This document shows positions 1 to 64,000 of a DNA stretch of 64,000 nt, in pieces. Source of the DNA: Cylindrospermum stagnale PCC 7417 (GTDB taxonomy: Bacteria; Cyanobacteriota; Cyanobacteriia; Cyanobacteriales; Nostocaceae). The notes beneath the pieces were generated by a model, which was given only the letters and a program-made list of their open reading frames with translations, did no database searches and was not told the DNA's origin. The translations under genes were made by a program, and so were the position numbers. Within the stretch, counting starts at the first letter, position 1. The number at the start of each line of letters is the position of its first letter. The stretch covers positions 471,001-535,000 of the forward strand of contig NC_019757.1 of assembly GCF_000317535.1 (NCBI RefSeq). Direction: 5' to 3'.

Positions 1-312
1 ACGACGGCTGGCTAATTTATGCAGTAGAGACACACCAAAACTTGTCGGCTTAGGTTTGATGGCATAAATAATATCGCCATCTAGTTTTTGCCAAAGCTTT
101 TTAGCTGATGTAAAAAACTCAGGATAGTTTTTGCCATCAACAGCTGATACTGGTATGCCTACAGGAGGAATAGCGTACAATTCCTGACCAAATAAAAAGC
201 CTACAACCTCTACGTCATAATCAATTTTTTTTAGGACTTGAGCGAGTAAAAAGGCTCGAACTGAGCCTCCTCCAGACAAGTCACTCACAACTAACGAAAC
301 TTTGCCTTTCAT
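1..312 (-). CDS. Glycosyltransferase, GT-B type, N-terminal part (runs off the window)
   Basis: Only the first 104 codons are in the window; the gene continues past position 1. The ATG is at 312-310. The visible protein starts with a short beta-strand and a glycine-rich loop (DLSGGGSVRAF), followed by a helix and a second strand (VEVVGFLFG). This is the usual N-terminal Rossmann pattern of family-4 type glycosyltransferases, where the GG(A/S)xR loop lies near the acceptor site. It begins 12 bases after the stop of the family-2 glycosyltransferase upstream, so the two probably form one operon for polysaccharide or glycolipid assembly. The donor, acceptor and C-terminal nucleotide-sugar domain cannot be seen, so the call rests on the N-terminal pattern and context. 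Confidence 0.6.
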   Translation of the reverse strand, partial: MKGKVSLVVSDLSGGGSVRAFLLAQVLKKIDYDVEVVGFLFGQELYAIPPVGIPVSAVDGKNYPEFFTSAKKLWQKLDGDIIYAIKPKPTSFGVSLLHKLASRR

Positions 313-324
313 ATATTAGTTGCT

Positions 325-1368
325 TTAATCACTGCTGATATAACTGTTATTTGGTTTTTTGAAAAAGTTGCTGAAGTGGGAAAAAATAGATATGATTTTT
401 TGAGAGCGCGGGCCTCGGTATTTTTCATACAGTACAAAACTGGGAATAATTAGCCTAGTTTGATAAATAAACTTGAGTACAGAGCGATGATTAATCTTGA
501 TTTTTTTATTTAACATGTACAAAGGAGGGGAAAATATTTTAATTAGCCGAGCAAAATTTTCAGATTCTTTTTCTCTAATTGCTTCTTTAATTAAAAAATC
601 TATCCCTACTTGGCATAAAGAAATCAAATCCTGATGCTTGGTGCACACCGTCTCGTAGAACAAAATATAATAACCTTTCATGTAAGGCCAGTTATTAGTT
701 CTATTAGACTGATGTTTTGTATAATATGCTCCAATTAACGGGGTGTATACAAAATTCGCCCCTAAAAGTAAAAGGTCTAATGTAAAATCTCTATCTTGCA
801 GAGCTTTCAGCCTCTCGTCAAATAACTTTTTATTGAGAATATCTCTACTCATCAATAGACATTGCTGAAGTAAAGGAAATGGTGAATCAGCTAAAAAATC
901 AGGGATGAGTAATCGCTCTATCAATTGGTCTCTTGATAAAGAATTAACTATATTTTCTTGTCTGTTGATAATTTGTTGTTCTCTGTCTATGAACACCCGT
1001 TCATAATCTGTATAAAAAACAGTGTTGTCTTCGTCATGCAAGTCACTTAGATGATCTAATTGAAATTTTATTTTATTTTCGTGAATCCAATCGTCTCCAT
1101 CTAAAAACTGAATCCACTTGCCTTGTGCCTGTTTAACGCCATAATTACGACTTGAAGACACTCCGCCATTTTCTTTATAGAAGTAGCTTACTCTTGAATC
1201 TAGATTCATTAATTGCTTTGCAACTTCTTGAGTGTTATCAGTAGAGCCATCATCTACCATGATACATTCAAGGTCAGTAAACGTTTGTGATAGTACGCTT
1301 TTAACTGAGCGTTCTAGGTAGCTAGCTTGATTAAAACAGGTAACAATAATCGTAACAAGTGGAGTCAT
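325..1368 (-). CDS. Glycosyltransferase family 2
   Basis: A 347-residue GT-A fold glycosyltransferase that transfers a sugar from a nucleotide donor, probably for exopolysaccharide or O-antigen-like glycan. The N terminus reads VTIIVTCFNQASYLERSV, then the nucleotide-binding VDDGSTDNT at about residues 38-46 and the metal-binding DXD-type segment FLDGDDW near residue 90. These are the core signatures of the family. No transmembrane segment is obvious, so it is probably a cytosolic or peripheral enzyme. The C-terminal 150 residues are rich in Lys/Arg and aromatic residues and are less conserved. It is followed at 12 bases by another glycosyltransferase. The exact sugar and linkage cannot be read from the sequence. 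Confidence 0.88.
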   Translation of the reverse strand: MTPLVTIIVTCFNQASYLERSVKSVLSQTFTDLECIMVDDGSTDNTQEVAKQLMNLDSRVSYFYKENGGVSSSRNYGVKQAQGKWIQFLDGDDWIHENKIKFQLDHLSDLHDEDNTVFYTDYERVFIDREQQIINRQENIVNSLSRDQLIERLLIPDFLADSPFPLLQQCLLMSRDILNKKLFDERLKALQDRDFTLDLLLLGANFVYTPLIGAYYTKHQSNRTNNWPYMKGYYILFYETVCTKHQDLISLCQVGIDFLIKEAIREKESENFARLIKIFSPPLYMLNKKIKINHRSVLKFIYQTRLIIPSFVLYEKYRGPRSQKIISIFSHFSNFFKKPNNSYISSD

Positions 1369-1815
1369 TGATTAAACACTCTTCTTGTTGAGAAGGTACA
1401 GATAAGCAATTGAAAATTCAGGCAGGAGAAAATCAAGTACTAGGAAAACAAAATAAGCTAAGTCGGCATCTCAATTGAGATGTTGGGATATTTGGTGGTA
1501 AAAATCAAGGCTGACTCTTGTTTACAAAACTTAGTCGGTGTTATTATTAAGTAACTAATGCTTGCTCAACTACGAAATGGTTTTAACATAAGTTGTTTCT
1601 TACTTTTAAAGTTGCAAATAAATGCCAATGATGAATCAAGATTTAATTTGTGATCAAATATGGTAAAGCGGGTATTTTTATTTACCCTGAGAGCAAAAGC
1701 TGCAATAAAAGCCTAAATAAAGTTAACGCCATATTGGCAAGTTCGTCTAGCGAAATTCCACGTAGAAAATATATCTATTAATACAAAATGTATACTTATA
1801 AGGAAGGCAAAGGTG
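1369..1815. other. Intergenic region between divergent genes
   Basis: This stretch separates the leftward glycosyltransferases from gloB and should hold both promoters. It contains a perfect 16-base palindrome at 1467-1482 (CATCTCAATTGAGATG), which could bind a dimeric regulator. A TATACT hexamer lies at 1791-1796, just before the gloB ribosome binding site. No convincing -35 box, coding remnant or RNA gene was seen. Confidence 0.4.
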
Positions 1816-2589
1816 ATGCAGGTAATCCGTCTTGAGGCACTCTCAGACAACTATATATTTTTACTGCACGATGCACAGGAAAATATCGCTGCTGTTGTCG
1901 ATCCAGCGGTGGCTGAACCAGTCTTAAAGCAACTTGCACAACTAAAAGCTGAGTTGGTGGCAATTTTGAACACCCATCATCATCACGATCATGTGGGTGG
2001 CAATCAGCAGCTAATTCAACATTTTCCCCAAGTGACAGTTTATGGTGGTGTTGAGGATCGAGGGCGAATTCCCGGACAGCAGGTGTTTTTGCAACAAGGC
2101 GATCGCATTTCTTTTGGCGATCGCGTCGCGGAAATCGTCTTCGTTCCCGGACATACCCGCGCTCACATCGCTTACTACTTTCCCCCAGCACCAGCCGGCG
2201 AGACGGGGGAGTTATTCTGTGGTGATACTCTGTTTGCTGGCGGTTGCGGTCGCTTGTTTGAAGGGACACCAACACAAATGCTAGACTCCCTCGCTAAACT
2301 CCGCGCTCTTCCCGATAATACCCGCGTTTGGTGCGCCCACGAATACACTTTAAAGAATCTGCAATTTGCCCTCACCGTGGATGGTGAGAACGCAGATTTA
2401 CAAAAACGCTACGATCAAGTCAAGGCTTGCCGCGATCGCCAACAAGCTACCGTTCCCTCGCTGTTGGGTGTGGAAAAGCGGACGAATCCCTTTTTAAGGT
2501 GGGAGCAACCATCATTACAATTAGCTGCCAACAGTCATGATTCAGTACAAACCTTTGCTCGGATTCGGGGAATGAAAGACAGATTTTAG
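1816..2589 (+). CDS. gloB: Hydroxyacylglutathione hydrolase (glyoxalase II)
   Basis: A 257-residue metallo-beta-lactamase-fold enzyme that hydrolyses S-lactoylglutathione to lactate and glutathione, the second step of methylglyoxal detoxification in the cytosol. The dinuclear metal motif [10 protein letters not shown] is at about residues 53-62. Further ligands are in VPGHTRAHI, in [17 protein letters not shown] (the GDTLF strand typical of glyoxalase II) and in [11 protein letters not shown]. The C-terminal substrate-binding part ends with NPFLR, also typical. Length matches the family. I chose the ATG at 1816 over the GTG three bases before it; AAGGAAG lies about ten bases upstream. It appears to be a single-gene unit. 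Confidence 0.95.
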
Positions 2590-2754
2590 TCGTAGGTCAG
2601 TATTACCAATGATTCTGGGATTTTTCTGGCGCTAATAGTTGCGATCGCCCCCACCTTTTCGCTAAAATCTTAACTTTGGGATATAGTCGCAGTCCAAGCA
2701 AGCTATCCTGCTGATGCCCAAATTAATGAGATTTTACAGGAAAAACGAAAACAG

Positions 2755-3213
2755 ATGGTGAAACGCGTACAGTTAGTTTTAAATCAGGATATCAGCAAGC
2801 TAGGCAAATCTGGCGACTTAGTAGAAGTAGCTCCCGGCTATGCTCGTAATTATCTGATTCCCCAAAAAAAGGCAACTCATGCCACCCCCGGCATTCTCAA
2901 GCAAGTAGAACGCCGGCGCGAGAAAGAACGTCAGCTGCAATTAGAACTCAGACAACAAGCTGAAGCGCAAAAAGTAGCTCTGGAAAAAGTTGGTAGCTTG
3001 AAAATTGCCAAGCAAGTTGGTGAAAATGAAGCTATTTTCGGTACAGTCACTACCCAAGATATTGCCGAGGCAATTCAGGCAGCTACCGGTCAAGAAGTTG
3101 ATCGCCGTGGCATTACTATCCCCGATATCAACCACCTGGGTACATACAAAGCCGAAATTAAGCTGTTTTCTGACGTAGCAGCAGAAATCGAGATTGAAGT
3201 CGTCCCTAGCTAA
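2755..3213 (+). CDS. rplI: 50S ribosomal protein L9
   Basis: A 152-residue ribosomal protein that binds 23S rRNA at the base of the L1 stalk. The N-terminal domain has the family signature [18 protein letters not shown] at residues 21-38. A long connecting helix rich in Lys, Arg, Glu and Gln (about 45-75) joins it to the C-terminal domain, which includes [14 protein letters not shown]. The length is that of a complete L9. It lies upstream of dnaB, an order common in cyanobacteria and other bacteria. A strong hairpin with a T run follows the stop codon, so most transcripts may end before dnaB. Confidence 0.97.
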
Positions 3214-3229
3214 CTACTGTTTAGTTTGC

Positions 3230-3274
3230 TACCACAGATGAATCATTAGTGTTTATCTGTGGTATTTGCTTTTT
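3230..3274 (+). terminator. Rho-independent terminator after rplI
   Basis: Perfect 10-base stem TACCACAGAT (3230-3239) and ATCTGTGGTA (3255-3264) with a 15-base loop. It is followed by TTTGCTTTTT. It begins 17 bases after the rplI stop codon. Confidence 0.75.
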
Positions 3275-3390
3275 AGGGAAATTTCTTGTTAACAAAATAG
3301 CCTTGGTAGCATCTTCAAGTCGATTTTGGACTATAAGGGTAATAGCGAAACCCTAATCCCCAATCCAAAATCGCAAATTTAAAATCGCTT

Positions 3391-6033
3391 ATGGCTGAAG
3401 AACTGAGTTTTAAAGGCGATGGTAGCGAGCGCCTGCCACCCCAAAACATTGAGGCAGAAGAAGCGATTTTGGGGGGAATATTACTAGATCCAGAAGCGAT
3501 CGGTCGAATTAGCGATCGCCTAACTCCAGAAGCTTTTTACATTAGCGCTCACAAAGAAATCTATCAAGCAGCGCTACGCCTTCACGCCCAAGGTAAACCC
3601 ACAGACTTACTCGCAGTCACCAGTTGGCTAGCTGACAACGATAAACTTACCCGCATTGGCGGCAGAAATAAATTAGCAACTCTCGTAGACCGCACCGTTT
3701 CAGCCGTTAACATCGACGCCTTAGCAGGGTTAGTCATGGAAAAATACCTGCGTCGGCAGTTAATTAAAGCTGGCGGTGAAATCGTTCATCTCGGTTACGA
3801 AACAGAAACCGAATTGCCAATTGTCCTCGACCAAGCAGAACAGAAAGTTTTTGGAGTCACCCAAGAACGTCCCCAATCAGGCTTAGTTCACATTGCCGAT
3901 ACCCTGATTAATAATTTCCAAGATATTGAAGCTCGAAATCAAGGTATCGCCTTGCCGGGTATTCCCTGCGGCTTTTATGATTTAGATGCCAATACCGGCG
4001 GCTTTCAGCGTTCTGATTTGATTATCGTTGCTGCTAGGCCATCAATGGGGAAAACGGCCTTCTGCTTGAACATCGCTCATAACATTGCTGCTGGTTATAA
4101 ATTACCAGTTGCTATTTTTAGTTTAGAAATGTCAAAAGAGCAATTGGTGCAACGTTTATTAGCTAGCGAGGCGCAAATTGAAAGTAGTTATCTCCGGAGT
4201 GGACGACTTAGCCAATCTCAGTGGGAACCGTTAAGCCGTGCTATTGGTATGCTCTCAGAAATGCCAATTTATATTGATGACACAGCGAATATTACAGTTA
4301 ACCAAATGCGTAGTCAAGCGCGGCGACTGCAAGCAGAACAGAATATGCAATTAGGATTAATCGTGATAGATTACTTGCAATTAATGGAAGGAGCAGGTGA
4401 TAATCGCGTTCAAGAATTATCAAAAATTACGCGTCAACTCAAAGGTTTAGCGCGTGAATTATCTGTACCAATTATTGCCCTATCTCAGTTGAGTCGAGCA
4501 GTGGAAGCACGCACCAATAAACGCCCGATCTTATCTGATTTGCGCGAATCTGGTTGTTTAACAGGCGATACTTTAGTAACAATTGCAAGTAGTGGAAAAC
4601 GAGTTCCAATTAAAGAGTTGGTAGGTAAATCTGGTTTTGAAGTCTGGGCATTGAATGAAGAAACATTAAAGCTTGAAACTGCTACTGTAAATCATGCTTT
4701 TTCAACTGGTAAAAAACCTGTCTTTCAGCTTAAAACTCGTCTAGGTCGCTCTATTAGAGCTACTGGAAATCACAAATTCTTAACTATCAAAGGGTGGAAG
4801 CGACTAGATGAATTAAAAGAAGGTAACAGGTTAGCAATTCCTCGGCATATTGGCAGTTCTGCTTGTCAAACAATGACTCATCCCCAATTAGCACTTCTTG
4901 GACATTTGATTGGAGATGGATGTACTTTACCTCGTCATGCCATCCAATACACAACGAGAGAAGAGGATTTGGCTAACATAGTTACCTCTCTTTCTCTTGA
5001 AGTATTTGGTGGTGCTATCTCCCCACGGGTTAACAAAGAAAGAAACTGGTATCAGGTTTATCTTGCTTCCAGTCTACCTCTGGGTCGTAATACTAGAAAT
5101 CCAGTTGCTCAATGGCTAGATTCTATGGACGCATTTGGCTTGAGGTCTTACGAAAAATTTATCCCAGTACCAGTTTTTGAACAACCCCAAGAAGCAATTG
5201 CTCTTTTCCTGCGCCATCTATGGAGTACGGATGGTTCTATTAAGCTAGTTTCAGGTAAAAGGTTACGTCCTATTGCCTACTATGCCAGCAGTAGTGAGAA
5301 GTTAGCAGCAGATGTACAATCGCTTCTGTTAAGGCTTGGCATTAACGCTCGGTTAAAAATGGTTCCACAATCTGGAAAAGGTCGAAATCAGTACCACGTA
5401 GTCATAACAGGTAAATCTGATATCGAATTATTTGCCCAACAAATTGGTGCTATAGGAAGCTATAAGTGCCAGTCCATGCAAGAAATTGTGGAGCATATTA
5501 AAACTTGTGTTGCTAATACTAATAGAGATGTAATACCAACAGAGGTTTGGAAGATGTACGCTATTCCCGCAATGCAGTTAGCTGGTATTACAACACGACA
5601 AATGCAAGCTGCTATTGGAACAGCATATTGTGGCACAACTCTTTATAAGTGCAACTTAAGTCGAGAACGTGCTTTAAGAGTAGCAGAAGCTGTCCAATCA
5701 AATGATATGGCTATCTTATCTAACAGCGATATTTACTGGGATGAAATTATCTCAATCGAGCCTGATGGTGAAGAAGAAGTTTACGATTTAACAGTTCCTA
5801 GCTTGCATAATTTTATTGCGAATAACATCATAGTCCATAACTCAATAGAACAAGATGCGGACTTAGTAATTATGTTGTACCGCGATGAATATTACACACC
5901 AGATACACCCGAACGCGGAATTGCAGAAGTAAATGTGGTTAAACACCGTAACGGTCCGACAGGAATAGTTAAACTTTTATTCGATCCACAGTTTACAAAG
6001 TTCAAAAACTTAGCCAAACCAAATCATTATTAA
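3391..6033 (+). CDS. dnaB: Replicative DNA helicase DnaB with an in-frame intein
   Basis: 880 codons encode a DnaB precursor. After removal of the 429-residue intein the mature helicase is 451 residues, the normal size. DnaB is the hexameric ring ATPase that unwinds DNA at the replication fork. The N-terminal primase-interacting domain begins LPPQNIEAEEAILGG. The RecA-like ATPase has Walker A (ARPSMGKTAF, about residues 213-222), Walker B (LIVIDYLQLM) and LSQLSRAVEART. The extein is split after DLRESG and resumes with SIEQDADLVIML. The splice site therefore falls in a highly conserved ATPase loop, and the helicase cannot be active without splicing. The ATG at 3391 gives the expected MAEELSF start. 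Confidence 0.97.
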   Translation: MAEELSFKGDGSERLPPQNIEAEEAILGGILLDPEAIGRISDRLTPEAFYISAHKEIYQAALRLHAQGKPTDLLAVTSWLADNDKLTRIGGRNKLATLVDRTVSAVNIDALAGLVMEKYLRRQLIKAGGEIVHLGYETETELPIVLDQAEQKVFGVTQERPQSGLVHIADTLINNFQDIEARNQGIALPGIPCGFYDLDANTGGFQRSDLIIVAARPSMGKTAFCLNIAHNIAAGYKLPVAIFSLEMSKEQLVQRLLASEAQIESSYLRSGRLSQSQWEPLSRAIGMLSEMPIYIDDTANITVNQMRSQARRLQAEQNMQLGLIVIDYLQLMEGAGDNRVQELSKITRQLKGLARELSVPIIALSQLSRAVEARTNKRPILSDLRESGCLTGDTLVTIASSGKRVPIKELVGKSGFEVWALNEETLKLETATVNHAFSTGKKPVFQLKTRLGRSIRATGNHKFLTIKGWKRLDELKEGNRLAIPRHIGSSACQTMTHPQLALLGHLIGDGCTLPRHAIQYTTREEDLANIVTSLSLEVFGGAISPRVNKERNWYQVYLASSLPLGRNTRNPVAQWLDSMDAFGLRSYEKFIPVPVFEQPQEAIALFLRHLWSTDGSIKLVSGKRLRPIAYYASSSEKLAADVQSLLLRLGINARLKMVPQSGKGRNQYHVVITGKSDIELFAQQIGAIGSYKCQSMQEIVEHIKTCVANTNRDVIPTEVWKMYAIPAMQLAGITTRQMQAAIGTAYCGTTLYKCNLSRERALRVAEAVQSNDMAILSNSDIYWDEIISIEPDGEEEVYDLTVPSLHNFIANNIIVHNSIEQDADLVIMLYRDEYYTPDTPERGIAEVNVVKHRNGPTGIVKLLFDPQFTKFKNLAKPNHY
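4555..5841 (+). other. DnaB intein with LAGLIDADG-type homing endonuclease
   Basis: This self-splicing protein element covers precursor residues 389-817 (429 residues). It starts with Cys (CLTGDTLVTI, block A). Block B is ATGNHKFLTIKGW with the TxxH-type motif, and the C-terminal block is HNFIANNIIVHN followed by extein Ser. All catalytic splice-junction residues are therefore present: Cys1, block-B His, penultimate His, terminal Asn and Ser+1. Between them are two dodecapeptide-like motifs, LLGHLIGDG and LWSTDGS, which mark a DOD homing endonuclease. Both acidic positions are intact, so the element may still be mobile. The insertion point (ESG/C and N/SIEQD) is that of the well-known Synechocystis DnaB intein. 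Confidence 0.93.
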
Positions 6034-6043
6034 AGCAATAATG

Positions 6044-6157
6044 GGTAATTGGTAATTGGTAATGGGTAATGGGTAATTGGTAATTGGTAATTGGTAATTG
6101 GTAATTGGTAATTGGTAATTAGACAAAACTACTACCCATTACCGATTACCCATTACC
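6044..6157. repeat. Heptamer tandem repeat (11 copies) with inverted partner
   Basis: Eleven consecutive 7-base units of GGTAATT, two of them GGTAATG, fill 6044-6120. This is the STRR heptamer type known from heterocystous cyanobacteria. At 6134-6157 the run CCCATTACCGATTACCCATTACC is nearly the reverse complement of the GGTAATG units, so RNA from either strand could fold into a hairpin. It lies between the convergent 3' ends of dnaB and the FKBP gene and may end transcription from both. Confidence 0.9.
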
Positions 6158-6162
6158 GAAAT

Positions 6163-6684
6163 TTATTTGATGTTTAGCAATTCGACATCAAAAACCAGGG
6201 TAGCGTGGGGTGGAATTACATTACCAGCACCACGAGCACCATAACCTAACTCTGAGGGGATAATTAACTGACGGCGATCGCCAATTTTCATCGTGCTCAG
6301 ACCTTCATCCCAGCCCTTGATCACCTGTCCGATACCGATTTTAAACTCGAAGGGTTGGCCGCGATCGCGTGAACTATCAAACTTAGTACCATCTTCTAGA
6401 GTACCAACGTAGTGAACCACAACCGTTTGTCCTTTTTGAGGAGTCGCTCCCGTCCCCTTTGCTAACTCAACATACTTCAATCCAGAAGGGGTAGTGACGA
6501 CATTCGCATCAGACATAATCTTGCTCGCTATCAGGGTATTGTTTTCATTAACAGTAGTGACCGCTGGTGGCGTTTGGGTCAACTTAGCAGCAATAGCACT
6601 ATCCTGTTTACCGCCAACTTGCGCCACCACCAAAGCCACAACACAAACCAGCATGAACGCCACGCTGAGTAAAATTGATTTCAA
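6163..6684 (-). CDS. FKBP-type peptidyl-prolyl cis-trans isomerase, exported or membrane-anchored
   Basis: A 173-residue isomerase that speeds cis-trans isomerisation at proline bonds during protein folding. Residues 1-22 form a hydrophobic signal or anchor (SILLSVAFMLVCVVALVVA), so the enzyme probably works in the periplasm or thylakoid lumen. A linker follows, and the FKBP domain occupies about residues 66-173. Signatures include VVVHYVGTLEDGTKFDSS, the FK506-pocket segment GQVIKGWDEGLSTMKIGDRR, and the C-terminal GYGARGAGNVIPPHATLVF. All expected pocket aromatic and aspartate residues are present. The gene is convergent with dnaB across the heptamer repeat and lies downstream of the phasin-like gene on the same strand with a 79-base gap. 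Confidence 0.92.
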   Translation of the reverse strand: MKSILLSVAFMLVCVVALVVAQVGGKQDSAIAAKLTQTPPAVTTVNENNTLIASKIMSDANVVTTPSGLKYVELAKGTGATPQKGQTVVVHYVGTLEDGTKFDSSRDRGQPFEFKIGIGQVIKGWDEGLSTMKIGDRRQLIIPSELGYGARGAGNVIPPHATLVFDVELLNIK

Positions 6685-6763
6685 AATCAGCCCTCTCTAC
6701 TTAGGTAGTAAGGTAATACTATTACCAACAGGACACATTTTAGTTTAAATCACAAAGGACATT

Positions 6764-7087
6764 TCAACGCCAAAGCTTGTTTTCTAAATCGCGCACTTGA
6801 CGCTCTAAACGGTCAATTCTCCCCCGCAGCTCATCCACCTCAGACTGGCGAGCAACCCCCAAATCCTGCATCATATTCCGCATTTGCCGCTGCATTTGCT
6901 CTTCCCAAGTTCCTTGCTCCGACTTTAACTGCTGTGCAATGTCATCCATTACCGCCTTGGCTTGCTCAGGATTCAGCTTCCCATCCTTGACCAATTCATC
7001 ACCCACTTGGCGCAGTTTGTCTGCAACCAAAGACGTTGTGCCAATACCCAGCATCATTAGCTGCTGCAACCAGTTGTTGCTGTCCAT
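6764..7087 (-). CDS. Phasin-like, coiled-coil protein
   Basis: A 107-residue protein without signal peptide. It starts with a short hydrophobic helix (WLQQLMMLGIGTTSLVADKL), then a charged helix with KLNPEQAKAVMDDIAQQLK, and ends in a heptad-type coiled coil (VDELRGRIDRLERQVRDLENK). This layout matches the phasin/PhaF-like family found in most cyanobacteria, in which the N-terminal amphipathic part contacts a granule or membrane and the C-terminal coil oligomerises. Actual binding to polyhydroxyalkanoate is not shown by the sequence, and no PHA synthase is in the window. It may be co-transcribed with the FKBP gene downstream. Confidence 0.7.
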   Translation of the reverse strand: MDSNNWLQQLMMLGIGTTSLVADKLRQVGDELVKDGKLNPEQAKAVMDDIAQQLKSEQGTWEEQMQRQMRNMMQDLGVARQSEVDELRGRIDRLERQVRDLENKLWR

Positions 7088-7223
7088 ACTCCCTTCCTCT
7101 TACTTGTTGCCAACCAGCGGACCTTTGCTCATCAATCTACCCGATCAGGCTATGCTGGAAGCGTGGTTATTCTAGCCTACAAATCTATTCTGGCAAATTT
7201 GGGAACACAAGGAATAAAACTGC

Positions 7224-7345
7224 GTGGTAATTGAACTACTCAAATTTAAAATTGCCCCCGAACAGCGGGAAAAGTTTATCCAGAATGATGCAGAAATTTG
7301 GACAACAGCACCGGCTTCCTCCTCCCGGACTCCTGGGTAAAATAG
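7224..7345 (+). pseudogene. Truncated remnant of a small conserved cyanobacterial protein (TIGR03792-like)
   Basis: A GTG-started frame reads VVIELLKFKIAPEQREKF then IQNDAEIWTTA, which I recognise as the N terminus of a roughly 100-residue cyanobacterial family (TIGR03792). The expected continuation (PGFLGKEVW-like) appears as PGLLGK, but in the next frame (about 7324-7342), and the original frame stops at 7340. The remaining two thirds are absent; folA begins 30 bases later. I read it as a gene broken by a one-base shift and a deletion. The family assignment is from memory and needs a homology search. Confidence 0.5.
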
Positions 7346-7370
7346 CTACCAACCTTCAATCAGGAAAAAA

Positions 7371-7898
7371 ATGAGCATGAACCAGCCTGAGATCATCATC
7401 ATTGCTGCTCTAGCTGCGTCAAATCGAGTCATCGGCAAAAATGGCAAGTTGCCTTGGAGCATTCCCGCCGATTCTCAGAGATTTCAGAATTTAATCATCG
7501 GTCACGCCATAATCATGGGTCGAAAAACTTGGGAATATGACCTTGAAAAGCGCCCAGCAATGGAGTGCTTCAATGTAGTTATTTCTGCCTCCACACCTGA
7601 AGATGAAATTGCCGAATTACAGCTTCAATACCCGTCTAATTTACTATTTGTAACTTCGATTCAAGAAGCCTTGCAGAAAGTCAGCCATCATCAACAGGCT
7701 TTTATTGTAGGCGGTGCTTTTATTTATAGCCAAGCATTGAATTTAGCAGATACCTGGGAACTCACTTTAGTAGAAGGAGATTTTGAAGGTGATACCTTCT
7801 TCCCTGAATATGAATTCCTGATTGGTAATCAGTTTGAAATGGTAAACCAAGAACCTCACCCAGGCTATAGATTTGAAACTTACAAACGAATTATTTAG
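7371..7898 (+). CDS. folA: Dihydrofolate reductase
   Basis: A 175-residue DHFR-fold enzyme expected to reduce dihydrofolate to tetrahydrofolate with NADPH. The N terminus AALAASNRVIGKNGKLPW carries the NADPH-binding and Met20-loop features, and IPADSQRFQNLI has the substrate-binding acidic position. IIMGRKTWE is the classic cofactor-binding segment, and FIVGGAFIYSQAL is the second GG motif. Length is close to that of bacterial FolA. Many cyanobacteria lack a canonical FolA, so a DHFR-fold reductase with another pterin or RibD-like substrate is possible. The ATG at 7371 is followed by a second in-frame ATG at 7377; GGAAAA lies upstream. It stands alone and ends at a hairpin. Confidence 0.8.
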   Translation: MSMNQPEIIIIAALAASNRVIGKNGKLPWSIPADSQRFQNLIIGHAIIMGRKTWEYDLEKRPAMECFNVVISASTPEDEIAELQLQYPSNLLFVTSIQEALQKVSHHQQAFIVGGAFIYSQALNLADTWELTLVEGDFEGDTFFPEYEFLIGNQFEMVNQEPHPGYRFETYKRII

Positions 7899-7963
7899 AA
7901 CCTCAGACAAGCAAAAATTTCCCCATACCTGATTAGGAAAAAATACCCCACATATAACCGTAG

Positions 7964-7986
7964 AACAGGCGTCTCGCCTGTTTTAG
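7964..7986 (+). terminator. Candidate terminator downstream of folA
   Basis: AACAGGCG (7964-7971), loop TCT, CGCCTGTT (7975-7982), then a T-rich tail TTTAGTTTT. The 8-base stem is perfect. The motif is also a common dispersed palindrome in Nostoc-type genomes and is followed by other small repeats up to about 8040. Confidence 0.55.
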
Positions 7987-8130
7987 TTTTATGGCAGGCA
8001 AGACTTCGGCTTCGCTCAGTCGAACGATGCCCGCCCTACATGATTATTTAATAACTCTGAAAGAAGAATAATCAACTAAAGCAAGTACTTAGTTATACTC
8101 ATAGTTACAAAATTAGCAGATGCGAGTATT

Positions 8131-11130
8131 ATGCTTGACTGGTTATTGGTTTGGGGAGTTACTCAGGCTGTTGGATTTGTTTTTAAGCCCATTTTAGAAG
8201 ACTTAGCCAAAGATGCCGCTAAAGATTGGGCTAAAGATTTATTAAAAAGCTCACTCAACAATGTTTTACTACCTAAAAAAGAACCGATAGAAATTGCTGC
8301 GGGTAAAGCACTGAAAGAATTTTTGCAACTAGTACAGCAGCAGTTAGAAGTTGCAGATATTCCCGAAGCAGAATTAAAAAACTACACCAAACCCTTAAAG
8401 CAATTTCTCAAAGATAAATCTGTTCAAGAGGTATTGGGAAGCGCCTTTAAAGAAGACTGCCAAAATATAGATAATGGCAAATTAGCAACTATCTGGAATC
8501 AGCTTAACTTATTACCACTGCCAGAAGATTTTAACTGGAAACAAGTTTCTAAGCCGTACCTCAGCAAAGTTAAAGCGATTATCCGGGAATCAGATGGTTT
8601 ACGCGCTATACTAGATTCCCAAAACTTAGAAGCAATTCAGCAAAACACTCAGGCAATTGCTGGAATAATACCTAATTTTGACTTAGAGAAATATCAAGAA
8701 GGAATTAAAGAGTGCTACAGCAACATCAAATTAGATAGTTTAGATACAAGCGGTGCTGCATATAACGAACTGAAATTATGGCGAATCTTCGTCGCTCAAA
8801 ATGTGCGCGAAATCCGCGAATTATTACCACAAGTCCACGAAATACCCAAAGAACATCAAAAACGCCTGCGAGAAAGTGACCAATTAGAAGCAGAAATTAA
8901 GTTAGAAGAATTAGAACGACACAAACGAGTTTATTCTGAACAACCAATCCGCCAAGTTTTAGATATTGTTAATTAGAAGCAAAGTTATAAATATATAGTA
9001 ATTTTGGGAGATCCCGGTTCAGGGAAATCTACCTTGTTGCAATTCCTAGCTTTGAATTGGGCAGAATCGCCTCTCAATAATGTAATTTCTCAGCCAATAC
9101 CCTTATTAATCGAATTACGCACTTATATGCGAAATCGAGAAGAGGGACATTGTAAAAACTTCCTGGAATTTTTCCATCATAGTTCTGGTGCAATTCATCA
9201 TCTCAATCAACATCAATTACATGAACAGCTAAAAATTGGTAACGCTTTGGTGATGTTTGACGGCTTAGACGAAGTTTTTGATCCAGGGAAGCGAGAAGAT
9301 GTAATTACAGCTATTCATCGCTTTACTAATGAATATCCTAATGTGCGGGTAATTGTGACTTCTCGCATCATCGGCTACAAACCACAACGGTTGCGAGATG
9401 CCGAGTTTAGCCACTTCATGCTGCAAGATTTAGAAACAGAACAAATTAAAGATTTTATCACCAACTGGCATAATTTAACTTTTACTGATGAAGTAGATAA
9501 AATAAAGAAACGCGAGCGATTGCAAAGGGCAATTGATACCTCAAAATCTATTAGAGAACTGGCGGGAAATCCCTTGTTACTAACTATGATGGCGATTCTA
9601 AATCGTCACCAAGAATTACCAAGAGATAGACCAGAACTTTATAACCAAGCATCGCGGGTACTGCTGCATCAATGGGATGTGGAACGCACTTTGGTAGAAG
9701 ATGCGAGAATAGATTCAAAAATTATTGATTACAAAGATAAACAAGCAATGCTGCGTCAGGTTGCCTACCACATGCAGGCAAATGATCAAGGGTTATCTGG
9801 TAACTTAATTAGTGACAGTGATTTAGAAAGGGTTCTGATTAATTCTCTAAAAGTCCTAGAATTTGATAAACCCAGAGAAGTTGCAAGGGTAATGATTAAC
9901 CAATTACGAACTCGCAACTTTATTTTGTGTTCTGTTGGTGCAAATTACTATGCTTTTGTTCATCGGACATTTTTAGAATATTTCTGTGGTTGGGAGTTTG
10001 TTTGGCAGTTTAAAGAAACGCAAACGCTTTCAATTGCTGACCTTAAGCAAGAAGTTTTTGGCAAACATTGGCAAGATGAGTCTTGGCATGAAGTTTTGCG
10101 CTTGATTGCGGGAATGGTTGAGCCAAGATTTGCCGGGGAGATTATAGATTATTTAATAGGTCAAAACGGAGAAGAGCAAAAATTCATCAACTTATTTTTG
10201 GCGGCTGAGTGTCTTGTAGAAGTGAGAAATTGCCAAGCAATTAAGTCAACATCTGATAAATTACTTGAGAAGCTAAAAGATTTAACTAAATACGACCTCA
10301 ATTACTATTATGAACCCTATGAAGATGACGAAGAAACTGAACTGGTTCAGGAAATTCGGACTCAAGCAATTACCGCAGTTGTAACCACTTGGAAAGATGA
10401 CCCCAAGACAAAATCTTGGCTAAAACAACGCGTTACCTCTAATGATGAATTTGTGCGAATTACAGCAGTCCAAGAATTAGCGCGGGGTTTCCAAGACGAC
10501 GCTGACACTTTACCCTTCCTCAAACAACTGGCCACCTCTGATGATAGCGATGTGCGAATTACAGCAGTCCATGAATTAGCGCGGGGTTTCAAAGATGACG
10601 CTGACACTTTACCCTTCCTCAAACAACTCGCTAACTCTGATGATGATGTGTTTGTGCGAAGTGCAGCAGTGGAAGAATTAGCGCGGGGTTTCCAAAATGA
10701 TGCTGACACTTTACCCATCCTCAAACAACTCGCTAACTCTGATGATAATTGGTATGTGCGACTTAGAGCAGTGGAAGAATTAGCGCGGGGTTTTAAAGAT
10801 GATGCTGACACTTTACCCATCCTCAAACAACGCGCTACCTCTGATGATGATAGCGATGTGCGAAGTGCAGCAGTGCAAGAATTAGCGCGGGGTTTCAAAG
10901 ATGAGCCGGGAATGTTTGAATTATTCTACAACTGTGCTGTCAATGACCCCTTTGAGGGTAGTGATCGTTTTTTGAGCAACAACCCTCGGCGAGTTGCACT
11001 TGAGATAATTATCAAGCAATATCCCAAGCATCCCCGAACTCTAGAACTGTTGCGCGACAGGGCAGAAAATGACCCAGATGAGAAAGTCCGCGATTTTGCT
11101 AAAAAGAAATTGGCAGAATTAGACAGTTAA
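8131..11130 (+). pseudogene. NACHT NTPase with C-terminal HEAT-like repeats, interrupted by an in-frame TAG
   Basis: One continuous frame of 999 codons is split only by TAG at 8974-8976. Residues 1-280 form a helical N-terminal region rich in Lys and Glu. The NACHT domain follows: Walker A GDPGSGKSTLLQ at codons 292-303, Walker B ALVMFDGLDEVFD near codon 372, VIVTSRIIGY (sensor-like Arg) and ELAGNPLLLTMMA. After about codon 690 come five HEAT-like repeats of 33-34 residues. The second half has no ribosome binding site and would start inside the P-loop strand, so it is not a separate gene. Such STAND ATPases sense a ligand through the repeat domain; several bacterial NACHT proteins act against phages, but this role is inferred here. 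The reading frame is otherwise intact, so the nonsense change looks recent, or it is read through. Confidence 0.85.
10465..10904 (+). repeat. Five tandem 99-102 base units encoding HEAT-like repeats
   Basis: Units start at 10465, 10564, 10666, 10768 and 10870 (spacing 99, 102, 102, 102). Each encodes AVxELARGFxDDADTLPxLK plus a short variable segment ending in VR. DNA identity between units is high (for example GAATTAGCGCGGGGTTT in all five), much higher than expected for old protein repeats. This points to recent duplication or gene conversion. Confidence 0.9.
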
Positions 11131-11921
11131 AATTAGAGAAAAAGCAGACTGTGAGGAATAAGCTGTTGCGCTTTTAAGAAAGCACATCAATGGCGGGCTT
11201 TTCGTCCCACCCCCACAAGAGTTGTATTAAATGATAGTATGCAAATTACAGAATTTTCAGCTTACATCTGTCAAGACAAGTAAAGTTTATGACGAAATAG
11301 TTGATTTTATTGCTACTGGCACTATTCCCCAACCTGTCATCATTTCTCAATTTTAAAAAGTAGCAAAAGAACATTTAGAAGATTTAGTTTACGGCTCTAA
11401 AAATAATGACATAACGAAAAAATAAGTAAGATTGAGACGACTTTTTTAACATATCAAGTCGTATATAAATCCCCCTAAATCACCATTTTCAAGGTGGACT
11501 TTCATAATTTCTTGCCCCCTTTTTAAGGGGGGTTGGGGGGATCTACACGATGTGGGTAAACTCTAGAAAACTTGTGTTTACACCGTAGCTTTTTTAAGGG
11601 GGGTTGGGGGAATCTAAAGCTTTTTGATATATTACCAACAAGTTTTAAAACGTATTTTAATAAAATTTTCTCGCTTGAAAATATATTTGATGCGTCGGGG
11701 GACGCATCCTACCTGTATTTTTTTTTATTTTCAAATAAAAATTTGGTTTGCAGTGAGCGATTTATCGGTTTTTACAGGCATTTTTAGGACTAAAGTCCTT
11801 ACTACGAGCTTATTATTTTAATTTCATTATTTTGCTGACGGGATTCAAATGCTGACAGATATTGCAGCGGTGACAATATGCTTCAGCATCAGCGCTACAA
11901 CGAATGAGCAAATTTAGCTAA
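11131..11921. other. Gene-poor, repeat-rich region with relics
   Basis: Beside the relic at 11231-11425, the region has two copies of TTTTTAAGGGGGGTTGGGGG (around 11521 and 11589), a repeat family that also occurs in the coding region near 51.4 kb. A perfect hairpin GATGCGTC-GGGG-GACGCATC lies at 11689-11708. The rest is AT-rich with no convincing gene. Confidence 0.5.
11231..11425 (+). pseudogene. Remnant of a small cyanobacterial protein (VYDEIVDFIA type)
   Basis: An ATG frame at 11231 reads on to KVYDEIVDFIATGTIPQPVI and stops at TAA 11354-11356. After a one-base shift the similarity continues as VAKEHLEDLVYGSKNND until about 11425. The pattern resembles the N terminus of a roughly 70-residue cyanobacterial family beginning VYEEIIDFIAxGTxPQ with xEDLIYREK after it, as I remember it. 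A stop, a frameshift and loss of the C terminus mark it as decayed. Function of the parent family is unknown to me. Confidence 0.45.
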
Positions 11922-12761
11922 CTAACGTCCCAGTATCCAGGTAACAGCTAAAAAAGCGACGCCAAATGTAATGCTAAATAACCAATTATCGAGGCGTTGT
12001 TGGTTTTTTAGCTGTATTTGTAGCTTATGTCCTAGCTCTCTGCAATTGTGATCTATGTGTTCTCGCAGGCGCTCAACTTCTCCGCGTAGCTCCCACAGGG
12101 AATTATCTGCTGTAATACTGATACTCTCTACATTTGTTTTTATTTTTTGCAGCGCTTCTTTATCGGCTCTAACTTCTATTGTTAAATTAGACAATTCTGA
12201 GTTGATAGTTTCTAGGCGAGATCCAGTGTTCAGCAGTTGCTCTATATCTGATTGTAACTGTATAACTTGGTTGACTCTACTTTCTAGCTTTTGAGCTAAT
12301 TCAGTTACTTCTTTTTTGTCTATTTCTACTTGAGATGCTAATTGATGGACTGATTTTAAATCTTGATTCAATTGCGTTTGAAACAGTGGTAAATTTTTAT
12401 CAATTTCCGCTAGTTTTTCTTTAAAATCACTGATTTTGGCGCGAGCAGAATGTAATTCTTGCTGTAAATTATCTAAATTTTCTCGATTAGTGAGTTCAGA
12501 TAATCTTCTGAGGGCATCATTATGAATGTCTTGAATTTCAAGATGCCATTGCTGAATATCTCTCTCAATGTCTTGAGTATGAGCAGCAATCCCCGCAATC
12601 TCTAATTTAATTAGATCCGCCTTATCTATTTGGACTTCTACTGCTGAATTTACTTGCTGGGTTTTCTTTAAAACCTCTTCAGCATAAATAATGCCTATGG
12701 TTATTTTATGAAATAAAGTTTTTATTTGCTCTACTATTTCGTTAGCTGTGCTTTTAATCAT
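11922..12761 (-). CDS. Coiled-coil protein with C-terminal membrane anchor
   Basis: 279 residues, not recognised as a named family. Almost the whole protein from about residue 40 to 245 is predicted coiled coil by eye: dense Glu, Lys, Gln and Leu with heptads such as LREHIDHNCRELGHKL and IQLQSDIEQLLNTG. The last 18 residues are hydrophobic (WLFSITFGVAFLAVTWILG) and end in Arg, so it is probably a tail-anchored membrane protein with its coiled coil in the cytoplasm. It has no signal peptide. A structural, scaffold or sensor role is possible; the sequence does not decide. It stands alone, with long non-coding stretches on both sides. Confidence 0.75.
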   Translation of the reverse strand: MIKSTANEIVEQIKTLFHKITIGIIYAEEVLKKTQQVNSAVEVQIDKADLIKLEIAGIAAHTQDIERDIQQWHLEIQDIHNDALRRLSELTNRENLDNLQQELHSARAKISDFKEKLAEIDKNLPLFQTQLNQDLKSVHQLASQVEIDKKEVTELAQKLESRVNQVIQLQSDIEQLLNTGSRLETINSELSNLTIEVRADKEALQKIKTNVESISITADNSLWELRGEVERLREHIDHNCRELGHKLQIQLKNQQRLDNWLFSITFGVAFLAVTWILGR

Positions 12762-13298
12762 TTAAAAAGTTTCCTAATTTGTAAAACCATTTTTAAATTA
12801 AACTTCGTTCCTCTAAAAAGTAATCCAGCTAAGGACTGAAATGGACTAGTAGCATGTCAAGCTTATTGCTAATAAATAATATTAAATTGGTAATTTAGCT
12901 CAAAAAATATGCTCTCCATCGTATTGCTTGATGCAGAACCCTTGTAGGGGCGTTGCATGCAAAGTCTCTACATTCTTTCCCAGCAGACGTCTACTTGAGA
13001 GTGCTCAATAATCTCAAGTAGCAAGCAAACAAGCGCTGTCTTCGACTAAGTTGCGAATATACTGTTAAATATTTCACCTGGATGTCCAAGAATTATGCAC
13101 CAGATCCCAAAAATCTGATTTCTACGGAGTTATTTAGTGCTCAACACCGAAAATCTGTTTACTTGCTGACAAGAGGTGGAAAGCTGATAAAAAAAGGGGT
13201 TCAGAAATTTTGAATCAGGAAATTTTGAATTCCGCGAATCCCTTTTTGCTTGTAAATGGCTAGAATTAGAAGAATTACTTACCTATTGCCTTCAGGTT
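12762..13298. other. Intergenic region with a dispersed repeat
   Basis: The main feature is one copy of a 51-base dispersed repeat at 12932-12982; see the separate entry. AAATTTTGAATCAGGAAATTTTGAATTCCGC (about 13205-13235) contains a short direct repeat of TTTTGAAT. No coding remnant or RNA gene was recognised. Confidence 0.4.
12932..12982 (+). repeat. 51-base dispersed palindromic repeat, copy 1
   Basis: Begins TGCAGAACCCTTGTAG and ends GTCTCTACATTCTTTCCCA. The core is an imperfect palindrome around TTGCATGCAA. A second copy in the same orientation lies at 58209-58259, with identical ends and a diverged centre. Confidence 0.8.
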
Positions 13299-13670
13299 TT
13301 GGCTACTGTATCTTGTTCTCGTTGCCATCAACTCATTGACAGTCAGGCTATTACTTGCCCTCATTGCCGTATAACTCTCAAAGCTTATGGACATCCCGGC
13401 ATTCCCTTGCATCGCGCTACTAAGGGCGGGTATCTGTGTGACAGTTGTACTTATCATGTTGATGATACCTGCAACTTTCCCCAACGTCCTTATGCCAAAG
13501 AATGTACTCTCTACCAAAATTTGGAAGAGAGCAAGTTAGAGTTGCAACAGCAGCATCATAGTAGCAGCTTTGGTGCAACTGTAAAAAGCTGGATTAAACG
13601 CCATCAGGCTTTACTGCTGCTACTAGGTTTATTATTGGTTTGTTTGCTGATTGCTCTGTCAAAATCTTGA
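13299..13670 (+). CDS. Zinc-ribbon protein with C-terminal transmembrane segment
   Basis: 123 residues. The N terminus has a zinc-ribbon pair CSRCHQ and CPHC, followed by GHPGIPLHRA and a second Cys cluster (CDSCTYHVDDTC and CTLY) that could bind another metal. Residues 104-119 are a strongly hydrophobic segment (LLLLLGLLLVCLLIAL), so the protein is anchored with its metal sites on the N-terminal side. I know this as a conserved cyanobacterial protein of unknown function. The only suitable start is TTG at 13299; no in-frame ATG exists nearby, and homologues as I remember them begin MATVSC, which fits. Ribosome binding site is weak. Confidence 0.7.
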   Translation: MATVSCSRCHQLIDSQAITCPHCRITLKAYGHPGIPLHRATKGGYLCDSCTYHVDDTCNFPQRPYAKECTLYQNLEESKLELQQQHHSSSFGATVKSWIKRHQALLLLLGLLLVCLLIALSKS

Positions 13671-13680
13671 CCAAGATTGG

Positions 13681-13757
13681 GTAATTGGTAATTGGTAATT
13701 GGTAATTGGTAATTGGTAATTGGTAATTGGTAATTGGTAATTGGTAATTGGTAATTG
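13681..13757. repeat. Heptamer tandem repeat, 11 perfect copies
   Basis: GTAATTG is repeated eleven times without error, in the gap between the zinc-ribbon gene and nblS. It is the same heptamer family as at 6044-6120, in the same orientation and with the same copy number. Confidence 0.95.
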
Positions 13758-13850
13758 GAGGAGACGAGAAAGAGACTTTTTTAACGATCGCTCTTTGTCT
13801 CTTTTGTCTCCCTGCACCCTGCTACCAGTCTCCAGTAACGAGCGAAATAG

Positions 13851-15824
13851 TTAAACTGTGGTGATTTCCGGTGTTTCTAGAGTAGATTCAACCACCTTGG
13901 GGATTACTTGTTCGTTAAACACGTCTAAGTCGAACCAAAAAGTGGTGCCGACGCCGACTTCACTCACCAAATTAACTTTACTGTGATGTCTGTCGATGAT
14001 ATTTCTGACAATCGATAGACCTAAACCAGTGCCTTCCAGGGTGTGAACTCGATTTTCTACGCGGAAGAAGCGGTCAAAAATTGACTGCTGGTCTTCTGGA
14101 GCAATGCCAATTCCCGTGTCGGCGATTTCAATGCGTACAATTGATGACTGATTGTGTTCGCTGGGTTTGGGATCTAGCTGGTAGGCGCGAATCGCTACTT
14201 TGCCTCCTGCCTGGGTGAATTTGAGAGAATTCCCAATCAGATTACCGAATACTTGCACCAATAAATCATAATTACCGACGACTAGGGGCAAGTTAGGGGC
14301 AAGTTCTTGAATAAGTTCAATGCCTTTATCTTTAGCATTGAGTTGGTAAGTTCGTAGTGTTTGCTCGATTGCTTGGGACAAATCCACGCCATCGAAGCTG
14401 TAGTTGCGACCAGATTCGAGTTTTGATAAATCCAAAACATCGTTAACTAAGCGGGTTAGGCGGTCAGTTTCATGGTTGACGGTTTGGAGAAATTCCTGCC
14501 GTTCTTCTACACGCAAGTCTTCGCCGTAATCGTGCAGGGTTTCGATATAGGTTTTGATGTTAAATAATGGCGTTCGTAGTTCGTGAGAAACGTTGCTGAT
14601 AAATTGGCTTTTTGCCTCGTTTAGTTCGACCTCGCGGGTTATATCTTGAACGGTGATGGCAATGCCTTTGATACTTTCTCGTTGGAGATTGAGTACTGTA
14701 GTCAAGAGAATGCGGAGTGTGCGCTTGGCTGGTAGGTTAATGGGGATGCGGAACTCGGCGCTTTCGCGATCGCCTGCTGCCATCTCATATAATGGGCGGG
14801 TGATTTCCATTTGCACTGATGGGGGCAAGTGATACAACACATTGCTACCCACCACGTCCTCCCCTTCCCAGCCAAAAATTCGCCGCGCTGTGGGGTTGAC
14901 TAAAATCACTTGCATATTATTGTCGATCAGTACGGCACCATCGGCGATGGTGGAAACTAAAGTTTCTAACTTGGCTTTTTCTGCGGTAATTTCCTCAATA
15001 TTTTGCTCGTCATAACTTTCCAACCGCTGGGCCATGTCATTAAAGCTTAAAATCAACTCTCCTAGTTCGCCCCCTAGGGGTAAGTCAATTCGCTGCTGGA
15101 AATTGCCGGCAGCAATTTGTTTGACTCCCACCAGTAGTTCTTTAATCGGTTTGGTGATCGTCAAAGCGTTAATTACTCCTGCCAAAATCACCATTACCCA
15201 AATCGTGATGAAAACGGCGATCGTCACATCACGGGTGAAATTGGTGGAGATGACTGCTGTCTGGTTGGGGTTGATGCCGATCGCCAACACACCTAAATAT
15301 TTTTTATCGACGATTAGGGGCACAAACACATCGGTAACTACCCCATCTGGGGTCATGTGTTGCCGTACCATTGGCTTTTCCCCATCACCGGGGTAATCTT
15401 CTGGCAGTTGTATCCGCCGCTCAATAGTTAGGGAATTTTCTACTTCCGCTTCCCAAAAAGGAATTCCAAAAAATATTTTTCCTGTTTGATCAGCGTAGAG
15501 CATATAACGCACGCTTGAGGTGCTGCTGTAGAAACGTTGGGAAAATTGGGACACTTCGCTGAGATTGTTGTTAGCAATTAGCGGGGCCACATTGGCAGCT
15601 AGCAGCAGTCCCAGGTCACGACCAAAGCGGGTGTCATTCAGACGTGCATCCTGCTGAATTGTATTCACCGCCCAGAAAGTCAGACCGCTCATCACCAACG
15701 AAACTACTAAAGTGGCGACAGCCAAAAGCTTGGTTTGGAGGGTAAACTCCGACCACCAATTGGCGAGTGTTTTCGACACGCCTTTGGCGAAGGCTTCTCG
15801 GATTGTTGTTAAAAAAGCTAGCAT
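13851..15824 (-). CDS. nblS: Sensor histidine kinase NblS (Hik33/DspA family)
   Basis: 657 residues with the full NblS layout: transmembrane helix (about 35-55), extracytoplasmic sensor domain, second transmembrane helix (about 200-222), HAMP domain, PAS domain (ADGAVLIDNNMQVILVNPTA), HisKA with [15 protein letters not shown] (phospho-His near residue 412), and an HATPase domain with N, G1 (DTGIGIAPED) and G2 (GTGLGLSIV) boxes. NblS/Hik33 is the conserved cyanobacterial kinase that controls high-light, nutrient-stress and cold responses, including phycobilisome degradation, with RpaB as its usual partner. RpaB is not in the window. It lies downstream of purD on the same strand, a gene order known from other cyanobacteria. 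Confidence 0.92.
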   Translation of the reverse strand: MLAFLTTIREAFAKGVSKTLANWWSEFTLQTKLLAVATLVVSLVMSGLTFWAVNTIQQDARLNDTRFGRDLGLLLAANVAPLIANNNLSEVSQFSQRFYSSTSSVRYMLYADQTGKIFFGIPFWEAEVENSLTIERRIQLPEDYPGDGEKPMVRQHMTPDGVVTDVFVPLIVDKKYLGVLAIGINPNQTAVISTNFTRDVTIAVFITIWVMVILAGVINALTITKPIKELLVGVKQIAAGNFQQRIDLPLGGELGELILSFNDMAQRLESYDEQNIEEITAEKAKLETLVSTIADGAVLIDNNMQVILVNPTARRIFGWEGEDVVGSNVLYHLPPSVQMEITRPLYEMAAGDRESAEFRIPINLPAKRTLRILLTTVLNLQRESIKGIAITVQDITREVELNEAKSQFISNVSHELRTPLFNIKTYIETLHDYGEDLRVEERQEFLQTVNHETDRLTRLVNDVLDLSKLESGRNYSFDGVDLSQAIEQTLRTYQLNAKDKGIELIQELAPNLPLVVGNYDLLVQVFGNLIGNSLKFTQAGGKVAIRAYQLDPKPSEHNQSSIVRIEIADTGIGIAPEDQQSIFDRFFRVENRVHTLEGTGLGLSIVRNIIDRHHSKVNLVSEVGVGTTFWFDLDVFNEQVIPKVVESTLETPEITTV

Positions 15825-16001
15825 CTTGAATAAAGTTGTTAGTAGTTTTTTTTGTCAACCCCAACAACTAAAAAATTAACAGTTAATTTGATAAATATGT
15901 TAGGGGGGAGATCAAGAGATGGGGAGATTGGGAGATGGGATAACTACTAACTGCTAACTCAGCACTCCCCACGCAGCACTCAATACTCCCCCGCTCAGGA
16001 C

Positions 16002-17288
16002 TCAGGACTTAAGACTTAAGACTCTGTAACCGATATCTCTACGGTAATACATCCCCTCAAACTGAATATATTTGATTCCAGCATAAGCTTGTGCGATCGC
16101 TTGCTCAAAATTTTCGCCAGTTCCCGTGACATTTAAAACTCTGCCCCCATCTGTCACTGCTTGGTGTTGCTGGTTTAACTTCGTGCCAGCATGAAATACA
16201 GTTGCGCCTGCGGCCTCTGCCTCTTTAATGCCAGTAATCACCTTACCTTTCTCGTATTCCCCAGGATAACCGCCTGAAGCAGCAACCACAGTGGCAGCAG
16301 CCCCCCCTTTCCAAGCAATCGGCGGCATTTCTCCTAAACGTTGTTGAACACAGGCCAAAATTAAATCTTCTAGGGGTGTTGCCAATAGCGGTAGAATCAC
16401 TTGCGTTTCCGGATCGCCAAAACGACAGTTAAATTCCAAAACTTTAAATTCGCCATTGGGTGCAATCATCAACCCAGCATACAATACCCCTCTGTAGTCA
16501 ATGCCCCTAGTTCTTAAAGTAGCGATCGCTCTTTCTAATACTTCTGTTTGCACACGTGCCATCAACTCAGGTGTCGCAATGGGCGCTGGGGCATAAACTC
16601 CCATCCCACCAGTATTTTCTCCCGTATCGCCCTCACCAATCCGTTTATGATCTTGAGCAGGCAACAAAGGTCGAATTGTTAACCCATCAGTCAGGGCTAA
16701 AACCGAAACCTCTTGCCCAATCAAACATTCTTCAATAACGACAAAATTTCCTGCACTGCCAAACTGCCCCTGAAAAATAGCATCAATCGCACTCTCTGCC
16801 TGTGCTAGGGTTTCGGCAACCGTCACACCCTTACCAGCAGCCAAGCCATCAGCCTTGACAACAATTGGCGCCCCCATAGCTTTCACATAAGACTTTGCTG
16901 CTGCTGCCTCCGTAAATACCGCCGCCCGTGCCGTCGGAATCCCCGCTTCCTGCATCAGGGCTTTAGCCCAAGCCTTACTCGCCTCAAGGAGCGCTCCTGC
17001 CCTCACTGGGCCAAATACCATCAGTCCTTGGCTTTGGAGATAGTCTGTAATTCCCTTTGCCAACGGCACCTCAGGCCCAACTACCACCAGAGAGATGCCA
17101 TGTGCCAATGCAACTTGGCTGATGCCCTCAAAGTCATCTACCGCTAGGGGCAAGTTTTGGCAACGTTCCATGCTTGCCGTACCCCCATTTCCTGGCACAC
17201 AGATAACTTGCTCAATTTGCTGAGATTGCAGCAGTTTCCATGCCAGAGCGTGTTCGCGCCCCCCGTTACCAACAACTAAAACTTTCAC
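16002..17288 (-). CDS. purD: Phosphoribosylamine-glycine ligase
   Basis: 428 residues, the normal length. PurD joins glycine to 5-phosphoribosylamine with ATP, the second step of purine synthesis. The N-terminal domain has KVLVVGNGGREHALAWKL. The ATP-grasp domain carries APIVVKADGLAAGKGV and VIEECLIGQEVSVLALTDG. The signature HKRIGEGDTGENTGGMGVY sits near residue 220, and VLEFNCRFGDPETQ supplies metal ligands. All are intact. The start is MKVLVVG at 17288. A 177-base gap with short degenerate repeats separates its stop from nblS, so co-transcription is possible but not certain. Confidence 0.97.
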   Translation of the reverse strand: MKVLVVGNGGREHALAWKLLQSQQIEQVICVPGNGGTASMERCQNLPLAVDDFEGISQVALAHGISLVVVGPEVPLAKGITDYLQSQGLMVFGPVRAGALLEASKAWAKALMQEAGIPTARAAVFTEAAAAKSYVKAMGAPIVVKADGLAAGKGVTVAETLAQAESAIDAIFQGQFGSAGNFVVIEECLIGQEVSVLALTDGLTIRPLLPAQDHKRIGEGDTGENTGGMGVYAPAPIATPELMARVQTEVLERAIATLRTRGIDYRGVLYAGLMIAPNGEFKVLEFNCRFGDPETQVILPLLATPLEDLILACVQQRLGEMPPIAWKGGAAATVVAASGGYPGEYEKGKVITGIKEAEAAGATVFHAGTKLNQQHQAVTDGGRVLNVTGTGENFEQAIAQAYAGIKYIQFEGMYYRRDIGYRVLSLKS

Positions 17289-17798
17289 TTATTTCCTCGT
17301 GCGTCCCTTGCGAAACGAGAATGCCTTAGGGCTACTCGCGGATCAATTTTTTCATCAATCCTCCTGCTTATGCAAGCCCCGTCACCTTATTTCTAAGTTT
17401 AACCACGGCTGCTCCCACTAGCTGCCAGCTTTCGCTACTATATTTTATGCTGAATTTGCTTTTAGCATTGATCCCGGTAATTTGGTACATTTATGGTTGG
17501 CATTAATAAACAATTAAGAATTAAAAATTAAGAATTAAAAATAGAAGACTGTTACATAAGGGGATGTAAACTCCGACTGAATCACTTTTCTACGTGCAGA
17601 CGAATGGGTATTAGACCCTAATATCCTGAAAAACAACTGAAATTCACACTAATTAATTCAATTCTTCCAGTGTTTGCTATGTTTTTTTAAGCTTGAAAAT
17701 AGTTAAGTTTAAAATAACTATGAAGTAATAGCGATTATTGGTAGCTAGTATTAGCCTGTGAATATTGGAAAGCAGAAAATCTTAAAAAGACCGGGAAC
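17289..17798. other. Intergenic region between divergent purD and epimerase gene
   Basis: About 510 bases, expected to hold promoters in both directions. A short direct repeat of AAGAATTAAAAATT lies around 17515-17543. No riboswitch-like conserved core, RNA gene or gene relic was recognised. Confidence 0.35.
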
Positions 17799-18743
17799 AT
17801 GGCTAAAATTATCGTTACTGGAGCCGCAGGTTTTATTGGCTCGCACCTTGTCGAAAAACTATTGCTACAGGGAGAAGAAGTAATTGGCATTGATGAATTT
17901 AATGATTACTACGATCCTGTATTCAAGCGAAAAAATATTGCAGCTTTAAACTGTTTACCAGGCTTCAGCTTAATTGAAGGAAATATTCAATTATTAGATT
18001 TGCCGACACTGCTAAAAAATGTTGAGGTAGTTTATCATCAGGCGGCACAAGCTGGAGTCAGGGCGAGTTGGGGTCAGGGATTTCGTACTTATACCGAACA
18101 GAACATTAACGCTACACAAGTTTTGCTAGAAGCAGCAAAAGATGCTCAACACCTGAAAAGTTTAGTATTTGCCTCTTCATCTAGTGTATATGGTGATGCG
18201 GAAACATTACCCACCCACGAGGAAATTATCCCCCTACCAGTTTCTCCTTACGGTGTTACAAAGCTAGCAGCTGAACGTTTGTGTGGAATATATCACAAAA
18301 ACTTTGGTGTGCCCTGTGTGTCATTACGCTATTTCACAGTTTATGGACCCCGACAGCGCCCAGATATGGCGTTTCATAAATTTTTTCGCGCCGTTTTGGA
18401 AGATGAAGCGATTCCTATTTATGGTGATGGACAGCAAACGCGTGACTTTACATTTGTCAGTGATCTCATTGCTGCCAATTTAGCCGCTGCCAGCACACCC
18501 GCAGCAGTGGGGCAAATCTTCAACATTGGTGGCGGTAGCCGGGTTGTTTTAGCAGAAGTTCTCGACACAATAGCAGAAATTGTTGGCAAACCCATCAAAA
18601 GAAACTACATAGAAAAGGCGATGGGAGATGCTCGTCATACCGCTGCTGATATCTCTAAGGCGAGAAAAATTCTCGGATATCAGCCGCAAGTATCTTTGAG
18701 AGATGGTTTGACGCAGGAATGGCAATGGGTTAAGAAGTTGTAA
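17799..18743 (+). CDS. NAD-dependent sugar-nucleotide epimerase/dehydratase
   Basis: 314 residues of the extended short-chain dehydrogenase family. The Rossmann motif is GAAGFIGSHL (TGxxGFIG type) at residues 7-16. The catalytic triad is visible: Ser in FASSSSVYG near residue 127 and YGVTK near residue 150. C-terminal substrate-binding features are YTVYGPRQRPDMAF and IYGDGQQTRDFTFV. Overall it resembles UDP-glucuronate 4-epimerases and UDP-glucose 4-epimerases, and GDP-mannose dehydratases are more distant. It probably supplies an activated sugar for surface glycans. The exact sugar cannot be told. It is followed after 114 bases by the FIST gene, which is probably a separate unit. Confidence 0.88.
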   Translation: MAKIIVTGAAGFIGSHLVEKLLLQGEEVIGIDEFNDYYDPVFKRKNIAALNCLPGFSLIEGNIQLLDLPTLLKNVEVVYHQAAQAGVRASWGQGFRTYTEQNINATQVLLEAAKDAQHLKSLVFASSSSVYGDAETLPTHEEIIPLPVSPYGVTKLAAERLCGIYHKNFGVPCVSLRYFTVYGPRQRPDMAFHKFFRAVLEDEAIPIYGDGQQTRDFTFVSDLIAANLAAASTPAAVGQIFNIGGGSRVVLAEVLDTIAEIVGKPIKRNYIEKAMGDARHTAADISKARKILGYQPQVSLRDGLTQEWQWVKKL

Positions 18744-18857
18744 AGCTTTTACCATTCCTTGGCTGAATCATCCAAATGTGGGTAGGGAATTGGATATGGG
18801 AGGCTGTTTGTGAGCGAGATTATGTAATGGACAATATCGCAGGATTACTGACAAGCT

Positions 18858-20006
18858 ATGTTAAAAGTTGCCGTAGGTCACAGCATTGATCCGGATGCAT
18901 TAGCCGCCATTGACGAAGTTATCGAGCAATGCAGCCAATCTCTAGGAGGTGAAGTGCCGCAAGCAGGTATTCTCTTCACAGCGATTGACTTTGATCATTC
19001 CCTGATTCTGGAACGGATTCAGAATGTCTTTTCCGGGATGGAGTTGATTGGGGGGACGACGGATGGAGAAATGTCTTCAGTGCTAAATTACCAGCAAGAT
19101 TCTGTCACCTTGATGGTATTCTGCTCGGATCAGGTGAAAATTCATGCCGGACTGGGACGAGGAGTATCAACAGATCCGATTGCTGCCACTCAACAGGCTG
19201 TTGAAGACGCACAGCGTAAAAGTAAATTAGAAACCAAACTATGTTTGACAGTGCCAGAGAGCCTTACCACAAGCGGTGTGGGGATTTTAGATGGCTTAAA
19301 GCAAGCACTAGGTGAAAACACCCTGATCATTGGGGGCACGACTGCTGATCAACAGCGGATGAAGCATACGTACCAATTTTTCAATGGTGAGGTTTTGAGT
19401 GATTCAGTGCCGATTTTGCTTTTCGCTGGAGACTTGTTGTTTTCATCTGGTATGGCAGGGGGGTGGAAAACTATCGGCAAAGTAGGAGTTGCCACTAAAG
19501 TTGATCGGAATATTCTCTATGAAATTGATGGTAAACCTGCTTTGGAGTTTTATCTTTATTACCTAGGTGCTCCCCCATCCGATGAGTATCCACTGGCTGT
19601 CTATGAACCAAGTGGCCAAAGATATTTTATGAGAGCGCCTAATGGTTACGATGAACATACGGGCAGTATTAGATTTTTCACTGATATCCCCGCTCTTGTC
19701 AATGTTCAAATGTTGGAAGCTAGTCGTGAAGAACTGGTGTTAGCATCGGAAACTTCATTCCGAAAAGCTTTAGAGAGTTATCCAGGGAAGGAACCGATGG
19801 CGGCTGTTTTGATTTCTTGTGCAGCGCGACGTCATCTTTTGGGCACTCGCACTCAAGGGGAATACCAGACAATTAAAGCAGGTCTCGCCAAAAATTTACC
19901 TTGTTGCGGGTTTTATTCTTATGGTGAGCTAGCACCACTGGAACCACAGAGTGAAACTTATTTCCACAACGAGACGTTTGTCACGTTGTTGTTAGGGGTG
20001 AAGTAG
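18858..20006 (+). CDS. FIST-domain signal-sensing protein
   Basis: 382 residues with FIST_N (about 25-220) and FIST_C (about 220-360). Visible hallmarks are [10 protein letters not shown], a second GGTTADQQ, and the C-terminal [18 protein letters not shown] and [16 protein letters not shown] domains are thought to bind small ligands, perhaps amino acids, and usually sit in front of kinases or chemoreceptors. Here the domain is free-standing, but the next gene, a kinase without a sensor domain, starts 5 bases after its stop. The protein therefore probably acts as the input partner of that kinase. No signal peptide or membrane helix is seen. Confidence 0.9.
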
Positions 20007-20011
20007 GGAAT

Positions 20012-21691
20012 ATGCCAGAAGTTGACTATGAGAATAAGTTCAAAGAGCTAGAAAAAGAAAATCGGATTCTCAAGAAGAAGTTAGAACGCTCGGCTGCCGA
20101 TCGCATTCGCTTAGAAGAAACAATTGACAAGCGACAATCACTGCTCAGGCAATCAAATCAGGAGTTGCGGGAATCTCAGTCCAAGCTGGAGGAGCATAAA
20201 ATTCAGCTAGAAGCGGCAAAAATCGCGGCTGATAAAGCTAATGAGGCTAAAAGTGAATTTTTAGCCAATATGAGCCACGAATTACGGACGCCACTCAACG
20301 GCATTCTGGGATATGTGCAGATTCTGCAACGTTCTAAAATGCTGAATGAGAAAGATAAATTTGGCGTTAACGTCATCTATGAGTGCGGTTCTCACCTGCT
20401 GACTTTGATTAACGATATCTTGGATTTGTCTAAGATAGAAGCTCGTAAGCTGGAACTTGATTTAACTACGTTTCACTTGCCTTCCTTTTTGCAAGGGGTG
20501 GTGGAAATTTGTCGGGTGCGAGCCGAGGAGAAAGGAATTGCCTTTGTTTATGAAGCTAATACTCAATTACCCACAGGAATTCGGGCGGATGAAAAACGCT
20601 TAAGACAAGTGTTGATCAACCTGTTGAGCAACGCGATCAAATTTACTGATCGGGGCAGCGTCACGTTTAGGGTTAAAACTCAGGTGTCGCCATCTGGGGC
20701 TGAATTTTGGCAGCAGCTACGCTTTGAAGTGATTGATACGGGTGTTGGGATGAGTCCTGAGGAGTTAGAAAAAATCTTTTTGCCCTTTGAACAATTCGGG
20801 AGTGCCGAAAAGCAAACCGAAGGAACTGGCTTGGGGCTGGCGATTAGCCTGAAGATTTTAGCTATGATGGGTAGCCAAATCATGGTGCAAAGTACAGAGA
20901 ATTTGGGCAGTACTTTTTGGTTTGACCTAGAGGTTGCTGTGGCTCAAAATTGGGCGATCGCATCCATAACGGCTCAACCAGGCACAATCGTTGGCTATCA
21001 AGGGACGAAACGCCAGATACTTGTGGTGGATGACAAATGGGAAAACCGCTCGGTGATTGTCAACTTACTGGAACCGATTGGCTTTGAAGTGGTGGAAGCC
21101 GAGGATGGTCAAGCAGGACTCGAAAAAGCTCTGGAAATACTCCCTGATTTGGTGATTACAGATTTGTCTATGCCGATGATGCATGGCTTGGATCTGCTGA
21201 AGCATTTGCGGCAGTCGCCCCAACTCCAAAACGTGGTGGCGATCGCATCTTCTGCTAGTGTATTTGATGCTGATCAAAGTAGGTGCTTAGATGGTGGAGC
21301 GGATGCTTTTTTACCTAAACCTGTGCAGGCTAGTCTGATGTTGGAACTGATTGGCAAACACCTGAATTTAACCTGGATATATGACCAAACCGAGTTGATG
21401 CCCATTTCTCATACAACGCGATCGCCTGATACTCATCTAACTTCAATGCTGCTACCATCTCCAGAAATTTTGAATTGCTTATACGAATTAGCTCAGGATG
21501 GAGAAATTGATGCTGTTTTCACTGAAGCGGCAACACTCAAATTAGCGCATCCTGAATATACAGATTTTACTCAACAGGTGATCCAAATGGCAGAAAGCTG
21601 CCAACTTAAACAGATTAAGGATTTCTTAAAGCAATCTCTATCTCAGTATCTACCATGTGGACTGACCCAGGGAGGCACTAGCAACCCCTGA
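20012..21691 (+). CDS. Hybrid histidine kinase (coiled coil-HisKA-HATPase-receiver)
   Basis: 559 residues, cytosolic. Residues 5-80 are a charged coiled coil. HisKA has [15 protein letters not shown] with phospho-His near residue 89. The HATPase domain has [19 protein letters not shown] and [10 protein letters not shown] receiver domain spans about 330-450 with ILVVDDK at its start and phospho-Asp in LVITDLSMP near residue 384. The last 90 residues are helical and not recognised. There is no sensor domain. With the FIST gene only 5 bases upstream, the input probably comes from FIST, and the coiled coil would pass it on. The following gene is a receiver-kinase, so a phosphorelay of three proteins is likely. 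Confidence 0.9.
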
Positions 21692-21887
21692 ATTCTCATC
21701 TTCAGTCTGCCCAACCGAGAGGAAGACGAGGAATCAAAAAATCAGGCTTTGGAGCAGTGGTTTGGGCTAGCGCATTCCCAATTTTCCAGCCCCTGCTTTC
21801 AGGTAAGGGGTCAATCTAAAATCGGCAATCTAAAATTGATTGACACTGCTAGATTCAGCTTCTTATGCACCCAAAATTTCATTCATC

Positions 21888-23183
21888 ATGTTAGATGTTT
21901 CTACTGCATCAATCTTGCTAGTCGATGATAACCCCACCAATCTGTTGGTGCTCAAACAAGCACTCAAAGAACTTGGGTTGAGTGTCCGTATTGCCACAGA
22001 TGGAGAAGAAGCTTTAGAGCAGGTGCAACGCAAGCTACCTGATCTGATCTTACTAGATGTGATGATGCCAGGGATAGATGGCTTTGAAACCTGCCGCCAA
22101 CTCAAATCGAATTCGCTGACTCAAGACATTCCGGTGATCTTTATGACTGCTCTCACCGATACCAATAGCAAAGTTAAAGGCTTATCAGCTGGTGCGGCAG
22201 ATTACATCACCAAACCCTTTGAGCAAGAAGAAGTTTTAGCCCGCGTGAAAGTGCATCTGCAACTGCGGTTTCTCAGTCATGCCTTACAAAAGACAAATGA
22301 ATCGCTAGAGCAACTAGTTCAAGAACGCACGGCAGATTTGCAAAAAGCACAGGTGCAATTGGTGAAGCAGGAAAAAATGTCTACTCTGGGACAGTTGGTA
22401 GCGGGAATCGCTCATGAGATTAATAACCCTATAGGTTATATTGTCGGCAATCTCGACCAGGTAAAGCTGGCATTTAAAGATCTGCTGGGACATCTGCGTC
22501 TGTATCAAGAAACATTTCCCCATCCAGGAAAGGCTATTGAACGCAATGCTGAAAAAATTGACCTAGAATATTTGCTGGCAGACTTACCACATATGATTTT
22601 ATCGATGAAGCTAGGATGCGATCGCATTCAAAACATTAGCACGTCTCTTCGTACCTTCTCCCGTGGTGATCAGGACTGCAAAATTCCTTTCAATATCCAT
22701 GACGGCATCGATAGCACAGTCCAGATTCTCAAATATCGTCTCAACGCCAATGAACGGCGTCCGGCGATTAAAGTCATCAGAGAATACGGACAATTACCGC
22801 TAGTCAAATGTTTCCCCGGACAGTTAAACCAAGTATTCATGAATATCCTGGCAAATGCAATCGATGCCATAGAAGAAGGCAATGTAGAACGCAGTTTTGA
22901 TCACATCAAAGCCCATCCCAACTGGATTAAGATTCAAACAGAACTAAGCCCAGACCGCCAGCAAGTGGTAATTCGGATTCAGGACAACGGCATTGGCATA
23001 TCCGAGGAAGTAAAGCAGCACATTTTTGAGCAATTATTTACCACCAAAGCTGTCGGCAAAGGAACAGGTTTAGGGTTGGCAATTTCCCAGCAAATCGTAG
23101 TAGAAAAACATGGCGGAGCACTTGATGTGAGGTCTGTACCTGGTCAGGGCAGCGAATTTATCATCAATCTGAGTTCGATTTAA
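21888..23183 (+). CDS. Receiver-histidine kinase
   Basis: 431 residues from the ATG at 21888; a TTG 16 codons earlier is less likely. The N-terminal receiver domain has ILLVDDNPTNLL, phospho-Asp in LILLDVMMPG near residue 55, the switch Thr in FMTALT and Lys in ITKPF. A coiled-coil linker leads to HisKA (LVAGIAHEINNPIGYI, phospho-His near residue 176) and an HATPase domain with NILANAIDAI, DNGIGISEE and GTGLGLAIS. Proteins of this layout often end or modulate phosphorelays that start with a hybrid kinase. It is 196 bases after the hybrid kinase and probably in the same unit. A close paralogue lies at the right end of the window (63395-64000). Confidence 0.88.
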   Translation: MLDVSTASILLVDDNPTNLLVLKQALKELGLSVRIATDGEEALEQVQRKLPDLILLDVMMPGIDGFETCRQLKSNSLTQDIPVIFMTALTDTNSKVKGLSAGAADYITKPFEQEEVLARVKVHLQLRFLSHALQKTNESLEQLVQERTADLQKAQVQLVKQEKMSTLGQLVAGIAHEINNPIGYIVGNLDQVKLAFKDLLGHLRLYQETFPHPGKAIERNAEKIDLEYLLADLPHMILSMKLGCDRIQNISTSLRTFSRGDQDCKIPFNIHDGIDSTVQILKYRLNANERRPAIKVIREYGQLPLVKCFPGQLNQVFMNILANAIDAIEEGNVERSFDHIKAHPNWIKIQTELSPDRQQVVIRIQDNGIGISEEVKQHIFEQLFTTKAVGKGTGLGLAISQQIVVEKHGGALDVRSVPGQGSEFIINLSSI

Positions 23184-23281
23184 GCGGGATAAATATCGGC
23201 ATCTGTCTGAGATAAATTAGCCACACAAATGCTTTCTCACTTATTGATAAATATTTTTTTTGACATTCACTTCCTGTTTAA

Positions 23282-26200
23282 CTATTCCCATTGCTGAAAT
23301 TCCTCACTGGCGTTGCGAAGTAGTATACTTATTTGGGCACGACGGGTTTCAAAATTGGCAGCGATGTAAATTAGTAGGATGCCGACTAGCAAGCCAACAA
23401 TCCATTTTAGAAAGGAATATTGGAAGCTGAAAAGCACCATTTGATAAATACTGGTGATCAAAAATGTGGCTGTGCCAACGTAGAGAAAAGCCCGCACTCT
23501 CAAGGCTAATCCGGCAAATATGGCGATGAGGCTGAAAATTCCCGGTATCAAGGCTGTGTCTTGATGAAATAAAATTGCCCAACCACAAATTACGCCACCG
23601 CCTAACATTCGCAGGTTATGGCGACTTACTTTAGATTCTCGTGGTGTCAATTGGGGATCTACTTGGGCAATATATAGCAGAGATAAGCCGATGGGTGTGA
23701 CGTACCACAAAGGATCAGTCAAGCGGAAAAAATTATCAAACCAGGAAAATAACGCCCAATCAATCGAGGCTACGCTGAGATAAGTAAACCGGAATTGTGC
23801 TGTTCTCTTGGCGAGAAAGATGTAAAAGCCAGCAGTGATGACTAAGGTGATGGGAGAAATTTCCTGTCTGGTTTGCCATAAAATTATCAGTGGCAAGATG
23901 TATGCGGCTCTTTGCCAAGGTGTTTTTGACCAACCCAAACGTTCCCAAGGTAGGATGTAGAAGAAGTAGGCGACTATGCAGGCTAATACACCTTGCCAAG
24001 GAAGCAACTGTTGAGCTAACACACGTAGTACAGGCAAATCTTGCGAATAAATACTGATGACACCTGCTTCTATCAAACCCAGGTAAACCCAAATTTCATC
24101 GATTGTCAGTCCCCACACCCTTGCTTCTGGGGAATTTAAAGAATTTCTTCTACCCTGCCATAAGGCATAACACATCAAAAATGCTCCTGTTGCCAATCCC
24201 ACATATTGGTTAGCTTGGATGTCTACTGTAGTGGCAGCGATGAATAAGCAACTACTCCAACCCCAATGCAGATGGGCGATGCCTTTGAGTTCTTGGGGAG
24301 TTAGGCAAAGGTAGCTGATTAGCCAAGGGGATAAGATGCGGTAGGCATACATGATGCTAGCACCAAGGGCTGACATGGCAATCAATCCATCACCTAATGC
24401 GCCGCCCGTGGCTTGGGACATTTGATAAAACAAAAGTTCATAGGCAGAAATTGAGACGCCAATGATTCCCAGGTAAAGCATGGGTTTGAAGCTTTCGCGG
24501 CGTCGCCCTACGCCAATGATAATTAAAGCTACACCTAAGGTAGAAAAACCTGTCCAGTCGGTGAAGGTGCTAAACCGCAGCAAGACACTGAAGGCTGCAT
24601 AAATTAGCGGTAAAATGTGGAGACTACTGGGCAATCTGTCTAATTGGTATCGCCGCTGCCACCATTCTCCGAAAAACTGCGTTGCTAAACCTAGGGCAAT
24701 ATTGGCGATCGCTATTCTGATAATTGAGTATTCCCCAAACCCTAACCCTTGGACAACTAATAACTCTAAACACCAACCAATGGCGTAAAATGCTCGGTTT
24801 GTTGTTTCTCGCCAACTGCGATAAATAATCGCCCCCAAGGTGATGGCTGTGGCGATTAAGTAGAGAATTCCGGTGGTAGCAAACCCTTGGTAAAGTAGGA
24901 CTGAGTGCAGTGTCAGGGTGAATAACTCAAAGCCACAAAATGCGATCGCCCATTTATCACTTGCTTCTGCATAAATTACGGCTAATTCACTACCTTGTCG
25001 GATTAATGCGGTACGCCCTAACCATAAACTTAAAATTGCCAAAGCGCCAACAACAAACCAACCCCCTAACCCTAACTGTGGCACAACCGCCCACAGCAGC
25101 GCCCCGATAAAACTCAAAGAGTAACCGATGGTAATTGCCGCAGATATTTGGTTCCTTAAATAGCGCGTATTCAAGAACATCACCACCACAGCCGCACCCA
25201 AACCAATTAATCTAGTTTGCGCTGTGGGTAAAGTTAGTAACTGGGCAACTCCCACAGCCAAAAGGCTCAAAAAACTATTCGTAGTGCGATTAGATGCTGT
25301 GGTGCGACTGGCTAAACCTGTAAGTGCTAAAGGTGTAATTAGCCAAATAATTCCCCAATAGTCTTGGAAATAAATAACGCTATTCCAGACTAATTCTAGA
25401 TTTCCCGCCAAGAGGGCAAAACTAACCGTAGCAAGTCCTAAACCGATATACCAGCCACTACGCCGCCATAATCCTTCCCCAAGGCTAAATCCCCATTCTG
25501 CCAACATCACGACTAACAAAATACTCGCCCAAAGTTCTCTACTCAGGGTTGGTAACAGCCAATTGATGATTGAACAAAGCGTTAATACTCCTGTGATGTG
25601 AGTCAGGTATACCAGAGGAGGAGGTGAAGCGGGGCGGCGTTGAGTAACGATCGCTAAAGTGATCGTAGAAAATAGCAGATTTAGCGATCGCAATGTGGGA
25701 TTTATGAAAGCAATCGTTGTTAAGCAAACCCCCAACAACAGCGTTAACTGTTCGCCAAAAATAGCTAATTCCCGTTTTTGGGCGCGATGTAGGCGATCTG
25801 TTAGCGCCACCATGAAAATTATGTAGGGAAATAAAGCGAGACTCAATAACGCCCATGGTGCATTTTGCGAATTGGTGAGATTAGTGCCAATGGCGATCGC
25901 CGTTTGCTGTAATTCAGTAGGTACTAACCGCCAACCCAACCAAATCGTCTGTAAGCCAATAAAGAAAATAGCCGCTAAATCATTTTGCAAACTATCCCGC
26001 TGTAAGCGACGACTGAAAACCCACAAACCTAACCCACTCACAACAATTGCTTGCCAAGGTTGAGTGATCACCGAAACCATCCAACCCAAAAACAGCAGAA
26101 TTTCGCCAAGTCTTTGCCAGAGTAAATCAGGGATAGATGAAGATTCTCTTACCCCCCTCTCTGCAAGCGGAGAGGGGTTGGGTGTGCGGTTCTTCTGGGC

Positions 26201-27226
26201 TAACCAAGTCACCAACCAACCACAAATACCAATAGCTAACCCCAACTGAGTAACATCTACCCCCGCCACAAAAATCGACCGTACCAGCAGCACTAACAAA
26301 GCATAAATAATTACAGTAGCGGATAAACTTATATTTAATCGAGTCCGCTGTGTACCTTCATTTTCCTGGGAGTTGGGTAAATTCTGATTTTGATAAACAG
26401 TGATGATGGTTGTACAGATCATCGCCAAATAAACAGCAATTAAGGGAAATCCTGATAAATTCCAACCCCAATGCAGATAACTCAGCCCTAAAATATTTAC
26501 CAGCGGCAATTTACCAACAGGGGCATTATTTCTGACTGTGGGGTTGTTGCAGAGTGAAATTGTCATCCAGGAGAGGACAAAAGTTGCGATCGCAATTACA
26601 AGCCAATTCACCGGATTTTGCCACAACCTGAAGCTATCCATCGCCCAAAAATTGATAGGCACCAACAACAGCGCCACAATCAACAATGTCTGCGCCGTCA
26701 ACCTGAGATTATTTTGCCTATCCGCCCAAAAACTGAAACCCCAAAAACTCAAAGAATAAGCCAGCAAAACCCCATATTGTCCAGCCGGGGGGAACCTTTC
26801 CCACTGACTCGCAGCCAGCACCCCAGAAGAAAGCACCACCAAAAACAAACCTAAAAAAAGCAGCCAGCGGACACTTAATTCCGCCACCAACGACTGCAAC
26901 ATCGTCGTTACAAAATTGGGTGACCCTGGCTTTACTGGTGTAACTGGCGATGGGCTACGCCCCGCTGTTCGCGATCGTCTAGGTGATGCTAAAGGCGCTA
27001 CAGGCAACCTCTCGACAGGGTCAAAATTGGCTATTGACCGGGGTTCAGGTGCAACTTGGGGTTGTAACACCACTTTACAGACAAGAAACTCACGGCATAC
27101 TTGCCTAACTTGGGCATCAGATATCAAACCCAAGCCCAGCCAGATATCCAGTCCTTCTAATAATTGAGGATGGGAGGATGGGAGCTTAACTTCAATTTTT
27201 AGCGGACGGTCAAGGGGTGATGACAT
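23282..27226 (-). CDS. Large polytopic membrane protein (DUF2157-like), about 1314 residues
   Basis: The first 120 residues are cytosolic, with a short helical domain (LEGLDIWLGLGLISDAQVRQVCREF) and a Pro/Arg/Ser-rich linker. The remaining 1190 residues consist of about 30 or more hydrophobic helices with short loops. The general look is that of cyanobacterial DUF2157-type proteins; function is unknown to me. Two dispersed repeats are inserted in frame: one encoding RRSRTAGRSP (26947-26977) in the linker and one encoding NPSPLAERG (26154-26177) in a loop between helices. I chose the ATG at 27226 over the upstream TTG at 27235. No catalytic motif was seen. It could be a transporter, a polymer-handling protein or a scaffold. 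Confidence 0.75.
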   Translation of the reverse strand: MSSPLDRPLKIEVKLPSSHPQLLEGLDIWLGLGLISDAQVRQVCREFLVCKVVLQPQVAPEPRSIANFDPVERLPVAPLASPRRSRTAGRSPSPVTPVKPGSPNFVTTMLQSLVAELSVRWLLFLGLFLVVLSSGVLAASQWERFPPAGQYGVLLAYSLSFWGFSFWADRQNNLRLTAQTLLIVALLLVPINFWAMDSFRLWQNPVNWLVIAIATFVLSWMTISLCNNPTVRNNAPVGKLPLVNILGLSYLHWGWNLSGFPLIAVYLAMICTTIITVYQNQNLPNSQENEGTQRTRLNISLSATVIIYALLVLLVRSIFVAGVDVTQLGLAIGICGWLVTWLAQKNRTPNPSPLAERGVRESSSIPDLLWQRLGEILLFLGWMVSVITQPWQAIVVSGLGLWVFSRRLQRDSLQNDLAAIFFIGLQTIWLGWRLVPTELQQTAIAIGTNLTNSQNAPWALLSLALFPYIIFMVALTDRLHRAQKRELAIFGEQLTLLLGVCLTTIAFINPTLRSLNLLFSTITLAIVTQRRPASPPPLVYLTHITGVLTLCSIINWLLPTLSRELWASILLVVMLAEWGFSLGEGLWRRSGWYIGLGLATVSFALLAGNLELVWNSVIYFQDYWGIIWLITPLALTGLASRTTASNRTTNSFLSLLAVGVAQLLTLPTAQTRLIGLGAAVVVMFLNTRYLRNQISAAITIGYSLSFIGALLWAVVPQLGLGGWFVVGALAILSLWLGRTALIRQGSELAVIYAEASDKWAIAFCGFELFTLTLHSVLLYQGFATTGILYLIATAITLGAIIYRSWRETTNRAFYAIGWCLELLVVQGLGFGEYSIIRIAIANIALGLATQFFGEWWQRRYQLDRLPSSLHILPLIYAAFSVLLRFSTFTDWTGFSTLGVALIIIGVGRRRESFKPMLYLGIIGVSISAYELLFYQMSQATGGALGDGLIAMSALGASIMYAYRILSPWLISYLCLTPQELKGIAHLHWGWSSCLFIAATTVDIQANQYVGLATGAFLMCYALWQGRRNSLNSPEARVWGLTIDEIWVYLGLIEAGVISIYSQDLPVLRVLAQQLLPWQGVLACIVAYFFYILPWERLGWSKTPWQRAAYILPLIILWQTRQEISPITLVITAGFYIFLAKRTAQFRFTYLSVASIDWALFSWFDNFFRLTDPLWYVTPIGLSLLYIAQVDPQLTPRESKVSRHNLRMLGGGVICGWAILFHQDTALIPGIFSLIAIFAGLALRVRAFLYVGTATFLITSIYQMVLFSFQYSFLKWIVGLLVGILLIYIAANFETRRAQISILLRNASEEFQQWE
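26154..26177. repeat. Palindromic repeat inserted in frame in the large membrane protein gene
   Basis: CCCCTCTC (26154-26161), spacer TGCAAGCG, GAGAGGGG (26170-26177): a perfect 8-base stem inside the coding sequence. On the gene strand it encodes the NPSPLAERGVRE stretch, which sits in a loop between membrane helices. Confidence 0.7.
26947..26977. repeat. 31-base dispersed repeat inside a coding sequence, copy 1
   Basis: The unit runs from GCGATGGGCTACGCCCC to CTGTTCGCGATCG. The inverse unit occurs twice at 34892-34936, inside the NicO-type transporter gene. It ends in a HIP1-like GCGATCG. It adds a basic RRSRTAGRSP segment to the protein linker. Confidence 0.8.
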
Positions 27227-27481
27227 AAACCGCAAAGTACAAGTAGATACTTAAATAATCCGTTTGATTAAGGTATATTTTGGCGCAAATTGTGACACTT
27301 ATTCGGTTGGCTGATGTTAATTTTTAGCCGACATGATCAATACTCATCTGGCACAATTGACTTTATTTAAGTTTTGGTAATGACTCAACCCGCCGCTACC
27401 GCGCAATGCTGTAAGAATTTAAGATTTTCTGGCAAAAATCGCTATATTTATTTAAATTACACTTAAATCATTTTAATTGCC

Positions 27482-28762
27482 ATGAATCGCATTCTTACAC
27501 CATCAGAACATTTGATGTGGTTGTCATACAAGAACAGCCCTGAAAATGTTACCTTTTCGGCTACCATTAACGGGTCATTTACCGTTGATTTGTTAACCGA
27601 AGCTCTGGCTTGGCTGCAACTTCGGCATTCTCGGTTAAGACTAAAAATTGTCACCGACAATAAAAATCAACCATACTTTTGCTCAGAAAATGTTCCGCAT
27701 ATTCCACTGCGAGTAATTGAGCGACAAGGAGAAGAACACTGGTGTCGGGAGATGGTAGAAGAATTACTTCACCCTATGTCTGGGAATGAAGAACCCCTGA
27801 TACGTGTATTGTTGCTGCAATCAACTGAAGTTTGTCACCTAATGATTACTTTCCATCATTGCATTGGCGATGGTTTATCAGGAGCTTATCTCATCCAAGA
27901 TATCTTGCAATATATTGGTGAACCAGACAGCCCTCGTGAGCTTTTACCAGACTTGCCTCCAGTTGATGAAATTATCCCTGATATTACAAAAAATTGGGTT
28001 GATGAAAATTTAGATAATTCGCTAGAATCTGAGTCTATATTAACAGCAACTTATCGAAATAATCAGGAAACGAATACTACAGAAGAATTTCCAATTCGCC
28101 TATTTAATTGGACAATATCTTCTGCGGAAACCACCAAACTTGTAGCTCGCTGTCGAGAAGAGAGAGCTTCGGTTCACGGTGCTTTATGTGCTGCATTTCT
28201 TTTAGCGATTGCTACTGAAATAAAATCTCCTAACGAGATTCTTCTTAAATGCCACACACCAGTAAATATCCGCAACTATTTGACAATTCATGTCGGACAA
28301 AATCTTGGAGAATACATTGCTCGACCAGTTACCGCTCATCGATTAAGTCAGAAAACCGATTTTTGGGATTTAGCCCGTGAAGTTAAATATAAGCTCAATC
28401 AAGTGATAGCAGATGGGAAATTATTTGACGATGTACTGAAAGCAAGAGCTTTATTATCTAGTAAATCTAACAAAGGTGGGGAAACTCCAGATGCGAGAGA
28501 TATAGGAGGAATGGATATTGCAATTACTAATTTGGGTAAATTAAATATTAAACAGCAATTTGGAAAATTACAGCTACAGAAACTTTATTTGATGCCTACA
28601 GGTCCAAAATCTCTACCACTTTTAATAGGTGTAGCAACACTTCAGGACAAGATGTGTTTTACTTATCGTTATCAACAATCTCTTCTACCTGATGCGATCG
28701 CCTACAACATAAAGAATACAGTTATGGAACAATTGCTTACAGCCCTTGTAGAGGTTGGGTAG
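27482..28762 (+). CDS. Condensation-domain-like acyltransferase
   Basis: 426 residues of the chloramphenicol acetyltransferase/condensation fold. The catalytic motif is HHCIGDGLSG (HHxxxDG type) near residue 127. The C-terminal part has FDVLK-type helices and TNLGKLNI, comparable to the DFGWG-type latch region of this superfamily. It starts MNRILTPSEHLMWL, like the stand-alone acyltransferases related to mycobacterial PapA5 and alcohol acetyltransferases. Such enzymes join an activated acyl group to a hydroxyl or amine. No carrier protein or peptide synthetase module is attached. It stands alone between a membrane protein and the anti-sigma gene, so the substrate is unknown. The fatty acyl-AMP ligase gene 9 kb away is a possible but unproven partner. 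Confidence 0.75.
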   Translation: MNRILTPSEHLMWLSYKNSPENVTFSATINGSFTVDLLTEALAWLQLRHSRLRLKIVTDNKNQPYFCSENVPHIPLRVIERQGEEHWCREMVEELLHPMSGNEEPLIRVLLLQSTEVCHLMITFHHCIGDGLSGAYLIQDILQYIGEPDSPRELLPDLPPVDEIIPDITKNWVDENLDNSLESESILTATYRNNQETNTTEEFPIRLFNWTISSAETTKLVARCREERASVHGALCAAFLLAIATEIKSPNEILLKCHTPVNIRNYLTIHVGQNLGEYIARPVTAHRLSQKTDFWDLAREVKYKLNQVIADGKLFDDVLKARALLSSKSNKGGETPDARDIGGMDIAITNLGKLNIKQQFGKLQLQKLYLMPTGPKSLPLLIGVATLQDKMCFTYRYQQSLLPDAIAYNIKNTVMEQLLTALVEVG

Positions 28763-28927
28763 GGAGTAGCAACTGAAGGTAAAACAGCACAAGGTTGGTA
28801 CTCTGCTTTCAACGCCCACTATAGTTACCAACCAAGTACTGCACGCTCCTTTACCCAGCGTTTCAGCAAGGTTAAGTCTTTTTTGCTAACTTGATTCAAT
28901 AAAGAACCCCTGTAGTCGCCAGGTAAT

Positions 28928-29671
28928 TCATGAATCCTGAGGTTTACCAATTAGTACAGGAGTGCCAACAGGTTGAGGAGGAGAAGGTACTGGTTCTTTT
29001 GTCACCACTAGGGTTGCTTTATCTAAGCTGCAAACATTACTAGGAATAGGAAAGCTGTCAAAAACTGTTCTTGTCAAACTAGCATTAAACTGTCCACAAG
29101 CAATTTTTTTGTCATCCACTACTGCCCAAAGCCGATAAATTTCATTCTCAGGTAGCCGAGACAGATTTTCCGCCACAATTACGAACTTCTGTTTATTGGG
29201 TGCGAGGATAATACTTCCCGAAGCAGTGTTCGCATCCACGCCTTTGAGAGCAACCAGTCGAGAATTAGGCTGCTGTAATAGAGCAATAATTTCTGCTTGA
29301 TGAGCAAGTTGAGCTTGGGTAAGTTGCAACTCTTGCCGCAAACGATAGCCGTCTAGCGCCAGACCTAAAGCCACTAGAGCGGCGATAATCTGTCCCCAAG
29401 GTAAAGAAAAGCGCTTTTTTGAGGCAACAGGGATTTCATTGGCTTGAGCCGCTGCCAGAATTTTCGAGCGCAGTTGAGGCGAAGGCTGTACTTCAGGAAT
29501 TTCATAGGGTAAGAGTGCCATGACTTCCTGTAATTGAGCAATTTGTTTAACGATTTCCGGGTTTTGTGCAATCAGCCTTTCTAACTCTTCAGCTTCTTCT
29601 GATTCGAGTTCCCCAAGGGCATAACCCGCAATTAATTCTTCTAGGTGTTCAGATGAAAAGGAATCAGTCAT
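28928..29671 (-). CDS. Anti-sigma factor, RskA type
   Basis: 247 residues. The N-terminal anti-sigma domain (about 1-75) has LEELIAGYALGELESEEAEELE, which is typical of RskA/ChrR-like sigma-binding domains without a zinc motif. One transmembrane helix lies near residue 95 (IIAALVALGLAL). The outer part is a RskA domain with LVALKGVDANTASGSIIL, NEIYRLWAVVDDKKIACG and FPIPSNVCSLDKATLVVT. It should hold the ECF sigma factor at the membrane until a periplasmic signal, often proteolytic, releases it. It lies 14 bases after the sigma gene in the same operon, as is usual for this pair. Confidence 0.88.
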   Translation of the reverse strand: MTDSFSSEHLEELIAGYALGELESEEAEELERLIAQNPEIVKQIAQLQEVMALLPYEIPEVQPSPQLRSKILAAAQANEIPVASKKRFSLPWGQIIAALVALGLALDGYRLRQELQLTQAQLAHQAEIIALLQQPNSRLVALKGVDANTASGSIILAPNKQKFVIVAENLSRLPENEIYRLWAVVDDKKIACGQFNASLTRTVFDSFPIPSNVCSLDKATLVVTKEPVPSPPQPVGTPVLIGKPQDS

Positions 29672-29685
29672 GACATCATCATCAG

Positions 29686-30273
29686 CTAATTAATCCAGTC
29701 TTGCAAAATTCTTTTCAGCTTGATTAAGCCAAGTCTAGCCCGCGTTTTGACAGTTCCCAAAGGTGCCTCTAAGCGTTGTGCAATCTCCACTTGACTTAGC
29801 CCTTCGTAATAAGCCATAGCTAATACTTGACGCTGATTTTCTGGTAGTTGAGCCAAGGCGCTGCGGACTTTCTGAGAACGTTCCTCTATCGAGACTTGCT
29901 CAAAAGGGTTATTGGTAAGGGGTTGATTAGACATCTGTTGAGACCAGCGGTCTAAAAACTTTAGAGAAGCACCACGAGAACGGAGTTTATCGATCGCCCG
30001 CGAACGTGTCAGAGTTACCAAAAAGCTACTCAAAGAACCACGAGCAGGATTGTAGTTAGGATGCCGCCATAATGCCAGAAAGACTTCTTGCGTCAGGTCT
30101 TCTGCCGCTTGAGGATCGCGCAATATCTTCAAAGCTAACCCATAGACCAAATTGGCATAGCGATCGTAAAGCATTGCCAAAGCAGAGGCATCTCTGGCTG
30201 TGAGAGCTTGAAACAGCGCTGCATCAGTTGATTCTTTTAAATCAGGTTTGTTGTTAGGAGAGTCAGGATGCAT
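29686..30273 (-). CDS. ECF RNA polymerase sigma factor
   Basis: 195 residues with sigma-70 region 2 (LYDRYANLVYGLALKIL and DLTQEVFLALW) and region 4 (LPENQRQVLAMAYYEGLS, QVEIAQRL helix-turn-helix and GTVKTRARLGLIKL), but no regions 1 or 3. This is the plan of extracytoplasmic-function sigma factors of the SigK/ECF41-neighbouring type that pair with RskA-like anti-sigma factors. It directs RNA polymerase to a small regulon, usually including its own promoter. It is transcribed divergently from the ferritin-like gene, with 202 bases between, so that gene is a likely target. Target promoters cannot be read directly. Confidence 0.92.
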   Translation of the reverse strand: MHPDSPNNKPDLKESTDAALFQALTARDASALAMLYDRYANLVYGLALKILRDPQAAEDLTQEVFLALWRHPNYNPARGSLSSFLVTLTRSRAIDKLRSRGASLKFLDRWSQQMSNQPLTNNPFEQVSIEERSQKVRSALAQLPENQRQVLAMAYYEGLSQVEIAQRLEAPLGTVKTRARLGLIKLKRILQDWIN

Positions 30274-30382
30274 TTTGCTCAGTCAGATAGGGGCAGAAGC
30301 AACTTGATTTTTTGTGTCATAGCATTTTGGGCGTTTGGCAAATGGCAAAGTCTGACTCATTTTCACTTAAAGAATACGGCTG

Positions 30383-30413
30383 ACATTGTCAATTGGATGT
30401 TTTGGGACAATGT
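30383..30413. promoter_or_regulatory. Inverted repeat in the sigma/ferritin divergent promoter region
   Basis: ACATTGTC (30383-30390) and GACAATGT (30406-30413) form a perfect 8-base inverted repeat with a 15-base spacer, midway between the ECF sigma gene and the ferritin-like gene. It could be an operator for a dimeric regulator or part of an RNA hairpin. No T run follows it. Confidence 0.4.
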
Positions 30414-30475
30414 TATCTCATTATGCAATCCAAATTAACCCCTAATCCGTACTTAAGTAAGGAGAACAGCTAATT

Positions 30476-31156
30476 ATGTGTTTGCCAAGGAAAAAATTTA
30501 TGTCCAATACGGAAAATTCAAAAATCATTTCCCCGCAGAGACGCAAATTGATCCAGCTAGGAGTACTGACGAGTGCGGCTGGTGTATTCGCCCTGGCTAC
30601 AAACAGTCCTGCTGATGCCCGTGGTCGGAGAAATACCAAAACTGATATCGAACTTTTTAACGGCATTGCCATACTGGAACAAAAAGCGATTAACACTTAC
30701 AAAGCAGCCGCTGAGAACAATCTTCTCCCAACAAAAGCATTTTTGGATGTTGCTCTCCAGTTTGCCGGCGACCACGCTCAACATCATGCCAAAGTACAAA
30801 GTATAGTAGCGACAGTGCTCAGAGGGACTCCTGTAAATACCTCAAATGTAGGCACTTTTCCGATTCCCAAGAAAGTCCTCACTGGTGGTGAAGCTGAAGT
30901 GCTTAGGTATGCTCTGAGTTTGGAAGTTATTGCTTCCAAAGCTTATCTAGAAAATATTCAAAGCAAGTTAACAACTGATGAAGCCATCAATGTGGCAGCA
31001 ACTATTCTGCCCGTAGAGGCTTCACATGCAGCGGTTTTCCGCACTGTATTATTAGTTCTGCTGAAAGAAAAGGGACTACCGGGTGATGATAAGCTTGTGC
31101 CCTATGCATTCCTTGACAAGCAGCCTACACCACCATTACCAAAGGCTGGTAGTTGA
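30476..31156 (+). CDS. Tat-exported ferritin-like domain protein
   Basis: 226 residues from the ATG at 30476, which has AAGGAG 11 bases upstream. An ATG at 30500 (with AAGGA 8 bases upstream) would give 218 residues. The N terminus has a twin-arginine type signal (RRKLIQLGVLTSAAGVFAL) ending near ADA. The mature part is a four-helix Ferritin_2-type domain with ILEQKAINTYKAAAENN, HAQHHAKVQ and LEVIASKAYLEN. Glu and His at the expected metal-binding helix positions are visible. Exported proteins of this type are often linked to desiccation or oxidative stress. Divergence from the ECF sigma/anti-sigma operon suggests control by that sigma factor. Metal binding and function are inferred. Confidence 0.8.
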   Translation: MCLPRKKFMSNTENSKIISPQRRKLIQLGVLTSAAGVFALATNSPADARGRRNTKTDIELFNGIAILEQKAINTYKAAAENNLLPTKAFLDVALQFAGDHAQHHAKVQSIVATVLRGTPVNTSNVGTFPIPKKVLTGGEAEVLRYALSLEVIASKAYLENIQSKLTTDEAINVAATILPVEASHAAVFRTVLLVLLKEKGLPGDDKLVPYAFLDKQPTPPLPKAGS

Positions 31157-31367
31157 TTAATCAACTACAAAATAACAATCAAAAAAATCTGACATCAATG
31201 AAATAAAAGTAGTCAAGATCATGAATTGAAAAGAGGGCATAGGTAAGACAAATTTTCTAGCGTGTTAGCCTACCTAGTTCACGACGACTGTTGGCGAACA
31301 TCCTGCAAGATTTTCAAAGCCTGATACTACCGTTACTAAAACAACTAAAATTCACAAGTTTTCTAGC

Positions 31368-31772
31368 ATGTCAACTCTTTATCTTTGTGACCAATTATTT
31401 GCGGATATCAAATTTAATGAGATTGGAAGTGTCAACGATATTCCAATAGAAGAGTACCTTGCCCAATGGAATCAAGATGAGGAGAAAAAATATCCACCCT
31501 TCACGGGAGAGGAGTTTTTAACCACACACGACACCATAGACGAGCATCCTTATGCTGTAGCATTCGGTGAATTCTTGGAGCACGGGATTGACCCGGACAC
31601 TGCCAATTTGTTGGCATTCGGTGAAAACAGCTTTGATTTGATTTCTGATGATTTAAATGATCTACTTAGGCAAACAGCTTTGAATATTTTTGAACGCTTG
31701 GCAAAAGCTGGATATTGGAGTGAATCAGGCGAGTTTGAGCAACAGCTATTAGGCTGCATTTCTACTGCTTGA
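31368..31772 (+). CDS. Hypothetical acidic protein
   Basis: 134 residues, strongly acidic, not recognised. It starts MSTLYLCDQLFADIKFNEIG and has no signal peptide or membrane helix. The middle segment HPYAVAFGEFLEHGIDPDTAN and the amphipathic helix DDLNDLLRQTALNIFERL suggest a folded helical protein. It contains only two Cys and no obvious metal site. It stands 211 bases after the ferritin-like gene and 265 before the DUF4331 gene, so its membership of either unit is uncertain. Confidence 0.6.
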   Translation: MSTLYLCDQLFADIKFNEIGSVNDIPIEEYLAQWNQDEEKKYPPFTGEEFLTTHDTIDEHPYAVAFGEFLEHGIDPDTANLLAFGENSFDLISDDLNDLLRQTALNIFERLAKAGYWSESGEFEQQLLGCISTA

Positions 31773-32037
31773 TGGAGTAAATCTAGTTAAGACAACTAAG
31801 CTTATCTTAACTGCCTAGAACATCGCGAATTAAAATTTGTTGCACTAGAAATTTAGGCGCTTTAGTAGCAGTTATAGTATTTTCTGAGGTACAAATTAAC
31901 TGGCTATTTCCGCATTCAATAGTAGGGACAAAACACCTTAATAAAGGCAACTATGAGGATAAGTCAGGATAAGCATCACCTCTTTTGTATCAGTTGAAAA
32001 CAAGTTGTCTATATCTATAAATAAATCGGTTCCAAAT

Positions 32038-33231
32038 ATGGCATTTTTTCCCGTCAAGTCATCGCTTAAGTGGACTGGAGCAAATGGGTTTTTTCGTACC
32101 ATAGCGGCATTTGTCGCTATTTTGCTCGTAGTACTAATCTCTGCAACCCCTCAAGCCACGGCTTCAGACCACCAAGACACAACTTTTCTGGCCACTAAGC
32201 TCACTGCTGCGGATCTGACAGATTTGTATTTTTTTGAGAGTCCGACATCCGACAATATTGTTTTAGTGATGGACTTTGACCCGCTCATTGTTTCTGGTGA
32301 GACTAGGCCGTTCGACCCAAATGTTCTTTATCAGTTCAAGATTGATAACACGGGTGACAATGTTGAAGATTTAGTAATTCAATTCAATGTAAATGGCACA
32401 GGCCCTGGGCAAAATGTCACAGTGCGCGGCCCAAGTAGTCCTATCAAAGTAGGAACAGAATCTGCTTTGGTTCCAGTAACTGGGGGAGGGGCACTCAATC
32501 AAGCATTCACCACAACTAATGGCTTGAATGTCTTTGTTGGCGTACGCAAAGACCCGTTCTTTTTCGATCTGGAACGGTTCTTCCAAATCCTACCAGATCG
32601 CAACTATAGCTTTCAGCCTAATCCCGCTGCTCCTTTCCAAGTCCTTTCCTTTAGACCTGCTGGTGAAGCACAAGACACCCTAGCTTCATTCAATGTCCAT
32701 TCAATTATTGTCGAGCTACCCAGGTTCATGCTTGGTAATGGCAAAATTGGTGCTTGGATCACAACTAGTGTCAAAACTCCTAGGCTCACAAACGGAAACT
32801 TTGCTCAGATTGAGCGGTTAGCGGTTCCGGCTCTGAATGAACTTTTTATGGACTTCAAGGCTCATAATAACAGTAATCTTCAGACACCAATAAAAGACGC
32901 TCCTAACCAATCCCAATTCATTAAAGCTTTTGTAACTGCGATTGGTAGACCTTCAGGCATAGCCGATGCAGTTATCTCGGTGGCGATTCCTGATGTTATC
33001 CAAGCTGATGTTTTTCAAACCAAAGGTAGTTATTTTGGTACTCAGTTAGGCGGCAACTTTGGCGGTAGAAGACTACAAGATGACGTAATCGATGTAACAG
33101 CATCTGTTGTCTTTGGTGATGCAGTTACAGGGATTGCTGTAAATACATATCCGGGTCTAACCACCGATAATGTCGGGCCGAATAATGCCAACTTTCTTCC
33201 TGTGTTTCCTTATTTAGGTAATCCTTTGTAG
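32038..33231 (+). CDS. DUF4331 family exported protein
   Basis: 397 residues from the ATG at 32038; a TTG at 32005 is in frame but unlikely. Residues 1-40 form a signal peptide (FFRTIAAFVAILLVVLISA) cleaved near ATA-SDHQD. The mature protein has the DUF4331 hallmarks SDHQDT, DLTDLYFFESP, LYQFKIDNTGD, NVFVGVRKDPFFFDLE and the C-terminal GRRLQDDVIDV. The fold is thought to be a beta-rich periplasmic or surface domain, and its role is not established. It is followed 5 bases later by the TPR gene, which overlaps the NicO-type transporter gene by 4 bases. These three are therefore one operon, which suggests a periplasmic metal-linked function. Confidence 0.85.
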   Translation: MAFFPVKSSLKWTGANGFFRTIAAFVAILLVVLISATPQATASDHQDTTFLATKLTAADLTDLYFFESPTSDNIVLVMDFDPLIVSGETRPFDPNVLYQFKIDNTGDNVEDLVIQFNVNGTGPGQNVTVRGPSSPIKVGTESALVPVTGGGALNQAFTTTNGLNVFVGVRKDPFFFDLERFFQILPDRNYSFQPNPAAPFQVLSFRPAGEAQDTLASFNVHSIIVELPRFMLGNGKIGAWITTSVKTPRLTNGNFAQIERLAVPALNELFMDFKAHNNSNLQTPIKDAPNQSQFIKAFVTAIGRPSGIADAVISVAIPDVIQADVFQTKGSYFGTQLGGNFGGRRLQDDVIDVTASVVFGDAVTGIAVNTYPGLTTDNVGPNNANFLPVFPYLGNPL

Positions 33232-33236
33232 GGTAT

Positions 33237-34670
33237 ATGCATCTACGAACGCTATGGGTGTTAGTTCTGACTAGCCTACTGGTTTTACTAAGACCCTCTG
33301 ATACACAAGCGCTAAGTTTAGGCTACACCAATAGATTAGTAGGTACATACTCCTCTGTTGTGCAACTGCTGACTGTTAAATCGAAGCAGATGTTACCAGT
33401 TCAGCAGTCACAGTTAGTCTTCCCGGATTATTTAGAGCGATCGCATATTATCAGCGTTTATGAGGAAAAAGTTGCCCAATCTCCCAATTCCTCAATGTTC
33501 TTGCGTCTGTTGGCTGATCAATATTTGAAGCGCTTTCGAGAAGTGGGAGATGTAGAAGATATCTTACGAGCAGAACAAGCGGCACGTAGATCCCTGGCAC
33601 TACAACCGCGCCATAATCAGCTTTCTTCTATGCTCCTAGCATCAGCTTTACTATCTCAACATCAGTTTCGAGAAGCTTTGGCTGTGATCAATGATGCTCA
33701 AAATTTATCTCTTGACCATCCCAATATTGTCTCGCTCAAAGCATCGATTCAGATGGAGTTGGGTAACTATGAAGCAACCTATCAACTATTGCAGACCCTG
33801 ACTGACGAAGCATCAAACTCTGGTAACAACGCGGTTGCAGCCCGTTACTTAGAGTTAACTGGCAATCTAGCCTCAGCGCGGCAACTGCTAGATGAGGCTA
33901 TGGAGGAAATGGACTCTTTCTACACGACAAGCGCAGAAACCCGTGCTTGGTTTCATGTGCGGGCTGGGGATCTTGCTTTTGCCGTCGGGGATTTTGCCCT
34001 GTCTGAGCAGCGATACCAAGAAGCTCTTGACCTATTTCCACGGCATATAGCTGCATTTACAGGACTGGCTCGCCTCTATGCATCTGGGCATCGATGGCAA
34101 GATGCTCTGAATGCCGCAAACCAAGGTGTAGAACTGATGCCCTTGGTAGAAACCCTCTCTTACAAGGCAGATGCTCAACTAGCTCTGGGAGACCAGGAAG
34201 GTGCAGCTGAAACTGAAGATTTAATTGGGGTGGTAGCTTACCTGAGCAAGGTTAAAGGAATCTATGATCGCGCTTTGGCGGTCTACTACACTGAACACGG
34301 AATCCACTTACCAGAGGCACTAGAGATTGCCCGTCGTGAAGTAGCCGTGCGGGACGATATCTTTGCAGAGGATACGCTAGCTTGGGCAGCAGCGGCTAAT
34401 GGGCAATGGCAAGAAGCGCAACAGGCAGCACAACGGGCTACTCGCTTTGGGACAGAGGATGCCTTGCTGCAATTTCATGCTGGGATGATTGCGCTGCACT
34501 TAGATAACCGTGAGGAAGCAATCAGGCGATTAACTTCTGCTGTTAGTCTCAATCCTCAATTTCATCACTCTTATGCCGATGAAGCTCGTCAAGTATTGGC
34601 TAACCTAGCGCCTTCTGTCTCTCTAAAAATAACCTCTCATAGTCTTAACACTATCGGGCGTTCTTTATGA
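33237..34670 (+). CDS. Exported tetratricopeptide repeat protein
   Basis: 477 residues with an N-terminal signal peptide (LWVLVLTSLLVLLRPSDTQA). The rest is helical TPR solenoid: about ten units, for example AARRSLALQPRHNQLSSMLL, EALDLFPRHIAAFTGLARLY, ALNAANQGVELMP and AIRRLTSAVSLNPQFHHSYA. Such proteins usually hold partners together rather than catalyse. It lies 5 bases after the DUF4331 gene and its TGA overlaps the ATG of the transporter gene (ATGA), so translation of the three is coupled. It may bridge DUF4331 to the transporter at the cell envelope. That role is inferred. Confidence 0.82.
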   Translation: MHLRTLWVLVLTSLLVLLRPSDTQALSLGYTNRLVGTYSSVVQLLTVKSKQMLPVQQSQLVFPDYLERSHIISVYEEKVAQSPNSSMFLRLLADQYLKRFREVGDVEDILRAEQAARRSLALQPRHNQLSSMLLASALLSQHQFREALAVINDAQNLSLDHPNIVSLKASIQMELGNYEATYQLLQTLTDEASNSGNNAVAARYLELTGNLASARQLLDEAMEEMDSFYTTSAETRAWFHVRAGDLAFAVGDFALSEQRYQEALDLFPRHIAAFTGLARLYASGHRWQDALNAANQGVELMPLVETLSYKADAQLALGDQEGAAETEDLIGVVAYLSKVKGIYDRALAVYYTEHGIHLPEALEIARREVAVRDDIFAEDTLAWAAAANGQWQEAQQAAQRATRFGTEDALLQFHAGMIALHLDNREEAIRRLTSAVSLNPQFHHSYADEARQVLANLAPSVSLKITSHSLNTIGRSL

Positions 34671-36199
34671 AAAAGCTGCTGCATCACTTGGCTTGGAGTA
34701 CTGCCATCATCGCCATATGTTTGGTTTGGATGCCGAGAGCGGATGCCCATCCCTTAGGTAATTTCACTATCAATCACTATGCAGGAGTGCAGGTAACGCC
34801 GGATGGTGTGGGGATTGATTATGTTCTAGACATGGCAGAGATTCCCGCTTTTCAAGAAATTAATCAGTTAGAGAGAAATCGCGATCGCTTCCAGCGGGGC
34901 GCAGCCCATCGCGAACAGCGGGGCGCAGCCCATCGCCAAACTCAGCCTGTAGAGACAGTTCAATACCCATCCCAAAAATGCCAGTTCGTCAACTCACACC
35001 TAGAACTGCTGATCAATAAACAGCCTTTATCGCTTTCTTTGGTAAAGTCAGCAGTCGAATTTCCCCCAGGTGTCGGAGGATTATCTACACTGCGGCTGAG
35101 TTGTAACTTTCACGGGTCAGTAGAGTTAGTAGGCGCGAATCAGTTAATTGAGTTTGAAGATAAATTATACCCGCAGCGCTTAGGTTGGCGTGAAATTACA
35201 GTGGCTGCAAATAACGTTCCCATTCAAGGTAATTTCACCTCGAACAGTATTACCAACCGCTTGAGAGATTATCCCACTGACTTACTCAGCAGTCCTCTTG
35301 ACCAGCGTCGGCTCTCTTTTAAACTCAATGCTTCTCTGACATCGAATGAACAAGCGCTTCCACCGTCTGTTCAATCATCCAGCCGCTTAGATAATGCTTT
35401 GACAGGAAGAAGCAACGATGTTTTCACCGGTTTGATTACCCAGGAAAATCAGAATTTCCTGACTATTCCCATAGCTTTAGCGATCGCCTTTTTCTGGGGT
35501 GGTTTACACGCCCTCTCCCCTGGTCATGGAAAAACCGTAGTCGGTGCTTATTTAGTGGGTTCTCGCAGCCAGCCCCAACACGCCTTATTCCTGGGGCTGA
35601 TTATGACTATTACCCATACATCTGGCATATTTGCTCTGGGTTTGGTAACACTTGGCACATCCCAGTTTATCTTGACAGAGCAATTATACCCTTGGTTAAG
35701 CGTCCTCTCTGGTGTGCTGGTAACTGTGATTGGGCTGAATTTATTTATCAGTCGATTACAAGGTACTGAGGTCTTTCATTCACATGACCATGAACATAGT
35801 CATCAACACAGCCACCACCATCATCACCATCACCATCATCACCATGTACACCATGAGCATTCACATGCTGATGTATCTCCGATGAAATGGTCTAGCCTAC
35901 TGGCGTTGGGAATATCAGGTGGCTTGTTACCTTGTCCTTCAGCCTTGGTGGTGTTGTTGAGTGCGATCGCCTTGGGAAGAATTGGCTTTGGACTAGCGCT
36001 AGTAACTGCCTTTAGCTTAGGTCTAGCAGCGGTATTAACTGGAATCGGATTAATGCTCGTTTACGCCAAGGATCGGTTTGAGCAATTGCCACTCAATCTC
36101 CCCAAGATCAGAATGTTACCAGTAGCAAGCGCTTTATGTATCACCCTAATAGGCTTAGGTATCACTACACAAGCTTTACTGGTTCAACCGTGGAACTAA
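34667..36199 (+). CDS. NicO/RcnA-like nickel/cobalt transporter with periplasmic domain
   Basis: 510 residues. A signal peptide (to about residue 27) is followed by a periplasmic domain beginning HPLGNFTINHYAGV (residues 28-240). The membrane part starts at about residue 265 with FFWGGLHALSPGHGKTVVGAYLVG, the NicO family signature, and ends with GGLLPCPSALVVLL. Between helices 3 and 4 is a loop with about 25 histidines (around residues 370-400), as in RcnA exporters and NiCoT-type proteins. Direction of transport is not fixed by the sequence; efflux of Ni or Co is plausible. A double dispersed repeat adds QRGAAHREQRGAAHR near residue 80. The gene overlaps the TPR gene by 4 bases. Confidence 0.82.
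   Translation: MKKLLHHLAWSTAIIAICLVWMPRADAHPLGNFTINHYAGVQVTPDGVGIDYVLDMAEIPAFQEINQLERNRDRFQRGAAHREQRGAAHRQTQPVETVQYPSQKCQFVNSHLELLINKQPLSLSLVKSAVEFPPGVGGLSTLRLSCNFHGSVELVGANQLIEFEDKLYPQRLGWREITVAANNVPIQGNFTSNSITNRLRDYPTDLLSSPLDQRRLSFKLNASLTSNEQALPPSVQSSSRLDNALTGRSNDVFTGLITQENQNFLTIPIALAIAFFWGGLHALSPGHGKTVVGAYLVGSRSQPQHALFLGLIMTITHTSGIFALGLVTLGTSQFILTEQLYPWLSVLSGVLVTVIGLNLFISRLQGTEVFHSHDHEHSHQHSHHHHHHHHHHHVHHEHSHADVSPMKWSSLLALGISGGLLPCPSALVVLLSAIALGRIGFGLALVTAFSLGLAAVLTGIGLMLVYAKDRFEQLPLNLPKIRMLPVASALCITLIGLGITTQALLVQPWN
34892..34936. repeat. Dispersed repeat inside a coding sequence, two tandem copies
   Basis: The 21-base unit CAGCGGGGCGCAGCCCATCGC occurs at 34892-34912 and 34916-34936. It is the reverse complement of the repeat at 26947-26977 with one base change. 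It sits in frame within the periplasmic domain of the transporter and adds two QRGAAHR segments. Confidence 0.85.
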
Positions 36200-36255
36200 A
36201 TGAAAATACTGAGATAAAAGCACTCAGTTTTGTAAAAACAACCCTGAACAACGAT

Positions 36256-36984
36256 ATGTCACAAGCAATTAAAGAATCCATCGTCTCAGAAAACAATCTA
36301 TCTCTTCGCTCTGCTAAGGTTGCACAAAAAGCCGAGATTAAGAGTTTGAGTCAGTGTTATCAGCCGATTAAATCGCTTAAGCGCTCAATCTCGATTGCAT
36401 CTGGTGCGATCGCTCTATCTCTAAGTTTTGCACTGCCTTCTCAAGCAGTCACAATTTCATACTCAGGTGACACAACAAATGCACCAACTTTTAACCGTCC
36501 TGAAACAGAAGGATTTGAAGGTGGTACAAACCCACCCACATCACTTTCTAGCAATGGCACAGCAGTCCCTTATTACAGCCAGCCTTTCTTTGTTGATACT
36601 ACTGGCTCCTACGACGTTGTTGGTTCTCAAAACTTTTTAGGCATCCAGTTCTTATACCAAACAAGCTTTAACCCAGCAACTCCGTTAGTTAATTTACTCA
36701 GTGGGAATGATCCCTTTCCAGATGAGGGCAACTCTAGTTTTTACGGCTTAAACTTAACTGCTAATAATCAATACTTTTTAGTCACCACTGGATTTGACAA
36801 TAGCGCTAACAGTTTTGGTACTTTTACCAATGATATCTCAGGCCCTGGCAATATTACACTCGGTAGCAGTCCTGAAAATGTCCCCGAACCCGCTTCAATA
36901 CTAGGCACAATAACCCTTGCCATATTTGGTGGCAGCCTAAAGCTAAAGTATCAGCCGAAAAAGCTAAAGTCTAGCGATAGTTAA
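36256..36984 (+). CDS. PEP-CTERM sorting-domain protein
   Basis: 242 residues from the ATG at 36256. An upstream in-frame ATG at 36136 would overlap the transporter gene by 64 bases and is less likely. A signal peptide (ISIASGAIALSLSFALPSQA) is preceded by a long basic extension. The mature part is Asn, Thr, Ser and Gly rich, as in other exported PEP-CTERM proteins. The C terminus has the sorting signal VPEPASILGTITLAIFGG followed by Lys-rich residues (KYQPKKLK). Such proteins are handled by exosortase and end at the cell surface or in the exopolysaccharide. The start of this frame lies only 56 bases after the transporter stop, so it may be in the same transcript. The function of the mature domain is unknown. 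Confidence 0.78.
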   Translation: MSQAIKESIVSENNLSLRSAKVAQKAEIKSLSQCYQPIKSLKRSISIASGAIALSLSFALPSQAVTISYSGDTTNAPTFNRPETEGFEGGTNPPTSLSSNGTAVPYYSQPFFVDTTGSYDVVGSQNFLGIQFLYQTSFNPATPLVNLLSGNDPFPDEGNSSFYGLNLTANNQYFLVTTGFDNSANSFGTFTNDISGPGNITLGSSPENVPEPASILGTITLAIFGGSLKLKYQPKKLKSSDS

Positions 36985-37060
36985 GCATAGTTGCAGACTA
37001 TCTAATTCATTTCTCGCTGTTTGTGATGAGTTGGTAAAAAAATCACATTTTGAGGAAAAC

Positions 37061-37171
37061 ATGAACCGATTTATCTTGATCTTTTTAGTCACTGCATTGT
37101 CCATCATCGGCTATTTTGAATTTAGCTTGTCACAGGCTGAAAAACTTTTTTGGCTCAATCTGAGCCTTTGA
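37061..37171 (+). CDS. Possible 36-residue membrane peptide
   Basis: The ATG at 37061 has TGAGG 6-10 bases upstream. It encodes MNRFILIFLVTALSIIGYFE and then FSLSQAEKLFWLNLSL before TGA. Residues 4-18 would span a membrane. I cannot name a family. Length and composition fit small cyanobacterial membrane subunits, but random open frames of this length are common. Confidence 0.3.
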   Translation: MNRFILIFLVTALSIIGYFEFSLSQAEKLFWLNLSL

Positions 37172-37370
37172 CATCTTCCTGGACTAAATCATTTCGCACT
37201 CAGCACTTGTAATTTAAGTTGAAGATTTTATCGATCAGATGTTCCGCATTTATAGCGGTTCTGGATTGCCTGTAATCCGCTTGCGTTCGGTAGTCAGGAG
37301 CCAGGATTTAGAACAATAATATCTTCTAAATTCTGACTCCTTCGTTCAGATTTTCGTGCTTCATTAATTT

Positions 37371-37405
37371 CTGGAGTTTAGACTAGTAGTTAGTCTAAAC
37401 TCCAG
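37371..37405. repeat. Perfect 15-base palindrome, possible terminator
   Basis: CTGGAGTTTAGACTA (37371-37385), loop GTAGT, TAGTCTAAACTCCAG (37391-37405), then ATTTTC. The right arm occurs exactly at 53805-53819 and with one mismatch at 43486-43500, always outside recognised genes. It lies between convergent genes and may also stop transcription. Confidence 0.8.
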
Positions 37406-37538
37406 ATTTTCACCTATGCATGAGCAAACTACAAATCAAGCCATTACACAACATCTTGGAAGGGCTAGTCCTGTCTAAGTTAAATTTACTAGGTAAACGA
37501 CAGGTTCGCAGATCCCACCCCAAAATGTTGCAACTCAC

Positions 37539-40500
37539 CTACAAGAAATTACTGTGAATAAAATATGAAAAGTAGGTAGCAAGCAGTTTTTCATCAACTG
37601 GCGGACAACTAATAGAACTACCAGTGAGTCCATGCATAACATTTTTACAGTCAAGCATTGGTGCATCTATATACTCGAAGATCGATTTCTGTCTTTGTGT
37701 AGTTTCATTTGCTAGTAAAGGTAAAAGAGGGTACATAATATGTAACGGAGAATCATTCAAATGTTTGCGTAATTTTGAATACCATTGCCCATAAGGAATT
37801 CTCTCTAATGGGTAGCCCAATAACTGAATTAAATCAAACAACTGCCGCCACTGGATCGGCTGAGGATTAACTAAGTGAAAGTTTTTATCTAAAGATTCTT
37901 TCTGCATCGACAGATGAACAATAGCTTGGCTAACGTAGTCAACTGGGGTAATATCAATTCTTTTGAGATTTTGTTCGGGTGCGCTGCCAAGTTTGATACA
38001 GGTTGCCATGAACCTAGCAGTGAAGCTACTGGGACTAAAAGCACCTGTTTGACTATGTCCTCCTAAATCTCCTAATCTATAAATACTAACTGGTATTCCC
38101 CGAGAGCGAGCGCTCAAAGCTAATTTTTCCGCAACCCACTTACTTTGGGAATAGCCAACATAAATGCCATCACCCGCACGCAATTGATCTTGTTCACCAA
38201 TGATCTCATCATTGGAATAGTACTGAGACAAGAAGATAGAGTATGAAGAAACAAGGTGAACCGGTTTCACCTTAACTCGGCTAGCCAAACGAAGGATTTC
38301 TTGAGTACCAAGAACATTAGTTGCCTTATATTTGTCATAAGGATAAACCAAATTAACCAAGGCACCACAATGATAGACAACATCAATCTGGCTTGCTAAA
38401 ATTTCAAACTCATTCTCTGATAGTCCTAGTAATGGCTCAGATAAATTTCCGATGAACGGGATGATTCTGTCGTTATACTCTTCATCTTGTAGCAAATAAC
38501 GTTTCAGATTTTCCCGAATTTTCTTGTAGCCTGACTCGATATCATCAGCACGTACCAAGCAGAAGATTTTCGCTTGAGTTTTTTTCAGTAGTTCGTCAAG
38601 TAAGAAAGCTCCCAAAAATCCTGTTGCACCAGTTAGTAAGATAAAATCTGGTTCGGTAACAGGAATGACATTAGCAGTTGGCAAACAAATGGTGGGATCA
38701 AGAACAGTGTCAGCGTTGAGATTTAAATGAGATTTATTCAAAAGAATACGAGAAGTTGAATTTGAAGCGGCAAGTTTATCAGCTAAATTACTTCCCAAAG
38801 CGGTAATACTTGGAAAGTCCCAGATAATTGTTGGTTCTAACGAAATTTGCAGCCAGTTTTCTAGTGCTGCAACTAAGCGAAGAGCAGAGAAAGAATCTAA
38901 ACCAAATTTTGTAAAGGATTGACTTGGGGTTATAGAGGTAGCTGCTATCTTAAATTCTGTAGCCAACCAATTTATGATCCATTCATTGATGGCTTCGAGA
39001 CTCAGGGTAGAATTTGTTGTTGCAGGATGTGGCTGAGATTGTTTTTTTGGCGCAGTAATGCCATTAAGCTCATTGATGGCTTCGAGACTTAGGGTAGAGT
39101 TTGTTGTTGCAGGATGTGGCTGATATTGTTTCTCCGGCGCAGTAATGCCATTAAGCTGATTCTGCGTATCAGTTGCTTGTTGAATGTTGAATTTTTGGGC
39201 TAACCAATTAATTACCCACTCTTCGGTAGCTTTGTCACTTAAAGAAGAGTTAGATGCAGAAGATGCTGTTGGCTGATGTTGTTTCTCCTGCTCTACTAGA
39301 CGGTCAGACTGATTTTGTGTATCGGTTACTTTTCCAAGGTCAAACAATTCATAATGTGCTTTTTGTGGTTGCTCAAGCAATAGGTTATCTAGTTGCTCAT
39401 CTTCTCCAGGAAGAGTTTGCACAATATCGTCAATTACTTCTGTGTAACTCGATATTATCTCGCTCGCAGTTTTGGCATCTGTCAAGGTTGATTCCTCTGG
39501 CATCCCGATGACAGCCTTCTGGAGGCTTTTTTCAAAGTTCAGTTGTGACCATGCCACTGCTTGTTGCATGAGGTGCGAGGGGGCAACAGTATGAGTGCGT
39601 CGTACAGCTGCTAACATTAGGGCATAAATTGTGACTTCGCCAATCAGAAAATAAGCCCAGGCTCTGGCAGAGGAGTAATCATCAGCATTAATAGTCTTTA
39701 ATTTCAGGCAGCGAGATTGAATTTGTTCGGCAGCCTCCTTTAATTCGTCCGCAATTTTTGTTGCTCCCAGGTACTCACGCAAGAACCGATCCAGCTGTTC
39801 GCCATGAGCTACGCTTTTACCTAGAAATAACTGCATACCTTCATTTGCTCCATCCGCAATACGCATAGCTCTAGCATCGCGGAGAATTTGCGGAGCGATG
39901 TTAGCTTCCATGTAACCTCGACCGCCCAACACCTGAACCAGGCTGTCAGCTGCTTGCCATAAGAGTTCGGAACCAGCAATTTTAGCAACTACCGCTACCT
40001 CTTTAGGCACTGCTTGTCCTGCATCTAAAATGACTGCAACCTGGTTTAATAGTGTTTCTAGAGATGTAATAGCTCCAGTCAGGTGAGTCAAGATAGTGAG
40101 AGTAATAGGGCTATCCAATAACCGCCCGGTTGTCACATGACGATGGGAGGCGTAGCGGAGCATCAGCTGAGCACATCGTTTCATCCCGCCAAGACTTCCT
40201 ATGCCAACTCCTAACCGAGCGTGAAATAATGCTTCATCAGCAGGCTTAATACCATTCCCCAATTCACCCAGCAAGTTGACTGGTTCTACTAAGACATCAT
40301 CGAAGTAAAGAGAGTTTTGAACCATGGCACGCAGTCCCATCGTCACTGATTCTGGGCCAACTCGTAAACCGGGCATCCCCTGTTTCATGACAAATCCGGT
40401 CAGACCCTTGGTTTGATTGTTGTCATCCACTAGCCTGACGAAAACATTAATTATTCCTGAGTAGGCAGATGTATTCCACCGCTTCATCCCCCGAATTCGC

Positions 40501-42776
40501 CAACCACCATGACCGTTTGGCACAGCTATTGTAGAGACAGTATTACCAATATCAGTACCTGAATTTGGCTCTGTCAGACAAAATGCAGGAAACTCACGAC
40601 CCTGAGCCACAATAGGTAGCAGTTCGTCCTTCATGGTTTGCGTTGCGTACCCCATGATTGGCCGAACCCCAAGAGTATTGTTGTAACTCACTATTGAGGC
40701 AATAGTTGAGTCAATGGCTGCGATTTGCTGCATTACCCTCATAGTGTCAACGTTGGTGAGAGCCAAACCTTTGTATTGCTCTGGAATCTGCAAACCCATA
40801 AATCCGTGATTGCCTAAATCTAGGGTGATATGGGGTGGAAGACAGGAGCGTTCATCAATTAAACGAGAGTTAATTCGCGTTTTTGCATATTCCCGTACCC
40901 ACTCAATTAAATTATCTGCACGCTTCTTGCTAACTTCTTGGGATGTCAAAGTGGTATTAGTCATGTCTGATAAACCTTTTTCTGATTGTTTTTCTTCACC
41001 AATACTTATGTGTAGCGAAGGTATCGCCAGAGGAGGCTGTTGTTGTCCGCCTTCAACTTGTGATTCCTGAAGGCTGCCATTGATAAAATCTGCTTTACAG
41101 GCGTGGCGTTGAATTTTGCCACTAGATGTTTTGGGAATACGACCAGGCTTGAGCAATACTATTTCATAGACTTGAAGTTCGTGCTGCTCAGACACTGCTT
41201 GACGGATAGCCCCGACAACTTCATCCACATTCAATTGACGCCAGTAAGTTCGCTCTACTTCTTGCACTACTACCAGTCGCTCTTCCCTGTCGACTTCAAT
41301 AGAAAATGCTGCTCCACCTCCAAAGTGTAATGCTGGGTGACTATCTGCTACTGTCAATTCAATATCTTGGGGATAGTAGTTGCGACCCCGAATAATGACA
41401 ACATCTTTGAGTCGCCCAGTCACGAACAGTTGACCATCCCGCAAAAATCCTAAATCGCCAGTGCGTAAGAAAGGCCCTTCGCCAGTATTTATAAGACTTG
41501 CATGGAAAGTTGTTGCTGTTTGCTCCGGTTGTTGCCAATAGCCGTCAGCTACACTCGTACCCGACACCCAAATCTCCCCCACTTGGTCAGGGGCACACTC
41601 AATCAGCGATTGGGGATCGACAATGACTATCTTTGTATCGAGGCATGTATGCCCAACTGCTACCATATGCCTGACTTTTGGCATATCCTCAGTAGCTGCA
41701 ATAATTCGATTTTGTGCTAGTGCTGCTGCGTCAACCGTACAGTAAGTTGGTTCATCTTTTACTTTACCGCCGGAGATCATTAGTGTGGCTTCAGCCATAC
41801 CATAGCAGGGATAGAAGGAGCTAGCCTGGAAGCCATAGGGTTTAAATGTGGCAACAAACTTTTCTAAGGAATCTTTATGAACTGGTTCAGCCCCGCTATA
41901 TGCCTTACGCCAACTACTGAGATCGAGATCCTCTCTTTCTAATGGAGTCGTCTGACGAACGCAAAGCTCATAACCGAAATTGGGACCACCGCTATGGGTA
42001 GCTCGATATCGGGATATTGCTTGCAGCCATCGAATTGGTCGTTGAACAAAGGCTGTCGGCGACATTAAGATAGCTCGACACCCTGTGTATAGAGGCTGGA
42101 TAATTCCGCCTAGAAGTCCCATATCATGAAAACTGGGCAACCACGATAAGCTAATGCTGTCTGGGGTAACTTCAAAGGCAGACTTAATGAGTTCAGAATT
42201 GTGTAGTAAATTTTTGTGGCTTACCATCACTCCCTTTGGCGTTCCCGTCGAGCCGGAAGTGTATTGCAAAAAAGCCAGTGTGTCACGTTTGACATTCAGA
42301 GACTGCCAGTCATCTGCCAGGTTATAGGCAATATCATTAGTAGCTAGGCAACGCAAAACGGCCAATTCTGGTTCTTTTGCAAAGCTCTGTTCGATAAACC
42401 CAATGATGGATGTAGTGGTGAGTGCGAACTCTGGCTGTGCATCTACTGCAATGGCTTGTAACCGTGTCATCCGCTGATTGCGGCGAGGTGGATATACAGG
42501 AACAGCAATGACTCCGGCATATAAACACCCAAAAAAAGCAGCAATAAATTCCAGCCCAGGTGGATAAAGTAAAAGTACCCTTTTTCCAGGTGCTTTTAAG
42601 TTCTGTAGCAGAATTGCGATCGCTCTTGCCTTTTGGTCTAATTCTTGATACGTAAGGCTAACTTCTTCCTCTTTTCCATCAGCCAGATAAGTATATGCCA
42701 GCCGATTTGGCTGCTGTAGCGCCCTGTAGTGCAGTAGATGACTGAGGGTAATCCAGCTAAGAGAATTCACATGCAT
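37539..42776 (-). CDS. Fatty acyl-AMP ligase/acyl-CoA dehydrogenase/ACP/thioester reductase megaenzyme
   Basis: 1745 residues in one chain. Domain 1 (about 1-590) is a fatty acyl-AMP ligase: LQYTSGSTGTPKGVMVSHKN, VVIIRGRNYYPQDIE and KTSSGKIQRHACK. Domain 2 (about 620-1010, with helical extension to 1130) is an acyl-CoA dehydrogenase: FCLTEPNSGTDIGN and GGRGYMEANIAPQILRDAR. The usual catalytic Glu motif (IYEGT type) appears as IADGANE. A repeated linker leads to a carrier domain (about 1255-1335) with FTKFGLDSFSAL, whose Ser carries phosphopantetheine. The C-terminal domain (about 1365-1745) is an NADPH thioester reductase (LLTGATGFLGAFLLDELL, SSYSIFLS and GYSQSKWVAEKL). The expected path is activation of a fatty acid, loading on the carrier, possible alpha-beta desaturation, and reductive release as aldehyde or alcohol. 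The gene stands alone. Confidence 0.9.
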   Translation of the reverse strand: MHVNSLSWITLSHLLHYRALQQPNRLAYTYLADGKEEEVSLTYQELDQKARAIAILLQNLKAPGKRVLLLYPPGLEFIAAFFGCLYAGVIAVPVYPPRRNQRMTRLQAIAVDAQPEFALTTTSIIGFIEQSFAKEPELAVLRCLATNDIAYNLADDWQSLNVKRDTLAFLQYTSGSTGTPKGVMVSHKNLLHNSELIKSAFEVTPDSISLSWLPSFHDMGLLGGIIQPLYTGCRAILMSPTAFVQRPIRWLQAISRYRATHSGGPNFGYELCVRQTTPLEREDLDLSSWRKAYSGAEPVHKDSLEKFVATFKPYGFQASSFYPCYGMAEATLMISGGKVKDEPTYCTVDAAALAQNRIIAATEDMPKVRHMVAVGHTCLDTKIVIVDPQSLIECAPDQVGEIWVSGTSVADGYWQQPEQTATTFHASLINTGEGPFLRTGDLGFLRDGQLFVTGRLKDVVIIRGRNYYPQDIELTVADSHPALHFGGGAAFSIEVDREERLVVVQEVERTYWRQLNVDEVVGAIRQAVSEQHELQVYEIVLLKPGRIPKTSSGKIQRHACKADFINGSLQESQVEGGQQQPPLAIPSLHISIGEEKQSEKGLSDMTNTTLTSQEVSKKRADNLIEWVREYAKTRINSRLIDERSCLPPHITLDLGNHGFMGLQIPEQYKGLALTNVDTMRVMQQIAAIDSTIASIVSYNNTLGVRPIMGYATQTMKDELLPIVAQGREFPAFCLTEPNSGTDIGNTVSTIAVPNGHGGWRIRGMKRWNTSAYSGIINVFVRLVDDNNQTKGLTGFVMKQGMPGLRVGPESVTMGLRAMVQNSLYFDDVLVEPVNLLGELGNGIKPADEALFHARLGVGIGSLGGMKRCAQLMLRYASHRHVTTGRLLDSPITLTILTHLTGAITSLETLLNQVAVILDAGQAVPKEVAVVAKIAGSELLWQAADSLVQVLGGRGYMEANIAPQILRDARAMRIADGANEGMQLFLGKSVAHGEQLDRFLREYLGATKIADELKEAAEQIQSRCLKLKTINADDYSSARAWAYFLIGEVTIYALMLAAVRRTHTVAPSHLMQQAVAWSQLNFEKSLQKAVIGMPEESTLTDAKTASEIISSYTEVIDDIVQTLPGEDEQLDNLLLEQPQKAHYELFDLGKVTDTQNQSDRLVEQEKQHQPTASSASNSSLSDKATEEWVINWLAQKFNIQQATDTQNQLNGITAPEKQYQPHPATTNSTLSLEAINELNGITAPKKQSQPHPATTNSTLSLEAINEWIINWLATEFKIAATSITPSQSFTKFGLDSFSALRLVAALENWLQISLEPTIIWDFPSITALGSNLADKLAASNSTSRILLNKSHLNLNADTVLDPTICLPTANVIPVTEPDFILLTGATGFLGAFLLDELLKKTQAKIFCLVRADDIESGYKKIRENLKRYLLQDEEYNDRIIPFIGNLSEPLLGLSENEFEILASQIDVVYHCGALVNLVYPYDKYKATNVLGTQEILRLASRVKVKPVHLVSSYSIFLSQYYSNDEIIGEQDQLRAGDGIYVGYSQSKWVAEKLALSARSRGIPVSIYRLGDLGGHSQTGAFSPSSFTARFMATCIKLGSAPEQNLKRIDITPVDYVSQAIVHLSMQKESLDKNFHLVNPQPIQWRQLFDLIQLLGYPLERIPYGQWYSKLRKHLNDSPLHIMYPLLPLLANETTQRQKSIFEYIDAPMLDCKNVMHGLTGSSISCPPVDEKLLATYFSYFIHSNFL
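38984..39157 (-). repeat. Two 87-base tandem units in the megaenzyme linker
   Basis: Units at 38984-39070 and 39071-39157 differ at only a few positions. Each encodes 29 residues including QPHPATTNSTLSLEAINE. The segment before them (EEWVINWLAQKFNI) resembles the first helix of the following carrier domain (NEWIINWLATEFKI), so an older, larger duplication of a carrier N terminus also seems to have happened. Confidence 0.85.
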
Positions 42777-43641
42777 AAAAAGGGGACACTGAATATGTAG
42801 CTACTGTGTATTTTCAACATCAATTTAAAGCTTATAAATAGGATAATCAAGGGTTAGTACAAAACATCCTACTAAACCCACTTTTCCCACTTAACCACAC
42901 AAGTACTATCGTAGCTAAATATACAATTACTCACTTGTTGCGACTCATTCTAATCAATCAACTCCCCATCCACACAAGCAATACCCCACTTGGGAAACCT
43001 CCCCAGCAGTTTTTTAATTACAATCCGCAAAGCAGGATCATCCTCCCAGCATTCCACAAGAAACTCTTTTGCAGGTTTTTCCCCAACTATCCCCGCCATC
43101 TTCATCTTTTCCATACGCAGAGGTCGCGCATTAGATGGAGTAGAAGGACGTATGGACGTATCAGTTTTTTGAAACGATGTTTTGGCTTACAACGTTGTTT
43201 ATATAGGGGAGAGTTAGGATTTTGTCGTTGGGTTGGCTGGGGGATTATCGCTCATAGCTTAACTATTATTAGTCGAGTGACTCTCAAAGAGAGAATAATT
43301 TATCACGCTTGTATTGGAAATTTCTAATATTAATTAGACTTGAATGTAAGATATTATGCTATTAGAAATAGCGGGAGAAAAATAGTTAAAATGATCTGGG
43401 CTATAATGATATACTTGGCACATACAATTATTGATTATTAACAAAGTTTTATATCTGATTTGTTCAGCAGGTTCGCACCGCTAAATAGTCCAAACTCCAG
43501 TCGTTTGATAATTGTTATAAATTGCTTTCTTTGAATATAAAACAGCAGTCGAATTTTTGAAAATTTCTCAGGAAAATTATTTAAATTATGTTCTTAGTCC
43601 GCGCAGGCGGACTTTGTTTGTATAGCTGCGACTTCCAGTCG
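42777..43641. other. Intergenic region upstream of the megaenzyme and downstream of photolyase
   Basis: It contains the possible small ORF at 42950-43114, one arm of the TAGTCCAAACTCCAG repeat (43486-43500), and a dispersed palindrome AGTCCGC-GCAG-GCGGACT (43598-43615) followed by GACTTCCAGTCGTC close to the photolyase stop. The remaining 400 bases are AT-rich with no recognised gene. Confidence 0.45.
42950..43114 (-). CDS. Possible small protein or gene remnant, 54 residues
   Basis: From the ATG at 43114 the frame reads MEKMKMAGIVGEKPAKEFL, then VECWEDDPALRIVIKKLL, and ends GRFPKWGIACVDGELID. Composition and amphipathic pattern look like real coding sequence. The open frame extends another 25 codons upstream without a start (TPSNARPLR just before the ATG), so it may be the C-terminal remnant of a longer gene. 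No clear ribosome binding site and no family recognised. Confidence 0.35.
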   Translation of the reverse strand: MEKMKMAGIVGEKPAKEFLVECWEDDPALRIVIKKLLGRFPKWGIACVDGELID

Positions 43642-45084
43642 TCAGGGCAAATTTACACCCTTTTGCTGTTGATAAATTTCCTTAAACAAAGCTTGCTGTG
43701 TTTTATGATCCACAATGGGTTTAGGATAACCAACAGCATGAAGTTCTAAAGGGGGAATTTTACCAGTTACTAAATATTGTGTATCTACAGACCGCAGTTC
43801 TGAGACCCATTGGCGGATATATTCCCCATCTGGATCGAACTTTTGCGCTTGACTGGCTGGGTTAAAAATTCGCAATGGTTTGGGGTCCATGCCACTGGAA
43901 GCACTCCATTGCCAGCCGCCATTATTAGCAGATAAATCACCGTCAATTAACTTCTGCATAAAATATTTTTCTCCCCATTGGGGATTTATCTGCAAGTCTT
44001 TGGTGAGGAAACTGGCGACAATCATTCGACAACGATTATGCATCCAGCCGATTTCATTTAACTGGCGCATGGCTGCATCAACGATGGGAAAGCCGGTTCT
44101 ACCTTCGCACCAAGCTTGAAAATGTTCTTGGTTATTTTCCCAAGGGAAGTTTTTAAAGGTTTCCCGATAAGCACCTTCAGCTAGTTCCGGGAAGTGATAC
44201 ATTGCGTGTTGATAAAATTCCCGCCAAGCTAATTCCTGTTGCCATGTGCGGATACTGGCTTCTGTTTCTCCACTGCGGCTGTTTTCTAATGCCTCTATTG
44301 TGGCTTGCCAAACGGTGCGAATGCCAATAACGCCAAATTTTAAAGCTGCACTCAGTTGTGATGTGCCATCTACTGCTGGAAAATTGCGCTGTTCTTGGTA
44401 TTCAGTAATGGCATTATTGGTAAAAGCCTCTAAACGTGCTTGCGCCGCCGCCTCTCCAGGAGAAATCACCAATTCTCCCTCCCAGACAAATCCTAAATCT
44501 TTGGCGGAGGGTAATTCAATTGCTCCTGCAAGCTTGGCAATTTCCTGTTCATCTGCCGTTAATCCCTCAGCATTTTCCAGTGTTTCTACTGGTTTTGCCT
44601 TCGGTTTACTGCTCCAATTTTTCCAGAAGGGAGTATAAACCGTGTAAGGAGTTTTAGCACCGCTAAAAATTTCTTCTGGAGAGTGGAGGATCTGATCCCA
44701 ATTTTGGTTAAGAAACTGAATGCCTTTTTCCGTTAGAGAATTAATTATAGTGCGATCGCGTTTTTGCGAGTACGGTTCCACATCCCAATTCCAAAACACA
44801 GCCTTAGCTTTCAATGCCTCAGCTAAATCTGCAATCACTACCACCGGCGGCCCATGCAGAATTAACAACTGACTACCAGCTTGAATATATCGCTCTTGTA
44901 GCGCCTGCAAACACCCCAGCATATAAGTTACTCTCGCTGGTGCGATATCATCCCGCTCCAGAATATCAGGATCAAGGCAAAACACACCTACCACTTTTGG
45001 ACTCTGCCGTTGTGCCGCAGCTAGTCCCGTATTGTCAGCAATGCGTAAATCGCGGCGATGCCAAAACAGAATTAAATCAGACAT
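43642..45084 (-). CDS. phr: Deoxyribodipyrimidine photolyase
   Basis: 480 residues of the cryptochrome/photolyase family. The N-terminal antenna domain starts [18 protein letters not shown]. The C-terminal FAD domain has [59 protein letters not shown] and [20 protein letters not shown]. These contain the tryptophans of the electron-transfer chain and the FAD and pyrimidine-dimer contacts of class I CPD photolyases, so DNA repair in blue light is more likely than a pure cryptochrome role. It resembles the 8-HDF type found in Synechococcus. It stands alone, convergent with nothing and upstream of the FG-GAP gene in the opposite order on the same strand. Confidence 0.93.
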
Positions 45085-45378
45085 TCTCTATTGATGATGG
45101 TTCACCTGTACTAGATTAAAGTCTAACGGTACCCTTGGGCATCACTCCACTGATAAATTTATATCTGACTTTAGCTGAATGCCTCAATATGATATTGGAG
45201 TACCCTTGGAGTACCCAAATAGACGATGACGGCTCAGGTTACACAACGACACAAATCACTGATGCAGAAATGCGATCGCAAACAGTAAGACAAAGTGCGA
45301 TGGTCGAAGACCCGCCTTCTCTTCGAGACGCTACGCGAACGACCATCGCATCACCAAGAACCTAAAAGGGCTGTAAGA

Positions 45379-48300
45379 CTAGAGGTTTACGAAATCAGCA
45401 GCGGTGAACGTCGTGGTATTAATACCAGTCAGCGTTGCCAAAATTTCATTCGTGGAAGTCACCAGGATATTGCTACCAGAGAAACTCAGTTGCCCAAAGC
45501 TCAAACCACTATACAGTCCGATTAAATCTTGACCGTCAGAGAAATCAGTAATAGTATCAGTACCTTCCCCAGCAGCAAAGGCAAATGTATCGTTACCATT
45601 GCCACCAGTGAGGGTATCGCTGCCAATACCGCCATAGAGGAGATCGCTGCCAGCACCCCCGTAGAGGGTATCGCTGCCAGCACCCCCGTAGAGGGTATCG
45701 TTGCCATTACCACCGTTAAGGGTATCGTTACCCGCGCCCCCATCCATCAGTCCATCGCCATATAAGACATCGTTACCATTACCGCCGTAGAGACTGTCGT
45801 CACCTGCGCCGCCGTAGATGGTATCGTTGCCATTACCGCCGTCGATGATGTCGTTACCGCTAGTACCAAACAGGTTATCAGCAAAATTAGTGCCCAAAAT
45901 GTTCAGACCAACAGCCACAGTCACCGTAGCAGTATCAGTCAGGCTACCATCACTGAGGGTGTAATTAAAGCTGGCATTGCCAAAGAACAGAAGATTTGGG
46001 GTAAAGGAAACGAAATCATCTGCGGTGTTGTTGGCTGTGCCGTTATTATTCAGGACGGCAGTACCGTGAGTAGCACCGCTGACACCAGTAATGCTCAACG
46101 AGGTGCTATCTATATCGGTATCATTTGCTAGTAGGCTACTAACTGCGATGTTGACAGAAGTACCAAAGAATGTGGAAGCACTGTCATTAACAGCAACAGG
46201 CGCATCGTTAACGGGGGTGACAGAGAAACTGCGGGTTTGTCCAGCTAGGGTGGCTGTGCCATCGGTCACATCGTAAGTCAGATTAACTGCACCATTAAAG
46301 TCGGCAGTTGGGGTGAAGGTATAAGTCCCATTCAAGTTGTCCACCAATGCACCGTTAGTGGCAGTTAAGTTGGTAACTGAGAGGATATCACCCGCATCCA
46401 CATCACTGAAACCTGTTAATAAGTCAGCCGCAGTAATATTGATGGCTGTATCTTCTGGTGTGTTGCTTAAGGTTGCAGTGGGTGAACCTGTTGGCGCATC
46501 GTTAACACCGTTGATAGTCAGGTTAACCGTTGCTGTGCTAGTGCCACCATTACCATTATCGCTGACTGTGTAAGTGAAACTATCGCTGGCAGTAGCACCC
46601 ACACCCAAAGACTCAAATTGACCGTTGGGATTATAGTCGAAAGTGCCATTGGCGTTGAGAGTAAGTAGCGCACCAGAAGCTAGAGTAATTGGTGTACTTA
46701 CTGTGACGCTGTTGCCATTAACTTTAATCACACTCAGGCTGTCGCCATTGGCATCGGTGTCATTTACCAAGACGTTGATGTTGACGAGGGTATTTTCATC
46801 AGTGGTGGCAGTATCGTTGGCGGCAACAGGGGGGATGAAAGGTGATTCATAAGCGCCAATATCCACAGTATCGCCAATGGTGCGAGTGATACCCCGTTGG
46901 TCTGTGGTGACACCAGAGGGGATGAGGGTATTGTCTCCCGCGTTGATGGCAGCCGAACCGGAAACTATAGCGTGAGTGAAAGTGGCACCGCCGTTGTCGG
47001 CGAGAGAGGCGATGACTTGGTTAATATTGGTAATGCCAGCCGAGGCAAAGGTGATATCGCTACCAGTGCCGATGCTGCCAGATGCGCCAGTCAAGCTACC
47101 GATGAGGTTGTTGCCATTGCCTGTGACTGCACCCGCAATATCCGGGGCTTCGTTACCAGAATCAAAGTTGCCGGCGATGATGGTGTTTTGGACGGTGACG
47201 GTGCCTTGAGAGCTGATACCCCCACCATCTCCAAAACCATCGTTATCGAAATCAGCAGTGTTATTGGTAATAGTAGTGTTGATCAGGGTTGCTGTACCCG
47301 ATATACTGATACCACCGCCATCTCCAAATGACCTATTGCCAGAGATAGTAGTGTTGAGCAGGGTTGCTGTACCCGATATACTGATACCACCGTTAGATCC
47401 TCCAGTATTGTCAGAGACAATGCTGTTAGTTAGGCTAAGAGTACTAGTACCATTATTTTCGATGCCGCCTGTAACAGCCCCACTATTGTTAGAGACGGTG
47501 CTTCCCGTGACGTTGAAAAGACCTTCGTTGAAAATACCGCCTGTCACAAACCCATCATTGTTAGAGACAGTACTGTTAGTTAGGCTAAAAGTACCATTAT
47601 TGTAGATGCCGCCTACAAGAAACCCAATATTGTTAGAAACAGTGCTGTTAATTAGGCTGAGGGAGCCTTTGTTCTCAATAGCGCCCACATCTCCTCCATT
47701 ATTGCTATTGTTAGAGATGATGTCGTCGGATAGTGTCAGGTTTTCTACGTTAAAGATACCAGCACCGACAGTATTATTACTTCCAGCCGTAATCGTTAGT
47801 CCATTAATTGCTACCGCAATTTGATTGCTACTGCCATCATTGACATTAAAGACAGTAGAGGCATTGTTACCACTAATAATCAGGTTACTTGCCCCTAATC
47901 CATTGATGGTCAAGGCATCAGTAATAACTAATTCCCCAGAAGTTAAGGTAATGGTGTCGGGGGTGGCATCAGCGAACACACTACTCGCAAAGGTAATTGT
48001 ATCTGCACCTGCAAAGGCATTGGCGTTGAGAATCGCTTGCCGCAAGGAACCTTCACCAGAATCGTTGGTGTTGGTGACGACGGTATCGTTGGCAGCGATA
48101 GTAACCGTTGCGGTATTGTTGGTACCATCTACCGTGTAACCTGTGCCAGTATCTAAGTTGAGGGTGAGGGTTTCGTCTGCTTCAGCAGCGATATCATTAA
48201 TAGCAGATAAGTCAACGTCAACAAAACTTTGTCCAGCAGCAATGGTGACGGTTAAGGTATTACCAGAAACCGTGACGCTACCACCACTGAGGCTATAGTC

Positions 48301-50457
48301 AGCAGTTGCAGCTGTGCTGCCGCCATCAAGGGTGAGGTTAATGGTTAAATCCCCTGTGGTGTCGGTGCGAGTGATGCGATAGACACCGTTACTGCCGCCT
48401 TCATTGGCTGTGGCAGTTTGTGCGGTGATGCTGACAGTAGGGGTAGAAACGGGTTGATTCTCGAAGAACACGGTATTGCCGTAACGTTCCCCCACAAAAG
48501 CATCGAGGTCGCCATCGCCATCGATATCGGCAAAGGTGGGCGCGGCATAGAACCCCACATCAGTCAGACCGAAGGGGTTGGTAGTGGGGGCGGCGAAGGC
48601 TGGATTGCTGGCACTGCCCGTGTTGCGGTAGAACAACGTATTGCCGTCCCGATTGCCCACAAAAGCATCGAGGTCGCCATCGCCATCCATATCGGCTAAG
48701 GTGGGCTTGGCGGCATTCCCCACATCAGTCAGACCGAAGTCGTTGGTAGTGGGGGCGGCGAAGACTGGATTGCTGGCGCTGCCCGTGTTGCGGTAGAACA
48801 ACGTATTGCCGCTAAGATTGCCCACAAAAGCATCGAGGTCGCTATCGCCATCGATATCGGCTAAGGTGGGCTTGGCATATAACCCCACATCAGTCAGACC
48901 GAAGTCGTTGGTAGTGGGGGCGGCGAAGGCTGGATTGCTGGCACTGCCCGTGTTGCGGTAGAACAACGTATCGCCGGCATTATTCCCCACAAAAGCATCG
49001 AGGTCGCCATCGGCATCGATATCGGCAAAGGTGGGCGCGGCATAATTCCCCACATCAGTCAGACCGAAGGGGTTGGTAGTGGGGGCGGCGAAGACTGGAT
49101 TGCTGGCACTGCCCGTGTTGCGGTAGAACAACGTATTGCCGTTAACATTGCCCACAAAAGCATCGAGGTCGCCATCGGCATCGATATCGGCAAAGGTGGG
49201 CGTGGCAGAAAACCCCACATCAGTCAGACCGAAGGGGTTGGTAATTGGCGTGATAAAATTCGGGTCAGTGCCTAAAATCTCGTCAGCGCCGTTAATTGTA
49301 ATGGTGACAGTAGCATCGCTAGTCCCGCCTTGACCATCACTGACGGTATAAGTGAAGCTATCACTAGCGGTTTGACCCGCAGCCAAGGATTCAAATTGAG
49401 CGTTGGGGTTGTAACTGTATGTGCCGTCACTGTTGAGCGTTAATAAAGCACCGGAAGCTAAGGTAATCTGATTGCCGACATCAGCAGCAACGCCATTTAC
49501 AGCCGCTACTGTCAAGATATCGCCCGCATCGGGGTCGGTGTCATTGGTTAAGACGTTACCAGTGACAGAGGTATCTTCGCCGATGGTAGCAGTGTCGTTA
49601 TTGGCAATGGGAGGATTGTTGACTGGGGTATTAGCGGATGTATTCTCGAAGAACAGGGTATCGCCATCAAGATTACCGACAAAAGCATCTAAGTCGCCAT
49701 CGCCATCGATATCGGCAAAGGTGGGTGCAGCAAGATTACCCACATTAGTCAGTCCGAAGGGGTTGGTGGCTTCCAGGGTGAAGGTGGGAACAGTTGCACT
49801 TCCGGTGTTGCGGTAGAACAGGGTATTGCCGTCAAAATTACCCACAAAAGCATCCAAGTCTCCATCAGCATCGATATCGGCAAAGGTGGGTTTCGCAGAA
49901 AACCCTACATCCGTCAGTCCGAAGGGATTGGTGGCTTCCACGGTGAAGCTGGGAGCAGCCGAAGTTCCAGTGTTGCGGTAGAACACGGTATTGCCGTAAC
50001 CATTCCCCACAAAAGCATCCAAGTCCCCATCGCCATCGATATCGGCTAAGGTGGGTACAGCAACATACACCACATTTGTCAGTCCGAAGGGGTTGGTGGC
50101 TTCCAGCGTGAAGGCGGGAGCCGTGGCAGTTCCACTGTTGCGGTAGAACAGGGTATTGCCATCAACATTACCCACAAAAGCATCCAAGTCCCCATCGCCA
50201 TCGATATCGGCAAAGGTGGGTGTAGCATACGACCCCACATTCGTCAGTCCAAAGGGATTGGTGGCTTCCAGCGTGAAGGCGGGAGCCGTGGCAGTTCCAC
50301 TGTTGCGGTAGAACAGGGTATTGCCCTGCTGATTACCCACAAAAGCATCCAAGTCGCCATCGCCATCGATATCGGCAAAGGTGGGCACGGCAGAAAAAAC
50401 CACATTCGCTAGTCCGAAGGGGTTGGTAATTGGGGCAATAAAATTCGGTTCAGTCAT
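45379..50457 (-). CDS. Giant FG-GAP/VCBS/Calx-beta/RTX surface protein
   Basis: 1692 residues from the ATG at 50457; a TTG seven codons earlier overlaps the previous gene and is less likely. Order of parts: five FG-GAP units of 55 residues (FADIDGDGDLDAFVGN, NTLFYRNSGTA), a VCBS/cadherin-like domain, five more FG-GAP units, a Calx-beta domain, a parallel beta-helix starting NTNDSGEGSLRQAILNANA, two to three VCBS/cadherin-like domains (about 1240-1540), and eight or more RTX nonapeptides (GGNGNDTLYGGAGSD). There is no N-terminal signal, and the RTX block plus C-terminal domain point to type I secretion with calcium-dependent folding. Likely roles are adhesion, matrix or sheath formation. It is one base after the TIGR03032-GNAT gene and must be co-transcribed with it. 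Confidence 0.88.
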   Translation of the reverse strand: MTEPNFIAPITNPFGLANVVFSAVPTFADIDGDGDLDAFVGNQQGNTLFYRNSGTATAPAFTLEATNPFGLTNVGSYATPTFADIDGDGDLDAFVGNVDGNTLFYRNSGTATAPAFTLEATNPFGLTNVVYVAVPTLADIDGDGDLDAFVGNGYGNTVFYRNTGTSAAPSFTVEATNPFGLTDVGFSAKPTFADIDADGDLDAFVGNFDGNTLFYRNTGSATVPTFTLEATNPFGLTNVGNLAAPTFADIDGDGDLDAFVGNLDGDTLFFENTSANTPVNNPPIANNDTATIGEDTSVTGNVLTNDTDPDAGDILTVAAVNGVAADVGNQITLASGALLTLNSDGTYSYNPNAQFESLAAGQTASDSFTYTVSDGQGGTSDATVTITINGADEILGTDPNFITPITNPFGLTDVGFSATPTFADIDADGDLDAFVGNVNGNTLFYRNTGSASNPVFAAPTTNPFGLTDVGNYAAPTFADIDADGDLDAFVGNNAGDTLFYRNTGSASNPAFAAPTTNDFGLTDVGLYAKPTLADIDGDSDLDAFVGNLSGNTLFYRNTGSASNPVFAAPTTNDFGLTDVGNAAKPTLADMDGDGDLDAFVGNRDGNTLFYRNTGSASNPAFAAPTTNPFGLTDVGFYAAPTFADIDGDGDLDAFVGERYGNTVFFENQPVSTPTVSITAQTATANEGGSNGVYRITRTDTTGDLTINLTLDGGSTAATADYSLSGGSVTVSGNTLTVTIAAGQSFVDVDLSAINDIAAEADETLTLNLDTGTGYTVDGTNNTATVTIAANDTVVTNTNDSGEGSLRQAILNANAFAGADTITFASSVFADATPDTITLTSGELVITDALTINGLGASNLIISGNNASTVFNVNDGSSNQIAVAINGLTITAGSNNTVGAGIFNVENLTLSDDIISNNSNNGGDVGAIENKGSLSLINSTVSNNIGFLVGGIYNNGTFSLTNSTVSNNDGFVTGGIFNEGLFNVTGSTVSNNSGAVTGGIENNGTSTLSLTNSIVSDNTGGSNGGISISGTATLLNTTISGNRSFGDGGGISISGTATLINTTITNNTADFDNDGFGDGGGISSQGTVTVQNTIIAGNFDSGNEAPDIAGAVTGNGNNLIGSLTGASGSIGTGSDITFASAGITNINQVIASLADNGGATFTHAIVSGSAAINAGDNTLIPSGVTTDQRGITRTIGDTVDIGAYESPFIPPVAANDTATTDENTLVNINVLVNDTDANGDSLSVIKVNGNSVTVSTPITLASGALLTLNANGTFDYNPNGQFESLGVGATASDSFTYTVSDNGNGGTSTATVNLTINGVNDAPTGSPTATLSNTPEDTAINITAADLLTGFSDVDAGDILSVTNLTATNGALVDNLNGTYTFTPTADFNGAVNLTYDVTDGTATLAGQTRSFSVTPVNDAPVAVNDSASTFFGTSVNIAVSSLLANDTDIDSTSLSITGVSGATHGTAVLNNNGTANNTADDFVSFTPNLLFFGNASFNYTLSDGSLTDTATVTVAVGLNILGTNFADNLFGTSGNDIIDGGNGNDTIYGGAGDDSLYGGNGNDVLYGDGLMDGGAGNDTLNGGNGNDTLYGGAGSDTLYGGAGSDLLYGGIGSDTLTGGNGNDTFAFAAGEGTDTITDFSDGQDLIGLYSGLSFGQLSFSGSNILVTSTNEILATLTGINTTTFTAADFVNL
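48450..49250 (-). repeat. Array of five 165-base units (second FG-GAP block)
   Basis: The landmark CACATCAGTCAGACCGAAG recurs at 48556, 48721, 48886, 49051 and 49216, exactly 165 bases apart. Units are almost identical in DNA, with differences mostly in one variable stretch of each unit (for example YAAPT, AAKPT, YAKPT). Recent amplification or conversion is likely. Confidence 0.92.
49640..50450 (-). repeat. Array of five 165-base units (first FG-GAP block)
   Basis: The same phase point recurs at 49741, 49906, 50071, 50236 and 50401, again every 165 bases. Units within this block resemble each other more than those of the other block (TATAPAFTLEAT here, ASNPAFAAPTT there), so each block has been homogenised separately. 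Confidence 0.9.
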
Positions 50458-50458
50458 G

Positions 50459-52558
50459 TTAGTTTTCTCTTGATTCAAGTGTAGGGTTAATCAACTTACT
50501 CGTTTGTCGCACTTCCCCTACCCCAGTTAAATAGGGTGTCAGGTGTCGTTCGACAAACTGCAACAAACGCGGGTAACGGTAAGAAACCGAACCCGTGAGG
50601 TAGGGAACACCACTGTTAACTTGACGACGAATCGCTGCTGCTAACAGCGAAACCCCTCGCCCCCGCTTCTCAAATGCTTGTGCAATTGAAATAGTGGTGT
50701 AGCGAATTGTGTCAGGTGCTACCCGATGGGTTAACACCCAACCAATTACCTCCCCCCGATAGCGCAATCCCAAGCTATTTAGGGGTTCTAAGCGGTGTGC
50801 CTCGACATTAGGCGGCAGGGATAAACCGGCATCTAACCAAGGAAACACCTCAAAGGCTGGAGGTAGGGGATACTTATTTAACCAAGGTGCTTGGGCAATT
50901 TTTTCTGTAGCGGTTTTGCCTAGCACCAAGTTAATTTGGGGTGGTTGCCAATGTAGCTTTTGCAGTAGCGGTTCTAAAGCGACATTGGTAAGTGTACTGG
51001 TTGAATAGCTGAGGATGATTTCAACACATCCCTGTTGGGCTAATTCTCGTTCTAAATAGGCGAGTAACCTTGTGCCAATTCCTTGACAACGGTATTCGGG
51101 TAATACGAATAGGGAGATGATTTCGGCTTGTTGGGGGTTTAAACGTTCGCTGATGGCAAAGCCGACTATTGCACCGTCTAGGGAAGCAGAAAGCCCAGTT
51201 AATTCGCCTTGGGGCGGTTGAGTTTGCCAGCGTTTTTGCAGGCTGGGATAGGTGAGGTGATTGTAGTCGAGGGCGTTGCTGCTGTTGAGGTGATACACCC
51301 GTTGGTAACGGATTTGATCCCCCCTTGAAAAGGCTGCCTCACTACTAGTCTTGGGATTACCCCTCCCTAACTCTCCCCTTGTCAAGGGGAGGGAACTAGA
51401 TTGTCCGATTTCCCCCCTTTCTAAGGGGGTAATTTGTTGTGTGGGTAAACCAGCGACGGGGGGGGTTGCACCTAAACTGGGACGTTTGGCGGTGGGTTTG
51501 GTGGTGACAATGCCGCCACTGTTGGGAAATGTGACTAGGCGCTGAATTTCGTCTGACTGTAAACCAATTGCTTGGGGTTGTAGCACCCCAGGTAGAACTA
51601 CAACATCAAATAGTTCTTCAATTACTCCCTGAAAATATAGCCAGTGCAGGGCTGTGCCTGTCTGCAAGTCAATTACCATTAAGCCACACTGGGGGCGATT
51701 TCCTTGGGAATTTAAGCGGTTTTCTAGGGTTAATCCGGTAAAACTCTGGGAACGTAGTTGAGATAGTCCCACAAAGGCGAAGTTTTGCCAAAAGGCTAAT
51801 CCACGCACAAATCCAGGGCAGAAGGTGATGGGATGGAATTGATGATCTTGGATGTAGCCTAATTCCCCTGTGCCGGAATTGAGTAACCATAATTTCCCCT
51901 GATACCAACGGGGAGAATGGGGCATGGATAAGCCTGTGGCGATGATTTCGTTTTGGGCAACGTCGATGACGACTCCGCCATCAATGCGATGATTCCGCCA
52001 CCCGGCGGCTGTATCTGTGGTACTACAGGCAGTGACATAAGCGGGTTTGCCCTCTACCATTGCTAGCCCATTCAGATGACAACGATCTTCAGCGACGAGT
52101 TTGGAGATGAAGGGCGGTTGCCAAATGGGGACAAAGTTGTAGTCTGGGCTGAGGGTGGCTAAACAACTAAAGTCGGTATTGACAAAAATAACTTTTTCAG
52201 AATCGTCTAAGACTACTTCATGGGCGTTGACATCGCCTGTGGTGTAAGCGGTGCGGGGGACATAAAGGCGATCGCATTCCTTGTACTTTTCGCCATTATC
52301 CAAGAAGTTATCAAAATGCCAGAGTTGGTAGCGGGTAGTCATGTAGAGGCTTTTGCCATTCAGATATAGCCCCATTGGTTTGTCGAATAGCCTTTCGTTG
52401 AGCTTCAGCTTTCCGTTCGCTTGGCTACCAACGAAAAAAAGGCGGTTGGTTTGGTAGGTTGTGAATGCCAAGCTGAGATTTTGCTCGCATAGCCAAGCGC
52501 CGAATTGCTCAGAAGCGTTGATTTCTAGTCCACTAGCGGCAGAAACAGGGGTTTGCAT
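50459..52558 (-). CDS. TIGR03032 family protein fused to GNAT acetyltransferase domain
   Basis: 699 residues. The N-terminal 350 residues match the TIGR03032 family: a beta-propeller-like domain with RLFDKPMGLYLNG, DVNAHEVVLDD, NTDFSCLATLSPDYNFVP, DRCHLNGLAM and MPHSPRWYQGKLWLLNSGTG. Residues about 350-430 are a low-complexity linker that contains an inserted dispersed repeat (ITPLERGEIGQSSSL, LTRGELGRG). The C-terminal part has a GNAT acetyltransferase core, AEIISLFVLPEYRCQGIGTRLLAYLE, binding acetyl-CoA, and a second weaker copy of that fold (YTTISIAQAFEKRGRGVSLL). The stop is one base before the start of the giant RTX protein. It may modify or help assemble that protein; this is inferred from the operon only. 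Confidence 0.82.
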   Translation of the reverse strand: MQTPVSAASGLEINASEQFGAWLCEQNLSLAFTTYQTNRLFFVGSQANGKLKLNERLFDKPMGLYLNGKSLYMTTRYQLWHFDNFLDNGEKYKECDRLYVPRTAYTTGDVNAHEVVLDDSEKVIFVNTDFSCLATLSPDYNFVPIWQPPFISKLVAEDRCHLNGLAMVEGKPAYVTACSTTDTAAGWRNHRIDGGVVIDVAQNEIIATGLSMPHSPRWYQGKLWLLNSGTGELGYIQDHQFHPITFCPGFVRGLAFWQNFAFVGLSQLRSQSFTGLTLENRLNSQGNRPQCGLMVIDLQTGTALHWLYFQGVIEELFDVVVLPGVLQPQAIGLQSDEIQRLVTFPNSGGIVTTKPTAKRPSLGATPPVAGLPTQQITPLERGEIGQSSSLPLTRGELGRGNPKTSSEAAFSRGDQIRYQRVYHLNSSNALDYNHLTYPSLQKRWQTQPPQGELTGLSASLDGAIVGFAISERLNPQQAEIISLFVLPEYRCQGIGTRLLAYLERELAQQGCVEIILSYSTSTLTNVALEPLLQKLHWQPPQINLVLGKTATEKIAQAPWLNKYPLPPAFEVFPWLDAGLSLPPNVEAHRLEPLNSLGLRYRGEVIGWVLTHRVAPDTIRYTTISIAQAFEKRGRGVSLLAAAIRRQVNSGVPYLTGSVSYRYPRLLQFVERHLTPYLTGVGEVRQTSKLINPTLESREN
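51366..51430. repeat. Palindromic dispersed repeat inserted in frame in the TIGR03032-GNAT gene
   Basis: CTCCCCTTG (51373-51381), T, CAAGGGGAG (51383-51391) is a perfect palindrome, and CCCCCTTTCTAAGGGGG follows at about 51413-51429. Both arms resemble the repeat copies near 11.5 kb. The reading frame stays open through the insert. Confidence 0.8.
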
Positions 52559-53985
52559 TGGTTATTGGGTTAAAAGAGACTAATTAGCTTTGATTTTTTA
52601 CCCTGGAGTCTTGAATGCTCCCACATGCGCGACATTATGCGACTTTATTTAATAAAGAATTAGCATTTAGGTTAAGAAAACGCAGTAAAATAGTCTCCTG
52701 CACTGTCTGGAAATTGTTTTTTAGGCTCTAAAAAAGCTGAGTTAATAATAGGATTTTAAATAATAAGTTGTTTCAATTTAGTTTCCTATCAGCCTTTTTT
52801 CAAAGACAAATAAGTAGGTGGACTGAAAAAAATCAAATCATGTAACAGTATGTAAAGATGCCTCAATGCAATATTCTGGTTGAGTTTCAGGCATTTTACA
52901 AAACGCAATACATTTCTGTTTTATTTTGTAAGCCTACTTATTTATTAGCTAAATTTTTCCGCTGTTCTCCCATTTCATCAAGCTTACGCTCAATCTTTTC
53001 CATAGCCAGGGGTGACGGCTGAAAATGCCCATTTTCCCAACGGTTAATTGTGGGATAAGTGACACTTATGTTCTTTTTCCAATTCACGATTTAATGAATC
53101 TAGATAATCTTGAATTTCTTGTGAACGGTAATGTCACACTCAACAAAACAATAGTTCTAATAACGACCAATTGCAATAAATATGTTACTAAATTTTATAG
53201 GAATTTTGATTTTTATTCAGTAAATACCCTCAGTAGATACCGCATAATTATAAATTTTAGATAAAGAAATAACTGCTTTTCAATAATAAAAATTACCCAT
53301 AGACAGCACAAAATTGACCGTTGCTCTCAACCTGTTTAATCTTTTTCAAAAGAAAAATCATTAAACACTGAAACAGAGGACAAAACTTGCTATTGCTAGA
53401 GTTACCAGTATAATTACAGCGCTAAACCAACTCTTTATGCAAGCTCTTGAAAAAAGATTGCAGTAGTTATTTTGTACTATTAATAAATTAGAGATTCCCA
53501 CAATCAATCTTTGGAAACAGGCGTGGATCTAGCGAAGATACCGTTGGCGAATTCAAAAATAATGAATATTTAGCCTCTGAAGTTGGTTTACAGTAACGAC
53601 AGCACAAGGCTTTTAGGCATTTGTAGTACATTCGCCAACAGTGTCAACGCTAAATTCAGCACTGGCGATCGCCTCCACCCCTGAAGCAGAGTTCATCCAA
53701 ACTTCAAAGCTCGATCCAGAAAAAGCCAGAGATGCTTCACTACGCTGCGCTCTGAATGAACCATCTACATGGAGCGAAGCTACTCAAAGTCTTTTCTTGT
53801 TGCCTAGTCTAAACTCCAGGAGGATGCCATTTTTGCTAAAATCCGCAATTAACTGGCAGTCTCAGACGTGAATTCAAGCCGCATACTTAACTAGGTAATA
53901 AAACTCCGGTTTGTCTATCGGAAATAGTGGCTATTTGATTTAAAATTAAGTATACTCTTGTTAACAGATAATTAGTCTTTTTGTC
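52559..53985. other. Long gene-poor region with an HTH relic
   Basis: About 1.4 kb, AT-rich. It holds the XRE-type relic at 52938-53100 and the repeat arm TAGTCTAAACTCCAG at 53805-53819. A 76-codon GTG frame at 53641-53871 is probably chance because its end runs into the repeat. A long leader of the acireductone dioxygenase gene may start in the last 100 bases. No tRNA or structured RNA was recognised. Confidence 0.45.
52938..53100 (-). pseudogene. Remnant of an XRE-type helix-turn-helix protein
   Basis: The minus strand reads ISVTYPTINRWENGHFQPSP, then LAMEKIERKLDEMGEQRKN and a stop at 52938. That is the recognition helix and following part of a typical cyanobacterial XRE domain (GVxxxTINRWENGxxxPSPLA). 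The preceding helices are broken: RELEKE is still visible just upstream, but in another frame, and no start exists. So the N-terminal part has decayed. Confidence 0.6.
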
Positions 53986-54540
53986 ATGGCGACTTTATTA
54001 CTTGACGACGGCACCATTGAGACTGAGTTAAGCGAGATAGTTCGTGAACTTGAACCCCTCGGCATCCACCTAAGCCATTACGACCCCGGAACATCTCTCC
54101 TGTTCCCCAACTTGCTAGATCAAGATCTTGTCACAGAGTCTGAAAAGCGTTATATTTTGGGACTCCATAACAGCGTCTTTGAATTCCTGCAACAAGAAAA
54201 CGGTTATCTCTGGTGTGATTTGCAGAGTGTACATCCAGGTTCGCCAAATCTCCAAACGCAGATCACGACTTATAGCCAGTATCATACTCACACCACTGCC
54301 GAACCAATCTACGTATTAGCAGGAGAGATGATCTATGGCTTCGTGCGACCAGATGGTAGTCACGTACAGCTTTTGCTTCAGGCACAAGACTATCTCCACA
54401 TTAGAGCCGGTGTAGAGCATTGGTGTAGTCCTTCGGCATCTTTGCATTTCAAAGCGATCCGTTATTTCACAAATGCAGAAGGTTGGATGCCACATTACAC
54501 AGGAACTCAGTTGAGTGATTCTCTCAACAAACCTCGCTAA
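53986..54540 (+). CDS. mtnD: Acireductone dioxygenase (cupin)
   Basis: 184 residues of the ARD family. The enzyme oxidises acireductone in the methionine salvage pathway, giving the keto acid precursor of methionine (Fe form) or an off-path product with CO (Ni form). Metal ligands are visible: His100, His102 and Glu106 (YHTHTTAEPIY) and the fourth His in RAGVEHWC. The C-terminal KAIRYFTNAEGWMPHYTGT is also typical. Length agrees with the family. No other methionine salvage gene is in the window, though the transsulfuration genes 5-8 kb downstream use the same sulfur pool. It stands alone, and the start MATLLLDD is the first ATG after a 100-base AT-rich leader. Confidence 0.85.
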   Translation: MATLLLDDGTIETELSEIVRELEPLGIHLSHYDPGTSLLFPNLLDQDLVTESEKRYILGLHNSVFEFLQQENGYLWCDLQSVHPGSPNLQTQITTYSQYHTHTTAEPIYVLAGEMIYGFVRPDGSHVQLLLQAQDYLHIRAGVEHWCSPSASLHFKAIRYFTNAEGWMPHYTGTQLSDSLNKPR

Positions 54541-54640
54541 AGCTTAATTCCTGCTGCTAAAAACGACTTTGTAAGCATCTACCAATTTTCTATTTCGGTG
54601 TTCTAAAGCGAATGGATTCGCATTAGTTTTTGCTGCTTGT

Positions 54641-54952
54641 TTACCGAGGATAAAACAGTAAAAAACAACTACCATTCAATAAAGCAGTGATTACTGCACC
54701 AATAATCACACCTTTCATTATTCCTGGTCTTTGTTGTCTTTTTAACCTGAGGCAAACTGGAATTACATATAAAAGTTGCCAGAATAAAAAACCATAACCC
54801 CCAACAATCCAAACCATAAAAAAAGAGTAATTACCGTATATCTGATTGACAATTAAGCCTAGAGCAAATATTGCTGCTATTGCTATAAGATGCATACCCA
54901 ATAACAACAATATGCCTAAGAAAATTTCGCGAGTCTCATTTCTTTCCGACAT
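54641..54952 (-). CDS. Small membrane protein in the radical SAM operon
   Basis: 103 residues with three hydrophobic segments (about 11-33, 44-64 and 80-98; for example IFLGILLLLGMHLIAIAAIF and GVIIGAVITALLNGSCFLLF). The loop between the second and third helix is basic (CLRLKRQQRPGIMKG). No family recognised. It starts 36 bases after the radical SAM stop on the same strand and should be co-transcribed with it and the Lgt-like gene. A partner or quality-control role in a lipid-modifying complex is a guess from context. Confidence 0.65.
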   Translation of the reverse strand: MSERNETREIFLGILLLLGMHLIAIAAIFALGLIVNQIYGNYSFFMVWIVGGYGFLFWQLLYVIPVCLRLKRQQRPGIMKGVIIGAVITALLNGSCFLLFYPR

Positions 54953-54988
54953 TAATTCACCTCAATATTTAATGTTGATAACTCACAT

Positions 54989-56407
54989 TTAATCGGGACG
55001 ATTATTAACTAAGTGATACCCAGCGCTACCCTCGCGGTAAAACATATTGAAGGTATCAAAGGGAATAATCCTCCCGTCTGGGTGGACAATATGAATACAG
55101 GAGCGCTTCACCGAACGAACATCAAAGTTATAAGGGTCGAGAAACTGGACAATCATCACCCGAAATACATTCTCATAGGTAATACCTTCAGGTACAGCCA
55201 ACAAGGGTAAACAACACAAAAGCTGCTTTAACGAAGTTGCAGCGGATTTTGGTGAATGACTGGTAGAAAATAATTCAAAAATTTGTTTTTTCAGTTCTTC
55301 ATTTTGCTCATAAAGTACGCTGTTTGGCAACATCTTCACAAACACATCGGGATTGATTAAGCCAGTTAGAGGGATAACTTGACCATTAATTTTTAGCGCA
55401 TAAGCCATTGCTAAACAATCAGGATGGCAGGGAACTGGGAGAATATCTTCAGGTTTAAAATAGGGACTTTGTTGGAGAATTGAGCGGCGAACTTCTGTTA
55501 AAGTGTACCTATCTCGCTTTTCTTCAAATCCCTCTAACCTTCCCGCTGCTTGGATTGGTTGAAAAGTCACACCCCGAATACATTTCTGTTGTAAAGCATA
55601 TTCAATAATTTTGCCGATTTCTTGGTCATTCAAACCTTTTTTTAGGGTGACAACTAAAGTAGTAGAAATGTTATATTCGTTGAGATGGGCAATAGCTTTT
55701 TCCCGCACACCCCGCAAATCTGCGCCGCGTAATTCCTGTAGTGCTTCGGCTTCAAAGCTGTCAAATTGCAGATATACCTCAATTCCGGGCATATATTGGC
55801 TGAGGCGATCGCAAAATGATTTATCTTTAGCAATCCTCAAACCATTGGTATTAATCATTAAATGCTTAATTGGCCGGCTTTTAGCAATATCCAGAATTTG
55901 AAAAAACTCTGGGTGCATTGTTGGTTCACCGCCACTGATTTGCACTATCTGTGGTTCTCCCTCATTCGCCACCACCGCATCAATCATCATGGTGATGTGT
56001 TCTAAACTGCGATGACGACGCGTTTGTTGCGATATATCAGAAACTTCTTCAGCACCAGAATCAGCATAGCAAATCGGACAGGAAAGATTACATTTATCTG
56101 TCACCTCAACAACAGTTATACAGCTATGCTGTTCATGATCAGGGCAAAGTCCGCAATCATAAGGACAGCCATATTTAATTGGGGTATTAAACTTCAGAGG
56201 CATATCCCCTGGCTTGATAAATTCCAGAGATTTTTGATAATACTCAATATCATCAGCAATCAAAATTTCTTCTCTCCCGTGGGTGGGACAGTGCTTAACA
56301 AGGTAAACACAATCATCTCTAAAAATTATTTTTGCTTCCACCTTAACGAGACATTTAGAGCAAACGCTATTCGTCAAAGCATGAAAAAGGTAGTTGCGAG
56401 TAGGCAT
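54989..56407 (-). CDS. Radical SAM protein, tetraether-synthase-like
   Basis: 472 residues. The N terminus is Cys-rich (CSKCLVKVEAKI and HCPTHGREE), followed by CPYDCGLCPDHEQHSC at about residue 82, and then the radical SAM cluster motif CNLSCPICYADSG (CxxxCxxC) at about 106. The SAM-binding GGEPTMHPEF and QFDSFEAEAL follow. More cysteines near the C-terminal half (PCHPDC, CCLP) could bind a second cluster. This layout resembles the archaeal Tes/MJ0619 group, which joins lipid chains by carbon-carbon bonds. The upstream gene, 5 bases away, is an Lgt-like lipid enzyme, which supports a lipid substrate. Reaction here is inferred. The start is the ATG at 56407. Confidence 0.82.
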   Translation of the reverse strand: MPTRNYLFHALTNSVCSKCLVKVEAKIIFRDDCVYLVKHCPTHGREEILIADDIEYYQKSLEFIKPGDMPLKFNTPIKYGCPYDCGLCPDHEQHSCITVVEVTDKCNLSCPICYADSGAEEVSDISQQTRRHRSLEHITMMIDAVVANEGEPQIVQISGGEPTMHPEFFQILDIAKSRPIKHLMINTNGLRIAKDKSFCDRLSQYMPGIEVYLQFDSFEAEALQELRGADLRGVREKAIAHLNEYNISTTLVVTLKKGLNDQEIGKIIEYALQQKCIRGVTFQPIQAAGRLEGFEEKRDRYTLTEVRRSILQQSPYFKPEDILPVPCHPDCLAMAYALKINGQVIPLTGLINPDVFVKMLPNSVLYEQNEELKKQIFELFSTSHSPKSAATSLKQLLCCLPLLAVPEGITYENVFRVMIVQFLDPYNFDVRSVKRSCIHIVHPDGRIIPFDTFNMFYREGSAGYHLVNNRPD

Positions 56408-56412
56408 GGTAA

Positions 56413-57162
56413 CTAATAAACTTTTTTTATTTGGAATATTTTGGTAATACTACGATGATAATATAAAATAGCTAATAAAGCAGCAAATTGAATCGCGCTT
56501 ATTCCTAAAAATGGGTGAAAATCAGGCTTAAGAAAATCTATCAGGAATCGAAAGCTTAAATATAAAACTAAATAAAATTTAAATAAATCACCATTTTCAT
56601 AGCGATAGCGACGACGAAATTGTAAAAACACAATTAGACATATGAGAAACATAATTTCATATAATTGTGTAGGATGGCGACTAATCCCATCGCCAAAATC
56701 GACACCCCAAGGCAATGTAGTGGCAACTCCATAAGTGCGATCGCTTAACCCCGTCAGAAAGCAACCAATCCGGCCCACCGCTGTACCCACAATCAACGGA
56801 TAGACAAACGCATCACCAGTAGACTGACGAACGCCAATGATTTTTTTGGTGATTTCCACACCAATCAAACCACCCAAAAGTGCCCCAACTACAGTTTTCC
56901 CTTGCAGGAATATGAATAAAAATTCTTGGGGATTTTGCCAAATTAAATCGAGATGTTGCAGCCCCACCAATACCTTAGCACCAATTAAAGCGCCCACCAT
57001 ACCGCCAACCATCACAGAACTGCGTTGACTGGGTGCAATTAAATCTTTTTTACCAACATTACGCAATAATAAACGCAAGGCAACGGTATAAGCCAAAGAC
57101 TCAAATAAAATATGCGGATGAATCTGTAAAGATCCCAACCAAAAATAAACGGGAAAATTCAC
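56413..57162 (-). CDS. Prolipoprotein diacylglyceryl transferase-like membrane protein
   Basis: 249 residues with about seven hydrophobic helices. The Lgt core is recognisable: GTAVGRIGCFLTGLSDRTYG, TTLPWGVDFGDG and RHPTQLYEIMFL, which match GRIGNF, the PWA/G stretch and RHPxQLYE of Lgt. It is shorter than typical Lgt (260-290 residues) and lacks some loops. Lgt moves diacylglyceryl from phosphatidylglycerol to lipoprotein Cys. Because it sits in an operon with a tetraether-synthase-like radical SAM protein, this paralogue may act on another lipid substrate; a second, housekeeping lgt elsewhere in the genome would support that. Start MNFPVYFWLG at 57162; 114 bases separate it from the next gene upstream. 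Confidence 0.82.
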   Translation of the reverse strand: MNFPVYFWLGSLQIHPHILFESLAYTVALRLLLRNVGKKDLIAPSQRSSVMVGGMVGALIGAKVLVGLQHLDLIWQNPQEFLFIFLQGKTVVGALLGGLIGVEITKKIIGVRQSTGDAFVYPLIVGTAVGRIGCFLTGLSDRTYGVATTLPWGVDFGDGISRHPTQLYEIMFLICLIVFLQFRRRYRYENGDLFKFYLVLYLSFRFLIDFLKPDFHPFLGISAIQFAALLAILYYHRSITKIFQIKKVY

Positions 57163-57276
57163 AACTTACTTATTTCCAGTTTTGAGAGTTAATTGGTGAG
57201 TAATACATCAGGAGTTTAACTCAAAATTCAACTGCAAAATTCAAACCCTTAACATAACTATTCAGCCGAGATCAAA

Positions 57277-58074
57277 TCACTCCACTTCCTCGCAGTGGAT
57301 TAACAAAGTTTCCATCGCCTCAGCCAAAGAAATCAACTCTGTCCAAGAAGAACCACTAACTAAACTTTGGGCGTGCGCTAATCGGTTTCGCAAATGTTCC
57401 GCCGACTTAAGGAAACGTTCACCAAACCGCTTTGACTTCAGTCCTAATTGCTGGAAAAGTTCAGGTTGATTTAAAACTAAATCTCGCTTATCACAAAATT
57501 GTAAATAATCTAATAAATCAGTGGCTTCATTTCTTTCTTGACTCTCTCGCCATAACTTTTGAGCAGCTTCTAAACGTTCCGGTTTCAGGACTTGTTGCCA
57601 AGAATCTTGGGGATAATAAATTCGTACCAGTCGCAACAGATTCATTTCTAACAACGTCACCAAGCCAAAAAGCAGCATTCTCACTGGTGCTTTTTGCAAA
57701 TCACCACAGGTAATAATTCCTGTCACCTGATTACAATCTAACACAAACAATCGTGGCGTTTGTTGCAAGATGGGTAACAACTTAATTAGTGGGGTAGAAA
57801 TGGCGACGAGTTCTTTAGTATGGAACACCCGTTGATAGTCGCCACAATTGCCAGAGTTGCCTTGCATCAAAGTAGCGCGTTCCACATAACCGCTGATACT
57901 ATCTCCCGTCTCTACGCCAACAACATCAAAATCTTGTAGCTGCATCCAATGCAGCACATCTGTCACCTGTGCGTCAGCTGACACAGCTTTTAGGGGTTCC
58001 GCCACATATTCAATAGTGATATTGTTCTCAAATAAACTCCGCAAGTCTTGAGAACGGGATTTTAGCTGTTTCAT
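57277..58074 (-). CDS. CBS-pair protein with C-terminal HEPN-like helical domain
   Basis: 265 residues from the ATG at 58074; an in-frame TTG at 58140 is less likely. Residues 20-130 form a CBS pair (VTDVLHWMQLQDFDVVGVE and RLFVLDCNQVTGIITCGDL), which usually binds adenine nucleotides. The C-terminal 130 residues are helical and end with LRNRLAHAQSLV near residue 230. RNRLAH fits the RX4-6H motif of HEPN ribonucleases and related nucleic-acid proteins. The combination suggests a nucleotide-sensing regulator or an RNA-acting protein, but the motif is short and could be chance. It is on the same strand as the Lgt-like gene, 114 bases upstream of it, and could be read with the operon. Confidence 0.6.
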   Translation of the reverse strand: MKQLKSRSQDLRSLFENNITIEYVAEPLKAVSADAQVTDVLHWMQLQDFDVVGVETGDSISGYVERATLMQGNSGNCGDYQRVFHTKELVAISTPLIKLLPILQQTPRLFVLDCNQVTGIITCGDLQKAPVRMLLFGLVTLLEMNLLRLVRIYYPQDSWQQVLKPERLEAAQKLWRESQERNEATDLLDYLQFCDKRDLVLNQPELFQQLGLKSKRFGERFLKSAEHLRNRLAHAQSLVSGSSWTELISLAEAMETLLIHCEEVE

Positions 58075-58208
58075 CTGCCTATAGATATAACATATCAGCA
58101 GAATTAGTATTTCATAGAAGCCCGCTTTGTAACTGTGCAAGCTTTGTACTTGTAAAAGAAAATTAATACTTGATCAATTAAACATCGCAGTGAAAATTAA
58201 ATATACAT

Positions 58209-58259
58209 TATGCAGAACCCTTGTAGAGACTAAGTATGGCAAGTCTCTACATTCTTTCC
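58209..58259 (+). repeat. 51-base dispersed palindromic repeat, copy 2
   Basis: Same ends as the copy at 12932-12982. Its centre is a clean stem GTAGAGACT/AGTCTCTAC around AAGTATGGCA. It lies between the CBS-protein gene and the Csp-like gene. Confidence 0.8.
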
Positions 58260-58359
58260 CACTAAATGTCCATTGATTGCAAAACTTCAAGCGCCCAGAC
58301 CTTTTGAGCCTGAGCGCTTGAATATTAGGTTGCAGAGAAACTTCTGCTGGTTAATGAAA

Positions 58360-58722
58360 TTAAGCAGGCATCATTTGCATAGATCTACAAGATTCTGCAC
58401 ATTTGCGGCAGGCGGCAGCGCACTCCATCATTTTGGCGTCATCACTCATCATTTCGCAGGCCATTGCACAACGTTCGCACATTTCTGCACAAAGCATACA
58501 AGTGCGTCCCATGAACTCAGAACCGCCCATCATCATGCTCATGCACATCATGCACATTTCAGAGCAATCGCGCATCATGCTCATCATGCTCATGTCCATA
58601 TACCTACCGCCTTTGCTCATGCAGTAAGTCATGGTTTCCATGCACATCTTTTGACACTCCATGCAAGCATTCATGCAAGTTTGCATTTCGGTGGTCATGG
58701 TTTCAGTCATCATCATCATCAT
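58360..58722 (-). CDS. Copper-storage-like four-helix protein, very Met/Cys rich
   Basis: 120 residues from the first ATG of a run of five; AGAGG lies 8 bases before it. A longer frame to 58791 has no good ribosome site. The protein has 17 Cys and 37 Met. Cys pairs are spaced CxxC or CxxxC along helices, for example CMNACMECQKMC, CAEMCERCAMAC and CAAACRKCAESC. This is the pattern of the DUF326/Csp family, four-helix bundles that fill with Cu(I) through Cys. Methionine content is exceptional even for this family. Without a signal peptide it should be cytosolic. It stands alone, 1 kb from the next gene. Function in copper storage or detoxification is inferred from the family. Confidence 0.85.
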   Translation of the reverse strand: MMMMMTETMTTEMQTCMNACMECQKMCMETMTYCMSKGGRYMDMSMMSMMRDCSEMCMMCMSMMMGGSEFMGRTCMLCAEMCERCAMACEMMSDDAKMMECAAACRKCAESCRSMQMMPA

Positions 58723-59633
58723 AGGAATTACCTCTTGATTTTCTGATGTGTAGATGGTGCCCTTTGCAGGACTACTTATAACAGTAATCATATCTTTTTA
58801 AGGAGTCAATGGCATTTTTTTTGCGGATATTATAAGCCAACAATTCCGATAGAATTACCGGGAATTGAGAACAATTACACATAATTAAGTGCTATTTTTC
58901 TAGAAATTATTGCCAATTAAGGGCTAGAATCTCCCCTAGGAAGGTGGGGATTTCTCCCACTCGTAAGTTTTGAAATTAAAGACTAAAACCCAGGCAGATA
59001 TTTGGTGAAAAACAATGTTATGCTTTGCTGACAAACGTCTAATAAATAATATTTATGAATTTATATTAAGACATCATTTGTTAAGTTATATCAAATTGCT
59101 CAACAAAATAAATTGATCTGTCATCTCTAACGATGCGTAGACGCCATAGGCTCGTTGATGGCTTTTGATTATATGCTGATTTTTGGGGATAATTCCGGCT
59201 TTTGGAGAGATTATCGGTTTAGTTAACCCCAAACTAAAGTTTTGAGATAAGTTATCCGTCTAGCACCCAAATTTGCCTGTTTGCTAAACAAATATCAAAC
59301 AGGTTTGTTGCAGAAACAGTCTTTCCTGCGTTTTGTGTCTTAGTTAGTCAACCCTTCAGAAAATCAAATAACCTTCTATCATGGTAGTTAGTAGTAGAAC
59401 TTGACCTTTGTTCCATCCAGTCTTTGATGGAATAGCTCAGGTTTATGCACATTGATGCCACAAGCTTAACTTGCTGAACTACACCACTAACAGCAAGGTA
59501 AAGAGCATCATGTTAACAAAAGTGTTTGATGCTTTGCTTTTTGCCTTACAAAGAATATCGGGTAAGCTACGACCTGAGTTCCTGCCGGCAGAATGTGGAA
59601 GCTTTGACTGAATAACCTAGTTGGAGAATGATC

Positions 59634-59744
59634 ATGTCGAAGGAACAAAAAGGTAATAGAGAAACTAAAAAACCCAAAAAAGACGCCAAGGATAAAAAGG
59701 ATAAAAAAGATCCAAACAGATATGACGGCAACTTAGGTAAATAA
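59634..59744 (+). CDS. Small Lys-rich protein, 36 residues
   Basis: The ATG at 59634 is preceded by TTGGAG at 9-13 bases. The peptide begins MSKEQKGNRETKKPKKD and ends DPNRYDGNLGK. It has 14 lysines and six aspartates, and no hydrophobic segment, so it is probably disordered. The good ribosome site, a clean codon pattern with many AAA/AAG, and a terminator-like palindrome 13 bases after the stop all support expression. I believe similar small proteins exist in other heterocystous cyanobacteria, but I cannot name one. RNA or DNA binding is a guess. Confidence 0.55.
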   Translation: MSKEQKGNRETKKPKKDAKDKKDKKDPNRYDGNLGK

Positions 59745-59756
59745 CTGTAGTGCTTG

Positions 59757-59785
59757 CGGTGCGTTAGCCTCAGCGTAACGCACCG
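59757..59785. terminator. Palindrome between convergent genes, probable bidirectional terminator
   Basis: CGGTGCGTTA (59757-59766) and TAACGCACCG (59776-59785) form a perfect 10-base stem with a 9-base loop. It sits between the small Lys-rich ORF and the 3' end of the PLP-enzyme gene. No long T run, so termination strength is uncertain. Confidence 0.5.
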
Positions 59786-59802
59786 TACAAGACTTAGCAG
59801 TT

Positions 59803-60939
59803 TTAAAACAGAGCATTTTCTAAATCAGCTTGCAAATCTAGAGAGTGCTCTATTCCTACAGAAAGACGGACTAAATTATCCTTAATTCCCCGTTTTAGTC
59901 TTTCTGTTTCTGGTAGAGAACCGTGAGTCATTTTTGCGGGATAGCAAAGCAGCGATTCTACTCCTCCCAAACTCTCTGCTAGTAAAAATAACTGGAGACG
60001 GGATGCAAAACGTTCCACTTCGGCGAAACCACCTTTTAATTCCAAACTAATCATCCCCCCAAAGCCAGACATTTGCTCTTTTGCTAGTTGATGTTGTTCA
60101 TGACTAGGCAAACCTGGATAATAAATTCGCTCGACTTTGGGATGCTTGGCTAAAAATTCCGCCAAAAACAAAGCATTTTTTTCATGTTCGCGCATTCTCA
60201 CAGCTAAGGTTTTAATGCCTCTGAGAACTAACCAACTATCGAAAGGACTGGGAACCGCTCCAATGGCATTTTGATAAAACTTCAGTTCTGTGTATAGTTG
60301 TTCATTAGAGGTGACAACTGCGCCGCCAATAACATCGCTATGTCCCCCTAGATATTTGGTTGTGCTGTGAACCACAATATCAGCACCTAATTCTAATGGC
60401 CTTTGAAAGTAAGGGCTAGCAAAGGTATTATCAACCACCAGAACAATATTGTTTTTCCGGGCAAAATTTGCTAGGGAGACAATATCAATAATTTTCAACA
60501 GTGGATTTGTAGGAGTTTCAATCCAAATCAGCTTGGTATTGGGTTGAATTGCAGTTTCAAATTCAGCGATATTGTCTATATCTACATAGGTAGTCGTCAC
60601 ACCCCAGTTTTTAACCACCCGTTCTAGTAAGCGATATGTCCCACCATATAAATCGTCGCCAGCAACGATATGGTCGCCAGTTTTGAGCAAACTTAATACA
60701 GTAGTTGTGGCAGCTAAACCAGAGGCAAATGCTAAACCAAATTTACCGTTTTCAATAGAGGCTAAAGATTCTTCTAGGGCATTGCGGGTAGGGTTCCCTG
60801 TGCGAGAATATTCATAACCTTTATGTTGCCCTATTGCTTCTTGCTGGTATGTGGATGTTAAATAAATCGGCACAATTACAGCACCTGTTTGGGGGTCTGG
60901 TTGCTGGCCTTCATGAATTGCTCTAGTTTCAAATTCCAT
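59803..60939 (-). CDS. Cystathionine gamma-lyase/gamma-synthase family PLP enzyme
   Basis: 378 residues of the Cys/Met metabolism PLP family. The PLP Lys is in HSTTKYLGGHSD near residue 193, and the phosphate and ring contacts are in YSRTGNPTRNALE, FASGLAATTT and VVDNTFASPYF. The C-terminal substrate Arg region is KDNLVRLSVGIEH. Sequence alone does not separate gamma-synthase from gamma-lyase. Because it overlaps by 11 bases with a cystathionine beta-synthase-like gene, the natural reading is gamma-lyase: cystathionine to cysteine, the second step of reverse transsulfuration. Its start ATG (60939) lies inside the end of the upstream gene, so the two are translationally coupled. Confidence 0.88.
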   Translation of the reverse strand: MEFETRAIHEGQQPDPQTGAVIVPIYLTSTYQQEAIGQHKGYEYSRTGNPTRNALEESLASIENGKFGLAFASGLAATTTVLSLLKTGDHIVAGDDLYGGTYRLLERVVKNWGVTTTYVDIDNIAEFETAIQPNTKLIWIETPTNPLLKIIDIVSLANFARKNNIVLVVDNTFASPYFQRPLELGADIVVHSTTKYLGGHSDVIGGAVVTSNEQLYTELKFYQNAIGAVPSPFDSWLVLRGIKTLAVRMREHEKNALFLAEFLAKHPKVERIYYPGLPSHEQHQLAKEQMSGFGGMISLELKGGFAEVERFASRLQLFLLAESLGGVESLLCYPAKMTHGSLPETERLKRGIKDNLVRLSVGIEHSLDLQADLENALF

Positions 60940-62302
60940 TTGATTCCTGGTTTTGACTAATCCAATATCTGATTAAATCGGCTCTGGTGATTAAGCCTAT
61001 GGGGACTTTTTGCTGTGTAATAATAATCCCTGTTGTGCCTGATAATAGCACTCGATAAGCTTCGGATATATCGACTTCTTCATCAAGACTCGGTAACGGT
61101 TTACCCATGACTGCCGAAACTTCCTGATTAGAAAAGTTGATTCCGTCATGGAGGTATTTCATCAAAGATGCTTCATTGAGGCTGCCGACTACATGGTTAT
61201 GATCAATTACTGGTAACTGGGAGATATTTAACTTTTGTAGTAAGTTTGTGGCTTTGCTTAAGGTATCACGAGGACTCACTGCAATTAGAGAGGGGAAATC
61301 TGTTTTCTGTACCAGGATTTCACCAATTTTTATTGGTCTGACTGTTGTCCCTTCCCAAAAACCATTTTCTTGCATCCAGACATCGGAGTAGATTTTATTG
61401 ATGTAATTTCTGCCTGTATCTGGTAACAGTACAACAATATATTGAGGCTGGGATAATCTGGCTGCATACTTGAGGGCTGCGGCTACTGCTGTACCACAGG
61501 AACCTCCCACTAATAAGCCTTCTTCTCGTGCAAGACGCCGAGCCATATTGAAAGATTCTTTATCACTGACGCGAACCATTTCATCGACTAATTGGCGATT
61601 AAAAGTTTTGGGGATAAAGTCTTCACCAATGCCTTCAACTTTGTAAGATTTGGGACTATCTCCGGAAAGAATTGAACCCTCTGGGTCTGCACCGACAATG
61701 ATTATATTCTGATTTCGCTCTTTGAGATATTTGGCAACTCCGGAGATGGTGCCACCTGTGCCCATACCTGCTACAAATACATCTATTTTTCCGTTACTAT
61801 CTGACCAAATTTCTGGGCCTGTGGTGAGGTAATGAGCTAAGGGATTGTTTGGGTTTTCAAATTGATTTGGTCTGTAAGCGCCGGGAATTTCTTTGGCTAG
61901 TCTTTCGGCTACGCCGTTATAACTTTCTGGTGAGTCTGGTGGGACTGATGTGGGGGTAACGACTACTTCTGCGCCATAAGCTTTGAGCAGGTTGATTTTA
62001 TCTTGGCTCATTTTATCGGGCATGACGAAGATACACCGATATTTTTTGACCGCGGCAATTAGTGCTAGTCCGACTCCTGTATTGCCTGCGGTGGCTTCGA
62101 TGATGGTGCCACCGGGTTGCAGTTGTCCTGCTTTTTCTGCGGCTTTTATCATGGCGAGGGCGATTCTATCTTTGGTGCTGCCGCCAGGGTTGAGATATTC
62201 TACTTTGACATAGATGCTAGAGGGGATGTTTTCGGTTGTGCGGTTGAGTCTGACTAATGGTGTTCTGCCGATTGTTTGCAAAATGTTGTCGTAGGTTGCC
62301 AT
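60929..62302 (-). CDS. Cystathionine beta-synthase (PLP) with C-terminal CBS pair
   Basis: 457 residues. The PLP domain (1-320) has GGSTKDRIALAMI with the PLP Lys near residue 41, TAGNTGVGLALIAA (phosphate and substrate loop) and GTGGTISGVAKYL. The C-terminal part (about 335-457) is a CBS pair: LLQKLNISQLPVIDHNHVVG and YRVLLSGTTGIIITQQKVPIG. Cysteine synthases lack the CBS pair, and cystathionine beta-synthases with a regulatory CBS pair use it to respond to S-adenosylmethionine or another nucleotide. So serine plus homocysteine to cystathionine is the best reading. It overlaps the downstream gamma-lyase gene by 11 bases, forming a reverse-transsulfuration operon. Confidence 0.86.
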   Translation of the reverse strand: MATYDNILQTIGRTPLVRLNRTTENIPSSIYVKVEYLNPGGSTKDRIALAMIKAAEKAGQLQPGGTIIEATAGNTGVGLALIAAVKKYRCIFVMPDKMSQDKINLLKAYGAEVVVTPTSVPPDSPESYNGVAERLAKEIPGAYRPNQFENPNNPLAHYLTTGPEIWSDSNGKIDVFVAGMGTGGTISGVAKYLKERNQNIIIVGADPEGSILSGDSPKSYKVEGIGEDFIPKTFNRQLVDEMVRVSDKESFNMARRLAREEGLLVGGSCGTAVAAALKYAARLSQPQYIVVLLPDTGRNYINKIYSDVWMQENGFWEGTTVRPIKIGEILVQKTDFPSLIAVSPRDTLSKATNLLQKLNISQLPVIDHNHVVGSLNEASLMKYLHDGINFSNQEVSAVMGKPLPSLDEEVDISEAYRVLLSGTTGIIITQQKVPIGLITRADLIRYWISQNQESNGI

Positions 62303-62673
62303 GATTCCGCCTTGTCAGGGATGGGAATTAGGTTTTGTGGGTTTTTCATTTGGGATGTTGAGGAGAAGAGAAGAGAGGAGAGGAGAAGAGAAGAGTAACG
62401 TAGATGCGGAGCGGTGTGCCGCAGGCTACCGCAAAGGACGCTGCATAGCGCGAAGGGAAGAGGCAAGAGGGAAGAGAAGAAATTACTGTTGAGCCTGTGT
62501 TGATCTTTTTTCCTTTATCTAGGGATTTTGGAACTCTTGATAAAGTACATAATGTTTATCAATATACCGTAGTATGTTCAAAGGCATAAATCTACTGTAA
62601 TTTCCACAATTGATTCGATGTAGAATTATTGCTATTGATACAGAATAGTTGAAGGTACTGACCCAGAATCATT
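62303..62673. other. Divergent promoter region with purine tract and inserted repeat
   Basis: An AG-only tract on the plus strand (62361-62396, continuing at about 62452-62482) is interrupted by a GC-rich stretch (about 62397-62451) with GGAGCGGTGTGCCGCAGGCTACCGC that looks like a dispersed repeat inserted in the tract. Promoters for the cystathionine operon and the MBL-like gene must lie here or around it. Confidence 0.45.
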
Positions 62674-63276
62674 ATGAAATCTCTGCACCGTCCTGACCTA
62701 TATGGCTGGTCTACTTTCAATCCTGCAAGAAATATTGATTTCAATGGGGTTGCCTGGATTCGTCCAGATGGCAATATCTTGATTGACCCAGTAGCTTTAT
62801 CAAATCATGATTGGAATCATCTGAAATCTCTCGGTGGTGTGGTTTGGATTGTGTTGACTAACTCTGATCATCTGCGAGCGGCTAAGGAGATTGCTGATCA
62901 AACTTATGCGAAGATCGCGGCACCGGCAAAAGAAAAGGAATGTTTCCCTTTATTTTGCGATCGCTGGTTGGCTGATGGTGATGAGTTGGTGCCAGGACTG
63001 AAAACTATTGAACTCAAAGGCTCAAAAACTCCGGGTGAACTGGCGCTGCTGCTGGAAGAGACGACTTTGATTGTCGGAGATTTGGTGCGGGCATATCAAG
63101 CGGGTAACTTGACGATTTTGCCGGATGAAAAGCTGTTGAATCGAGAAGAAGCGATCGCATCTGTTCGCAGATTGGCGGAGTTGGAGAAGGTGGAGGCGGT
63201 GCTGGTGGGTGATGGTTGGTCTGTTTTTCGTGACGGATGCGATCGCTTAAAGGAACTTGTGGCCACGTTGGAATGA
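62674..63276 (+). CDS. Metallo-beta-lactamase-fold protein without the metal motif
   Basis: 200 residues that follow the MBL fold: GVAWIRPDGNILIDPVAL (first strands), VWIVLTNSDHLRAAKEIAD at the usual HxHxDH position, PGLKTIELKGSKTPGELALLL at the HTPG position, TTLIVGDLVRAY at the GD ligand strand, and VLVGDGWSVF at the GHG position. Only the Asp-His (SDH) and the GD remain; the other His ligands are replaced. It is therefore probably not a classical dinuclear hydrolase. Such proteins may bind ligands or use one metal. Length fits small MBL proteins. The ATG at 62674 starts the unit; the next gene is convergent. Confidence 0.75.
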   Translation: MKSLHRPDLYGWSTFNPARNIDFNGVAWIRPDGNILIDPVALSNHDWNHLKSLGGVVWIVLTNSDHLRAAKEIADQTYAKIAAPAKEKECFPLFCDRWLADGDELVPGLKTIELKGSKTPGELALLLEETTLIVGDLVRAYQAGNLTILPDEKLLNREEAIASVRRLAELEKVEAVLVGDGWSVFRDGCDRLKELVATLE

Positions 63277-63394
63277 TTTAAGTGATTTCAATGAACCATA
63301 ATTATCCATAAAGGTGACTGTAGTATTAGGAATTTTGGGCTGTGTCATACCTCTAGCCCGGATTTCAGTGCTCTCTATTCAATAGAAAACGACT

Positions 63395-64000
63395 TTATGG
63401 CGAATTAGTATCAAAAGGAATAGATATCACAAAGGAAGCACCTTGCCCTAAGTCAGATTTTACCTCGATTGTTCCACCGTGTTTTTCTACCACAATTTGA
63501 CGGGCAATTGCGAGTCCCAACCCTGTTCCCTTATTGACAGCTTTAGTAGTAAATAGGTGGTCAAAAATTCGGGATTTGACTTCTTCAGTCATCCCCACTC
63601 CGTTATCCTTAATACTAATCACAATTTGTTTTTGGTGCTCATCCAGAGAGGTGCTTATTGTTATGCGATTAGGGTTAATCTTGAGTTCATCAAAACTGCG
63701 GCCAACATTTGATTGCTCCAAAGCATCAATAGCATTAGCCAGCAGGTTCATAAACACTTGGTTCAGCTGACCAGGAAAACACTGAACTAGGGGTAATTCT
63801 CCGTAATCATTGATGATTTCAATTCCTGGATGTTGTTCGTTAGCTTTCAAACGGTGCTTGAGAAGCAACACCGTACTGTCTAATCCATCATGAATATTAA
63901 AGGCAACTTTTTGTTCAGTGTCTGCCCGAGAAAAAGTTCGCAGAGAAGTGCTGATATTGCGGATGCGTTCTGCACCCAGTTTCATCGAGTTAATTACCTG
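63395..64000 (-). CDS. Histidine kinase, C-terminal part (runs off the window)
   Basis: The gene enters from the right edge; the visible 201 codons are in one frame without a start. They cover the end of the dimerisation domain (RIRNISTSLRTFSRADTEQ) and the whole HATPase domain: QVFMNLLANAIDALEQ (N box), IKDNGVGMTEE (G1), [21 protein letters not shown] (F and G2). It is a close paralogue of the receiver-kinase at 21888-23183; segments such as CFPGQLNQVFMN and GTGLGLAI are the same in both. A receiver or sensor part upstream is likely but not visible. The stop is 118 bases from the convergent MBL-like gene. Confidence 0.88.
   Translation of the reverse strand, partial: QVINSMKLGAERIRNISTSLRTFSRADTEQKVAFNIHDGLDSTVLLLKHRLKANEQHPGIEIINDYGELPLVQCFPGQLNQVFMNLLANAIDALEQSNVGRSFDELKINPNRITISTSLDEHQKQIVISIKDNGVGMTEEVKSRIFDHLFTTKAVNKGTGLGLAIARQIVVEKHGGTIEVKSDLGQGASFVISIPFDTNSP

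Follow-up and report, generated by a model that had tools for sequence, protein, structure and literature searches.

What do an Lgt-like enzyme, a radical SAM protein resembling the archaeal tetraether synthase Tes, and a small membrane protein accomplish together in a cyanobacterium? Genes for all three stand side by side in the window, the whole 64,000-nucleotide stretch of the Cylindrospermum stagnale PCC 7417 genome (7.6 Mb, 4 contigs) that was analysed. On the minus strand, a gene with a GTG start encodes the Lgt-like protein, a divergent Lgt paralogue (56413..57162, 249 aa). It is followed by the gene for the radical SAM protein, a Tes-fold enzyme (54989..56407, 472 aa), and by one for a small membrane protein with three hydrophobic helices, a candidate substrate (54641..54952, 103 aa). 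The intergenic gaps are 5 bases (Lgt-like to radical SAM) and 36 bases (radical SAM to small protein), so the open reading frames bear out the three closely spaced, same-strand genes described in a first-pass annotation of this DNA. Cylindrospermum sp. NIES-4074 (98%) is, among the matches listed, the nearest named record in which the radical SAM gene occurs. Weak radical SAM matches elsewhere in the C. stagnale genome (L004 and L005; E about 1e-3) were taken for ordinary radical SAM proteins and set aside.

The Lgt-like protein is a member of PF01790 (LGT, 106 bits in the Pfam search), has the Lgt fold by Foldseek (comparison 5azb), and contains all three Lgt signatures previously noticed in it, GRIGCF, PWGV and RHPTQLYE. 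It had been considered that this gene might be the only lgt in the genome, and thus the housekeeping enzyme. This is not so: a separate, ordinary lgt at a second locus scores 279.8 bits, while the copy in the window reaches 105.6 and is therefore a paralogue. An ordinary-type Lgt is present in all 14 cyanobacterial genomes searched (203–285 bits), whereas the divergent Lgt occurs in 9 of the 11 that have the radical SAM gene and in none of the 3 without it (n = 14). It is missing from G004, which has the radical SAM gene and the small protein, and from G050, whose radical SAM relative is only 30% identical.

According to the available portions of PMC4728403 and PMC13251419, Lgt transfers a diacylglyceryl group from phosphatidylglycerol to the lipobox cysteine, and the latter source gives Y26, H103, R143, N146, G154 and R239 as essential in the E. 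coli enzyme. The paralogues share with housekeeping Lgt the fold and the equivalents of R143, G154, Y235 and R239, kept in 50/50 aligned sequences, but they differ at the other essential positions: Y26 is replaced by His in 49/50, H103 by Val, Met, Ile or Ala in 50/50, and N146 by Cys in 50/50. The essential set is thus retained only for R143, G154 and R239. Within the window's GRIGC signature (residues 130–134; 56761..56775, minus strand), R131 corresponds to E. coli R143 and C134 takes the place of N146; the Arg and the Cys are both present in all 50 aligned sequences and in 77/77 of an earlier set. Given the replacement of Y26, H103 and N146, S-diacylglyceryl transfer itself may have been lost in the paralogue. 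A Y26H/N146C homologue, MSMEG_5408, is presumed to have low activity in the accessible part of PMC13251419.

The radical SAM protein matches PF04055 (Radical_SAM, 79.8 bits) and has an N-terminal HMPTM zinc ribbon in Pfam. Foldseek matches it to the Tes fold over 428 residues, far above peptide maturases; the fold lists are a re-inspection of Foldseek's own matches, so that a family missing from them carries no meaning. The CxxxCxxC motif reported earlier is C106, C110 and C113 (56069..56092, minus strand), present in all 57 family rows. Two further metal sites are just as constant (57/57 each): a rubredoxin-like site, C16-x2-C19-x20-C40-x2-H43 (56279..56362, minus), with spacing identical to Tes C9X2C12X20C33X2H36, and an N-terminal auxiliary cluster, C81-x3-C85-x2-C88, probably with H91 (56135..56167, minus), whose cysteines correspond at the same spacing to Tes C73, C77 and C80. 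For this cluster, 'a conserved histidine' is mentioned in the Tes paper (PMC9433317, in the portion available); from conservation, it is probably Tes H83, equivalent to H91 here.

The third metal site is another matter. Of the three Tes C-terminal cluster cysteines, which were assigned as such from conservation, C455 is Ser or Thr and C470 is Asp or Glu in all 57 family rows, and C338 is kept in 26. Met439, a cluster ligand in Tes according to the same partial source (PMC9433317), is kept in 42/57 and is Val in the window protein; Tyr459 is replaced in 57/57, by Ile in 55. Each of these five residues is kept in 27/27 acidobacterial rows above the Tes cut-off. The family has instead an invariant C398-C399 pair (55211..55216, minus, each 57/57), C327 (55427–55429, minus, 57/57) and C437 (55097–55099, minus, 57/57), and these four cysteines may be the ligands of a C-terminal cluster that has been rebuilt. 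The likeness to the Tes cysteine clusters claimed in the first-pass annotation therefore holds for the rubredoxin-like site and the N-terminal cluster, and fails for the C-terminal one (C455 and C470 in 0/57).

Profile scores likewise place the family outside Tes (GDGT-MAS; MJ0619, 7tol/7tom). Ten proteins were scanned against NCBIfam, namely the window protein, six family members and three sister or divergent ones. The Tes profile NF045702 gives 277.1 bits for the window protein and 137–324 bits for the other nine, against a curated cut-off of 450. The best NCBIfam profile for the window protein is that of the radical SAM (seleno)protein TrsS (NF045646), yet its 316.7 bits, and the 189–353 bits of the other nine, are below the 490-bit cut-off; TrsS is merely listed as a selenoprotein in the accessible text of PMC13188914. 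Proteins above the Tes cut-off form a separate clade and occur in 27/199 acidobacterial genomes. The tree was built by a 'quick' method, and the placement of its long branches (L015, L017, L019, L020 and the actinobacterial rows) is unsure. The bacterial membrane-spanning lipid synthase Mss is said to have the Tes architecture too, in the available part of PMC13274423.

The first-pass annotation asked whether the gene pair is conserved beyond cyanobacteria. A scan of GTDB contigs found at least 501 relatives, and the best 80 loci come from at least nine phyla, named from record titles: Cyanobacteria with Melainabacteria, Bacillota, Acidobacteria, Planctomycetes, Bacteroidota, Proteobacteria, Methylacidiphilales (Verrucomicrobiota), Myxococcota and Elusimicrobia. 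Some of these loci belong to metagenome-assembled genomes, and Bacillus, Paenibacillus and Flavobacterium strains are culturable hosts among the matches listed. A plasmid search gave 96 records, among which weak matches to part of the radical SAM protein make up most of those listed, and added Actinomycetota: Mycobacterium branderi and M. avium plasmids carry a divergent version with an Lgt-like protein, two proteins with C-terminal Cys and the radical SAM protein, and a Nonomuraea replicon has one C-terminal-Cys protein, within a 368-aa open reading frame. No relative was found in the viral contigs searched. Among cyanobacteria the distribution is sparse and patchy (11/386 genomes, including the 30%-identity match in G050).

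Because it recurs across phyla, the arrangement is far beyond chance. A six-frame HMM search, used since ORF calling in GC-rich loci overlooks a number of Lgt-like and small genes, places an Lgt-like gene upstream of the radical SAM gene on the same strand within 300 bp in 74/93 loci and within 3 kb in 85/93. By a cruder, ORF-based count, 12/87 loci lack an Lgt-like gene nearby; whole-genome searches for nine of these and two controls found a match in 11/11 genomes, the weakest best matches being 159.5 bits (L065) and 173.3 bits (L067) and the rest at least 259. Distances between radical SAM proteins correlate with those between Lgt-like proteins (r = 0.82, 36 loci, 0/2000 permutations), a figure partly raised by shared descent. 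Loci within one phylum are not independent, and the window, L022 and L109 are close relatives. Besides the trio, clustering of neighbours, which is coarse and can let short divergent proteins escape, found no family in more than 12 loci, and the largest groups lie at varying distances or on the opposite strand. A larger conserved biosynthetic island was rejected on these grounds, and a tie to a PUFA synthase (Persicobacter) was dropped as it involves one locus only.

The third gene was underrated at first. Its description as a 103-residue protein with three helices stands, the helices being based on hydropathy only, as computed for close homologues; what was overlooked is a conserved cysteine at the end of a helix. 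Neither this protein nor any of the seven small proteins in the Pfam search matches a family above cut-off. The cysteine, C96 (codon 54665..54667, minus strand; LLNGSC), is present in 20/20 sequences of a cyanobacterial and Bacillota alignment and is a candidate modification site. Across the wider family, the small proteins beside the enzyme pair vary greatly, and their common feature is that a cysteine sits where a hydrophobic helix ends. Most have this helix at the C-terminus, among them the mycobacterial and Nonomuraea proteins. Acidobacterial proteins (such as L061, L063, L079, L086) have the Cys at the end of TM1 (SLGLCG), three cyanobacterial loci have a single-helix, lipoprotein-like protein with Cys (ASEAC, ATQAC), and some Paenibacillus have one C-terminal helix (LLTICG) after a Cys-rich N-terminus, complete in L046.

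We counted this feature by a rule framed after the first sequences had been inspected. Among same-strand small open reading frames with at least two helices near the operon, 73/79 have a helix-end Cys, versus 6/40 such frames in other parts of these loci (Fisher 1.4e-17). This count leaves out four of 91 loci with no intact radical SAM frame (L049, L051, L054, L057), the short loci L006–L017 (most of them replaced by the longer L102–L109), and the sister loci L019 and L020. By a looser rule, 72/87 loci have at least one helix-end-Cys protein within 800 bases, versus 23/338 control genes. Eight of the 15 loci failing this rule are positive by eye (L036, L050, L052, L053, L055, L061, L064, L071), leaving seven without a candidate nearby (L023, L039, L065–L067, L092, L100), of which L092 has one 2 kb downstream. 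At least two such frames are found in 23/87 loci; in L082, one of two copies has Phe in place of Cys.

A comparison with genomes that lack the enzymes, made after the rule was framed, bears on whether the cysteine belongs to the system. We searched a cyanobacterial/Bacillota small-protein profile in 386 cyanobacterial and 398 bacilli genomes and a bacteroidotal one in 395 genomes, and then ran the radical SAM profile on the matched genomes (cyanobacterial carriers were taken from the 386-genome scan, and G394 from the GTDB scan). Where the radical SAM gene is present, the Cys is kept in 9/9 copies from six cyanobacteria (two of them away from the operon, in G129 and G185, one broken), in 17/17 from bacilli, three of which (L200, L201, L204) reach it after a one-residue insertion, and in 7/7 from Bacteroidota, where no orphans were found. 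Where the radical SAM gene is absent, the Cys is found in 0/3 copies from two cyanobacteria and 0/3 from three bacilli. In four of these orphans the aligned position holds Ala (three times) or Val (once); for the other two, both from G038, the alignment ends before the Cys column and no Cys follows. G038 is 73% complete, so that absence of the radical SAM gene there is not certain, and the bacilli orphans are weak matches (27–32 bits), the three looking alike. For the 26 cyanobacterial and bacilli copies that keep the Cys against the six orphans, Fisher's p is 1.1e-6 by copies and 3.8e-4 with orphans collapsed to three lineages. Matches inside long unrelated frames, or too weak or partial, were set aside (G381, G616, G634, G1071, G1252), as were G623 (L207, 24 bits, with a stop within the match) and G938 (L208, 25 bits), both lacking a Cys at the position and belonging to genomes in which the radical SAM gene is absent; when G623 is counted as well, 0/7 orphans have the Cys (p 2.3e-7). 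The cysteine thus goes with the enzymes.

In ordinary lipoproteins, the lipobox lies in an N-terminal signal helix, with Ala, Gly or Ser at −1, and its Cys becomes residue 1; the Lgt target Cys is found where an in-to-out helix reaches the outer side. The small proteins share this placement with substrates of the Lgt-Lsp-Lnt pathway: charge counts over 101 helices put the Cys outside in 77 and inside (out-to-in) in 15, with 9 tied. They differ in that the helix is usually C-terminal or internal and in that residue −1 is mixed, being Ile, Leu, Thr, Val or Tyr in at least 56/101; residue −2 is Gly or Ala in 58/101. The window protein is no canonical lipoprotein, since its Cys is residue 96 of 103, although the Ser at −1 would fit. 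No lsp or lnt was seen among recurrent neighbours (clusters in at least four loci).

A cysteine placed as in Lgt substrates, and going with the enzymes, leads us to read the small protein as the substrate, with its helix-end Cys as the target; that this Cys is the modification site is likely. Whether the operon as a whole is a self-contained system for lipidating a membrane-embedded cysteine we judge evenly balanced. The Lgt paralogue, with its transfer site kept (equivalents of R143, Y235, R239 and G154) and three other essential positions remade, would put a lipid, most likely diacylglyceryl or a relative, on the Cys at the outer face, and for this step too we see even chances. Most of these helices are not N-terminal signal peptides and should escape cleavage: lodged permanently in the membrane, and in most cases with no canonical lipobox, the helix would stay intact. 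In Tes, a long hydrophobic pocket takes up the lipid tails (PMC9433317, partial text), so its relative here would most simply act on the lipid to be attached or already attached. More tentatively, then, the Tes-fold enzyme, with its rebuilt third metal site, might work on the lipid from the cytosolic side, and this putative radical step, which could precede or follow transfer, could be tail cross-linking or else C-S or C-C modification.

Several observations count against this proposal. A cytosolic radical SAM enzyme and an outer-face cysteine are on opposite sides of the membrane. Essential Lgt residues are replaced, seven loci lack a small protein, a copy in L082 has Phe, and G004 and G050 have no divergent Lgt. 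The out-to-in and tied helices point the same way, and the orphans are few and, in bacilli, weak.

The first-pass annotation suggested that the operon builds or attaches an unusual lipid, and the Tes and Lgt folds agree with this in outline. In the form in which the enzymes make a free membrane lipid, cross-linked or C-C joined, and the small protein is a helper, chaperone or subunit, we find it unlikely. The long match to Tes favours such a product, as do the Tes crystal, where density was interpreted as two bacterial phospholipids (PMC9433317), and the proposal that bacterial Tes homologues as a group make branched GDGTs (PMC8941075), both from the available parts of these papers. However, it leaves unexplained why it is precisely the cysteine that small-protein homologues are missing in genomes that do not have the enzymes, and why small-protein genes occur in tandem; moreover, Tes C455 and C470 are gone, Tyr459 is nearly always Ile, and the proteins above the Tes cut-off are a different clade. 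It also seems improbable that the operon is a RiPP-like system, in which the radical SAM enzyme modifies the small transmembrane peptide itself, for instance on the Cys or close to it, with the Lgt paralogue acting as a further enzyme for tailoring or anchoring. Neither an exporter nor a peptidase gene keeps a fixed place: ABC-type ATPases (12 loci) are 1.6–8 kb away, and an M28-like peptidase (8 Bacteroidota loci, labelled by eye) is on the opposite strand or more than 3 kb off. In addition, the whole-length match is to a lipid enzyme rather than to peptide maturases, and charge counts put the Cys outside. That the small protein is a permanent partner whose Cys serves the enzymes as a redox, metal or thiol-carrier residue would likewise account for the Cys going with them, but is very unlikely, as further copies stand apart from the operon (G129, G185) and the small protein takes quite different forms (with a C-terminal helix, with an N-terminal helix, single-helix and lipoprotein-like, or with one helix and a Cys-rich N-terminus), through all of which the helix-end Cys persists; this suits a target more than a subunit.

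Bacterial homologues of Tes, taken broadly, are already in print (PMC8941075 and PMC9433317, in the parts available), and the latter notes that they exist in bacteria not known for biphytanyl chains. Our literature search, with subscription papers mostly outside its scope, found no paper on this gene pair, on its membrane-cysteine partner or on their spread over at least nine phyla. Computation shows the trio and its conservation, the families as separate ones, the folds, and the cysteine with its association with the enzymes; the parts are of known folds, and the chemistry is putative.

Returning to protein lipidation, its boldest form, which we regard as rather doubtful, would be a third kind of bacterial protein lipidation, in which the Lgt paralogue and the Tes-fold enzyme build an anchor, possibly membrane-spanning or C-C cross-linked, on the cysteine of an uncleaved helix, so that the small protein is covalently stapled into the bilayer. 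The operon joins two puzzles, the bacterial Tes homologues outside known lipid producers, which so far have no proven reaction, and the Y26H/N146C copy of Lgt, and it offers a candidate substrate with one testable cysteine. The pattern of the cysteine with the enzymes suggests an undescribed bacterial modification of a membrane-buried protein. If the proposal is true, it would bring a lipid modification of membrane proteins and a radical lipid chemistry that are both new, and would caution against taking every metagenomic Tes homologue as a maker of membrane-spanning lipids.

The trio of genes for an Lgt-like enzyme, a Tes-fold radical SAM protein and a small membrane protein occurs in a divergent version on mycobacterial plasmids, namely M. 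avium pS2b (locus L116), which is typed as mobilizable, and a plasmid of M. branderi (L021). Each of these two loci encodes two small proteins that carry a C-terminal (I/V/Y/L)CTGLNPxxY motif followed by a few more residues. Sister radical SAM genes lie on two further plasmids, one from Mycolicibacterium and one haloarchaeal (L019, 7971-10339, and L020, 5971-8134), where their neighbour is a methyltransferase gene in place of the Lgt-like gene.

Among the small proteins, one of a tandem pair in L082 (2976-3179) has Phe in place of Cys (LGIFGA), and its partner retains the Cys. In a single locus, on the Persicobacter psychrovividus plasmid pPP1 (L018, 7265-17010), a PfaA-like polyunsaturated fatty acid synthase ORF, labelled by eye and with several acyl-carrier repeats, is located about 2.2 kb away from the trio.

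Other minus-strand ORFs of the window gave sub-threshold or visual assignments. A Met/Cys-rich 143-residue protein (58360-58791) matches Csp1 copper storage proteins at 26.2 bits (cut-off 100), and a 287-residue protein (57277-58140) matches HEPN_Swt1 and, at 28.3 bits against a cut-off of 260, a CBS-domain anti-phage family. By eye, a 1699-residue protein (45379-50478) consists of FG-GAP-like, cadherin-like and RTX-like repeats.

One group of acidobacterial matches to the tetraether lipid synthase (Tes) profile (L156-L158) scores 348-349 bits, below the cut-off of 450 bits; these open frames are longer, and in the tree the group falls inside the Tes part. Separately, profile scores exceed this cut-off for a protein in 27 of 199 acidobacterial genomes (L129-L155), and these proteins share a clade with MJ0619. 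They are candidate makers of bacterial membrane-spanning lipids.
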